DNA of 37,799 nt from IMG/VR virus record IMGVR_UViG_3300031902_000027, positions 1 to 37,799 of that record; one strand, written 5' to 3'. Position numbers and translations under genes: made by a program. Positions within the stretch are counted from its first letter, which is position 1. The number at the start of each line of letters is the position of its first letter. This document shows positions 1-37,799 of this stretch, piece after piece. The notes below the pieces were generated by a model, which ran no database searches, was not told the origin of the DNA, and worked only from the letters and a program-made list of their open reading frames with translations. The DNA comes from a virus.

Positions 1-27
1 GCTTAGCGTTGTGTAAGGAGTCGCGTG

Positions 28-240
28 ATGGCTGTTGAACAATGGGTCAAGGATATCGTCGCGGACATTTGGCCATCCAGCATGAAGGTCGGCGACATCG
101 TCAAGCATCCTGATGGCCGTTATGTGCAAATTGTTGACGGCCATCTCTGGACTGAAGGCGGGTTTTCAAATTTCTGGTATTGGCGCGAAGTTAAACGAGA
201 CGGCACGCTCGGCCGGCTTGAGCACGGCTATGGATGGTGA
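28..240 (+). CDS. Small hypothetical protein
   Basis: This 70-residue protein has no function I recognise. It is rich in Trp and aromatic residues and reads like a small SH3-like or KOW-like fold (a KVGDIVKHPDGRYVQI stretch near residue 20, typical of a beta barrel), but that is only inference. I chose the ATG at 28 over the GTG at 25 because the ribosome site AAGGAG at 15-20 then lies 7 bases away. It is the first gene of the plus-strand cluster; its promoter must lie left of the window. Confidence 0.7.
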   Translation: MAVEQWVKDIVADIWPSSMKVGDIVKHPDGRYVQIVDGHLWTEGGFSNFWYWREVKRDGTLGRLEHGYGW

Positions 241-243
241 TCG

Positions 244-507
244 GTGAGTATCCAACATAAGAGCCGGCACGCACCCGACAACGATGAGCCATGGGTCTTC
301 GCGTCCCTTGGTGATTTCACATGTTCGATCTGCGCGCCGAACATGATGGAAAAGAATGACGTTGAGAGCTACGCCGATAGCATCTTTCCCGGGAAACCAT
401 GGCGCTCGATCAACAAGGCGAACTTTGGACTCGGCGGGCAAACACCTAATCCATGCAATGATGCGCCAGATAAGCGCACTCACTGGTTCATGTTTCGAGA
501 AAGCTAA
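244..507 (+). CDS. Small hypothetical protein with CxxC
   Basis: This 87-residue protein starts with GTG three bases after the preceding stop. The likely conserved core (residues 15-85) contains a CSIC pair and a later single Cys, with many aromatic residues. No family is recognised. The GTG start is favoured because the first ATG in frame would cut off the CSIC segment, although the ribosome site in front is weak, so translation probably depends on coupling to the gene before it. Confidence 0.6.
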   Translation: MSIQHKSRHAPDNDEPWVFASLGDFTCSICAPNMMEKNDVESYADSIFPGKPWRSINKANFGLGGQTPNPCNDAPDKRTHWFMFRES

Positions 508-512
508 CCGAA

Positions 513-740
513 ATGGTGGAAGAATGGCGCGTCAACTATGTCGTGCGGCCGGGCGGCCTGATGCGATGTTGTCTAGCAACGCTCTGTCGGTTCATGGAGA
601 GCGACGCAACCAAGCCTCCAGAGCAAGGCGACAAGTTGCATTGCATGTACGATCACAGTTTCACAGGCGCGATGATCTTCAGGGATGGCGCTTGGGAATG
701 GGATCAAAAGCCGGCATGGAAAGAAGGGTGGAGATCATGA
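513..740 (+). CDS. Small hypothetical protein
   Basis: A 75-residue protein with no recognised domain. It has a Cys pair (RCC) around residue 18 and aromatic-rich C-terminal segments (AMIFRDGAWEWDQK). The start is 5 bases after the previous stop, with no strong ribosome site, and its stop overlaps the next start as ATGA. It belongs to the coupled small-gene chain. A longer reading frame across 356-1009 in another phase is mostly a shadow; only its last 90 residues are real. Confidence 0.6.
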   Translation: MVEEWRVNYVVRPGGLMRCCLATLCRFMESDATKPPEQGDKLHCMYDHSFTGAMIFRDGAWEWDQKPAWKEGWRS

Positions 741-1009
741 CGCTTGGACCGCGCGCGAAAGAATTTCACGGTGTGAGCAGCGGTTGGTTCACCGATGCCA
801 GCAACAGCGACAATATCTTGATTATGACCGGTGACAGAGTGATCGGATCGATCATCCGAACGCCGACAGGCAGATGGCGCGTTGAAATTCTTTGGTCTGG
901 TCCAACCGGTGACATCACAGGCGATTTCATAGAGTACAGGATTGCGCTGGCGTTTGTTGAAGGCGTTGAGAAGACATTTGCAGCGTTCAAGGGCGGCTTC
1001 CCGCTATGA
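737..1009 (+). CDS. Small hypothetical protein
   Basis: A 90-residue protein, no recognised family. I set the start at the ATG at 737, which overlaps the previous stop as ATGA. The open frame continues upstream, but that part covers two other genes and has arginine-rich shadow composition. The chosen protein looks globular, with alternating hydrophobic beta-type segments (DNILIMTGDRVIGSIIRT) followed by a helix-like C-terminus. Its own stop overlaps the next start. Confidence 0.6.
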   Translation: MTLGPRAKEFHGVSSGWFTDASNSDNILIMTGDRVIGSIIRTPTGRWRVEILWSGPTGDITGDFIEYRIALAFVEGVEKTFAAFKGGFPL

Positions 1010-1227
1010 GATTGAGACATCGCAAGCGCCCCAATCATTTGCCACCGAACCCGGAAACACCGGAGATCGCGGCGTTGATCGCGCGGGCGCAAGAGCTGTG
1101 CGAGGGTTGCCGCACGAATTGGCGCATCCGCCATAACTGGACGCACAATCAGAGCACGATTGTCTGTACTGCCCAAAGCGTTCGCATAGCCTTGCGTGTC
1201 GTCGCCAACCGAAAGCATGCGGCATGA
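1006..1227 (+). CDS. Small basic hypothetical protein with CxxC
   Basis: A 73-residue, Arg- and His-rich protein with a CEGC pair near residue 32 and a further Cys near residue 54. Start and stop both overlap neighbours as ATGA, which supports the frame. No family is recognised. In a neighbouring frame the last third would read as a more zinc-finger-like string with extra Cys and His, so a frameshift in this gene is possible, but I cannot tell this from chance. Confidence 0.5.
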   Translation: MRLRHRKRPNHLPPNPETPEIAALIARAQELCEGCRTNWRIRHNWTHNQSTIVCTAQSVRIALRVVANRKHAA

Positions 1228-1619
1228 GCGAAATCTGGTGGATTTACTCGCCGGTCAACGGTGTGACTTGGGCCGGCTTGCGCATCGCGCATTTCGAACT
1301 GACATCAAACAGCGACACAGAGCTTGTCGTGATCTCCGGAGAATCCGATCCAAGACGGATCGGCATGCGCGTCTGGGAGGACGTCCAACGCAATGAGCAT
1401 TGGTACAAGGTCGAGCAGATTACGGTGCCGAGTCTGGCGACCGTTGTCGCGGCGGCCATCAAACAAGATTTCATAACGGAGGAAACACCGGGCACAAAGA
1501 CCTATCGTTGTCGAGTCTGCAACGATGATCGTTCTGTAAGAACACATAACCCTTTCGCGAAGTGCAACAGATGCGGATCACAGATGACCGCTATCGAAAG
1601 AATGGAGAGGCAGCAATGA
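1224..1619 (+). CDS. Hypothetical protein with C-terminal zinc ribbon
   Basis: A 131-residue protein. The first 90 residues look like a mixed alpha/beta domain (EIWWIYSPVNGVTW at the start). The C-terminus carries two CxxC pairs, CRVC near residue 94 and CNRCG near residue 113, the spacing of a rubredoxin-like or zinc-ribbon knuckle. A DNA, RNA or protein contact role is possible but not shown. Both ends overlap the neighbouring genes as ATGA, so it is translationally coupled. Confidence 0.65.
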   Translation: MSEIWWIYSPVNGVTWAGLRIAHFELTSNSDTELVVISGESDPRRIGMRVWEDVQRNEHWYKVEQITVPSLATVVAAAIKQDFITEETPGTKTYRCRVCNDDRSVRTHNPFAKCNRCGSQMTAIERMERQQ

Positions 1620-1846
1620 ATCAGCATGTGATGAACGTGATGGACACCAGCGGACACATGACGGTGACGTGGAATCCGACTGTTCCGATTGAAGTAAAGC
1701 ACGCGCGCGACACGTTCGACTCCATGGCAGAGCAGGGTTATCACGCCTTTCGGATCGAGGGAGTTGATCAGCAAGGCGCGCGGATGAAGGAATTCGACCC
1801 GACCGCTACCAAGATTATGTTGATCCCGCAACTACGCGGCGGCTGA
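1616..1846 (+). CDS. Small hypothetical phage protein (MDTSGH type)
   Basis: A 76-residue protein with the opening MDTSGHMTVTWNP at residue 9 and a later PTATKIMLIPQLRGG end. From memory, proteins with this pattern (MDTSGH..TVxWxP, central A-x-x-x-F) recur in phages and prophages of rhizobia and relatives, beside a protein like the next one; their role is unknown. The ATG at 1616 overlaps the previous stop, so the longer frame from 1562 is not used. Confidence 0.7.
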   Translation: MNQHVMNVMDTSGHMTVTWNPTVPIEVKHARDTFDSMAEQGYHAFRIEGVDQQGARMKEFDPTATKIMLIPQLRGG

Positions 1847-1852
1847 TCTCTG

Positions 1853-2443
1853 ATGCCGATCCTGATTCCGAATACATGGGTTTGGACCACCAGCCAAGTT
1901 GCAACGACGACATCGGCGACGACTACGATTTATTGGCTGGCGGCCAACTCGACGGCGACAACGGCATGGTACACGCCGACAACTATCGGAACCAACCCGT
2001 GGCCGGTGTACTGGTTTGGTGATGATCAGGAAATGCAACAGCGGGTCGAACGAAGGCTGGAGACGAACGCGCGATGGCGACAGCGACAGCTCGAAGTCGC
2101 TGCGCCGGCTATCATTCGACACCGGATCGATGACACCGCGAAACAGCGCGCGCGCGAGTTACTACTTGAACACCTGACACCAGAGCAACGGACCATGTTT
2201 GAATTGCAAGGTTGGTTCATCGTATGGGGCGGGAGAACAAAAACCAAATATCGAATCCGTGGCAATCGCGAAAGCGTCGTCGGGAACGTCGATGTCATGA
2301 GCGATGATAGAGTGACCCATCGTTTGTGCGGCCATTGCGCGCCAGATCAAGTGCCGTTCGGAGATCAACTCCTAGCGCAAAAACTCATGATCGAATTGGA
2401 CGAGCACGAATTTTTACGAATCGCAAACAGGCATCCGGCATGA
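1853..2443 (+). CDS. Conserved hypothetical phage protein
   Basis: A 196-residue protein. The N-terminal 55 residues are Thr/Trp rich and low-complexity. Residues 60-100 form a charged helix. Residues 105-196 read as a conserved domain: LTPEQRTMF, a beta strand pair ending in KTKYRIRG, an RLCGHC pair near residue 158, and LLAQKLMIELDEHEFLRIAN at the end. I remember this C-terminal pattern from rhizobial phage proteins of unknown function, often next to the MDTSGH protein as here. The RLCGHC segment may bind metal. Confidence 0.75.
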   Translation: MPILIPNTWVWTTSQVATTTSATTTIYWLAANSTATTAWYTPTTIGTNPWPVYWFGDDQEMQQRVERRLETNARWRQRQLEVAAPAIIRHRIDDTAKQRARELLLEHLTPEQRTMFELQGWFIVWGGRTKTKYRIRGNRESVVGNVDVMSDDRVTHRLCGHCAPDQVPFGDQLLAQKLMIELDEHEFLRIANRHPA

Positions 2444-2697
2444 CCCAAGATGACGAGATAGAGCAGCAGTATGTCGACCAGATGCGCAAACTCGCGTCGA
2501 TCATTGATGCATACTTCAATGGTCCTAAAAAGGGCAAGCAGAGAAAGACAGCGTTCGTTTTGCTCATCGCTCCATTCGGAGACACCGATGGTCGTGTCAA
2601 CTACGTCTCGAATGGCGACCGGAAAGACGTTACCACGATGATGCGTGAGGTTATTGCGAGATTCGAGGGGCAAGCGGAGATGAAGGGCCGGGCATGA
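2440..2697 (+). CDS. Small conserved hypothetical phage protein
   Basis: An 85-residue protein: an N-terminal helix (QYVDQMRKLASIIDAYFNG), then KTAFVLLIAPFGDTDGRVNYVSN, then a helix ending in RFEGQ. This layout recurs in small proteins of alphaproteobacterial phages (from memory), with unknown role. The ATG at 2440 overlaps the previous stop as ATGA; the frame upstream to 2326 is a shadow of the preceding gene. Confidence 0.7.
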   Translation: MTQDDEIEQQYVDQMRKLASIIDAYFNGPKKGKQRKTAFVLLIAPFGDTDGRVNYVSNGDRKDVTTMMREVIARFEGQAEMKGRA

Positions 2698-2726
2698 GTT
2701 ACATCATTCGCCAGATTCCGGATTGA
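2694..2726 (+). other. Ten-codon mini-ORF (coupling leader or remnant)
   Basis: The ATG at 2694 overlaps the stop of the preceding gene as ATGA and opens only ten codons (MSYIIRQIPD) before TGA, which ends 4 bases before the next gene's ATG at 2731. It may keep ribosomes on the message between two genes, or be the remnant of a deleted gene. Nothing supports a functional peptide. Confidence 0.3.
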
Positions 2727-2730
2727 TCCA

Positions 2731-3342
2731 ATGACCACGATCCCGATCCCCGAACGTATGCGCCATCTCAACGTTGATGCGCGCGGCTATGCGATTCCGT
2801 ACGGCGTTGTGATCGACACCAGCGGCACCGTGCATTTCGCCATGAACGACGAACGTATTCGACAGGAGTCGATCAAGCGCGACCTGTGCTCGCTGTGCGG
2901 CAAGCGGTTGTTGCGTGGTCGCTGGTTCGTCGGTGGTTCGCTATCGGCATTCCACCCGAACGGCGCATTCATCGACCCGCCGATGCACTATGAATGCAGT
3001 CACTATGCGCTGCAGGCGTGCCCGTATCTCGCCGCGCCGCACTACGTCAGAGAGATCGGCCCGCAAAAAGCAAAGCAGGCGCAAGAAAATTTACGGAAGG
3101 CTGGAATTATTGCGGTGACGATTGACACCACCATGATGCCCGGCCGCCCGCATGGAGAGATTTTCATCGCGATCTGCTCGGCTGGTCAGACCGTCTTTCG
3201 CAACATGAACACGCGGCCTAAACTGCCGTTCATTGCACTGGAGTATTGGAAGCATGGCCGGATGATCGAGCGGTTGACCGGCCCGGCACTGTCGCGGCGA
3301 TTGCCGAAAGAGTCAGAGGCGGCGATGGAGAATGCGGGATGA
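2731..3342 (+). CDS. Hypothetical protein with Cys-rich zinc site
   Basis: A 203-residue protein, the largest of the plus-strand cluster. A CSLCGK pair near residue 53 and Cys residues near 89 and 97 (HYECSHYALQACPY) could form a Cys4 or Cys3His zinc site. An alpha/beta region follows. I have a vague memory of similar proteins in rhizobial phages but cannot name a family. Its stop overlaps the next start as ATGA. Confidence 0.7.
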   Translation: MTTIPIPERMRHLNVDARGYAIPYGVVIDTSGTVHFAMNDERIRQESIKRDLCSLCGKRLLRGRWFVGGSLSAFHPNGAFIDPPMHYECSHYALQACPYLAAPHYVREIGPQKAKQAQENLRKAGIIAVTIDTTMMPGRPHGEIFIAICSAGQTVFRNMNTRPKLPFIALEYWKHGRMIERLTGPALSRRLPKESEAAMENAG

Positions 3343-3620
3343 CGCCGGCAGAGATCGGACAGATACATGCAAGGATGCAGGATATTACCAAGGCCGGTCG
3401 CCTGTCGATGTGGACGGTGTACGACCACCCCACAGACTTCCCGAATTGCTACGTCGCGCGTCTGTTCGATGTCAGTGGCAAGGGCATAGACCCGACATCG
3501 ACCGTCGTCATATCCGACGACCTTGAGAAAATTCGTCACGTCATGGAGGTTGATCTTCAACTAGCGTGCCTTCGGCGGCAAGCCGGCGACGACGCCAAGA
3601 TCGTGGAGACATGGGTATGA
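3339..3620 (+). CDS. Small hypothetical protein
   Basis: A 93-residue protein of unknown function. The central segment LSMWTVYDHPTDFPNCYVARLF followed by a DLEKIRHVME helix is a pattern I associate with small phage or rhizobial proteins that have no assigned role. ATGA overlaps on both sides fix the frame and start (3339); the open frame upstream to 3246 is a shadow. Confidence 0.65.
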   Translation: MTPAEIGQIHARMQDITKAGRLSMWTVYDHPTDFPNCYVARLFDVSGKGIDPTSTVVISDDLEKIRHVMEVDLQLACLRRQAGDDAKIVETWV

Positions 3621-3850
3621 CATGCGCCTATTGCCAATCATGGTCGGCGACGACCGAACGTCAACTTGCTACTCGTTTTCGAAACATGGCGGCCTCGCCG
3701 GACGCGACGCCTTTCCCGTGTCCGCAATGCGGCGGGACCGATTGGGCAACGACGCGAGAGCATATCTTGCCACCGTTGCCGGCGAATTTTTTTGATCGAG
3801 GCACGCATGCGGCGTGGCGTTTTCTGCGAAGTCTCGGACGGCGGCCATGA
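3617..3850 (+). CDS. Small zinc-ribbon-like protein
   Basis: A 77-residue protein with two Cys pairs, CAYC at residues 3-6 and CPQC near residue 35, followed by a basic C-terminus. The spacing fits a treble-clef or zinc ribbon. It could contact nucleic acid or a host protein; no family is assigned. Start overlaps the previous stop as ATGA. Confidence 0.6.
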   Translation: MTCAYCQSWSATTERQLATRFRNMAASPDATPFPCPQCGGTDWATTREHILPPLPANFFDRGTHAAWRFLRSLGRRP

Positions 3851-3860
3851 GGATCGTCAA

Positions 3861-4226
3861 ATGAAACTCAGAATCGAACCGCACCCTGAAGAATATACAG
3901 AAGACAAAGCCGCGATGTTAATGGATGAAGAAACTGACAAGCTCATCTTGATTGGTTGCGAAGGCGCGCTTGCGACGGCGACCAACATCATGAACGCCAT
4001 CAACAACATCGAAGGCTATGAGGAAGCGCTGCAGCAAATCGCGCAATGGTCGAACGCGTACCCGACGACGGTGTTTCCAGAACCTGATTTAGACAAGGCG
4101 CGGATGTTGCTGGAGGCCGGCGGGATCACACTCGACAGCATCAGCGCTCATTGTATGCGACACGTCATCAAGGGCGTTGGCGATATCGCCAAGAATGTAC
4201 TCGGAGGTCAGCGATGGATAAAGTGA
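3861..4226 (+). CDS. Hypothetical acidic helical protein
   Basis: A 121-residue protein. The ATG at 3861 is preceded by GAGGA at about 3850; a five-codon ORF from 3847 (MRIVK) ends across this start as ATGA, so re-initiation is likely. The protein is acidic at the N-terminus and mainly helical, with no recognised motif. Its last codons overlap the start of the regulator gene by 13 bases. The much longer frame to 3666 is rejected as a shadow of the gene before. Confidence 0.6.
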   Translation: MKLRIEPHPEEYTEDKAAMLMDEETDKLILIGCEGALATATNIMNAINNIEGYEEALQQIAQWSNAYPTTVFPEPDLDKARMLLEAGGITLDSISAHCMRHVIKGVGDIAKNVLGGQRWIK

Positions 4227-4555
4227 GTGCACTAAGACTTCAAGTTGACGAACGTTATTTAGGTCGGATACTTCGCGACCTCGACAAGTTATCCGGTGTC
4301 ACTAGAATCGTATTGCCAAGCTTAAAAAAACTTTCGACTGAACCGGCGCGTAGAATAGTGCCGCCCGATCTGCAGATAAATGATCTAATCCGACGTGAAC
4401 GCGGACTCTCTGCGAAAATTGCAGCGATCTGCAATCTCTCGACAGCAGCCGTGTGGATGTGGAAGCGAGTCCCTGCGAAACATGTCAATGCAGTATCAAG
4501 AGTCTTGGGCATTCCGCGCGAAAGAATTAGGCCTGATCTGTATTTGGTTGACTGA
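4214..4555 (+). CDS. YdaS/Cro-like helix-turn-helix regulator
   Basis: A 113-residue putative DNA-binding protein. Residues 1-40 form an alpha/beta-like segment (LRLQVDERYLGRIL). Residues 55-110 match the Cro/YdaS pattern: LSAKIAAICNLSTAAVWMWK is the helix-turn-helix, followed by VPAKHVNAVSRVLGIPRERIRPDLY, the usual C-terminal signature of this family. A strong ribosome site GGAGGT lies at 4203-4208. In this family the protein acts as a repressor or lytic switch; its targets here are unknown, but the folded region and the TCGA-rich region just downstream are candidates. The N-terminal 40 residues are an addition to the usual short YdaS form. Confidence 0.75.
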   Translation: MDKVSALRLQVDERYLGRILRDLDKLSGVTRIVLPSLKKLSTEPARRIVPPDLQINDLIRRERGLSAKIAAICNLSTAAVWMWKRVPAKHVNAVSRVLGIPRERIRPDLYLVD

Positions 4556-4557
4556 AA

Positions 4558-4770
4558 TTCCCGGTCTCGTCTTTTGGCAGCTCCCCGCTGCCATTGGCCC
4601 CCCAAGCGAAGCGGGACCGGAATGGGGCGGCGGTGTTCGGTTGATCCAGCCCAAGACTGACACCGCCGTTTCAAATTCGAGGCTCTAGGCCGTTTGGTGT
4701 GGACACGGCCAAGAGGGGACGGCGGTGCTGACGGGGTAGTCGTCCGGGAAAGCACCGCCGTTTCTAAATG
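4558..4770 (+). ncRNA. Candidate structured RNA: tandem hairpin units
   Basis: This 231-base gap has no gene but is packed with inverted repeats. Unit 1 has an outer stem at 4628-4636 with 4660-4668 (CGGCGGTGT/ACACCGCCG) and an inner stem GGTTG/CAGCC. Unit 2 has an outer stem at 4720-4729 with 4751-4760 (CGGCGGTGCT/AGCACCGCCG) and an inner stem GACG/CGTC. Both are followed by CGTTTC and an A-rich stretch. The T-A pair of unit 1 is a C-G pair in unit 2, a compensatory change. Further hairpins lie at 4576-4592 (GGCAGC/GCTGCC), 4561-4566 with 4615-4620, and 4688-4693 with 4705-4710. It could be an mRNA leader, a small RNA or a mobile palindromic repeat. No T tract, so an ordinary terminator is unlikely. 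Strand is assumed from the neighbours. Confidence 0.45.
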
Positions 4771-4786
4771 CAGGGAGGTCAGAAAC

Positions 4787-4996
4787 ATGATTGTCAAAGT
4801 TCAAATGCCAATCGCAACAAATGCGTCATTCAAACCTGCGCTGGTCTATGCCAAGGGTCGGATCGGCTTACAGCAACAGATATTGACTGAAGAAACGTTA
4901 CGCGCGTTGAATGGCGATCTGAAAGGATTCTTCGAAGCCCGTCACGACGGCAAGCAATGGATCATCGGCAAACGCGTTGACGCTAAAGGCTGGTAG
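4787..4996 (+). CDS. Small conserved hypothetical protein (MIVKVQ type)
   Basis: A 69-residue protein starting MIVKVQMPIATN and ending in a GKRVDAKGW motif. Small proteins with this MIVKVQ opening are common in alphaproteobacteria and their phages (from memory), role unknown. A strong ribosome site (GGGAGGT at about 4772-4778) supports the start. It follows directly after hairpin unit 2, so its translation may be controlled by that structure. The frame upstream to 4694 runs through the hairpin and is rejected. Confidence 0.7.
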   Translation: MIVKVQMPIATNASFKPALVYAKGRIGLQQQILTEETLRALNGDLKGFFEARHDGKQWIIGKRVDAKGW

Positions 4997-5203
4997 GCCA
5001 TTCCATTTCGAGTTGCGTAGTTAGCTCGATCACTAAAAGCAGAATCTGAAATTATTTTCTTCAATGATTGCGGTCGAGATCGACAGCTAAGTCATTGACG
5101 ACTCCAGCTCGCTCAGCAGTTGCATGGCCACACGTGTTACAGTTAGTTGTCGAGCGGGAATCATCCAACTCGACGGGCTGTTTGAAATTGTGGAGAACAA
5201 CGA
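4997..5203 (+). promoter_or_regulatory. Non-coding region with clustered TCGA palindromes
   Basis: No convincing gene lies in these 207 bases. The tetranucleotide TCGA occurs six times (5008, 5026, 5074, 5080, 5150, 5170), where about one is expected. They sit in small dyads: TCGAG at 5008-5012 with CTCGA at 5025-5029, GTCGA-GA-TCGAC at 5073-5084, and GTCGAG near 5149 with CTCGAC near 5169. This looks like an operator array or a folded leader for the following two genes. A TTGACG at 5095-5100 could be a -35 box but has no good -10 partner. Confidence 0.35.
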
Positions 5204-5509
5204 ATGACGAAGAGCACAACTACGCGTGCGAACGCCGCGCTTGTTGCTGACATGGCCAACAATCCTGATGATCCGTTAAAGTGGTTCATCGCAATTGGAA
5301 ATAACAATGGTTGGGGTCGTAGTGCCAAGTCGGAAGCGGAAGCCGTTGCCAACATGAACAAGAACGGGCACGGCAAGGCGAAAGAATATTTCGTCTATAA
5401 GTGCACGGAGAAAACGACGGTCAACGATATGGGCGGGTTCACTCGTCCGATGGGAGACCCGGAACCAATGAAGATTGCGCACGTGGGAGGAAAGAAGATA
5501 GCGCCATGA
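5204..5509 (+). CDS. Hypothetical protein
   Basis: A 101-residue hydrophilic protein with a GNNNGWGRSAKSEAEAVANMNKNG middle segment and no recognised domain. The ATG at 5204 follows GGAGA at a good distance. The stop overlaps the next start as ATGA, so the two genes form a small unit after the TCGA-rich region. Confidence 0.65.
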   Translation: MTKSTTTRANAALVADMANNPDDPLKWFIAIGNNNGWGRSAKSEAEAVANMNKNGHGKAKEYFVYKCTEKTTVNDMGGFTRPMGDPEPMKIAHVGGKKIAP

Positions 5510-5775
5510 AAAACGAACACACATTCAACCTTGGTGACCGTGTGACGATCTTCCAAATGTCCCCATCGAAAGGCCTGATCATCGAGGGCATGGCCGCTAT
5601 CGTCGAAATCATGGACATGGATGAAAGATACATTGTCCGGTTCGATAACGACGTGGACCAATACGACAAAGTCAGCGACGTGCCAACCTACGAACGGTTC
5701 GTCGATGTCCAAGGACAGGCCGATCCGGAAACCTACGTGAGGACCATCAACAACATTATCGCGAAAGGTCTTTGA
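5506..5775 (+). CDS. Hypothetical protein, possible beta-barrel fold
   Basis: An 89-residue protein. FNLGDRVTIFQ near residue 7, EGMAAIVEIMD and ERYIVRFDND are strand-like segments resembling a small KOW/SH3-type barrel, as in many small phage proteins, but no family is assigned. It is the last plus-strand gene; its stop lies 12 bases before the shared terminator. Confidence 0.65.
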   Translation: MKNEHTFNLGDRVTIFQMSPSKGLIIEGMAAIVEIMDMDERYIVRFDNDVDQYDKVSDVPTYERFVDVQGQADPETYVRTINNIIAKGL

Positions 5776-5787
5776 GACTCCAAACGC

Positions 5788-5825
5788 AAAAAAGCCCCGT
5801 TGCCAAATCGGCAACGGGGCGTTTT
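5788..5825. terminator. Bidirectional Rho-independent terminator
   Basis: GCCCCGTTGCC at 5794-5804 pairs perfectly with GGCAACGGGGC at 5810-5820 around a 5-base loop. On the minus strand the stem is followed by six T (A run at 5788-5793); on the plus strand by GTTTTC. It lies between convergent genes, so it can end both the plus-strand cluster and the minus-strand late transcript. Confidence 0.9.
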
Positions 5826-5841
5826 CATATCAGCGTTTCGG

Positions 5842-6273
5842 TTAGTTGACGAAGGTGCCCCGGATCGGGACGCCGGAAACCTTGGGCACAGTTGACGTCC
5901 CGCTGTACTTGTTCGAAACAACCCAGCCGTCGACCAGTACGCCAGTCACCATGCCGCTGCGGAAGTTACCGCGATGAAGCGGGCCACTCGACAAGACCGG
6001 TGCCGGCGCAATCGCCGAACAGATCGCGTTCGAAATCGCGGTCGCGGTGACGACACCGGGATTGCCGGCCGAAATGATGTTGGCGATGGTGGTCGCGGTC
6101 GGGACGAACTTGCACGCCGTGGTGCAGGCGGCCTGCACGGCAGCGATGACATCCGCCATCGTCGGCGCTCCAGAGGTGACGGCACCCGTGACCGGGTCAG
6201 TGGTCGTGACGCAGCCCGCCAGCGTGGAGGATGCAAGCGCGACAGCGATGGCGAGGCTTCGAATGATCTTCAT
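5842..6273 (-). CDS. Putative phage lipoprotein
   Basis: A 143-residue protein with a classic lipoprotein signal peptide: a positive start, a hydrophobic stretch and lipobox LAGC with Cys21 as the lipidation site. The mature part has an Ala/Thr-rich helical region with three more Cys (about residues 50-85) and a C-terminal beta-rich GVLVDGWVVSNKYSG segment. It is the last gene of the late block, after the lysis genes, so it may act at the outer membrane (outer spanin-like or superinfection-related), but it is longer than usual outer spanins and no spanin partner is proven. AAGGAG lies upstream of the ATG. Confidence 0.7.
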   Translation of the reverse strand: MKIIRSLAIAVALASSTLAGCVTTTDPVTGAVTSGAPTMADVIAAVQAACTTACKFVPTATTIANIISAGNPGVVTATAISNAICSAIAPAPVLSSGPLHRGNFRSGMVTGVLVDGWVVSNKYSGTSTVPKVSGVPIRGTFVN

Positions 6274-6293
6274 TGTGACTCCTTTGTTGTTGG

Positions 6294-6452
6294 TTAGATT
6301 CGGCCGACCAGAAGCAACACGACGAGGATGATGATGATCAGGCCAATTGCACCACCACCGTAATATCCGGTGCCGTAAAACGGCCCGCCACCGAAATTGC
6401 CGAGACCGCCGAACAATAGCACGACCAGAATAAGCAGGATCAAAAGCGGCAT
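6294..6452 (-). CDS. Tiny membrane protein
   Basis: This 52-residue ORF is shorter than most gene finders accept. It encodes a hydrophobic segment (MPLLILLILVVLLFGGLG), a Gly/Tyr-rich loop and a second hydrophobic segment (AIGLIIIILVVLLLVGRI). The layout is like small DUF3309-type membrane proteins common in alphaproteobacteria. It starts 3 bases after the stop of the gene before and lies between two supported genes, which argues that it is real. It may belong to the lysis or membrane module. Confidence 0.65.
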   Translation of the reverse strand: MPLLILLILVVLLFGGLGNFGGGPFYGTGYYGGGAIGLIIIILVVLLLVGRI

Positions 6453-6455
6453 GGG

Positions 6456-7463
6456 TCAGATACTCCCGGCTGCAACCACGCCCTCAGTAACCGCGTTGCT
6501 GTAGGTTCGGAGATTGGCATCGGACAACGCCCAGCCATATCCGGACTTATCGACGGCCGCGCGCAATACGTCGAAGGCGACATCGTACTGCGCTTGATTT
6601 GGAACGCGTCGCTTTGGAGGCGTGACGGGTGTAGGCGTCAGTAGCGGCGCGATCACATCCGGAGGGATGACAGCCGCGACGTCCTCTTCGGGAAGCGACG
6701 TGCAAACCTGTGACAGCATGCGGGTCAACGCAACCTTGTCATAGGCTTCAGCCGATAGCCCCTTGAGATTCAGAATCTCTGAATTGAGAAACGCGTAGCC
6801 TTCATCCATGTACTTGGCGATGAACGCCGGCTCGATGTGCTGGAGCTTGCCCCATGTCACTGCGATGAAATTACCGTGCTCATCGCGCCCGACGATGGTG
6901 ACCGTGTGGCCGCCCGACGGTTTCGAGTCGGATACTTTCCAGACCTTGCCAGCTTCAAACAAATCGTCGCAATCATCCGGCAGGCTCAACCCGATCTCGA
7001 CCGCGCCGAACAGATAGGTCGCGAGCGCGAGCTGGTTGACGTTGCCATGCTCCAGCGCGACGTAGGCAAACACCTTGTGCCTGATATTGCGCGCGTCGCG
7101 AATGCCGACCAGCCGATGATATTCGGCCGCCGCTTGCATGTCGGTGCCCTGATCACTGTCGGGATTGTCGGCGCTGAATCCGGTTTGTGCTGCATAGTCC
7201 GACAGCACGTCAGCCGTCGTGATCCTCACACGCTCATTCTCACCGAGTAGCGACCAGAGATATTGCATGTGAGCCTTGGCGGCCCAGACGCAATTTCCGT
7301 ATTCGTCGTTGCCGAGCATGTGCCATGGCTCTTTGCCCATCAAGCCCTGATGCCCGAACCTGATTGGAGGTGTCGGCAGCTTGGCGGGATTGAACACAGA
7401 TTTGAACAGGAAGGCTTTCGCCGGCAATGGTCGGGACGGTTTTTTGCCGCGCTTATAGATCAT
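6456..7463 (-). CDS. Papain-like (C39-like) cysteine-protease-fold protein
   Basis: A 335-residue protein. Residues 35-230 show a papain-type layout: a NDEYGNCVWAA motif with Cys58, then GGHTVTIVG with His186, then VTWG with Trp204. I recall a family with the GNxxYGxC...GGH...TWG pattern in phages and genomes of rhizobia and actinobacteria, with no tested activity. A Pro/Thr linker (residues 260-290) leads to a short C-terminal helical domain (QAQYDVAFDVLRAAVDKSGYGW) repeated in similar proteins. It lacks a signal peptide. Possible roles are processing of a virion protein or peptidoglycan cross-bridge cleavage; the position after the lysis genes does not decide this. Confidence 0.6.
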   Translation of the reverse strand: MIYKRGKKPSRPLPAKAFLFKSVFNPAKLPTPPIRFGHQGLMGKEPWHMLGNDEYGNCVWAAKAHMQYLWSLLGENERVRITTADVLSDYAAQTGFSADNPDSDQGTDMQAAAEYHRLVGIRDARNIRHKVFAYVALEHGNVNQLALATYLFGAVEIGLSLPDDCDDLFEAGKVWKVSDSKPSGGHTVTIVGRDEHGNFIAVTWGKLQHIEPAFIAKYMDEGYAFLNSEILNLKGLSAEAYDKVALTRMLSQVCTSLPEEDVAAVIPPDVIAPLLTPTPVTPPKRRVPNQAQYDVAFDVLRAAVDKSGYGWALSDANLRTYSNAVTEGVVAAGSI

Positions 7464-7469
7464 GATGAT

Positions 7470-7676
7470 TCAACCTTGCCCGAGATATTCCTCTGTGACT
7501 TTGAAAGTCGATGAAGCCGTTTGTTGCAGCCAAAAAATATGCTCACCAGATGGGTTACTAGACCCTTCGTAGTTGCCCTCGACCACAATTGGATCAAGCT
7601 TCGTGCCATCGGCCGTTGTTTGCTCGACCGTCGCGCGATAGCGACCATTGACGTGAACCTTAACCGCAGTGGTCAT
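7470..7676 (-). CDS. Small beta-rich hypothetical protein
   Basis: A 68-residue protein predicted mostly beta (VKVHVNGRYRATVEQ, KLDPIVVEGNYEG). No recognised family. Six bases separate its stop from the papain-like gene, so they are probably co-translated. The 12-base-pair hairpin upstream (7712-7742) could affect its expression. Confidence 0.6.
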   Translation of the reverse strand: MTTAVKVHVNGRYRATVEQTTADGTKLDPIVVEGNYEGSSNPSGEHIFWLQQTASSTFKVTEEYLGQG

Positions 7677-7711
7677 GATCGATCCTTTGGGTTTGCCGTT
7701 GCAGGATGGAA

Positions 7712-7742
7712 CCCCTTGCCCGGCATGACACCGGGCAAGGGG
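7712..7742 (-). terminator. Strong hairpin without T tract
   Basis: CCCCTTGCCCGG at 7712-7723 pairs perfectly with CCGGGCAAGGGG at 7731-7742 around a 7-base loop. It lies in the 78-base gap between the Ala-rich gene and the next gene. No T run follows on either strand, so it may be a processing or stability hairpin, or a weak terminator. Confidence 0.5.
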
Positions 7743-7754
7743 AACTTTCAGGCC

Positions 7755-8633
7755 TTAGCGGGCACCAGCGGCCGGATTTGCGCTCTTGAAACGGCCCAGC
7801 GCCGCGCCAAGGGCAGGCTTCGCCGCCAGAACGGCCGCCGCCGAGCCTGCGGCCTTCGTCTGTGCGTCGCTGGCGGCTTGCGCCAGTGTCGTATCCCCCG
7901 GGGAAGCCGCCGCCGCAGAGACCGCCGTAGCGGCAACAGCCGCGTCCGCGTCTGCCGTGGCCTGCAGCGCCACCAGATCGACAGTGACCAGCGGAGCTGC
8001 AGCGAGCGCCGCCGCTGCGGCATTCGACTTTGCGAGGGCATCGGCCGCCGCAGACGCCAGACCCGCATCAGCGGGCGCGGCTAGGGCTGCAGCGGTGGCC
8101 GCATTCGACGCCATGAGGGCATCGGCCGCCGCCGTGGTCAGGCCCGGGTCAGGAACCTGAGTCACGGGCGTCGGAGTCGGGTTTGGCGTGGGAGTCGGGT
8201 TTGGCGTCGGGGTCGGGGTCACGACACCAGCCGGAATCGCCGTGGTCAGCTTGGCAATCGCCGCCTTGAGATTGGCGGTGCCAGCAACCAGCGCGGCCTT
8301 GTCTTCGGCATCAACCGGAGCATCGGCCGGGATCGCGGCGATCTGTGCCTGCAGATCGGTGACCTTAGACGATAGCAGCCCGAGTGCAGCAACCGCCGAA
8401 TCGGTCGCGGAAGTGTTGAGGGCGATTGCATCAATCGCGTCTTGTACGTCTTGGTCGAGAGCCATGAGTTTGTCCTTTAACGTTTGGATGGTCGGGTCCA
8501 ACGCATCGAAGCGCTGATTGATGATCGCCGCTAGGTCGGTTAGTCGGTCGAGTTCATCGGCGGCGAGCGCGATGAGTTCGTCCGTATTCTCGGCCGCACG
8601 CGCGCGGAGTGCATCACTCATTGCGTGAGTCAT
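7755..8633 (-). CDS. Ala-rich coiled protein with Pro-Thr linker
   Basis: A 292-residue low-complexity protein. Residues 1-140 are helical with heptad-like spacing (ENTDELIALAADELDRLTDL and later segments). Residues about 155-175 form a Pro-Thr-Asn repeat linker (PTPTPN units). The C-terminal 115 residues are alternating Ala-rich helices with imperfect repeats such as AAADALMASNAA and AAADALAKSNAA. No signal peptide or catalytic motif. I start at the ATG at 8633; the open frame further up overlaps the preceding gene. The shape suggests a fibrous or spacer protein, perhaps virion-associated, next to another coiled-coil protein; this is inference. Confidence 0.65.
   Translation of the reverse strand: MTHAMSDALRARAAENTDELIALAADELDRLTDLAAIINQRFDALDPTIQTLKDKLMALDQDVQDAIDAIALNTSATDSAVAALGLLSSKVTDLQAQIAAIPADAPVDAEDKAALVAGTANLKAAIAKLTTAIPAGVVTPTPTPNPTPTPNPTPTPVTQVPDPGLTTAAADALMASNAATAAALAAPADAGLASAAADALAKSNAAAAALAAAPLVTVDLVALQATADADAAVAATAVSAAAASPGDTTLAQAASDAQTKAAGSAAAVLAAKPALGAALGRFKSANPAAGAR
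8170..8220. repeat. 18-bp tandem repeat (PTPTPN linker)
   Basis: Nearly identical 18-base units read on the plus strand as GTCGGAGTCGGGTTTGGC and encode the repeated Pro-Thr-Pro-Thr-Pro-Asn linker of the Ala-rich protein. Such repeats can change copy number by slippage without shifting the frame. Confidence 0.7.
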
Positions 8634-8643
8634 TTGTGCGACC

Positions 8644-9630
8644 CTATGGTTTTGCAGGCTGCAAGGCGTTAAGGCGTTGCTCAAGACGCTGCAGCAAATC
8701 CGTCGTCTGTCGGCTGTTCTGCACCGTGCTGTAATCATCCGACACGATGGATGTCGTCGCCGTGTTTCGCGTGACGAATGTCAGCACCAACCCACCGAGT
8801 GACACCGCCGCGACGACAGCCGCGATGATGAAACTGGTCTGCGCAGTCTTGGCAGCGGAGGCCGCCACGGTGCCGTCGCGGCTGGTCGCGAGATTGGCCG
8901 TAAGGTCTTTCAACGCGCGAAGGGTTTCCATCGTCGCCGGATCGGAAATCGATGTCTTGCCTTCGCCCTTGTCGAGCCGCGATTTGACGTCAAGCACCTG
9001 TGCGCTCAACCCGGCAATCGTGGTTTGAAATAATGTCTGTAGTTGCTTGATGCTTTCGGCGGTCGAGCCTTCGCTTTTCGCAATCGCAGCCGATGAGGAC
9101 TTTTGCGTTTCGGCTGCGGCCTCTTTCTGTGCCGACAAGGCGGTGGTCAGACCAAGAGCGGACGCGGCGGCGAGTTGTTCGGCTCGCTTGTCGCGTTCGA
9201 TAAATTGCGAGTCGACGCGCATGAAGCGTTGTTCGCTGACCGCGTCCATACCCTTCAAGGCAGTGCCGATCACGCTAAACTTGCCTTCGATTAGTTCGCG
9301 TAGGTTTTTGCTTTCCTCCGCGATCTCCGCATGCCGACCTTTCACCTGTTCCATCAGGAAGCTGATGATTTTATCGATCTGTTGGGCACGCTCTTCGTAT
9401 TTCGAGACAACCTCGCCAATCGTCGGTGATCGATTGGCCATCGATTGCAGAATATCGACGGCCCTGTCCATGCCGGACAAGCGGACTTCAAACAGAGCAC
9501 GTAAGCTATCGATAGCAACACTGAGCTGTTGCGTAGTTAAGACGGTCGGGTCGGGCACTGGTCGCATATCAAATTGATTATTCGGATGCTCGATACTGAC
9601 CCGCCGTTCCATCCTGTCGTCATCTGCCAT
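8644..9630 (-). CDS. Coiled-coil protein with C-terminal membrane anchor
   Basis: A 328-residue protein. Residues 35-220 are long charged helices (for example KYEERAQQIDKIISFLMEQV), followed by one hydrophobic segment at about 266-286 (SFIIAAVVAAVSLGGLVLTF) and a 40-residue tail ending in a short coil. The likely start is the ATG at 9630, with ribosome-site sequence in front; the open frame to 9840 covers the holin gene and is Ser/Pro/Arg-rich shadow. Position directly after the holin suggests a lysis, spanin-like or membrane-tether role, but it is far longer than usual inner spanins. Function unknown. Confidence 0.65.
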   Translation of the reverse strand: MADDDRMERRVSIEHPNNQFDMRPVPDPTVLTTQQLSVAIDSLRALFEVRLSGMDRAVDILQSMANRSPTIGEVVSKYEERAQQIDKIISFLMEQVKGRHAEIAEESKNLRELIEGKFSVIGTALKGMDAVSEQRFMRVDSQFIERDKRAEQLAAASALGLTTALSAQKEAAAETQKSSSAAIAKSEGSTAESIKQLQTLFQTTIAGLSAQVLDVKSRLDKGEGKTSISDPATMETLRALKDLTANLATSRDGTVAASAAKTAQTSFIIAAVVAAVSLGGLVLTFVTRNTATTSIVSDDYSTVQNSRQTTDLLQRLEQRLNALQPAKP

Positions 9631-9640
9631 TAGAGTGTCC

Positions 9641-9958
9641 TTATGACGAAGCGGTGACGTTTTCGGGTAGCTTGTCGGCGAGCGCTGATTCCTGTTTCGG
9701 CAAGACGATGATGGGGGCGGGGACGCCCGGCGCAACCGGTTGAGCAGCAGCGGCGATGATGTTGGCACGCGATAGTTTGACGTAGAGCGTAATCGCAACA
9801 TAGATGTAGGCGATTGGCCCGATGGCGGTGAGGATTGCACCGATCACCGCGCCGATCTTCTCATAGTTAACAATGCCAACCGCCGACATCACGGTGCCGA
9901 GCGACGCCACCAAAATCTTGATCTGGCCATCGAGCTGGTCTTTTGAGATCGGTAGCAT
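9641..9958 (-). CDS. Putative holin
   Basis: A 105-residue protein with two hydrophobic segments, about residues 13-31 (IKILVASLGTVMSAVGIV) and 36-60 (IGAVIGAILTAIGPIAYIYVAITLYV), and a hydrophilic Pro/Ala-rich C-terminal tail. Size, two-helix topology and position directly after the GH19 endolysin fit a class II-type holin that opens the inner membrane to release the endolysin. The ATG at 9958 overlaps the endolysin stop as TGATG; a TTG one codon earlier is less likely. Confidence 0.7.
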   Translation of the reverse strand: MLPISKDQLDGQIKILVASLGTVMSAVGIVNYEKIGAVIGAILTAIGPIAYIYVAITLYVKLSRANIIAAAAQPVAPGVPAPIIVLPKQESALADKLPENVTASS

Positions 9959-10647
9959 CAAGCGACCTCCGTCTTAAACGTCGGTGGATTGTCGCGCACT
10001 ATCGGCCAGATTTTGTTGAACCATTCGTGGCGATCTTTCATCCCGTTTGGAATCTTGCTGGTCTGTGCGTTGCCGACATTGATGACGCGAGAGATCGAGA
10101 GAATGTCGTTTTTGTCGGCGTAGTCGTTGAGATGACCACGAGTCCATTCGCCGATTGCAGGCTTCAACGCGTGTTCGGCTGACAAGACCCATTCAGGATG
10201 CCCCTCGAAATCCACGCCACATTGCTCGCCCATGATCCGGTAGTTGAAGCGGCCAGTCGTTTGGAAGATGCCACCGCCGCGATAGCGAAAGCCGTCGCCG
10301 GGTTGCGTGTTGCCAAGCTCCTTGCCGACCTTGGTACGCGGCCCATAGACGCGTTCGGCGATCATCTCCGGATGATGCTGAATCACCTTGGCTTCCGCCC
10401 ATGTCACAGACGCGGACGAATGCCCCGGGCCAAAGATTTGCACCAGACGCGGCGCGCTATAGTTCATGTTCTCGCGCGTGATGGTGAGCCCACCGGTTTC
10501 CATCAATGCGACGGTCAGGAAGTGGCCAACACGAAGTGGCGTGGTGATCTCGGCCGCGACGAACTGAGCATCACATGCGCTGAACGCCGCAAGGTACGGC
10601 ACCATTGCGTTCGGCGCGACCTGATGAATGACGTCAATAGGTCTCAT
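9958..10647 (-). CDS. Endolysin, glycoside hydrolase family 19
   Basis: A 229-residue cytoplasmic enzyme of the chitinase class I-like (GH19) fold, which in phages cuts the glycan strands of peptidoglycan. Visible family motifs are METGGL with Glu50 and RENMNYS with Glu59, the two expected catalytic glutamates, then GNTQPGDGFRYRGGGIFQTTG (about residues 112-132) and a later ISRVINVG segment. The His that often precedes the first Glu is Met here. There is no signal peptide, so export depends on the holin. The start overlaps the Cys4 gene's stop as ATGA. Confidence 0.9.
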   Translation of the reverse strand: MRPIDVIHQVAPNAMVPYLAAFSACDAQFVAAEITTPLRVGHFLTVALMETGGLTITRENMNYSAPRLVQIFGPGHSSASVTWAEAKVIQHHPEMIAERVYGPRTKVGKELGNTQPGDGFRYRGGGIFQTTGRFNYRIMGEQCGVDFEGHPEWVLSAEHALKPAIGEWTRGHLNDYADKNDILSISRVINVGNAQTSKIPNGMKDRHEWFNKIWPIVRDNPPTFKTEVA

Positions 10648-10955
10648 GTGATCACGTGAACGTCACGGGGAATGTCACGCAGCAGGCGAGAAGTGGCGAT
10701 GTATTGATCGTCCGGGATTTTCTGCACGGGCACATTGTCGTAGCGTGGCGAAACAAACCTTGGAAAACGTGCCTGAACATCAGCAAGATCGGCGACCTGC
10801 GCCGGATTACGCGTGCAGAACATGCACGGGCGCTCGCCGCTTGGTCGCCCCGGATACTCGCTGCCATCCTGACCGGCCCCCATGCTATGGGCACAGCCGT
10901 AGCAAACCAGTGGAGCGCCGGTTTCGTCTTTAACAGTTTCCATTGAATCACCCAT
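10644..10955 (-). CDS. Small Cys4 (zinc-site) protein
   Basis: A protein of 103 residues, or 99 if the second ATG at 10943 is used; the latter has a better ribosome site (GGGTGAT). Two Cys pairs, CYGC near residue 18 and CMFC near residue 44, are likely metal ligands. The C-terminal half (DDQYIATSRLLRD) is helical. It lies between the secreted CHAP protein and the endolysin, with an overlap to the latter. No function is recognised. Confidence 0.65.
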   Translation of the reverse strand: MGDSMETVKDETGAPLVCYGCAHSMGAGQDGSEYPGRPSGERPCMFCTRNPAQVADLADVQARFPRFVSPRYDNVPVQKIPDDQYIATSRLLRDIPRDVHVIT

Positions 10956-11139
10956 CGTTGGATCGCCGGCCCTCTTGCGCGGCTGTCAGTTTTCACTTTA
11001 AGATTTACATCGGGTGAGGCTGGGATTTGTCCCCCATCTTTGCCAAGTGTCCCGGCTCGCGGGTGCTAGACCCAGCGGGATGCGCGGGGCGGACTTGGCT
11101 TCAACTCGTGCTCGCGGGCAAGCCGGGACCGCCCCTCTT
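10956..11139 (-). other. Non-coding gap with nested hairpins
   Basis: These 184 bases hold no credible gene. A three-level nested dyad occupies 11042-11099: GCCAAGT (11042-11048) with ACTTGGC (11093-11099), TCCCG (11050-11054) with CGGGA (11076-11080), and GGGT (11061-11064) with ACCC (11070-11073). A second perfect hairpin, GGGA-TTTG-TCCC, lies at 11022-11033. No T tract follows on either side. It may be an RNA processing or stability element between two late genes, or part of a small RNA. Confidence 0.4.
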
Positions 11140-11685
11140 TTAGGAAGTCGCAACACGATAGCGTGCTTGTCTGTTGGTGTAATCGACCTCATACCAACCA
11201 TGGTGACGGCCGGTCGCATTCCAGACAAAGACGTGACCGCCCTCGACGCGCGACACGATAGCGACGTGACCACCGCCCCGGCGATCCGATACAGCGACCG
11301 CCCCCGGGACTGGAGTCGATACTCGCACGCCCCAACGATCAAACGAATGCGCCAGCGCCGAACCTGTGCCCCTGATACCGCGCTCGGCCAGAGCCGCGTT
11401 GACATTGAGAGCACAGACCAGACGACCAGCGATGTAATGCATCGGGCGTGAGACCGAACCGTAAGATACGGATGCAACTTGGTGGAAGCCTTCAAATGAC
11501 CCGCGCACGCGCGCACTCGGTCTGACATCACATGGCATCGTGATGTTACACATCGGATGCAAAACAGAAGTCTTAATAGCTTGGTGGTGACGATGGTGAT
11601 GGTGATGGTGCCGATGGCTGCGCGCCTCAGCGCAACCGAAAGAAAAAACGCAAAGCATTGCTATCGCGAAAAGTAGACGCAACAT
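11140..11685 (-). CDS. Secreted CHAP-type amidase/peptidase
   Basis: A 181-residue protein with an N-terminal signal peptide (hydrophobic stretch, Cys18, AEA junction), then a His-rich segment (about residues 24-35), then a CHAP-like domain at 75-181. Expected catalytic residues are Cys91 (in LVCALNVNAA), His140 (GHVAIV) and Asn156 (VWNATG). CHAP enzymes cleave peptidoglycan peptides. Being exported by itself, it could act in the periplasm independently of the holin. I start at the ATG at 11685 (GGAGA upstream) instead of a TTG two codons earlier. The His-rich stretch may bind metal. Confidence 0.8.
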   Translation of the reverse strand: MLRLLFAIAMLCVFSFGCAEARSHRHHHHHHRHHQAIKTSVLHPMCNITMPCDVRPSARVRGSFEGFHQVASVSYGSVSRPMHYIAGRLVCALNVNAALAERGIRGTGSALAHSFDRWGVRVSTPVPGAVAVSDRRGGGHVAIVSRVEGGHVFVWNATGRHHGWYEVDYTNRQARYRVATS

Positions 11686-11723
11686 CGGCAATCTCCGAAT
11701 TTGGTTGATAATAGATCGACCAG

Positions 11724-12356
11724 TTAGGTCGTGTAGACGAGTACGATCAGGCCGATAGCTCCGGCCATACTATTTCCACCGCCGCCACCACCATATAAAC
11801 CGCCAGCTCCGTTATAGGCCCCGCCGCCGCCACTACCGTGAGAGGCGTCATACTCAGCACCCCTGTAACCAGTTGCACCTCCATAACCAGCGTCACCAGC
11901 CCCTGCAGCAACTCCATTACCATGGAAGCCTGCAGCGCCGCCGCCAATCGGTGAGCCGCCAGTGCTTGCAGTACCCCCACTAAAGCCAAGCGTTGCCGCT
12001 GTATTCGGACGATTATAATCGTTTCCAGCAGCACTGCCGGACCCACCTTGCGCACCAACAGACGCACTAGCAAACGTGGTGCCATCGAACCATGTATTCG
12101 TATTGCCGGGTATACCGACGTGATAGTTGATCACCCCACCGGGCGTCAGCGTTAATGATGGATGTCTCGACCAAGCACCACCACCGCCGGCATTATAGAC
12201 AGCGCCATCACCCCCGCCGCCAATGCAATCGACCTGTGCGGACGTGACCCCGGCAGGAACGGTCCACGACGACCCCGACGTCAGAAAGACCATGTGCGAA
12301 ACGCCGTCGTGGAACACTCCGCCTGCTAATAGAAGCGCAGACAGAACGCCGCTCAA
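11724..12356 (-). CDS. Gly-rich tail-fibre tip protein
   Basis: A protein of up to 210 residues. It opens with a beta segment (MVFLTSGSSWTVPAGVTSAQVDCIGGGGDG) and continues as long glycine-rich runs to a hydrophobic end (AIGLIVLVY). This matches the glycine-rich domain of phage fibre proteins, where polyglycine helices and loops form a receptor-binding tip. The TTG at 12356 overlaps the previous stop, but the ATG at 12293 directly before VFLTSG would be a natural domain start; the choice is open. It is the last gene of the fibre region. Confidence 0.65.
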   Translation of the reverse strand: MSGVLSALLLAGGVFHDGVSHMVFLTSGSSWTVPAGVTSAQVDCIGGGGDGAVYNAGGGGAWSRHPSLTLTPGGVINYHVGIPGNTNTWFDGTTFASASVGAQGGSGSAAGNDYNRPNTAATLGFSGGTASTGGSPIGGGAAGFHGNGVAAGAGDAGYGGATGYRGAEYDASHGSGGGGAYNGAGGLYGGGGGGNSMAGAIGLIVLVYTT

Positions 12357-12736
12357 GTCAAACCGGTCCCGCTAATAATCCACTCCGTCGCACCGATCTT
12401 AATCGCGGTGGCGATGCTGCAACCGGCCAAATATCGCGGGCCAGCCGCACCCGAGCCCGCGAGCCGCACGGTGTCTCCATTGCTGTTGATCGTGACAATG
12501 GCGCTCGTGTAGGGATTGACGAAAGTCAGAACTGTTCCAATTGGAAATGGAATAGCGGCGTTGGTGTTGATGACCCACTGGCGCGCGACATCTCCCGCTG
12601 GGTGCAACAGATGTTTGCCGGCATCGCTCAGAACGCACGTGTAGTCATACTGGATGTTCTGAGGAATGATGCTCGCAAGCTGAGGGTCGTAGGGCTGTGC
12701 TCGCGCGAGGGCTGCGGCGAGAATGAGCGATGTCAT
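12353..12736 (-). CDS. Putative tail-fibre-associated protein
   Basis: A 127-residue protein. Its C-terminal half (VLTFVNPYTSAIVTINSNGDTVRLAGSG...YLAGCSIATAIKIGATEWIISGTGL) is the beta pattern that ends many phage fibre or adhesin proteins. The first 15 residues (MTSLILAAALARA) are hydrophobic and could be a signal-like helix. I chose the ATG at 12736, 4 bases after the previous stop; the frame to 12772 begins with TTG. Probably part of the adhesion apparatus. Confidence 0.55.
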   Translation of the reverse strand: MTSLILAAALARAQPYDPQLASIIPQNIQYDYTCVLSDAGKHLLHPAGDVARQWVINTNAAIPFPIGTVLTFVNPYTSAIVTINSNGDTVRLAGSGAAGPRYLAGCSIATAIKIGATEWIISGTGLT

Positions 12737-12740
12737 CAAA

Positions 12741-13046
12741 TCACACAGTCGGCGCGACGTAGGGCGGATCAAAGATCAGAACGTCCTCCCACTTGACCGT
12801 GATTGCATCCATCAAAGCCTTGTTCACGACCGGATCATCAGTCGAGATCGGTGCCCCGGTGAAATCGCAGGCGACAAGCTTGAGCCCTGCGATGGCGGGC
12901 CAATACCAGAACGGCTTGCCGATCCCGGGCGTGACCTTGATCAGAGTTGGAACCGCGCCGTATACGGTCGTGAGGTTCAGAAGCGTATCCTCGCCCATCA
13001 TAATCTTCGAGCAAATCAATTTGGCCATTGCAGTGTTCTCCGTCAT
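12741..13046 (-). CDS. Hypothetical protein of the fibre region
   Basis: A 101-residue protein with no recognised family; an internal start at 13028 would give MAKLICSKIMMG as the opening. The composition is mixed beta, with VPTLIKVTPGIGKPFWYWPA in the middle. It overlaps the preceding gene as ATGA. By position it may be a fibre component or chaperone. Confidence 0.55.
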   Translation of the reverse strand: MTENTAMAKLICSKIMMGEDTLLNLTTVYGAVPTLIKVTPGIGKPFWYWPAIAGLKLVACDFTGAPISTDDPVVNKALMDAITVKWEDVLIFDPPYVAPTV

Positions 13047-13564
13047 TTGGCGATCCGATAGATTGTCACGTTGAGCGCTAGAAGATCGCTTGGGTTTCCG
13101 GCACTATCTTTCGCCTCCAAAGCGAAAAAATCGATGTCATGATCCGTCATTGCGACGCTCGTTCCATTCGTCCCGGTGATGATCGCAAAATAATTTGCAT
13201 CAGGCTCTGTCACGTTAAAGAAGAACCAATAAACGCCAACGTCGATATACATCGCTGCCACGATGTTGAAGAGGCCGGTGCCTGTTGGGTTTGAGATATC
13301 AACACTCGCCGGCGTGACCACTTGGCCCAACGCGGCAGCAACCATGACAGGCGGGACCATGTAAGCGTTGCTCGGCGGCGGCGCGATTGCGGGCGGCGGC
13401 ACAAGCGCCGTTCCGTCCCACGTCCAGCGTGTATCGGCAACTTCGGTCGCCACCGCGATAATCCCGACCTCGAAACCGGGTGGTGGATTGTTTGGCGCTG
13501 TTTGATACTCAACGATGTTGAGCACTATGCCGGTCGCTGAGTCGATGATTGCATAACGCAGCAT
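13043..13564 (-). CDS. Hypothetical fibre-associated protein
   Basis: A 173-residue protein. The first 55 residues read like the N-terminal domain of fibre-assembly proteins (RYAIIDSATGIVLNIVEY, then TRWTWDGTALVPPP). A Pro-rich linker and a beta-rich C-terminal domain follow. Its TGATG junction with the large Gly-rich fibre suggests coupled synthesis, as for a fibre and its chaperone or tip partner. The role is inferred from place. Confidence 0.55.
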   Translation of the reverse strand: MLRYAIIDSATGIVLNIVEYQTAPNNPPPGFEVGIIAVATEVADTRWTWDGTALVPPPAIAPPPSNAYMVPPVMVAAALGQVVTPASVDISNPTGTGLFNIVAAMYIDVGVYWFFFNVTEPDANYFAIITGTNGTSVAMTDHDIDFFALEAKDSAGNPSDLLALNVTIYRIAK

Positions 13565-15042
13565 CAATAATATTCCTCGATGATTATGATGCCACTGCCG
13601 CCATCGCCACCGGAGCCACCGTTACTCGCTGGCCTACCTGCTCCAGAGCCTCCCGCGCCGACCGCGTAGTTAAAACCAGTAGGATTGACGAACAGTTTTT
13701 CACAGTAAGCGCCGGAACCACCACCACCGCCGCCCAGACCATAACCGGGGAAACCGCCACCGCCGCCGCCGCCGCCGCTATTAGCCGGCGCAGCTCCGCC
13801 GCTTCCGGTCCACCCGCCATAGCCTCGTCCACCGCGAGGCCCCGGCTGACCTTCACCACCATAGAAAACATTTTGAGCACCGCCAGCTCCCCATGTGCCG
13901 GGGCCGGTGTTGCCGTACAAACTGATATCACCGCCACTCGCGATTGCAGGGCCATTAGGTCCATAGCCCGGTGCTGGCCCGGCAGAACCACCACCGGCAA
14001 CCATCGAGCCGAATGTTGTGTTGCTGCCATTGTTGCCGCCTTGCGCTCCGCTGCCGCCACCACCGCCCTGTCCGCCGCCGCCCCACATGACGACGAGGAT
14101 AGCGTAACAAAGCGAGATCGATGACGGTGGATAGTATGAGCCCGAACCGCTCAAGAAGATCGTGCGGGTCCAGAACGATGGAATTTTAGCGACGGCTAAG
14201 CCGGCTCGCGCGACTGCGGGGCTTGCCAGATCGGATAGGTTATTTGCCGGGAGTAGGACGTTGGCGACATTGAATGCCTTAAATGCAACGATGGCGATCA
14301 GATCGCCAGCCCGGGCCGCCGCTCCAATCGTAACCGACGTGCCGTCCGTCGCTACAAAATCCGCCCGATTGATTTTCCAGCCGTTGACGAACACCTCGAT
14401 AAATGGCGCGGTGTAATTCAGCGTCGCGCCGTTGGCATCGACTCCACTGAAAGCAGCCTGCCCAGCCGCCGCCGTAAATTCGAATTGGGCAAAAGCGTTG
14501 CCCGAGCCGGGTGGTCCGGTGTCGCCTTTGATGCCCTGAGGGCCGATGTCACCTTTTGCCGCCAGCAACAACCATTTGCCAGCGGCGAGATCGTTCGCGA
14601 ACGCAGTCGAGTTATGAGCGACGGCGCAGATGTAGGTCGAGCCGGCGACTGTTACGAGGCTCTTGGGGCTCGCGGTGACGTAGGCTATCCCGGTCGCCCA
14701 CGCTACTGGCAGTGCCCATGCATCGCCGCCAACCGGCCCGGCAATGCCTTGAATACCTTGAATGCCCTGCAACCCGATTAAGCCGATATCGCCCTTGGGA
14801 CCAACCGGCCCGACAATACCTTGAATGCCTTGAATACCTTGAATGCCTTGAATGCCTGTGTCGCCTTGTTGGCCACCTGCACCGGTATCGCCTTTGTCTC
14901 CGTGAAGACCTTGGAGCCCGATTGGTCCTTGCTCCGGTACGGTGAGCACCAGAACATCGTCAATCGAAACGATTGCCACGACGTCATCAGGCTCGGCTGT
15001 GATAGTGACAGGGTCAAGAAGCGTGACCGTAATGTCACTCAT
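13564..15042 (-). CDS. Tail fibre with collagen-like and Gly-rich domains
   Basis: A 492-residue fibre. Residues 1-35 form a virion-side beta segment (MSDITVTLLDPVTITAEP). Residues 38-110 are collagen-like Gly-x-y triplets, including repeated GIQGIQ. A central globular part follows (FAQFEFTAAAGQAAFSGVDA...FIEVFVNGWKINR, a common fibre module). The last 190 residues are an extreme glycine-rich domain ending in GSGIIIIEEYY, the usual end of Gly-rich fibre adhesins. Trimerisation and receptor binding are the expected roles. The ATG at 15042 overlaps the previous stop, so the frame to 15081 is not used. Confidence 0.8.
   Translation of the reverse strand: MSDITVTLLDPVTITAEPDDVVAIVSIDDVLVLTVPEQGPIGLQGLHGDKGDTGAGGQQGDTGIQGIQGIQGIQGIVGPVGPKGDIGLIGLQGIQGIQGIAGPVGGDAWALPVAWATGIAYVTASPKSLVTVAGSTYICAVAHNSTAFANDLAAGKWLLLAAKGDIGPQGIKGDTGPPGSGNAFAQFEFTAAAGQAAFSGVDANGATLNYTAPFIEVFVNGWKINRADFVATDGTSVTIGAAARAGDLIAIVAFKAFNVANVLLPANNLSDLASPAVARAGLAVAKIPSFWTRTIFLSGSGSYYPPSSISLCYAILVVMWGGGGQGGGGGSGAQGGNNGSNTTFGSMVAGGGSAGPAPGYGPNGPAIASGGDISLYGNTGPGTWGAGGAQNVFYGGEGQPGPRGGRGYGGWTGSGGAAPANSGGGGGGGGFPGYGLGGGGGGSGAYCEKLFVNPTGFNYAVGAGGSGAGRPASNGGSGGDGGSGIIIIEEYY
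14746..14861. repeat. Collagen-triplet DNA repeats in fibre gene
   Basis: The 9-base unit CCTTGAAT(A/G) recurs in two clusters (about 14746-14770 and 14818-14858), encoding the Gly-Ile-Gln triplets of the fibre. Such direct repeats allow gain or loss of triplets by recombination without a frameshift. Confidence 0.7.
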
Positions 15043-15383
15043 CGCGTTGGACCAATCGTGTGCGTCAATGACCCTTGCCAAATTTCCTCTGTGATCTGGT
15101 CCGGACGCTTGCGAATGAGGGACTGTTCATAAACATTTGCTGGCAAACGAGAGAGAACATCGAGCGGCATTTTAAGCGTGAACGTACCAGCAGTGGGGTC
15201 AGTAATGATTATGTCGCCGTTGTCGGTTGATAGGTCGAGCGCAACGGTCGCGTCAGCGGCCTTCACGCGCGCCATCATGTGAAGAGTCGACCCTGTCAAA
15301 TCGATTGGCACGCCGGCAATGGTTTTATAAACGAATGACCGAATAAAATCGGCATCGCTGCGCGTGCTGATATCGACGATCAT
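15039..15383 (-). CDS. Putative tail/fibre structural protein (BppU-like N-terminus)
   Basis: A 114-residue, beta-rich protein: FIRSFVYKTIAGVPIDLTGSTLHMMARVK, a strand pair, then TAGTFTLKMP and YEQSLIR. The D-L-T-G...R pattern is reminiscent of N-terminal domains of baseplate upper proteins and other small fibre-attachment proteins. The start at 15383 overlaps the previous stop as ATGA; the frame to 15473 is a shadow. Assignment is by resemblance and position only. Confidence 0.55.
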   Translation of the reverse strand: MIVDISTRSDADFIRSFVYKTIAGVPIDLTGSTLHMMARVKAADATVALDLSTDNGDIIITDPTAGTFTLKMPLDVLSRLPANVYEQSLIRKRPDQITEEIWQGSLTHTIGPTR

Positions 15384-15925
15384 TTGAATGCCGCGTCTAT
15401 CTGAGCCGTCGTTGTAATTGTCGGTGGTGTGGCGATTAAGCCGGGCACCAACGTCGCAAACGATTGAAAGCAACTCTGAACATGAGATAGGACGGCATCA
15501 GATATTGCGATGATCTGCGCAGCGGTCAGCACTGTTATTGAACCATCAGCCCCAACCCATGGCGTTGTGAATGCGCTATCGGCGTTAGCCTTGACACGTG
15601 CACCCAGAATCATCTGCTTGGATCGATCATCGGTCGCGACGAGTACGCCGTTGACCGTGATGCCTGCGACCTCTTTGACCCAACGCGCGTTTGAGGCATA
15701 AGCGATCAAGCCATCGGGACTCGGCACGGTAATACCTGACGCTTGCACCGCCAGCACTGCGATCAGATTGTGCTCCGTATCGATACGTGTCGGGCAATTT
15801 CCGACCGCAACCCACGCCTGATAAGTCTCATCAGCAACAGGGACGTAAATGCTGCGCGCGCTAGAAAAGACTTCTGTCACGCTATCAGCGACGATCCAGT
15901 ACCAATTGAACACATTGAAATACAT
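15380..15925 (-). CDS. Tail-fibre assembly-like protein (DUF4376-like)
   Basis: A 181-residue protein. The N-terminal 70 residues resemble fibre-assembly proteins (an ETYQAWVAVGN segment and an Asp/Tyr-rich start). The C-terminal 90 residues match the DUF4376 pattern as I remember it: VLVATDDRSKQMILGARVKA, then TAAQIIAISDAVLSHVQSCFQ and TTAQIDAAF. This domain is found on fibre-assembly and fibre-attached proteins. It follows the beta-helix fibre gene, as a chaperone gene would. Confidence 0.65.
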   Translation of the reverse strand: MYFNVFNWYWIVADSVTEVFSSARSIYVPVADETYQAWVAVGNCPTRIDTEHNLIAVLAVQASGITVPSPDGLIAYASNARWVKEVAGITVNGVLVATDDRSKQMILGARVKANADSAFTTPWVGADGSITVLTAAQIIAISDAVLSHVQSCFQSFATLVPGLIATPPTITTTAQIDAAFK

Positions 15926-15945
15926 GACGGTGTTTTCCTCGCAAT

Positions 15946-17301
15946 TTAAAAATACTGGCCGCCTGATGCGGCGATGCCAGCGACGCTGCCGGGATAGTAG
16001 GAAGCGCCACCGCCATGCGAAGTAAGAATGGCGTTCGCCTGCACTTGGTATTTAATCCCCGACCAATTTGAGACGCCAGACATGCCGTTGAACCAAACTT
16101 CTCCAAACGCCAGTGCGTAGCAATTAACAAAGCCACCGCCGTTCAAGCCGCCGTAAATGCCATTGATGTTCAGGATTGGAAGCTGTCCGCCGTTCGGTTG
16201 AATGATCGAGTTGGTGCCGAGATAAATGTGCCAACCAGAAGTCATGCCGGGATTTGCCCCCCGCGCATTGCCGTTAATGATCCACTTATTTCCCATCGAG
16301 ACAACGGCAGCTTGCGTTACGCCAAGATGCGAACCGTTACAGTGCCCGAATGAGATATCAAGTAATTGAAGCGATGTGCCCGTGCCTGAAACATTGAAGC
16401 CGCACATAGGTTCGTTCGTATAGGTGCCGTCCGACTGCACCTGAAAACCTTGCATCGAATGATTGTTGCCGCAATTCTGTGCGCCGACCGCCGACTTTCC
16501 ATTTCCATTGATCACGCAATTCGGAGGCGTCGCGATATCGCCAACCCAATAAACCGTGCCGCTACCAGCCATTTGACCCAAGCCAAGTGCGTCGTAAGTA
16601 CCGGGACTGAACACATGGACGTTGATGTTGTGGCCGTTGAGATTGTAGTTCGCGATAGTGTTCATTACCTTCTGCAAGGTTGCAAACGGCCCATGTATTC
16701 CGCTCACCGCCGCTGTTGTGCCGTCATTAAGATCATCAGCGCCGGGGCCACCGACATAGTAGTCGAGCGTCGCTGTTAGAAAGACCGGCGCACCGGTAAC
16801 GCCGGGTGCGGAGCCGACCGCATTCGACCATGCGAGTTGAAATTTATTCCCATCAAAAGCGAGACAGCCAACCGAACCCGCGCGCAACTCAAGAGGCAGA
16901 AGCGGTGTCCGATCCGTAGGATGCACAATCTCGACGAATGGAAGGCCACTTATGCTCGCGGCAGATGACCCGGTGTTATCATGCCCAAAGATGGTGATGA
17001 ATTGCATACCCTTCGTGAGAGCAGTCACGGGAGGCTGCACGGCAAGAGAGACTTGGTTTGCTGCGCCGATGTCGTCGCCGTAAATCAGTCTTCCACTTTG
17101 AACGCCTTTCGCGACCTGATGCAGATCATTGTCCGATGGCACCAAACCAGCATCCGTGATCAGGTTGACGATCTCACGTTGCGGGTTCTCTAATGACGCC
17201 GCTGGAGGAATCGAGCCGGCTGTCCCGGTTGACGGATTGCCGTTGATGTAGGGCGCGTCCGGATCAGCGACGCCATAGGGAGCTACGTATTTCAATTGCA
17301 T
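15946..17301 (-). CDS. Tail fibre or tailspike with beta-helix region
   Basis: A 451-residue protein. Residues 1-60 hold a fibre N-terminal pattern (IPPAASLENPQREIVNLITDAGLVPS). Residues 80-170 are a connector domain. Residues 180-451 contain the DLNDGTTAAVSGIHGPFATLQKVMNTI segment that starts many right-handed beta-helix spikes, followed by short repeating strand and turn units rich in Gly, Asn and Val. Beta-helix spikes bind or cut surface polysaccharide; no catalytic residues can be identified by eye. It lies directly after the gp48-like baseplate gene, where the Mu fibre gene would be. Confidence 0.75.
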   Translation of the reverse strand: MQLKYVAPYGVADPDAPYINGNPSTGTAGSIPPAASLENPQREIVNLITDAGLVPSDNDLHQVAKGVQSGRLIYGDDIGAANQVSLAVQPPVTALTKGMQFITIFGHDNTGSSAASISGLPFVEIVHPTDRTPLLPLELRAGSVGCLAFDGNKFQLAWSNAVGSAPGVTGAPVFLTATLDYYVGGPGADDLNDGTTAAVSGIHGPFATLQKVMNTIANYNLNGHNINVHVFSPGTYDALGLGQMAGSGTVYWVGDIATPPNCVINGNGKSAVGAQNCGNNHSMQGFQVQSDGTYTNEPMCGFNVSGTGTSLQLLDISFGHCNGSHLGVTQAAVVSMGNKWIINGNARGANPGMTSGWHIYLGTNSIIQPNGGQLPILNINGIYGGLNGGGFVNCYALAFGEVWFNGMSGVSNWSGIKYQVQANAILTSHGGGASYYPGSVAGIAASGGQYF

Positions 17302-17317
17302 TCTCCATGGCTAAGTG

Positions 17318-18010
17318 TCACGGCGTACCAGCCATGGCACCACCCGTTTCCAAACCTGAATAGTCAAAAATAATCTCGGTGTGACTCGGCTTGTATCTGC
17401 GCAACATGCACTCAAGATCAGTCGCCAAAGCGATTCTGAGATGGTGATCAACGCCGGCCTGTCCACTCGACGCACGAAACCAAGTCAACCGAGTGCGGCC
17501 GACATGAACCTGCCAATAGAAGCGATTGTCTGGCGGGCCAAGAACGTATGGATAATCGCTGTAAACACCATCAACCAACGTGCGATTATCACCAACACGA
17601 TCAATGCCGACCATGAAAGGTCGAAATTCAGATATCGTAATCGTGTAGCCAATGGCCGCCGCTAGACCGATGAAGAACGCACGTGATTGCGCACCGAGCA
17701 TCGTCATACGAACGACAAGCGCGGTGCGTCGGTCGCCGACAGTAAGAGGCTCAGCAAGACATTTATCAGGCAGACCGAACGCACGTTCCCAATCCGGCAA
17801 CAGCGCGGTTGTCGTGCGAGGATCACTCTCGATAGTCAGCAGATTAGCTGCTGATGTCTCGACCGGATCGCCCCATAGATCAGCAAGGCCCTTGATGACG
17901 TTCTGCAGAACCGTATCTTGGCTGCGAGGCCATGCTGGACCAGTTGGCAATAGATTATTGAAGCCCTGAACGTAATCATTAGAGCTACGTTGATTCCATT
18001 GTTCAGTCAT
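17318..18010 (-). CDS. Mu gp48-like baseplate protein (DUF2313)
   Basis: A 230-residue baseplate wedge protein. The opening (YVQGFNNLLPTGPAWPRSQDTVLQNVIKGLADLWG) is the DUF2313/YmfQ signature. Motifs RTTTALLPDWERAFGLPD, GDRRTALVVRMT and FFIGLAAAIGYTITISEFRPF follow in the usual order. It connects the baseplate J protein to fibres. It overlaps the gp47 gene by 8 bases. Confidence 0.9.
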   Translation of the reverse strand: MTEQWNQRSSNDYVQGFNNLLPTGPAWPRSQDTVLQNVIKGLADLWGDPVETSAANLLTIESDPRTTTALLPDWERAFGLPDKCLAEPLTVGDRRTALVVRMTMLGAQSRAFFIGLAAAIGYTITISEFRPFMVGIDRVGDNRTLVDGVYSDYPYVLGPPDNRFYWQVHVGRTRLTWFRASSGQAGVDHHLRIALATDLECMLRRYKPSHTEIIFDYSGLETGGAMAGTP

Positions 18011-19094
18011 AGATGATTGACCCGAGCACGGCGAGGCAACCGGCGTTTGGCATAACGTGGTCGGCCATCGTCAATGTGAAACTCTCGACCCCGACAGCGC
18101 TTAGGATCGCGTCGGAGACCCACGAGGCCCAGATCGTCTGTGCAGGTTGCGATACGCCATCGATTGAAACGGCTGGTGCTGCCCTTTCATGGAGCATCGA
18201 AGTAACACTAAACTCAATTGCAGCACGCGTTGCGGCTGTGTCAGGTTCAAGATTCGAGATCGAAAAATCGATTGGTTCTTGAATCGGAGCAACGACAAAA
18301 AAGTCCTTAACCGTAACCGGCCGCTTAGTATCGAGATAGGCTTGCACTGAAGCGATATCGTCGGCGTTCGGAAAACCAGCGGCATCAGCGCGCAAATTAT
18401 CCATCATAAAGCGGACAGTAATCGTGCCCATACCCATCTCTAGTGGAGATGCCCATGCTCGCGTGACACCGGGAACAGCCTCGACCCATTGGACATAATC
18501 ATTCGCGTCGCCGCCCATCGGCGGCTGACGAATACGATCAAGAACCCGAACGCGTAGTTCGTTATCGATCTCCGCTTCAATTCCGTCAGTGATCGAAGAT
18601 ATAATGCCGCTTCCGTTGATGCCTGCAATTCCCGTCTCAAGAGATAGCGTTGAACCTACTACCAGTCCCGTGTGACCAGATGACAAAGCATTGATAACGA
18701 CATCGGTCGGAGTGTCTGCAATCATGGTTTCCGCGCGCGTGGCAAAACTATTGGAGGTGGCACCCGAACCGGTCAGGATTGTTCCTGCTGGCATCAAGAT
18801 CGCGCCTATCGAAGTGAGCTGAACGACGGCCGTCGCGTAAGTTGCGGTCTTGCGTCCCTGTTCTAACCAGATCGAAGCAAAGCGGTCTAGCCATTCAGTC
18901 TCTGCGGTGTCTGGCATGAGTTGAAGAGCGAGCCAGTCGATATAGAGCAACACCAGATAGGCAAGACCCGCATTCGAATCCGACATCACGCGCAAGACGC
19001 TATTGGGAATCATCGGCCCAGAGCGCAATTTCGCTTGCACGTTACTTCGATTGGTCGCGCGCAATTGCTCCAGCGTGGGAGTTACCCAAGGCAT
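18003..19094 (-). CDS. Mu gp47-like baseplate J protein
   Basis: A 363-residue baseplate assembly protein of the gpJ/gp47 family. It opens with MPWVTPTLEQLRATNRSNV. The AETEWLDRFASIWL segment near residue 60, the IAGINGSGIISSITDGIEAEIDNELRVRVLDRIRQPPMGGDANDYVQWVEAVPGVTRAWA block (about 170-225) and the MGTITVRFM strand are diagnostic. It forms the wedge that organises the baseplate round the hub. Confidence 0.92.
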   Translation of the reverse strand: MPWVTPTLEQLRATNRSNVQAKLRSGPMIPNSVLRVMSDSNAGLAYLVLLYIDWLALQLMPDTAETEWLDRFASIWLEQGRKTATYATAVVQLTSIGAILMPAGTILTGSGATSNSFATRAETMIADTPTDVVINALSSGHTGLVVGSTLSLETGIAGINGSGIISSITDGIEAEIDNELRVRVLDRIRQPPMGGDANDYVQWVEAVPGVTRAWASPLEMGMGTITVRFMMDNLRADAAGFPNADDIASVQAYLDTKRPVTVKDFFVVAPIQEPIDFSISNLEPDTAATRAAIEFSVTSMLHERAAPAVSIDGVSQPAQTIWASWVSDAILSAVGVESFTLTMADHVMPNAGCLAVLGSIIYD

Positions 19095-19122
19095 CGTGGC
19101 CGACCTTTCAGATGTGATGACT

Positions 19123-19623
19123 TTAGGAACCGGGAGAAAGTTCGATCCACAACGGTTGATAATCGAGCTGGATTGCAGTCTTTGGCCCGCGATAGATCAT
19201 GATCCGCGCTGTGATCCGCTGCGTGCCGACCTGAGCGGCCGTGACCGTGATCTGTGAACAGAGTTTTGCAGTGATGAACGGCTGCAACGCCGCCTTGATG
19301 TACTTTTGAACACGGACGAGAGTTGCGCCTTCGCGTGCCTCCGGCCCAACGATCTTCGCACGCGTGAGCAGCCATAGGCATGAGCCAATTGGCCAGCCTT
19401 GCCAGATCGCTTCGGCTTGATGATCAGCCCACCAGCCGCGACGGTCGGAGCTGCGTGGGTCCGGAAGAACGTCGCTCGGATAGGCCAGAGCATCGGTGTT
19501 GAGAGCGACAATGATCGCAGACACCAGTTGTTCTGTCTCATCAAGCAAGCCGGTCGAAGTCTGCAACCAATCGAAGGTTATGATGTCTGGTGTGTCGACC
19601 GTAACGAGACGAACATCAGGCAT
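19123..19623 (-). CDS. Mu gp46-like baseplate protein (gp25-like)
   Basis: A 166-residue baseplate protein. DVLPDPRSSDRRGWWADHQA...WPIGSCLWLLTRAK (about residues 50-90) is the characteristic gp46 block, followed by a region with helices that contact the sheath. The family is related to T4 gp25, which nucleates sheath assembly. It sits in the expected place between gp45 and gp47. Confidence 0.88.
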   Translation of the reverse strand: MPDVRLVTVDTPDIITFDWLQTSTGLLDETEQLVSAIIVALNTDALAYPSDVLPDPRSSDRRGWWADHQAEAIWQGWPIGSCLWLLTRAKIVGPEAREGATLVRVQKYIKAALQPFITAKLCSQITVTAAQVGTQRITARIMIYRGPKTAIQLDYQPLWIELSPGS

Positions 19624-19632
19624 CGCTTAATC

Positions 19633-20400
19633 CTATCCGGCGTTTGGAGGATCGCTTGCGCCGTCAACCCATGGCGGGGTTGCGAGATTGGCAGCCCCCT
19701 TGGAATTCACATTGCCAACGGCCTTGATGAAAGCGTTTGCGGTCGCGTACAGCGTCGCCGCGACACCCTTGAGCAAAGCATTTCCAGCCGCGACCAGTTT
19801 GATATCGGCCTTAGCATTCACAGTGAAAGAATTGCAGTTGAAGACGAGGTCTTTGGCATGATTGATCGTGAGCGAGTTCTTATCGAGCGTCATGTTGATC
19901 GCAGCCGGTCGACCAGCTTGCTGAATCTGGTTGAGCTTCACACCGTTCGCGTCAGCCTTCGAATCTTGCGGAAGCTTGTCGTCATCCATGATCTGCATGA
20001 CGATTTTTTTGCTGTTCGGTGCGGAGACGTGGACGCCATCGCGCTTAATGTGGACCTGATGGCCCTGATCATCATGCAATGCGACCTCGCCATCTGCTAA
20101 CTTGTAGAGCCGGAAACGTCGATCACCACTTGCGACATTGATCGCGTGAGACCGATTACTGCCCATGAACAACGTCATGCCTTCAGCGCCTTCGGCCTTC
20201 TCGCCTTCTCCTGTCGGCTTTTGTGGCACGTTCACGAACCCATAAGGGTGCATGTGCTCAATCGTATCCATCTGTTCGCCGGCAAAGCCGTGGAGCAAAT
20301 GCTGCTGAACAGGCTTTGTATCGTCAACTTTCTGCACTGGCATGCGCGACATCGAGTTGCCGTGACGGTCAGCGCTATCAGCGGGAGCGAGCCATTTCAT
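19633..20400 (-). CDS. Mu gp45-like baseplate spike protein
   Basis: A 255-residue protein. An OB-fold-like N-terminal segment (MPVQKVDDTKPVQQHLLHGFAGEQMDTIEHMHPYGF) is the gp45 pattern, and EGMTLFMGSNRSHAINVASGDRRFRLYKLADGEVALHDDQGH leads into a beta-repeat C-terminus rich in hydrophobic strands (LVFNCNSFTVNAKADIKLVA). Gp45 makes the central spike that pierces the outer membrane. The metal-binding tip motif is not obvious. The start overlaps gpP's stop as ATGA. Confidence 0.8.
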   Translation of the reverse strand: MKWLAPADSADRHGNSMSRMPVQKVDDTKPVQQHLLHGFAGEQMDTIEHMHPYGFVNVPQKPTGEGEKAEGAEGMTLFMGSNRSHAINVASGDRRFRLYKLADGEVALHDDQGHQVHIKRDGVHVSAPNSKKIVMQIMDDDKLPQDSKADANGVKLNQIQQAGRPAAINMTLDKNSLTINHAKDLVFNCNSFTVNAKADIKLVAAGNALLKGVAATLYATANAFIKAVGNVNSKGAANLATPPWVDGASDPPNAG

Positions 20401-21473
20401 GGTGTTGGGTTAGCCCCTTCAACTCGTTCAGAGTTACCTAAACCGTTCTGATTTGTGATCAGAATGTCGGTAGTCGAACCTTCAGCGCTGCTCTGACGAT
20501 GAATAACACCCCTGATCATGAATTTCATTGAACCGCTTGGAACGAGCATCGGAGAGTTCACCGTGACACTCGACCCGACGTAATTCATCCAGAGATCGCC
20601 GCTGGCGACGAACCAGCCCTGAACCGTGACCAGACCGTCAACGCTCGAATACGCATTCGCATCCACCACATGATTGACGTTCATTTGTAACGATGGCTTA
20701 TCGGCCGCATTCGGCGCGATGAAATCAAGATTGCCGGGAGGGTGCGGTTGAAATGGCAACGGTGTCGTACCCTTCGCCGTCGTGCCAGCGCCTTGCGAAC
20801 CCTGATGATAGAATTGAGAAACGCCCTTGATGTTGACCGAGCTTTCGCTGACCTTCAGCATCACGCGCGCTTTGAGAATATTGACGCCTTCCTGCAAGGG
20901 TGCGGCGTCACCCTGCGGCCCGCGAAATGCAGCAACACCGCCTTTGCCGTCATCAATCATATGGAGATTGCGCAAGCGACAAAGCTGTTCGACAAACGCA
21001 AACCGGGATTGACCGATGGTCTCTGAAATGCGCGGGAAGACGAGGTCAGCCCCTTCAGGAGCACCGCGAATTGAAAACTTGACACCAACTTTTCCAAAAC
21101 ACGCTGATGCAATCTGTTGCAGGTTCTGATTGAGATACTGGCCCGGGACGCCATCGACAGTCGTTCGAACAATTGCCTCCACTTGAGACGCTATCCCAAT
21201 TTGAACAGCATGGGTTGTCGAGTCGTAGGCTGCTTGTCGGAGATAAACTGAACCGGTGATCGCGACAACGCCGCCAAGCGTAATCTCCGCTTCGTCGCCG
21301 GGAGCGAGCTTGAGATTCGAAAAACCAGCGCCGCCCGCAGTCGAAATTTCGGACACAGTCAGCATCGCATGATCCATCACGACGGGATAGACGCGTGAGA
21401 CCTCGACCGTTTCCCAGATGTCGTACTTCTGTCCGTTGGCAGTTACGGTGCAAATCTCTTGAGGTGTTGCCAT
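20397..21473 (-). CDS. P: Mu gpP-like baseplate hub protein
   Basis: A 358-residue hub protein (gp44/gpP, related to T4 gp27 and the phage late control D fold). Visible parts are an N-terminal beta domain with WETVEVSRVYPVVMDHAMLTVSE, the SVYLRQAAYDSTTHAVQIGIAS strand pair, and RISETIGQSRFAFVEQLCRLRNLHMIDDGKG near residue 165. A late PSGSMKFMIRGVIHRQSSAEGSTTDILITN segment is also typical. It forms the trimeric hub through which the tube and DNA pass. Confidence 0.88.
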   Translation of the reverse strand: MATPQEICTVTANGQKYDIWETVEVSRVYPVVMDHAMLTVSEISTAGGAGFSNLKLAPGDEAEITLGGVVAITGSVYLRQAAYDSTTHAVQIGIASQVEAIVRTTVDGVPGQYLNQNLQQIASACFGKVGVKFSIRGAPEGADLVFPRISETIGQSRFAFVEQLCRLRNLHMIDDGKGGVAAFRGPQGDAAPLQEGVNILKARVMLKVSESSVNIKGVSQFYHQGSQGAGTTAKGTTPLPFQPHPPGNLDFIAPNAADKPSLQMNVNHVVDANAYSSVDGLVTVQGWFVASGDLWMNYVGSSVTVNSPMLVPSGSMKFMIRGVIHRQSSAEGSTTDILITNQNGLGNSERVEGANPTP

Positions 21474-21476
21474 TCG

Positions 21477-22163
21477 TCAGCCCGACAACGCTGTACCGAC
21501 CGCAGGCATAAAGAGCGGGTGGATCGGGCGGTTCTGTGCGATCAATTCGTCATTGCGCGACGCGTCTGTATAGATGCGATGGGCCAGCCACAGTGACGGC
21601 ATGCGAGACGGAAACGTATAAGCGACGATACTAGGAAGAGTGAACGAGCGCGTTGCTAAATCTGTCGAGACAGCCGCATGAATGCCAACTAGAGCCGTGT
21701 AAGCGACATTGTCTTTGTTGTCTGCGGCGACCAGTTCGGCCTCACCAAACGCAATGTCGATTAGGTCAAAATATTCGTCGATCTGTTGACGAGAAGTAAA
21801 CACTGTCGCGGCGAGAATGCGTGCCTGTTCAGCGAGAGCCATCCGAATCGCGAAATTCTTCACCGCAGTTGCGACAACGCCGCCCGGGACCAGCGCAGTA
21901 GCAGTACCGCGAACGCTGTCCATACCAGAAAATGTCGTGCCAGATTGCTGTGCCGCCTCGAAACAATTTTGGAAAGCAATCCAGAAAGATGTCCCTCCTG
22001 CATATAGTTCGGCAGCGCCATTTACGATTAGCTTACCACATTTGAAATTGGTCTTCGCACCCTGCGTGCCGCTCAACCCGAAAATCGTCGCCTGCAGTGC
22101 CTTCAATATAATGTTGGTGAACGCAATCGCTTCATCATGATCGGCCTTCGCCATCACGGTCAT
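21477..22163 (-). CDS. N: DNA circularisation protein gpN, C-terminal part
   Basis: A 228-residue protein corresponding to the C-terminal part of Mu gpN. The end LWLAHRIYTDASRNDELIAQNRPIHPLFMP is the family's signature. In Mu the whole protein is one chain of about 490 residues; here the N-terminal domain is in a separate gene that ends across this start (ATGA). It belongs to the tail and baseplate connection; the name comes from a domain linked with DNA circularisation. Confidence 0.78.
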   Translation of the reverse strand: MTVMAKADHDEAIAFTNIILKALQATIFGLSGTQGAKTNFKCGKLIVNGAAELYAGGTSFWIAFQNCFEAAQQSGTTFSGMDSVRGTATALVPGGVVATAVKNFAIRMALAEQARILAATVFTSRQQIDEYFDLIDIAFGEAELVAADNKDNVAYTALVGIHAAVSTDLATRSFTLPSIVAYTFPSRMPSLWLAHRIYTDASRNDELIAQNRPIHPLFMPAVGTALSG

Positions 22164-22687
22164 GACGTTGACGCCACTGCAGAACCGACAAAGCCGGGAG
22201 TGTTACTGTCCATATTCAGTGAGACTGGTGAGAGATCAGAGACGTTAGGATCGGCCATCGCGCTATCCACTTGCTGATTCACCGCGCCGGCTGTGTCCTT
22301 GAGAGCTGACAACGCTTGTCCGGCCTCAATGAATGCAATTTCGAAGGTGGCATAGCCGCCTTGCGCGCGACGTTCGGTGACGCTGTAAGTATCAACAACG
22401 ACCGTTTCATCACCAACCGTCGTCGGACGAACAAGTACGCCGTTGCCAAGTGCGTCTAGCTGCGCAATCAAAGCGTCGCGATCTTGCTCATAGTACGGAC
22501 CAATCACATAGGCTGTGATCGAAAAACGCTTCGCACGATGCCCCATGTCTTCAGCATACGGGATATCGCGCTTGGGATATTCGTGCAACGCGATCCGACG
22601 ACCGCTTGCCTTGACATCGACATCAACAAAAAAGCCGGCCCCATTATAAGAAGCCGGCTGAAGGTTGAGACGCCAAGGCGATGCCAT
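22160..22687 (-). CDS. N: DNA circularisation protein gpN, N-terminal domain
   Basis: A 175-residue protein: WRLNLQPASYNGAGFFVDVDVKASGRRIALHEYPKRDIPYAEDMGHRAKRFSITAYVIG is the DNA-circularisation N-terminal domain of the Mu gpN family, followed by DALIAQLDALGNGVLVRPT and a strand. The chain stops at 175 residues and the rest of gpN follows as its own gene. The domain resembles tail or baseplate connector proteins. A terminator-like hairpin falls within its first 20 codons. Confidence 0.85.
   Translation of the reverse strand: MASPWRLNLQPASYNGAGFFVDVDVKASGRRIALHEYPKRDIPYAEDMGHRAKRFSITAYVIGPYYEQDRDALIAQLDALGNGVLVRPTTVGDETVVVDTYSVTERRAQGGYATFEIAFIEAGQALSALKDTAGAVNQQVDSAMADPNVSDLSPVSLNMDSNTPGFVGSAVASTS
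22628..22659 (-). terminator. Terminator-like hairpin inside gpN coding sequence
   Basis: On the minus strand AGCCGGC pairs with GCCGGCT around a loop of about 13 bases, directly followed by a T6 run. This has the form of a Rho-independent terminator but is coded within residues 10-20 of the gpN N-terminal gene. It may be partly active (attenuation) or silent while ribosomes pass. Confidence 0.4.
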
Positions 22688-24846
22688 TATTCGCGAGCCG
22701 CCTCTTGCATCTGGAATCCTCTGGTCAATGTGTGCTCCTTGAACAAGCCGCCATAAGTCAGATCAACCTTTGAACCCTTCGGCAAATTGCCCAAAGAGAC
22801 ATCGAGTTTTGCATCACCAGAGACCGTGTGATTGACGGAGTTAGCCGCCTTATTGTTGGCGAGAAGATCACCACTGTGCCGAAAATCATAACCACGTGGA
22901 CCAAGAGCAGAAAAATTACTCCGCATGCTACCTTGATTGCCACCAATACCGACGAAACGTCCCGTCGTCGGATCATAACTATCAACCATAGTCACATGTG
23001 AACCAGTTGAACCGGTGCTGGCACCTCGCCGTATTGCAAAATCACCAGCAACCGGATTGTTTGTCGGAGTGCCCCAATTACGCCAATTGGAAGCTATCGC
23101 TGGATTTTTCGGAGGAATGCCACCTGCGGATTTTACAACACTGGCAGCAAACTCACCGCACCATGAACCTTGTTGCGGATATCCGTTGGCAGCCATAAAT
23201 TGCCGAACAGCACCGGGACCGCCCTTCAAAGCGACCTCACGTGCCCGGCTTATGAGATCAGATGGAATCCCACCACCGCCGCCATTCGTACCCTCTGCAG
23301 TGCGAATAGCTCCAGCTAACCGTGGATCATTGTTGTCAACAATATCATTGCGCCCAATCCCAAGCGTTTTACCAACAGTGTTTTTCCAATCGGCATTTCC
23401 TTGAGAATACTTATCGCCAAATTTATCGAGTGTGAGACCGCTGTAAGCGTTAGATTTTAAAAGAGCGCTATGGGCCGCATCACCGGAAGCCTGATCAGGA
23501 AAGATCGCGAAACCACGACTATCAGCTCCAGTCGCACCAAAGGACTTTGCGAGCGGGCCATACTTCAAGTTACCGCGATTGTTATTGCGGTTACCACGCG
23601 TCCCAGCACCGCCCCCACTACCAGCGAGCAAAGCGTCACTAACGCCACCGCCACCGCCGCCGCCACCGCCGCCACCGCCGCCACCGCCGCCGCCACCGCC
23701 GCCGCCGCCACCCATCGGCTCGATCCCGCCAGCATCGTCACCTTTGGTGGATGCCCACCAGTCTTTCAGCGCTTGCAACGTTGCATCGTATAGCGTTTTC
23801 TGCTGTTCATCTGGAGACTGTGCCTTGAGGGCATCGAACCCTGCGCTCACTCGCGCGTTCGCGCCAGAACCAGCGTTATCAAAACCAGTGACCTTGCCCC
23901 ACCAAGCATAGAGACGGCCAAGATCAGAATCTGGCGAAATCCATTTCCCTTCTCCAAGCTCTCTGATAGCTTTCGATACTGCCGCAATACTTGATGCAGT
24001 CTGGTCAATCCACCAGATAGTTGACGAACCAAACGACTGGAAAAAGTCATCCTTCAGACCACGTACCGACAACGATAGCGCATTCATTGCGTCGAGAGAT
24101 TGCTTGTTGAGTAAGGGGTTATCCTTATGCGCGGCCATGTACGCGTCGCCGATCACTTTGGCAGCGTCCAATTGCTCCTTGGTCATAGTTGCGAATTGAG
24201 TTGGTAAGCCGAGCAGATTCTCATTGATGTCCCGCTTGATATCGGTAGGAACATCTTTCCTTAGATTAAAAGCTTTCGCTGCTTCCCACTGCTGTTCACG
24301 TGTCTTGCCCTTCATCTTGTTGCCAAGCTCATCAATCACATTGGCATAAGCACCCGCCCATTTAGATCGCTCCGCAGGGCTATTGCGCGCGAACTTTTCC
24401 ATATGCTCGCCGAACGCAGCAACACTCTGAAGAGCCTGTTCGGACGACAGGCCAACCTGTTCGAACTGAACAGAGAGAGAGGTGATCGCGTCGATACCAA
24501 GGCCACCACGCTTTGAGACGTCCTGCAGCTTATAGTAATTCTTCGCCGCTTCCTTGATACCATCAACAACCGTCGCAAGCGCCTCGCCAGCCGCGAAACC
24601 GCTGATACCCAGCGCGGCCATCGCTGGAGACAGCACACCGCGAATAGCGCCAGCCGCGTTGCTGATCTTTCCTTTTAGCTCTTCATAAGCTTGCGCGTGA
24701 AGCTTGGCGACCTTGGCACCGGGAGCGTTAGCATTCTGAGCAGCGGCGTGTAATTCCTTCATGTCCTTGATCATCTGCTTTTGAGCAGGCGACCACTTCG
24801 ATGGATCGATTAGCATTACTAATCGAAATTCCGATTCATTGCTCAT
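22687..24846 (-). CDS. Tape measure protein with CHAP-type lytic domain
   Basis: A 719-residue protein. Residues 1-370 are long helices with a hydrophobic stretch near 85-110 (AMAALGISGFAAGEALATVV), as in tape measure proteins that set tail length. A run of 23 glycines (379-401) leads to a domain beginning NNRGNLKYGPL (about 421-520), a pattern linked to peptidoglycan contact. A CHAP-like (TIGR02594-type) domain then carries Cys563 (SWCGEF), His617 (GSHVTM) and Asn637 (GGNQ). So the tail probably carries its own cell-wall enzyme. I start at the ATG at 24846; a TTG at 24852 overlaps the previous stop. Confidence 0.85.
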   Translation of the reverse strand: MSNESEFRLVMLIDPSKWSPAQKQMIKDMKELHAAAQNANAPGAKVAKLHAQAYEELKGKISNAAGAIRGVLSPAMAALGISGFAAGEALATVVDGIKEAAKNYYKLQDVSKRGGLGIDAITSLSVQFEQVGLSSEQALQSVAAFGEHMEKFARNSPAERSKWAGAYANVIDELGNKMKGKTREQQWEAAKAFNLRKDVPTDIKRDINENLLGLPTQFATMTKEQLDAAKVIGDAYMAAHKDNPLLNKQSLDAMNALSLSVRGLKDDFFQSFGSSTIWWIDQTASSIAAVSKAIRELGEGKWISPDSDLGRLYAWWGKVTGFDNAGSGANARVSAGFDALKAQSPDEQQKTLYDATLQALKDWWASTKGDDAGGIEPMGGGGGGGGGGGGGGGGGGGGGGGVSDALLAGSGGGAGTRGNRNNNRGNLKYGPLAKSFGATGADSRGFAIFPDQASGDAAHSALLKSNAYSGLTLDKFGDKYSQGNADWKNTVGKTLGIGRNDIVDNNDPRLAGAIRTAEGTNGGGGGIPSDLISRAREVALKGGPGAVRQFMAANGYPQQGSWCGEFAASVVKSAGGIPPKNPAIASNWRNWGTPTNNPVAGDFAIRRGASTGSTGSHVTMVDSYDPTTGRFVGIGGNQGSMRSNFSALGPRGYDFRHSGDLLANNKAANSVNHTVSGDAKLDVSLGNLPKGSKVDLTYGGLFKEHTLTRGFQMQEAARE
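23644..23712. repeat. Trinucleotide repeat coding 23 glycines
   Basis: A continuous run of GCC and ACC triplets (plus-strand reading) encodes 23 glycines in the tape measure protein. Triplet slippage would change length in steps of one residue. On the plus strand it makes long Pro or Ala/Thr shadow frames, which are not genes. Confidence 0.9.
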
Positions 24847-24848
24847 CG

Positions 24849-25303
24849 TCAACTTTCCGGAATCTGTTGCTTCAATCGATCATTGGTGATGCGATAAAGC
24901 TCGGCCAATTCATCGAGCGGTCTGTCAAGGAAAATATATGGATCGCATTTGTAAACGAGAGCGAGATCGATAGCCGCTGTCACTAGGTCGTCTAGTTCGG
25001 AGCCATAAAAAAAGGTGACAGCGTCCAAGCAAGACCGGCCATGTCCTCTGATGAGAGATTCGACAGAGATGACGAAGGCACATCGGAAAGTCGCGCGATC
25101 ATTACAGCAAGCTTGGCGTAATCGTGCTCGAACTTCACAGGCTCGCAATGCGGATAAAAAATCAGAGGGTTGCCGGCGCGGATAAGATCGCCACCATTCG
25201 GCTTGCGCATCCTGATGACCTTGACTTCCTCGCCATAAGCTTGAATCGAATGAGTCAGGACGTATTCAATCGGACGTTCAACCTCGTCTTTCTTTTCTGC
25301 CAT
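24849..25303 (-). CDS. Tail assembly chaperone, -1 frameshift product
   Basis: This is the fusion made when ribosomes slip back by one base at the T7 run 25013-25007. The first 99 residues are those of the short chaperone, ending in SPFF; the new frame continues YGSELDDLVTAAIDLALVYKCDPYIFLDRPLDELAELYRI and stops at 24849, giving 151 residues. This mirrors the E/E' (gpG/gpGT) chaperones that bind the tape measure protein in nearly all long-tailed phages. The extension has no believable start of its own, and both frames are typical in composition. Confidence 0.85.
24992..25303 (-). CDS. Tail assembly chaperone, short form (Mu gp41-like)
   Basis: A 103-residue protein with IEYVLTHSIQAYGEEVKVIRMRKPNGGDLIRAGNP, the gp41/gpE-type tail chaperone pattern (an N-terminal beta hairpin with an R-x-P-x-x-x-D segment). 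DYAKLAVMIARLSDVPSSSLSNLSSEDM follows, ending in a Trp-containing helix. It acts only in tail assembly, coating the tape measure protein while the tube forms. It starts 3 bases after the tube gene stop. Confidence 0.85.
   Translation of the reverse strand: MAEKKDEVERPIEYVLTHSIQAYGEEVKVIRMRKPNGGDLIRAGNPLIFYPHCEPVKFEHDYAKLAVMIARLSDVPSSSLSNLSSEDMAGLAWTLSPFFMAPN
25007..25013 (-). promoter_or_regulatory. Slippery site for -1 programmed frameshift
   Basis: The reading frame is CCT TTT TTT ATG, which gives the heptamer T-TTT-TTT with both slipping codons able to re-pair after a -1 shift. It lies 5 codons before the zero-frame stop at 24992. No strong stem was found by eye in the next 20 bases. Confidence 0.85.
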
Positions 25304-25305
25304 GG

Positions 25306-25677
25306 TCAGGAGACCATCTCAGAACAATCCAGCCCTTCAAATGTGACATCAACCTTGCCGTCATGGGTATCGACAACAGAGCCAGCGACCGTCCACGCAT
25401 TGTTCAGAACATAGGTCATGCCGTTGGCGAGCTGCACCTGAACAGTGGAATCGGTGATGGAGTCGAGCTTGGCAATCGACAACTCATTGCCGATAGACAA
25501 GTCGCCCTTGATCTGCGGCACGACAGGCTCTTCGATGTAACCGTGAACGCGATCTTGACCAGCGACGCCGGTTCGCTTGACGGTCGACGGCGTGACTTGA
25601 AACGAACCGCGCGCCTCGTATTGCGTGCCATCGACGCGCACCGAAAGAATGCCGCCGATCCGATTAGGGGTCGCCAT
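25306..25677 (-). CDS. M: Tail tube protein (Mu gpM-like)
   Basis: A 123-residue tail tube protein. It opens RIGGILSVRVDGTQYEARGSFQVTP, the family signature, continues with HGYIEEPVVPQIKGDLSIGNELSIAKL and strand repeats, and ends with DTHDGKVDVTFEGLDCSEM. Hexameric rings of it form the inner tube of the contractile tail. It lies directly after the sheath gene, as in Mu. Confidence 0.9.
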   Translation of the reverse strand: MATPNRIGGILSVRVDGTQYEARGSFQVTPSTVKRTGVAGQDRVHGYIEEPVVPQIKGDLSIGNELSIAKLDSITDSTVQVQLANGMTYVLNNAWTVAGSVVDTHDGKVDVTFEGLDCSEMVS

Positions 25678-25719
25678 GATTCAAAACTCCAATGATGATC
25701 TGAAAAGAGGGGAGGCGGA

Positions 25720-27234
25720 TTAAGTGGCGCTAATCGGCGGATAGAGCAGCCGGAATTGAGCAAGCACGTCGAACTGACGGAGCTGCCCGGCGAGCTGCGG
25801 CGGCCACAGGATGTTCAGTTTGTTCGGATTGTTGTCATCAATCTCAACAACAAGGTTGGCGATGAATGCCGGCAGGTTGCTCACCAAACCATCGTAAGCT
25901 GCCTGCACGAATTCGGAGATCAGCTCAGCCTTCACATCAGTCGGTGTGACCGCTGCTTGACCCGGACCAATCTTGGTGCCGTCCGGGATGAGCTTGACGC
26001 GCGGATACTTCGACGTGATCGAGGATTTCATCCGACGTAGCAGCTCCTGCAACGTCGCGATGATCGTGAGCAACCCGAATGCCGTATCGGACTGGCCGAA
26101 ACTGTTTTCCTGATACTGCGATTGCTCACGCAGGATCATCATATTGCCAGAGGGATCGACGGCCTGTACTGCAAGGCCACTATTGATTAGTGAATTCTGC
26201 TGGCCTTGGATGAAGCGAGACGCGAGTGGGGCAGGGAGGATACCAAGCAATTCCAGCGTCTGCAGCGGGCGCGCGGGATCGGCAGAGAAGCCAAGCGCCG
26301 CAACCGACGCATAAGCCGCCGCAATTTCCCAGACCGGCGAGGGCGTGCCGACCTCGACCGCCATCGTGGAGATGACCGGCGAATTCTGAGCAAGACCCCA
26401 TGTCAACAGATTGGCGTAGCTGTCGCGGCTCGCCGTCAGTACCATGCCGTATTGCTGGCGCGTAAAATTCCAGCGACCGCCTGTGCCGAAACCGTATTCC
26501 GTTCCCCAAGCGCTCATCGTGCCCGTATCGGTATAAGGCAAGCCGACATAATCAAATTCGAGCATCTGGATTGAAGAGATCGCGGCGACCATGTCAGGCT
26601 CGCCAGCGCCTCCAGACATCGGCGCGACCGTGAAGGTCATGCCAACCGGCAGAATCTGGCCACCATAGGCACCGAGATAGTTCGGAATAATAGTGATGTC
26701 GTTTCCGGTCAGACCCTTCCATTGACACGTGAGAGTCACGACGCCGACAGCGGCAATAGCGGTGACGGGAAGGGCAAGGTTGGCATTGATCGCCGTCGCG
26801 ATGTTGCCGGCAATGATGGTCGGAGTATCGGTCGATCCGACCGCGATGCTGACAAGCTGCCCGGCGATATAGAACGCGAGCATGCCAGAGGCTGTGCCGG
26901 CAGTGATGGTGATGGTGCCGTGAGCGGCAACACCAGCAGAAGGATCGGCAACAGGCAAGCACCAGAGCTGCTGTGTCGTGTTGCAGGCAAAGAACGCCAC
27001 GACCATGCGATAGAGCATCGAACCAACACCGAACAGCTCGCCAGCGAGCGCGGCAGAGCCAACCGGAGTCGGCACATTCGGCAAAGCGGTGCCCTTGTTC
27101 GCCCCCGTGGTCAGCATCTGGCCGACCAACAAGGCGCGCTGTGCTTCCGAAAGATTGCCCGCCATCGTGCCGTCAACGACGGCCCAGAAGAGCGGCAGAT
27201 TCCATGACGCTGGAATGGTCGTGCTAATCGCCAT
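25720..27234 (-). CDS. L: Contractile tail sheath protein (Mu gpL-like)
   Basis: A 504-residue sheath protein. The N-terminus (MAISTTIPASWNLPLFWAVVDGTMAG), the middle VGSTDTPTIIAGNIATAINANLALPV block, QLAQNSP-like and ITSKYPRVKLIPDGTKIGPGQAAVTPTDVKAELISEF near residue 425, and the RPLQTLELLGILPAPLASRF segment are all typical of gpL. This establishes a contractile tail (myovirus morphology). Ribosome site AGGAATT-like sequence is absent; GGAG lies a few bases before the ATG. Confidence 0.93.
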   Translation of the reverse strand: MAISTTIPASWNLPLFWAVVDGTMAGNLSEAQRALLVGQMLTTGANKGTALPNVPTPVGSAALAGELFGVGSMLYRMVVAFFACNTTQQLWCLPVADPSAGVAAHGTITITAGTASGMLAFYIAGQLVSIAVGSTDTPTIIAGNIATAINANLALPVTAIAAVGVVTLTCQWKGLTGNDITIIPNYLGAYGGQILPVGMTFTVAPMSGGAGEPDMVAAISSIQMLEFDYVGLPYTDTGTMSAWGTEYGFGTGGRWNFTRQQYGMVLTASRDSYANLLTWGLAQNSPVISTMAVEVGTPSPVWEIAAAYASVAALGFSADPARPLQTLELLGILPAPLASRFIQGQQNSLINSGLAVQAVDPSGNMMILREQSQYQENSFGQSDTAFGLLTIIATLQELLRRMKSSITSKYPRVKLIPDGTKIGPGQAAVTPTDVKAELISEFVQAAYDGLVSNLPAFIANLVVEIDDNNPNKLNILWPPQLAGQLRQFDVLAQFRLLYPPISAT

Positions 27235-27281
27235 TTACGTTCACTCCGAATGAAATGTTTGAAAAGGTCGAACGCCGAAAG

Positions 27282-27298
27282 CCGCGCAACGTGCGCGG
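27282..27298 (-). promoter_or_regulatory. Hairpin before the sheath gene
   Basis: CCGCGCA and TGCGCGG pair perfectly around a 3-base loop in the 97-base gap before the sheath gene, flanked by further CGCCG/CGGCG complementarity. It is placed to act as a terminator-like or mRNA-stability element for this highly expressed gene; no T run follows. Confidence 0.45.
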
Positions 27299-27331
27299 TT
27301 GTTTCCTTTGAACGGCGATGAAGGATGAGGT

Positions 27332-27655
27332 TTAGCTTGGCAGTTTGGTTGCTGGCGCAGTCACAGTCTTGACCGGGTCAGGGCCAGTGAATGTTTTGCC
27401 GGCTGACTTTGGAATCGGCTCGGTCCCATTCTCGTCCTGATAAGTCGCGTGCGCGGGCGGCTTGCTCAGATCAGGTTTCGGCTTCTCGGACTTGAAGGCC
27501 TTATCCTTGTCGGCGGTGATCGCGCCATCGGTGATCATGCGCGCGGTGAAACCATCGTTGTTCCAAGCGCTGCCCGTATCGACAAGCGGACCATCTGAAG
27601 GATGCTTGATGTTCAGTGCATTCTCGCTCAGTGGATAGACGGTGATCTTACTCAT
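27332..27655 (-). CDS. Mu gp38-like small tail protein (DUF2635-like)
   Basis: A 107-residue protein. The first 55 residues (ITVYPLSENALNIKHPSDGPLVDTGSAWNNDGFTARMITDGAI) match the layout of the DUF2635/gp38 proteins, which precede the sheath in Mu-like phages. The C-terminal half is a Pro/Lys-rich tail. Role in the tail is not known. The start is 3 bases after the tail terminator stop. Confidence 0.65.
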   Translation of the reverse strand: MSKITVYPLSENALNIKHPSDGPLVDTGSAWNNDGFTARMITDGAITADKDKAFKSEKPKPDLSKPPAHATYQDENGTEPIPKSAGKTFTGPDPVKTVTAPATKLPS

Positions 27656-27658
27656 CGA

Positions 27659-28252
27659 TTAGGTCCCTTCTGGTAGTGGTGGATTGCCTTCAGGCAAAGT
27701 GATCTCAAGGGAGGCCTGCCCGGATGACACTGTATTCTCAAGCGATGTAACCTCGACGCTTGCCGTCTTGAACCAGTTGGGCGCACGCGGTTCGAAGTAG
27801 CACATGAAGCGGAAGGTCATTTGCAGACGACATTCGAGATAGTAGGTCTCGCCGTTTTGCGGAAACTGAAACGTGCGCGTGATGTTCGGAATCGAGTCGA
27901 TGATTGGTTTGTTGTTGAGATCGCGAAGATCGATGAATGTTCCATCGCACAACAAGGTCTCTTCGATGTCGTTGACCGCGTTATCAACGGACGTGTCGAG
28001 TGCGTTCGGATCGCTCTGCAGATTGGTGACTGATATTGAAATGACAGCATCAACAATGTAGCGGGGCGGTCCAACATTCCCGTCACCATCGGATGAATAG
28101 TTTTCACGCATCAAGTAGACACCGAGCGCGGGGAGCTGGTCGGGCTGAAGCGTTGGGAATGGTGAGGTACGAACCGAACCCCATTGCATTATGTCGGCGG
28201 CCTTCAGACGCACCATGATGGCGTCGCGAATGTAAGTTGCAATCGTGCTCAT
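27659..28252 (-). CDS. Putative tail terminator/completion protein
   Basis: A 197-residue protein. The opening IATYIRDAIMVRLKAADI, PDQLPALGVYLMRE near residue 40, then VDAVISISVTNLQSD and NGETYYLECRLQMTFR fit tail-terminator proteins (lambda gpU and similar), which cap the tube and join it to the head. The C-terminal extension of 40 residues is Glu/Pro-rich. Sequence match is weak; position between head and sheath genes gives most of the support. Confidence 0.65.
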   Translation of the reverse strand: MSTIATYIRDAIMVRLKAADIMQWGSVRTSPFPTLQPDQLPALGVYLMRENYSSDGDGNVGPPRYIVDAVISISVTNLQSDPNALDTSVDNAVNDIEETLLCDGTFIDLRDLNNKPIIDSIPNITRTFQFPQNGETYYLECRLQMTFRFMCYFEPRAPNWFKTASVEVTSLENTVSSGQASLEITLPEGNPPLPEGT

Positions 28253-28632
28253 AGCGGCGTGATGCGCTTAAGCGTCAAGAGACAGCCGCCTTGACCATCC
28301 GGAAACGCATCATCGATAACGAAATTGATAGGGAAAGTCAGATCAACATTTGCCTGCCAATATCCAAGCGGCAGTTGCGAGACCTCTGTCGAAACGCCGT
28401 CGCCCTCGACGGGCGCGACGGTGAATTCAGCAAGACGAATACCCAGAGTGATCGTGCGGTTTGAGAATCGACCGCCGTTCTCCAGAATGATATCGACGTT
28501 ATCGACCTTCCAAACCCCGCGAGCCTGATAGGCTGCTTCGTTGGGACGTGACTTCACTGGTGAGATAGTCACAACCCGAGAAAATATACTCATCGCTGGC
28601 GCTAAAACCAGCGATGAGAAATCGACACCCAT
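28249..28632 (-). CDS. Putative head completion / head-tail joining protein
   Basis: A 127-residue beta-rich protein: SIFSRVVTISPVKSRPNEAAYQARGVWKVDNVDI and later VPVEGDGV-like and LTLKRITPL segments resemble lambda gpFII-type head-closure proteins. The overlap with the tail terminator (ATGA) and position after the DUF2190 gene agree. No catalytic function is expected. Confidence 0.6.
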   Translation of the reverse strand: MGVDFSSLVLAPAMSIFSRVVTISPVKSRPNEAAYQARGVWKVDNVDIILENGGRFSNRTITLGIRLAEFTVAPVEGDGVSTEVSQLPLGYWQANVDLTFPINFVIDDAFPDGQGGCLLTLKRITPL

Positions 28633-28635
28633 GAT

Positions 28636-28968
28636 TCAGAACGACGAATTGAGGCGCACGTTGCCGGTCGCGCTGGGATTCACTGCTGCATCTGTGGCCA
28701 CGCCGATTTTGTAAGCGGCAGTCACAACGGTTGTCGCAAGTAGCGCTGCAGGGTCCCAATAAATCGGAACGCCAACGGTCCAAGCCTGTGCCGAGACCTT
28801 CGGCAAGTTGAACACGCCTTGTGTATAGATGACACCGATATCACCAGCGACGTTCGTATTCGAAGATACGCCGAACATCGCGCCAAAGAAATAGACGAGA
28901 CCCGACACCATGCCGCCGACAGGAGCAACCACGTTCTGCGTGTTGCCCGGAGAAACTTGATTCTTCAT
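28636..28968 (-). CDS. Capsid decoration protein (DUF2190-like)
   Basis: A 110-residue protein with NVVAPVGGMVSGLVYFFGAMFGVSS, then GVFNLPKVSAQAWTVGVPIYWDP and a C-terminal GVATDAAVNPSATGNVRL, which is the DUF2190 pattern. These proteins bind the outside of HK97-type capsids as stabilising decoration. The start at 28968 follows AGGAATT; the upstream frame to 29013 reads through the capsid terminator and is rejected. Confidence 0.85.
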   Translation of the reverse strand: MKNQVSPGNTQNVVAPVGGMVSGLVYFFGAMFGVSSNTNVAGDIGVIYTQGVFNLPKVSAQAWTVGVPIYWDPAALLATTVVTAAYKIGVATDAAVNPSATGNVRLNSSF

Positions 28969-29000
28969 TGTGGAATTCCTTGATGAGAGTGAGATGAAAC

Positions 29001-29027
29001 GAAAAATGGCCACCCCGAAGGGTGGCC
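29001..29027 (-). terminator. Rho-independent terminator after capsid gene
   Basis: On the minus strand GGCCACCC pairs with GGGTGGCC around a TTCG loop, followed by ATTTTTCG. It lies 8 bases after the capsid stop. It should reduce transcription into the tail genes relative to capsid. Confidence 0.9.
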
Positions 29028-29034
29028 AGATTCA

Positions 29035-30645
29035 TCAAGCGCCGACGTTCTTGTAGACGCCACGGAAGTCGATGGCACCGACACCGAAATCGTGCTCAAG
29101 GCTGATCTTGATGCCCTGCACACCGAACGGTTCGAATGTACGCGTGCGCGGGCCGCTCGATCCATTCAGGAAGCCATAGATGAAGTTCGGCACACGCGTC
29201 GGTTCGGTCAGCATGTACCAAGCGTTGCCCGTGATATTCGAGTCAGTCACGGGCACCAGCTTGCCAGAGAACGGATTGACCGACGTCGTGAGGTTCGGAG
29301 TGATCGTGGTCAGAATCTGGTCGGCGGCCGTTTCAGTAACCGGACCAGTAAGCAGGATGCGCGGCGGGACATTGATGAGCAGACCGGTCAAAGACCGCAT
29401 CTGCCGCAACATCATGCGGCCTTCAGAGATCGAGGGGACGGTGATCGCAGCGGCGGTGCCGAGATTGGCATGCGACGCATCGAACACGGGCTTGTTGTCG
29501 GTCTTCAACACCGGGTTGGAGTTGAACATCGCAAAGAACGTGTTGTTCTCGAAGATCAACACGCTATCGCCAGCGGAGGCGAGAATGTTGTCGATGGCAC
29601 CGAGATCATCATTGACCAGCATCTGACGAGAGATGCTGAACACGACGCCATAGGGCGAGACAGACACGGTCTCACCGCTGTCTGCAGACGACCCATATTT
29701 CAGCTCGCCGGTTTCCGGTACAGGCTGCAGCGCCGGAAACTCGCCGGCCCTGATCTGCGGATGCGGACGGAAATCGGAGAACGGTCGTTCAACAGCGAGC
29801 TGCCGATAGGTCGGCAACGTCAACTCATAGCGCGACAACAGCGACTTGTTGAGCGCGTTGGAAAAGATCGCCGGGAAATCACTGGTCGAGTGAAACGCCC
29901 GTTCGAAAATCGTGTTCGCGTCAGCGGAGGTCAGATAACCCCGCCCGCGATAGCCAATGCAGGCGGCGGCGAGATCGACCAGACCCATGCCAAGATACTG
30001 CTCAGCCTGTTTGCGATGCTGGTCAGCGAACCGCTTGTCGCGAAGGCCCTTCGGATCGTAGGCAATCGACTCGCGACCGCGCGATGCCAGCAGCCGGGTA
30101 ATAAGCGCGACTTCCATCGCGCCGGCAACGCCCTCCTGCTCATCGCGTGTGACCTGAAGCCCGGTTGCAGTGCCACGTGGCCCCCGCGCATCGGACTTCT
30201 TGGCCAGCTCGGCGAACAAGCGTTTGCGCATGTCGTCGGGCTTCTCGCCGCGCGTGATTGCGTCGGAAAGAGCAAGCTCAATGCCCAGACCGCGCGCCTG
30301 ACTATCAATCAGGACAAGCTCGGCAACGACCGAACGTGACAGCACGCTATTGCCAGCGCGAGCGTCCGCGCGCGCCTGCATGCGCTTGGCCTTCTCTTCA
30401 TCGGTCTCATCCTCATCGTCGGCAGGATCAACCGGGTCGGTGCCGCTGGCGCGCTCTTTCTCAGTCGCACATGCGCGCGTGATCTCGACATCAAGTGCGC
30501 GGATGTCCTCCAAGAGCTTGGCGTGATCCTCTTCGATCTTGCGCGAAGCGTCGGCATCAAGACCATCAACGATTTCGGCCAGCTTGGAGCGAGCGGCAAG
30601 TTCAAGACGCGCCTTCTCGGCACGCAGTTGCTTGGCGGTTTTCAT
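29035..30645 (-). CDS. Major capsid protein (HK97 fold)
   Basis: A 536-residue protein. Residues 1-100 are a charged helical delta/scaffold domain (KQLRAEKARLELAARSKL) that is probably removed by the protease. The mature part begins after a linker near residue 160 and contains DFPAIFSNALNKSLLSRYELTLPTYRQLA, SGETVSVSPYGVVFSISRQMLVNDDLGAID and LLINVPPRILLTGP, as in gpT-like HK97-fold capsid proteins. It ends with DFGVGAIDFRGVYKN. A GAGGAATT ribosome site precedes the ATG. It is flanked by terminator hairpins on both sides. Confidence 0.92.
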   Translation of the reverse strand: MKTAKQLRAEKARLELAARSKLAEIVDGLDADASRKIEEDHAKLLEDIRALDVEITRACATEKERASGTDPVDPADDEDETDEEKAKRMQARADARAGNSVLSRSVVAELVLIDSQARGLGIELALSDAITRGEKPDDMRKRLFAELAKKSDARGPRGTATGLQVTRDEQEGVAGAMEVALITRLLASRGRESIAYDPKGLRDKRFADQHRKQAEQYLGMGLVDLAAACIGYRGRGYLTSADANTIFERAFHSTSDFPAIFSNALNKSLLSRYELTLPTYRQLAVERPFSDFRPHPQIRAGEFPALQPVPETGELKYGSSADSGETVSVSPYGVVFSISRQMLVNDDLGAIDNILASAGDSVLIFENNTFFAMFNSNPVLKTDNKPVFDASHANLGTAAAITVPSISEGRMMLRQMRSLTGLLINVPPRILLTGPVTETAADQILTTITPNLTTSVNPFSGKLVPVTDSNITGNAWYMLTEPTRVPNFIYGFLNGSSGPRTRTFEPFGVQGIKISLEHDFGVGAIDFRGVYKNVGA

Positions 30646-30694
30646 CTTACAAATTCCTCATGAATGCGCCCGGCCCAAGGGCTCGATGGGCAAT

Positions 30695-30724
30695 AAAAAA
30701 CCCGGCGCGCGAATGCGAGCCGGG
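30695..30724 (-). terminator. Rho-independent terminator between protease and capsid
   Basis: On the minus strand CCCGGC pairs with GCCGGG around a 12-base interior with three more pairs, directly followed by TTTTTT (A run 30695-30700). It lies 27 bases after the protease stop and 50 bases before the capsid start. Confidence 0.88.
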
Positions 30725-30750
30725 CCGGGACGAGTAGAAGTTAAGTTGAA

Positions 30751-31500
30751 TTAGGCTTGCGACATCCGGTCACTGATGGTCTGCCGTGCCTGCATGCGGG
30801 CGCGTACATCAATCAGGTTGGGCTTTGCTTGCCGAAGGTCCGGATAGTCGTAGGAGATTGAGCAGTCGCCGAAACGTTTGGTGATCCGGATTGCACCATG
30901 GCGCAGCTCATCAACTTGCGGGAGGGCGCGATCAACGCCTGACCCGAACGAACGAATACCGGAAAGAGAGTCAGCCGGCACCGAGCACAGCGACCCCTCA
31001 TGAAGCGCCCACCGCGTTGCGGTGAAAGTCAAATTGTCTTCCCAGCGAATTTGCGAATTGTCGGGATCAAGTACCTTGCCTTCAGCGTCGCTGATTTCCC
31101 ATTCGCGGACTTGATAGCCTGCGGAAATTCCCGCGATCTCGCCGCGCTCGACCATACCTTCAGCAAGTTGACCGTTCGGAGTCTGGTTGAAAATGATGCG
31201 GCCCATCAGCGCGCCGCGCTTGATCCACGTATCACTGAAGCGCCCAAGAGCATTGGCGATCCCGCCAGACTGGTGAGAGTCGAGCAGCGGGATCATGCTG
31301 CCATTCTTCATACGCTCAAGGTCAACCGACTTATCATCGATCCGCAAAACTTCCGTGCCATAGAAACGCACGACAGGCGAACCCATGGAGATCACGCATT
31401 CGACGGAATGGGCTTTCTTGTCGTAGCTCGACGGCGATACATCGGCGAAGCGCGTATCGGTTGCGCCGGCATTCCAGCCGCGTGGTCTAGCGTTAGCCAT
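30751..31500 (-). CDS. Prohead protease (HK97 type)
   Basis: A 249-residue serine protease of the HK97 prohead family. MIPLLDSHQSGGIANALGRF holds the conserved His (near residue 95), and GEIAGISAGYQVREW holds the catalytic Ser (near residue 130). WALHEGSLCSVPADSL follows. It cuts the scaffold part of the capsid protein during maturation. In relatives the protease and capsid may be fused; here they are separate. Confidence 0.88.
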   Translation of the reverse strand: MANARPRGWNAGATDTRFADVSPSSYDKKAHSVECVISMGSPVVRFYGTEVLRIDDKSVDLERMKNGSMIPLLDSHQSGGIANALGRFSDTWIKRGALMGRIIFNQTPNGQLAEGMVERGEIAGISAGYQVREWEISDAEGKVLDPDNSQIRWEDNLTFTATRWALHEGSLCSVPADSLSGIRSFGSGVDRALPQVDELRHGAIRITKRFGDCSISYDYPDLRQAKPNLIDVRARMQARQTISDRMSQA

Positions 31501-31531
31501 GATGGTGATCTCCGTGGCATTTCAAGCCCTG

Positions 31532-31550
31532 AGCACCTATATTGAGTGCT
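31532..31550 (+). promoter_or_regulatory. Operator-like dyad over a TATATT box
   Basis: AGCAC and GTGCT form a dyad with a 9-base spacer, and the spacer contains TATATT (31538-31543), a fair -10 box on the plus strand. No good -35 box is visible at 17 bases. It lies 44 bases before the plus-strand ORF at 31594 and 31 bases before the protease on the other strand, so a repressor could control either gene. Confidence 0.35.
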
Positions 31551-31593
31551 GTTGTTCACATTCCCCGGAGGGAACCAAGGTAAGGGATTGAAA

Positions 31594-31794
31594 ATGCAGG
31601 TTAATTATGGATCGTTTGAGTCGTTTCCGGCTCGGTTTACGCTTTATGAGGCGTGGGTTCTGATCAATGGCGCTTGGAAGACCATGAACGCCGCAGAGGT
31701 CAACAACTCGGCCGCCCTGTTGAGCATGGCAGAGTTTGAAAAGTTCGGTCAGCTACCAGACTTGCCGGCTGCAGCTTTCCACTCTGGCGAATAA
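31594..31794 (+). CDS. Opposite-strand small ORF, candidate immunity or moron gene
   Basis: A 66-residue ORF, the only plus-strand gene inside the 32-kb minus-strand late block. It fills a 248-base gap between the protease and the GNAT-RelA/SpoT gene, and its last 46 bases overlap the end of that gene tail to tail. AAGGG lies 7 bases before the ATG. The product (MQVNYGSFESFPARFTLYEA, then WVLINGAWKTMNAAEV) is acidic and aromatic, like a folded protein, but no family is recognised. Position and orientation suggest expression from a prophage, and thus an antitoxin or exclusion factor. That is inference. The GTG start at 31546 is less likely. Confidence 0.55.
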   Translation: MQVNYGSFESFPARFTLYEAWVLINGAWKTMNAAEVNNSAALLSMAEFEKFGQLPDLPAAAFHSGE

Positions 31795-33323
31795 GCTTCA
31801 CTGACTGCACCGTACAGCGCGCGCATCTGCGCAATCAATTCATCAGCCCGAGTCTTTTCGATTGGATTAGTTGGATCGAGCGCGCGCCACTCGACATAAA
31901 GCCCGTGACCATTTCCGCCCTTGTCAGACTTCGCGTTCGACATTTCCGGACTCATAAACTGAATCTCTCCGATCATGCCGTTATCGAATTTGACCAGCGC
32001 GGCGCGATCCATGTACCCGAGATTCGTTGTGCGCCAATTCTCCAGCGTCACCTCGAAATGTTTTGCAAGCTCCGCAGCGATAGCGTCGCTCTGTTTCGGA
32101 TCGGTCACGATGAAAGCGCCACGCACGACATCGGTGACTGCAGAGGCCTTGCCGCCACGGTCGGCCATTTTCGTCGCGACGCGATCAATCCCTCTTTGAC
32201 TTTTGGTCTTGACGCCCGGGTCTTTGAATTCGACTCCAAGTGTCGTCGCGATCTGGCGACCGACAGACCCGAGTTGCGATTGTGCGGCCGGCGCTGAAGC
32301 AATGAGATCATCGACCGTTGCGTGAGGTGACGACTCAATCCAACTGGTCTTTGTCGCGGAGATCGCGGCGTGATCATCGACCGCCTTGAGACCCGGAGAA
32401 TATTCGCCGCCTGTCACAACAGCAGCAGCGGCTTCATCATAACTCGGATACATCTTGCCATCGCCAGCCTTGTAAGGCTTCGCGGCAGGATCGTATTTCA
32501 TGAAAACGACGTCGGGCTTGCCGCCGTTGAATTTGCCGAACAGCTCTTTATCCCAGCCGGGCGGCTGATACTGTTCATCGAAGGCGGTACGCGAAACGGC
32601 GGTGAAATGATTATTGCCGTACAGGACTGGCAAGACCGTATCAAAGCAGTCGAGTTTTCGGCCGCCCTCTTGAACCGCAAGTGGCAAGACCGCGTCCACA
32701 ATGTTTGCGTGTTCGGAATCGGAATGCTTGAACAGGGAAACGATGTCGTCGCCCTTGAGCGCAAATCCGACATCGCCATCAGGAGTCACGAACAACCTGA
32801 CATGCTCATAATCCTCGACGGGATAGAGCGTGACAGCCGCGCCGTACTTGCTGGAGCCCTTGGCTTCGTCAATCAGACGATGGAAAACAGTAGCGCCGGC
32901 CTTGTTGTTAACCAACTCGTTAAAGGTGAGAGGGGTTGCGGCGTGCTCGGTGAGAGCCGCCTGATGTTCTTCGGTCGGCGTGAAGACGCGCCGAATCGAC
33001 GCGCCGCTTAGCCGCCTAGCTCCTTGATCATTTCCCGGGCTTCGTCCGGAGTAAGTTGCGGGTACGCTTCCAGAACCCCCGCTAGATGGCGTGAGTCCTT
33101 TTCCGCTTCCGGCTTCTTTTCCGGTGTCTTTTCCGCCGCTTGATCCGCCGGTACTTCCGCCATCGCCGCCACCTCCATCACCGCCGCCGCCACCATCACC
33201 GGACCATTTGCCATCATCGTCGCGCGGCTGGTCAGGGTCCCATTCGCGATATAGGCCATTGCGCGCAAGGATGCCAGCCCCGGGGACCCGCTCAACGATC
33301 CAGTCTCGCGGGAGGGCAGGCAT
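31749..33323 (-). CDS. Virion-cargo-like protein with GNAT-like and RelA/SpoT-like domains
   Basis: A 524-residue multidomain protein placed between portal and protease, where MuF-type minor head proteins lie. Residues 33-40 hold PRDDDGKW, a motif I recall from many phage head-associated proteins. A Gly/Ser/Asp-rich linker (42-105) follows. Residues 160-279 resemble a GNAT-fold domain known from phage MuF-type proteins, with GGRKLDCFDTVLPVLYGNNHF and GGKPDVVFMKYDP. Residues 349-484 resemble a RelA/SpoT-type nucleotidyltransferase: VKTKSQRGIDRVATK, TDVVRGAFIV (Asp398), NLGYMD (Tyr437), GMIGEIQFMSPEM (Glu453, Gln455) and HGLYVEWR. In polymorphic toxins this domain makes toxic alarmones or modifies RNA. 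The start at 33323 overlaps the portal stop as TGATG. Activity is not shown. Confidence 0.7.
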   Translation of the reverse strand: MPALPRDWIVERVPGAGILARNGLYREWDPDQPRDDDGKWSGDGGGGGDGGGGDGGSTGGSSGGKDTGKEAGSGKGLTPSSGGSGSVPATYSGRSPGNDQGARRLSGASIRRVFTPTEEHQAALTEHAATPLTFNELVNNKAGATVFHRLIDEAKGSSKYGAAVTLYPVEDYEHVRLFVTPDGDVGFALKGDDIVSLFKHSDSEHANIVDAVLPLAVQEGGRKLDCFDTVLPVLYGNNHFTAVSRTAFDEQYQPPGWDKELFGKFNGGKPDVVFMKYDPAAKPYKAGDGKMYPSYDEAAAAVVTGGEYSPGLKAVDDHAAISATKTSWIESSPHATVDDLIASAPAAQSQLGSVGRQIATTLGVEFKDPGVKTKSQRGIDRVATKMADRGGKASAVTDVVRGAFIVTDPKQSDAIAAELAKHFEVTLENWRTTNLGYMDRAALVKFDNGMIGEIQFMSPEMSNAKSDKGGNGHGLYVEWRALDPTNPIEKTRADELIAQMRALYGAVSEAYSPEWKAAAGKSGS

Positions 33324-34984
33324 CACGAATCCTTTTCGTCAGCAGCGTCCTGAGCGTCGTCCGCGTCGTCCTGAGCGTCCTGAGTGTCGAGCGCTGCCAT
33401 GTGTGCCGCGTGCGCTTGGGCCGGGTCTGGAGCGTTCGGATCGGCGGCAACCGGTGCCCCAGCCGCTGGAGCGGCTGGAGGCGGGCGGCCTCTCTGGTCG
33501 GTCTTGCGCGGGTCGATATCCGCCACCAGACCGTTGGCATCCTGCAGCTCATTCCACGCCTTGATATCCTTGGCGATGGTGCGCCAGTTGTTGCCCTTGC
33601 TGGCGATGAATTGCTGCGGCGAGATGCGGCCGGCGCGAACCTCGTTGCGCTCGGCATCCAAATCCTTTTTCGGGTCGATAGCCTCATGCGCGGGCGTGAC
33701 CCACTCGCAAGGATAACCGCCCTTGCGAGCCGGCAGGTAGTTAGCGAGGATCGCGCGCGCAATGAAGCGATCCCAAACCGGTTGGCAGAGCTGCGGAATG
33801 ATCGTCAGCTCTTGCTGCTGTGTGATCAGTCGCCAGAATTCAATCTTGCCGGCGCGCAATGACGAGTAGTTGGCTTGCCGCAGATCACCAGCGATCTGGT
33901 CATAGGTGCAACCGACACCCGCCGCCATGCCCATCAAATTATAAAGCAGTACCGGTTCGATCTGCGATGTACTGGTCGGATTCGCGAACTTGATATCCTG
34001 ACCGGCGCGCAATTCTTTCATCATGCCCGGTTCAAGCATCGAAACCATCGCATCTGGATTCGACGCGTCGTATGGTTGAGCATAACCAGAGTTTGCTTCA
34101 TCCAGAATCGGAGCGTTCGCATCATCGTTGGTAATGAACGCCGCGAAACACGCCTCGACGCGCGCCTTGACATTGGCGGCATCGATAAAATCGGAAAGGT
34201 CGCGCGCCGTTGTCAAGATCGGTGCGAACCAAGGAACGCCGCGAACCTGTCCCGGCCGCTGCATCTTGAAGACGTGCATGAGATCGGAGTAGGGAATCAA
34301 CTCGGAAGTCATGGGCTTCAGGTTCATCGTTGTCAGCTCGCCCGGATGATAGGGCCACAGCCACAAGCCAACGACCTTGTCATAGTCACCGAGCGCCACA
34401 CCCAAACGAGATCGGACAACCGATTCTGGCGTAGCGATATCGCCATAAATGCCATCGCGATACTGATCGATAAAATCGGCTTCAAGTAGTTGGACCTGAA
34501 ACGGCACAATCCGTTTCGTCATGCCCGGCTTTTCTTCGAGCGGTCGATCAACCAAGCGCGCAACGATCTCGCCAGACTCGATCATCGAACGAACGGCAAG
34601 ACCCTGCATTGCACGGAACGACAGGCGACCAGTCACGTCGGCTTGATTATCCCAATCTTCCCAGAGGTCTTGAACCTGTGCATCGATCTTGTCTTTCCCC
34701 GTCGATGAAATCGGGATCAGACCATTACCGACCAGATGCGCCACCATGACATCAAGCAGGCGCGCGGCATGTGGCGTGTTGCGCGCGAGATCGCGCGAGC
34801 GATCACGCAACGGTCGGATAGCAGATTGCAATTCTGCATTGGAGCTGGTGCCCAGCGCGCGCCATGACGACGCGCGCCGGCCAGCAGTGGCCCCCTCGTA
34901 AATACGAATCGCACTACGCGCGCGCACGCGTGCTAATCCACGCTCCGGAGCGAAGTAGGAGACAACCCTATCGAGTACATTCAT
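33323..34984 (-). CDS. Portal protein (lambda gpB family)
   Basis: A 553-residue portal. It opens MNVLDRVVSYFAPERGLARVRAR. SAIRPLRDRSRDLARNTPHAARLLDVMVAHLVGNGL, then EADFIDQ and MHVFKMQRPGQVRGVPWFAPIL, then YSSLRAGKIEFWRLITQQQ are the gpB-family blocks. The C-terminus is Ala/Asp/Pro-rich. Twelve copies form the ring through which DNA enters. I use the ATG at 34984; the frame begins with a TTG at 34996. Confidence 0.92.
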   Translation of the reverse strand: MNVLDRVVSYFAPERGLARVRARSAIRIYEGATAGRRASSWRALGTSSNAELQSAIRPLRDRSRDLARNTPHAARLLDVMVAHLVGNGLIPISSTGKDKIDAQVQDLWEDWDNQADVTGRLSFRAMQGLAVRSMIESGEIVARLVDRPLEEKPGMTKRIVPFQVQLLEADFIDQYRDGIYGDIATPESVVRSRLGVALGDYDKVVGLWLWPYHPGELTTMNLKPMTSELIPYSDLMHVFKMQRPGQVRGVPWFAPILTTARDLSDFIDAANVKARVEACFAAFITNDDANAPILDEANSGYAQPYDASNPDAMVSMLEPGMMKELRAGQDIKFANPTSTSQIEPVLLYNLMGMAAGVGCTYDQIAGDLRQANYSSLRAGKIEFWRLITQQQELTIIPQLCQPVWDRFIARAILANYLPARKGGYPCEWVTPAHEAIDPKKDLDAERNEVRAGRISPQQFIASKGNNWRTIAKDIKAWNELQDANGLVADIDPRKTDQRGRPPPAAPAAGAPVAADPNAPDPAQAHAAHMAALDTQDAQDDADDAQDAADEKDS

Positions 34985-34992
34985 CGACGGGA

Positions 34993-35241
34993 TCAATAAC
35001 CGGAGATCAAAGTATCGTCCGCAGCCTCATTACCGCCGATGAATCCACGATCATGAGCAGCAAGAATGGTCGATGAGCGACGCGGAGTGACACCAAGATC
35101 GTCACCCATCTTGTTCAACAGGAACAAGAGATCAGCCAGCGACCTGTTCGACACCGACTTGCCATCATACGAAACGGATTGAGCGCCCGATGCGATGATC
35201 GCAAGCAAGTCTTCGTACTGACGAAGTGTGAAAACCGACAT
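34993..35241 (-). CDS. gpW-like head-tail joining protein
   Basis: An 82-residue protein. LRQYEDLLAIIASGAQSVSYDGKSVSNRSLADLLFLLNKMGDDLG is the gpW layout (helix, beta hairpin, helix). In lambda gpW joins the connector and tail, and its gene also lies between the terminase and the portal. The start at 35241 is 10 bases after the terminase stop; the frame upstream to 35469 is a shadow of the terminase. Confidence 0.82.
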   Translation of the reverse strand: MSVFTLRQYEDLLAIIASGAQSVSYDGKSVSNRSLADLLFLLNKMGDDLGVTPRRSSTILAAHDRGFIGGNEAADDTLISGY

Positions 35242-35251
35242 CGATTTACCC

Positions 35252-37291
35252 TCAATTAGGTCGCATCCAGCCCGGTTTGCTACCGATCCAGCTCGATTTG
35301 ATTGGTTCTGATACGTTCTGATAGCGTTGTGCTTCGTGAACGACAGCGGCCGGCATATTCTCGGCTGCTTTGGCATCGTCCGAAGGCAAAGTGATCGAGT
35401 ATTCCAGCTCATCGACGATGTAGCGCGGCAATGAGCGACGAACAGCGAGCGCGCCGACGAAAGTATCAAGCGCTTCGTTACGATCCCTGATCTTCACCCA
35501 TCGCGTGATCGATTGACCCATGCGTTTGTGAATCTGTCGGCGCTCACTGTTGAGCTGCGCGAAATATTCAGGACCAAAATTCTCTGCGGTCGGAAAGTGA
35601 ATGAAGCCCGGCTTACGCATGCCCGGCTCTGGTGGCGTGATGTTCAACGCCGCATAGATTTGTTCTTTCGCGGTATCGACGCCGACTGCGTAAAACGGAT
35701 CGTTCAATTTCGAACGCGATGCCCGACCCGGCCATACCGGTTTCGGCCCAGCAAAACCTTGGCAAGCGAAAATGCGGCGAGCACGGCGAGAACGGCAGAA
35801 AGAATAAACCTGCGCTCCATGATGACCACCTGTATCGATTCCGAATGCAGCGATCCGCATGACGCGGCCCGTGGTCGTGTAGAATTTCGAGCGCAGCAAC
35901 ACGTCTAGCTCTTGCCACGCTGCAGGTTGCGCGGGGTCTTGATTGATGATCGTGTACTGGAACGGCCACGCTTCCTCATCAGCGCCCCAGCCAATCAATT
36001 GAATCTCCAGTCGATCACCCTGCACGTCACAGAAACCAGTGATGACCTTGACGGCTTCCGGCAGATCGTCGCCGTCGTAATTCTCGGCGCGCGCAATCAA
36101 CGATGCGCTTGAAAACGACTCTGTATCTGCAGGCTTCCACAGCTCGGCAAGCGCGGTGTTGGTCCACTTCTGCAGCTCTGACGCGTTGGCCTTGGCTTCA
36201 AGAAACTCCTGCACCACTTCCGGCATGCGATGTCGCTTGCTGTAGAGCTTGGAGACATGGAATCCAGCGTGCCCAGCATAGGGCGATTGCATTTCGCACA
36301 ACGGACAGAGCGAGCGCCCCTCATCGTTCCAGATCGAGGGCGTATGCTTCTTGCCGCAGCATGAGAATTCCGCGGTTTGCCTCCAGCCATATCCGGGCGC
36401 GGTGCGCAAGGCATCGAGCACGGAGACACGTTCGCGCTCAGTCCAGATCGAGCCACATTCCTGACAACGCAACGCGGCGGTGTCAGGCAACGATACGCCA
36501 GCCTCATCGTGATCCCAACGCATGTGCGCCCAAGTCAGCACCTGTTCGAAATCACAATGCGGACACGCGACGAACAGCCGGCGCTGATCACTAGCCTTGT
36601 ATTCTCGTTCGATACGCGAGTCGCCCTCGACGGTCGGCGAGCATGTCCGGACGAACTTGGCACGGCCCAGAGCGCGATAGGTGGACGCGCGTTCCTCGAC
36701 CAGCTTCAGAGGATCACCCTCACTGCCGGCGCTCGGTGGATACTTGTCGATCTCATCGCAGAGAATGATGCGGGCAGGGCGTGATGCCAGATCACTCGGA
36801 CTATTGGCCCCGACGAAGTTGAGCACGCCGCCCGGAAATTCCTTGTGCGTGATCGTGTTCTCGGAGTCGCGTGCCTTGGGCGGCTCGACCAGCTTGCGCA
36901 ATGCCGGCGACACCTCAACGGTCGGCGCGAAGCGTTCCTTGGAAAACTCGGCGGCCTTGCCCTGCGTAGGTTGGACGAAGATGATCGCCGAAGGGTCCTG
37001 ATGGATGTAGTAGCCGCAGACATTGATCAGCAGCTCGGTCTTGACGAGCTGGGTTGCGGCCATCACCGAAACCGTATGCGTCTCGACATCGACCACCGCA
37101 GCCATTGGGCCATAGGCGCAAGGTTGTGCGTCAGTCCTCCAGCGCCCGGGCGTCGCCGACGTCTTCGCAGCTACCAACCGGTAGGTGTCCGCCCATTGAA
37201 TCAGACTGAGGTCTGGAGGCGGCTGAAAGATCAGCGTCGCCTTCAAGACTGCCTGCAACGCGGATATAGGTGATGGGGTCACATAGCTCAT
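35252..37291 (-). CDS. terL: Terminase large subunit (lambda gpA family)
   Basis: A 679-residue packaging ATPase and nuclease. WADTYRLVAAKTSATPGRWRTDAQP (about 33-57) is the gpA opening. MAATQLVKTE (77-86) stands at the Walker A site, without the usual Gly. RIILCDEIDKYP (174-185) is Walker B. Two Cys pairs near residues 280-340 (RCQECG and CPLC) form the zinc region. The nuclease part contains GFCDVQGDRLEIQLIGWG (Asp) and IAAFGIDTGGH. Its start overlaps terS by 161 bases in another frame. Confidence 0.92.
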   Translation of the reverse strand: MSYVTPSPISALQAVLKATLIFQPPPDLSLIQWADTYRLVAAKTSATPGRWRTDAQPCAYGPMAAVVDVETHTVSVMAATQLVKTELLINVCGYYIHQDPSAIIFVQPTQGKAAEFSKERFAPTVEVSPALRKLVEPPKARDSENTITHKEFPGGVLNFVGANSPSDLASRPARIILCDEIDKYPPSAGSEGDPLKLVEERASTYRALGRAKFVRTCSPTVEGDSRIEREYKASDQRRLFVACPHCDFEQVLTWAHMRWDHDEAGVSLPDTAALRCQECGSIWTERERVSVLDALRTAPGYGWRQTAEFSCCGKKHTPSIWNDEGRSLCPLCEMQSPYAGHAGFHVSKLYSKRHRMPEVVQEFLEAKANASELQKWTNTALAELWKPADTESFSSASLIARAENYDGDDLPEAVKVITGFCDVQGDRLEIQLIGWGADEEAWPFQYTIINQDPAQPAAWQELDVLLRSKFYTTTGRVMRIAAFGIDTGGHHGAQVYSFCRSRRARRIFACQGFAGPKPVWPGRASRSKLNDPFYAVGVDTAKEQIYAALNITPPEPGMRKPGFIHFPTAENFGPEYFAQLNSERRQIHKRMGQSITRWVKIRDRNEALDTFVGALAVRRSLPRYIVDELEYSITLPSDDAKAAENMPAAVVHEAQRYQNVSEPIKSSWIGSKPGWMRPN

Positions 37292-37721
37292 TCAAAATCT
37301 CGATGTCCTCAGCGTGCAGGATGCGCGCAACATCCGACCGTTCGCGCATCGTCAGCGCGTCGGTGAGCTTTCCAGATCGGGTCAGAATCTTCTCGCGGAT
37401 CACGCCGTTGACGGCTTCAGAAGCGGCGGTGACTTCCTTGGCGAGCACGTATTCGCCCCGGGACACTGCCAACTTGAACGCCGCAGTTTCGGTCTGTTGC
37501 TCGACCAGTTTGGCGCGCTCTTCGGCGAGATCGAGGTTACCCGGCTTCTTTTCAGCGCGCCCTTGGGCGGCCAATCTGGCGTAGCGAATATAGGCCTCGC
37601 GGACCTCTTTCAGATCGTAGCCATTTCGTTCGCGCCGATTGAGAACACCCTGATCTAACAGTTGCTTGAAGCGCGTTTCCGACATGACGATGTGGTCGGC
37701 GGCCTCAGCAATCGTTGCCAT
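37131..37721 (-). CDS. terS: Terminase small subunit (Nu1-like)
   Basis: A 196-residue DNA-recognition subunit. The N-terminal winged-helix pattern (TIAEAADHIVMSETRFKQLLDQGVLNRRERNGYDLKEVREAYIRYAR) is that of Nu1-type small terminases. Charged helices follow (LDLAEERAKLVEQQTETAAFKLAVSRGEYV) that dimerise. The last 50 residues are read in an overlap with terL. GAGGAATTTGG lies before the ATG. Confidence 0.85.
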   Translation of the reverse strand: MATIAEAADHIVMSETRFKQLLDQGVLNRRERNGYDLKEVREAYIRYARLAAQGRAEKKPGNLDLAEERAKLVEQQTETAAFKLAVSRGEYVLAKEVTAASEAVNGVIREKILTRSGKLTDALTMRERSDVARILHAEDIEILNELCDPITYIRVAGSLEGDADLSAASRPQSDSMGGHLPVGSCEDVGDARALED

Positions 37722-37799
37722 CCAAATTCCTCAATGATATCAGCACAACCGGCTGTCTAAAAATTTGTGCCTAGGTATATGGACCGCTGCTGCGCGACC
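37722..37799 (-). promoter_or_regulatory. Leader of the late block, no clear promoter
   Basis: These 78 bases in front of terS hold the ribosome site (GAGGAA) and an AT-rich stretch (TTTTTAGACA, then GATATCAT further on). The spacing of the two hexamers is too short (about 14 bases) for a strong sigma70 promoter, so the start of late transcription may lie to the right of the window. Confidence 0.25.

What the first reader, a model, noticed from the sequence alone, without database searches (positions are those of the whole stretch)
31749..33323. Phage head-region protein fusing a GNAT-like and a RelA/SpoT-like domain
Seen: after PRDDDGKW and a Gly-rich linker, residues 160-279 match the GNAT-like pattern of MuF-type phage proteins, and residues 349-484 carry the RelA/SpoT synthetase skeleton (KS...K, D-V-V-R-G, GY, E-I-Q, H-x-L-Y). 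Known: RelA/SpoT-like domains occur as toxin domains in polymorphic toxins and toxSAS systems, and MuF proteins of temperate phages can carry toxin domains. Inferred: the protein is packed into the head and delivered with DNA, where it could make (p)ppGpp- or pApp-like alarmones or pyrophosphorylate tRNA, stopping host growth or competing phages.
Basis: partly seen in the sequence, partly recalled or inferred. Interest (0 to 1): 0.85.

Follow-up and report, generated by a model that had tools for sequence, protein, structure and literature searches.

The report
Phage head-operon alarmone-synthetase toxin with GNAT-like domain
A phage carries, between its portal and protease genes, a protein whose tail end closely resembles bacterial toxins that stop cells by making alarm nucleotides; such phage-borne toxins are already known, but this one lacks the usual capsid (MuF) part and instead carries a domain typical of proteins that phages are thought to inject with their DNA.

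Summary
The 525-aa ORF at 31749-33326(-) lies in a lambda-type head operon between portal and prohead protease. Its C-terminal part (about residues 336-511) is a RelA/SpoT-type pyrophosphokinase domain. The only significant PDB sequence match is Tas1/Apk1, the T6SS (p)ppApp-synthetase effector (E 2e-9). The predicted fold (pLDDT 87) matches Tas1 at Z 14.8, and the catalytic skeleton is intact. Residues about 132-281 form a GNAT-like fold (Z 10.5) without the acetyl-CoA loop. This domain recurs in giant phage polyvalent proteins and in a minor capsid protein. No MuF domain is present, so it is not a MuF toxin by definition. MuF-fused (p)ppApp synthetases (Apk2) and RelA/SpoT or GNAT domains in polyvalent proteins are already published: a new variant of a known kind. 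In a small tree the domain groups with a Novosphingobium effector encoded beside T6SS genes and with a phage polyvalent protein. Checked relatives of the phage lack such a gene between portal and protease/capsid, so it looks like an inserted accessory. A small convergent ORF (31594-31794, +) is an immunity candidate by position only; sequence tests did not support it. Virion packaging, injection, product and lysogeny were not shown.

The parts
31749..33326 (-). 525-aa accessory protein: N-terminal peptide, Gly-rich linker, GNAT-like domain, RelA/SpoT-type synthetase domain; its GTG start overlaps the portal stop by 4 nt
33201..33248 (-). YREWDPDQPRDDDGKW peptide (residues 27-42 region); similar peptides (KYSEDQARDDHGRF) separate the modules of an 1884-aa phage protein in L023
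   Evidence: function unknown
33027..33200 (-). Gly/Ser-rich linker, residues about 43-100
32484..32933 (-). GNAT-like domain, residues about 132-281; conserved DGDIVSVF and GGxKLDCFDTVLP; no Q/RxxGxG/A loop
31794..32321 (-). RelA/SpoT-type pyrophosphokinase domain, residues about 336-511; K373, D399, R402, Y438, E454, Q456, H474, Y477
31594..31794 (+). Small convergent ORF (66 aa from ATG; 82 aa from GTG at 31546) overlapping the 3' end of the toxin gene by 46 nt; candidate immunity gene by position only
   Evidence: homology to other candidate immunity ORFs not supported
31514..31543 (+). Weak sigma-70-like match just upstream of the small ORF (chance not excluded: 2 found, 1.1 expected)
33323..34996 (-). 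Portal protein, lambda family (neighbour)
   Evidence: PF05136 E 1e-93
30751..31500 (-). Prohead protease (neighbour)
29035..30645 (-). Major capsid protein (neighbour)

Best explanation
An accessory effector of a tailed phage. It is made with the head proteins and most likely packed in the virion, then enters the next cell with the DNA. There its C-terminal domain moves pyrophosphate from ATP to the 3'-OH of an adenine (or guanine) nucleotide. The alarmone made, and the ATP spent, halt host metabolism. The GNAT-like domain is a common passenger of phage polyvalent proteins; it may modify or bind a host protein, or target the protein to the capsid. Shown here: domain class, fold, intact catalytic skeleton, operon position, insertion relative to checked related phages, and kinship with an effector encoded beside T6SS genes and with a phage polyvalent protein. 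Inferred: packaging, injection, toxicity, which nucleotide is made, and the role of the GNAT domain.
For: Tas1 is the only significant PDB sequence hit. Fold Z 14.8 to Tas1, the highest of all RSH chains though only about 1-1.5 above the small alarmone synthetases. Catalytic residues conserved. The tree groups the domain with a Novosphingobium effector encoded next to ClpV/TssG/TssF-like genes and with a phage polyvalent protein carrying Phage_lysozyme2 and ddrB-ParB, support 96/94. The GNAT domain occurs in giant phage polyvalent proteins and as the C-terminus of a VG15-type minor capsid protein. BFVD holds the same fold in phage proteins named ART-PolyVal-like and DdrB-like. Related phages have no gene between portal and protease/capsid, or only a small head-completion gene. 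Literature: PMC5512222 (GNAT and RelA/SpoT domains in polyvalent proteins, RelA/SpoT-MuF fusions), PMC12226406 (Apk2 MuF toxins make only (p)ppApp and are toxic in E. coli).
Against: No virion data; no packaging signal identified; no MuF domain. The nucleotide-specificity positions do not match the published Apk2 signature: syn3 is GYMDRA rather than GxN type, and syn4 is EIQFM rather than YH type (PMC12226406), so the product is open. The small ORF could not be shown to be an immunity gene. No lysogeny genes were recognised. Only one virus carries this exact protein; two further contigs are 99.99-100% identical.
Confidence: 0.55

Rival explanations
1. Polymorphic toxin against competing bacteria, or against rivals of the lysogen, with its own immunity gene: the small convergent ORF at 31594-31794 protects the phage-carrying cell, as IapK does for Apk2.
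For: The gap after the toxin gene is 248 nt, larger than its neighbours' gaps, and holds a small convergent ORF with a plausible ribosome-binding site. The Novosphingobium effector (L005), the L011 phage domain and two remnant loci also carry a small convergent or antisense ORF at the same end. Two of these ORFs are homologous to each other: 45% identity with most changes at third codon positions.
Against: Leave-one-out profile search does not recover the window ORF; pairwise tests are weak or null. No HD-type (p)ppApp hydrolase was recognised in the ORFs scanned. No sign that the phage is temperate.
Confidence: 0.3
2. Cytoplasmic late-infection or superinfection-exclusion enzyme that is made but not packaged, comparable in use to the phage PhRel or CapRel systems.
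For: RSH-type toxins encoded by phages or prophages act inside the producing cell in other systems (PhRel and CapRel, cited in PMC12691689 and PMC9712102).
Against: Translational overlap with the portal gene points to late head-operon expression; fusion to a domain of phage polyvalent proteins; fold closer to Tas1 than to CapRel or FaRel2.
Confidence: 0.2
3. Catalytically dead or purely structural head protein.
For: The GNAT domain lacks the canonical acetyl-CoA loop.
Against: All RSH catalytic positions are kept in a fast-diverging domain; checked related phages do without this gene.
Confidence: 0.07

Closest known systems
Tas1/Apk1 (T6SS PAAR effector, (p)ppApp synthetase; PDB 6ox6)
   Same: Homologous synthetase domain, 31% identity over 164 structurally aligned residues; same catalytic skeleton
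   Different: No PAAR domain; phage head operon; differs at syn3 and syn4 specificity positions; PAAR-linked Tas1-like relatives form a separate branch in the tree
Apk2 (MuF-fused phage (p)ppApp synthetase; PMC12226406)
   Same: Phage/prophage head-region protein ending in an alarmone-synthetase domain
   Different: No MuF domain; GNAT-like domain instead; no Aph1-type hydrolase recognised nearby; syn motifs differ
Polyvalent proteins with GNAT or RelA/SpoT domains (PMC5512222; L011, L016-L025)
   Same: Same GNAT domain (about 40-50% identity) and, in L011, the same RSH subgroup
   Different: 525 aa and two domains rather than 1000-3000 aa; sits between portal and protease
Exported alarmone synthetases, RelV/VpEAS and SaEAS (PMC12691689)
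   Same: Homologous domain; RelV-like relatives found at E 1e-12 to 1e-18 with a profile that includes the window domain
   Different: Those carry Sec signals; no signal peptide is evident here

Membership tests
RelA/SpoT-type synthetase (RSH/SAS) | Synthetase fold | tested here: met
   Foldseek E 1.6e-9 to Tas1, E below 1e-3 to SAS1, SAS2 and Rel; VIA Z 13-15
RelA/SpoT-type synthetase (RSH/SAS) | Catalytic skeleton K, D..R, GY, ExQ, HxxY | tested here: met
   H474 is present in the window but missing in L011
RelA/SpoT-type synthetase (RSH/SAS) | Match to the Pfam RelA_SpoT profile (a database criterion, not a biochemical one) | tested here: not met
   no Pfam hit; divergence from the profile, as the fold and the Tas1 match show
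RelA/SpoT-type synthetase (RSH/SAS) | Pyrophosphokinase activity | not testable with these tools
   needs a nucleotide assay
MuF polymorphic toxin (Apk2) | N-terminal MuF domain | tested here: not met
   no MuF hit in Pfam, NCBIfam or PHROGs
MuF polymorphic toxin (Apk2) | Head-gene neighbourhood | tested here: met
   between portal and protease
MuF polymorphic toxin (Apk2) | Adjacent immunity gene(s) | tested here: inconclusive
   small convergent ORF present, homology not supported
Polyvalent protein | Several effector domains in one phage polypeptide, shared with large polyvalent proteins | tested here: met
   GNAT and RSH domains, each found in giant phage proteins
Polyvalent protein | Delivered in the virion | not testable with these tools
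   needs virion proteomics
GNAT acetyltransferase | GNAT fold | tested here: met
   VIA Z 10.5, 132 aligned, rmsd 2.9; Foldseek alone is weak, best E 4e-3
GNAT acetyltransferase | Q/RxxGxG/A acetyl-CoA loop | tested here: not met
   variable loop KHSDSEHAN in the window, no consensus in homologues (read from the alignment)

The most novel reading that the evidence does not exclude
A class of phage-delivered polymorphic toxin without MuF: a small two-domain protein inserted behind the portal gene, carrying a swappable T6SS-type alarmone toxin and a tail-to-tail immunity gene, so that the toxin-immunity cassette moves between T6SS effectors, polyvalent proteins and head operons as one unit.
Probability: 0.2. 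Interest if true: 0.7.

Novelty: new variant of a known kind. Interest (0 to 1): 0.45.

Why it matters
It suggests that capsid-linked alarmone toxins are not limited to MuF fusions and that one subgroup of the Tas1-like domain is shared by a bacterial effector next to T6SS genes, a phage polyvalent protein and a lambda-type head operon. It also gives a short two-domain protein in which the open question of whether such phage toxins are really carried in the virion could be tested.

Tried and rejected
Immunity by homology: the small ORFs beside the window, L005 and L011 domains looked alike by eye; shuffle tests and leave-one-out HMMs did not support this for the window ORF or the L011 ORF. Only the L049 and L058 ORFs are clearly homologous, and the L005 ORF ranks first in its locus at a weak E 0.08. 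Search for further carriers of the full architecture: viral contigs gave only two near-identical copies of the same virus. Phage and plasmid collections gave no convincing match to the synthetase domain. Close relatives of portal or protease in viral contigs: only the same virus, so variability of the slot could not be surveyed. A joint alignment of GNAT and RSH relatives misaligned the RSH rows, so the domains were modelled apart. In a first tree one row was out of frame; it was removed. A search with the N-terminal peptide gave only chance-level hits.

Full report
What is there. The ORF at 31749-33326 on the minus strand encodes 525 aa. It overlaps the end of a lambda-family portal gene by 4 nt (33323-34996) and is followed by a prohead protease (30751-31500), a major capsid protein (29035-30645) and a decoration protein. 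The window is a virus record of 37.8 kb. Two other IMG/VR contigs carry the same virus at 99.99-100% identity.

C-terminal domain. Pfam, NCBIfam, PADLOC and PHROGs gave no RelA/SpoT hit. A phmmer search of the PDB gave one significant match, Tas1, at E 7.9e-8 for the whole protein and 2e-9 for residues 325-525. An AlphaFold2 model of residues 325-525 from a three-sequence alignment has mean pLDDT 86.7. Foldseek ranks Tas1 first (E 1.6e-9), followed by small alarmone synthetases and Rel. VIA-align gives Z 14.8 for Tas1, 12-14 for SAS enzymes and SaEAS, 11.1 for CapRel and 7.3-7.4 for FaRel2. K373, D399, R402, Y438, E454, Q456 and Y477 are invariant in an alignment with RelV-like, PAAR-linked and other relatives, and H474 is present. 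The enzyme class is therefore well supported; the activity itself is not shown.

Relatives of the domain. A scan of 84,980 species genomes found one relative through exact peptide patterns: a 579-aa Novosphingobium protein beside ClpV-, TssG- and TssF-like genes (these names are read from the sequences, not from a profile search), i.e. a probable T6SS effector. A viral scan found the domain in a 1271-aa phage protein that also has Phage_lysozyme2 and ddrB-ParB domains. Sampling 398 Pseudomonadota genomes gave mainly RelV-like proteins of about 258 aa and one PAAR-linked, Tas1-like protein. A Sphingomonadales PAAR-linked relative sits next to an HD-domain protein, the arrangement expected for a (p)ppApp hydrolase immunity. 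In a ten-sequence tree the window domain groups with the Novosphingobium and phage polyvalent domains (96/94), apart from the PAAR and RelV-like groups. The tree is small and its long branches call for caution.

GNAT-like domain. Residues about 132-281 match phrog_2563 and align at about 40-50% identity with a domain in giant phage polyvalent proteins. It also forms the C-terminus of a Microbacterium phage minor capsid protein of the VG15 family and occurs in a 3125-aa Limnohabitans phage protein with LPD22 and ART domains. The model (pLDDT 74) matches GNAT enzymes at Z up to 10.5, RimI among them, though Foldseek alone is weak. The acetyl-CoA loop consensus is missing, so acetyltransferase activity is doubtful. 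DGDIVSVF and KLDCFDTVLP are nearly invariant, so the domain is under constraint.

Context. In Roseobacter phage CRP-811 and Bordetella phage PBb002 the portal gene is followed directly by the protease/capsid gene; in Paracoccus phage Pyei1 only a small head-completion gene lies between. Match coordinates in Microcystis and Rhodobacter phages leave no room for such a gene either. The gene thus looks like an accessory insertion. No integrase or repressor was recognised among the ORFs scanned; whether the phage is temperate is unknown.

Candidate immunity gene. The 248-nt gap after the toxin gene holds a convergent ORF (ATG at 31594, stop ending at 31794) with a plausible ribosome-binding site and a weak promoter-like match. 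The Novosphingobium locus, the L011 phage locus and two remnants in other genomes carry small convergent or antisense ORFs at the same end. I tested whether these are one family. Two are clearly homologous (L049, L058); the Novosphingobium ORF is borderline; the window ORF and the L011 ORF are not recovered. The position is suggestive; homology is not claimed for the window ORF.

Comparison with the literature. MuF proteins with RelA-like toxin domains were predicted in 2017 (PMC5576092). Their (p)ppApp synthetase activity, toxicity and immunity proteins have since been measured (PMC12226406). RelA/SpoT and GNAT domains in polyvalent proteins, and RelA/SpoT-MuF fusions, are described in PMC5512222. 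Exported alarmone synthetases across secretion systems are catalogued in PMC12691689. The window protein lacks MuF, so it is not an Apk2 by definition. It combines two domains already known separately in polyvalent proteins, in a short protein in a lambda-type head operon; I did not find this combination in the papers read, which is not proof of absence. The product cannot be read from sequence: syn2 (DVVRGA) has the arginine position shared by Apk and RelV-like enzymes, while syn3 (GYMDRA) and syn4 (EIQFM) fit neither the adenosine nor the guanosine signature given in PMC12226406.

Verdict. Observation confirmed, interpretation partly supported, new variant of a known kind.

Noticed in passing
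L023:609-6263 (+): 1884-aa phage protein in which the peptide KYSEDQARD[DY]HGRF (four times) or KYSEDQARV.AG...GGQF (twice) separates successive domain modules, similar to the PRDDDGKW peptide of the window protein; possibly a processing or packaging signal.
   Followed up: partly
L011:2202-6017 (+) and 5486-5818 (-): Phage polyvalent protein with lysozyme, ParB-like and RSH domains; a protein-like ORF runs antisense inside its 3' region.
   Followed up: partly
L049:3807-4013 (-) and L058 around 7777-7986 (+): Two Alphaproteobacteria carry remnants of an RSH toxin with a homologous intact small antisense ORF (45% identity), possibly orphan immunity genes.
   Followed up: partly
L010:653-2691 (-): Sphingomonadales PAAR-linked Tas1-like protein followed by an HD-domain protein, probably an Apk1 plus Aph1-like pair.
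   Followed up: partly
window 29035-31500: Prohead protease and capsid are separate genes, whereas relatives such as Rhodobacter and Paracoccus phages are annotated with a fused protease-capsid protein.
   Followed up: no
window 37799 and L001 base 1: The window and another contig of the same virus end at the same base, 78 nt beyond the terminase small subunit gene, which may be a physical genome end.
   Followed up: no
window 356-6273: About 6 kb of ORFs without any Pfam or PHROG match.
   Followed up: partly
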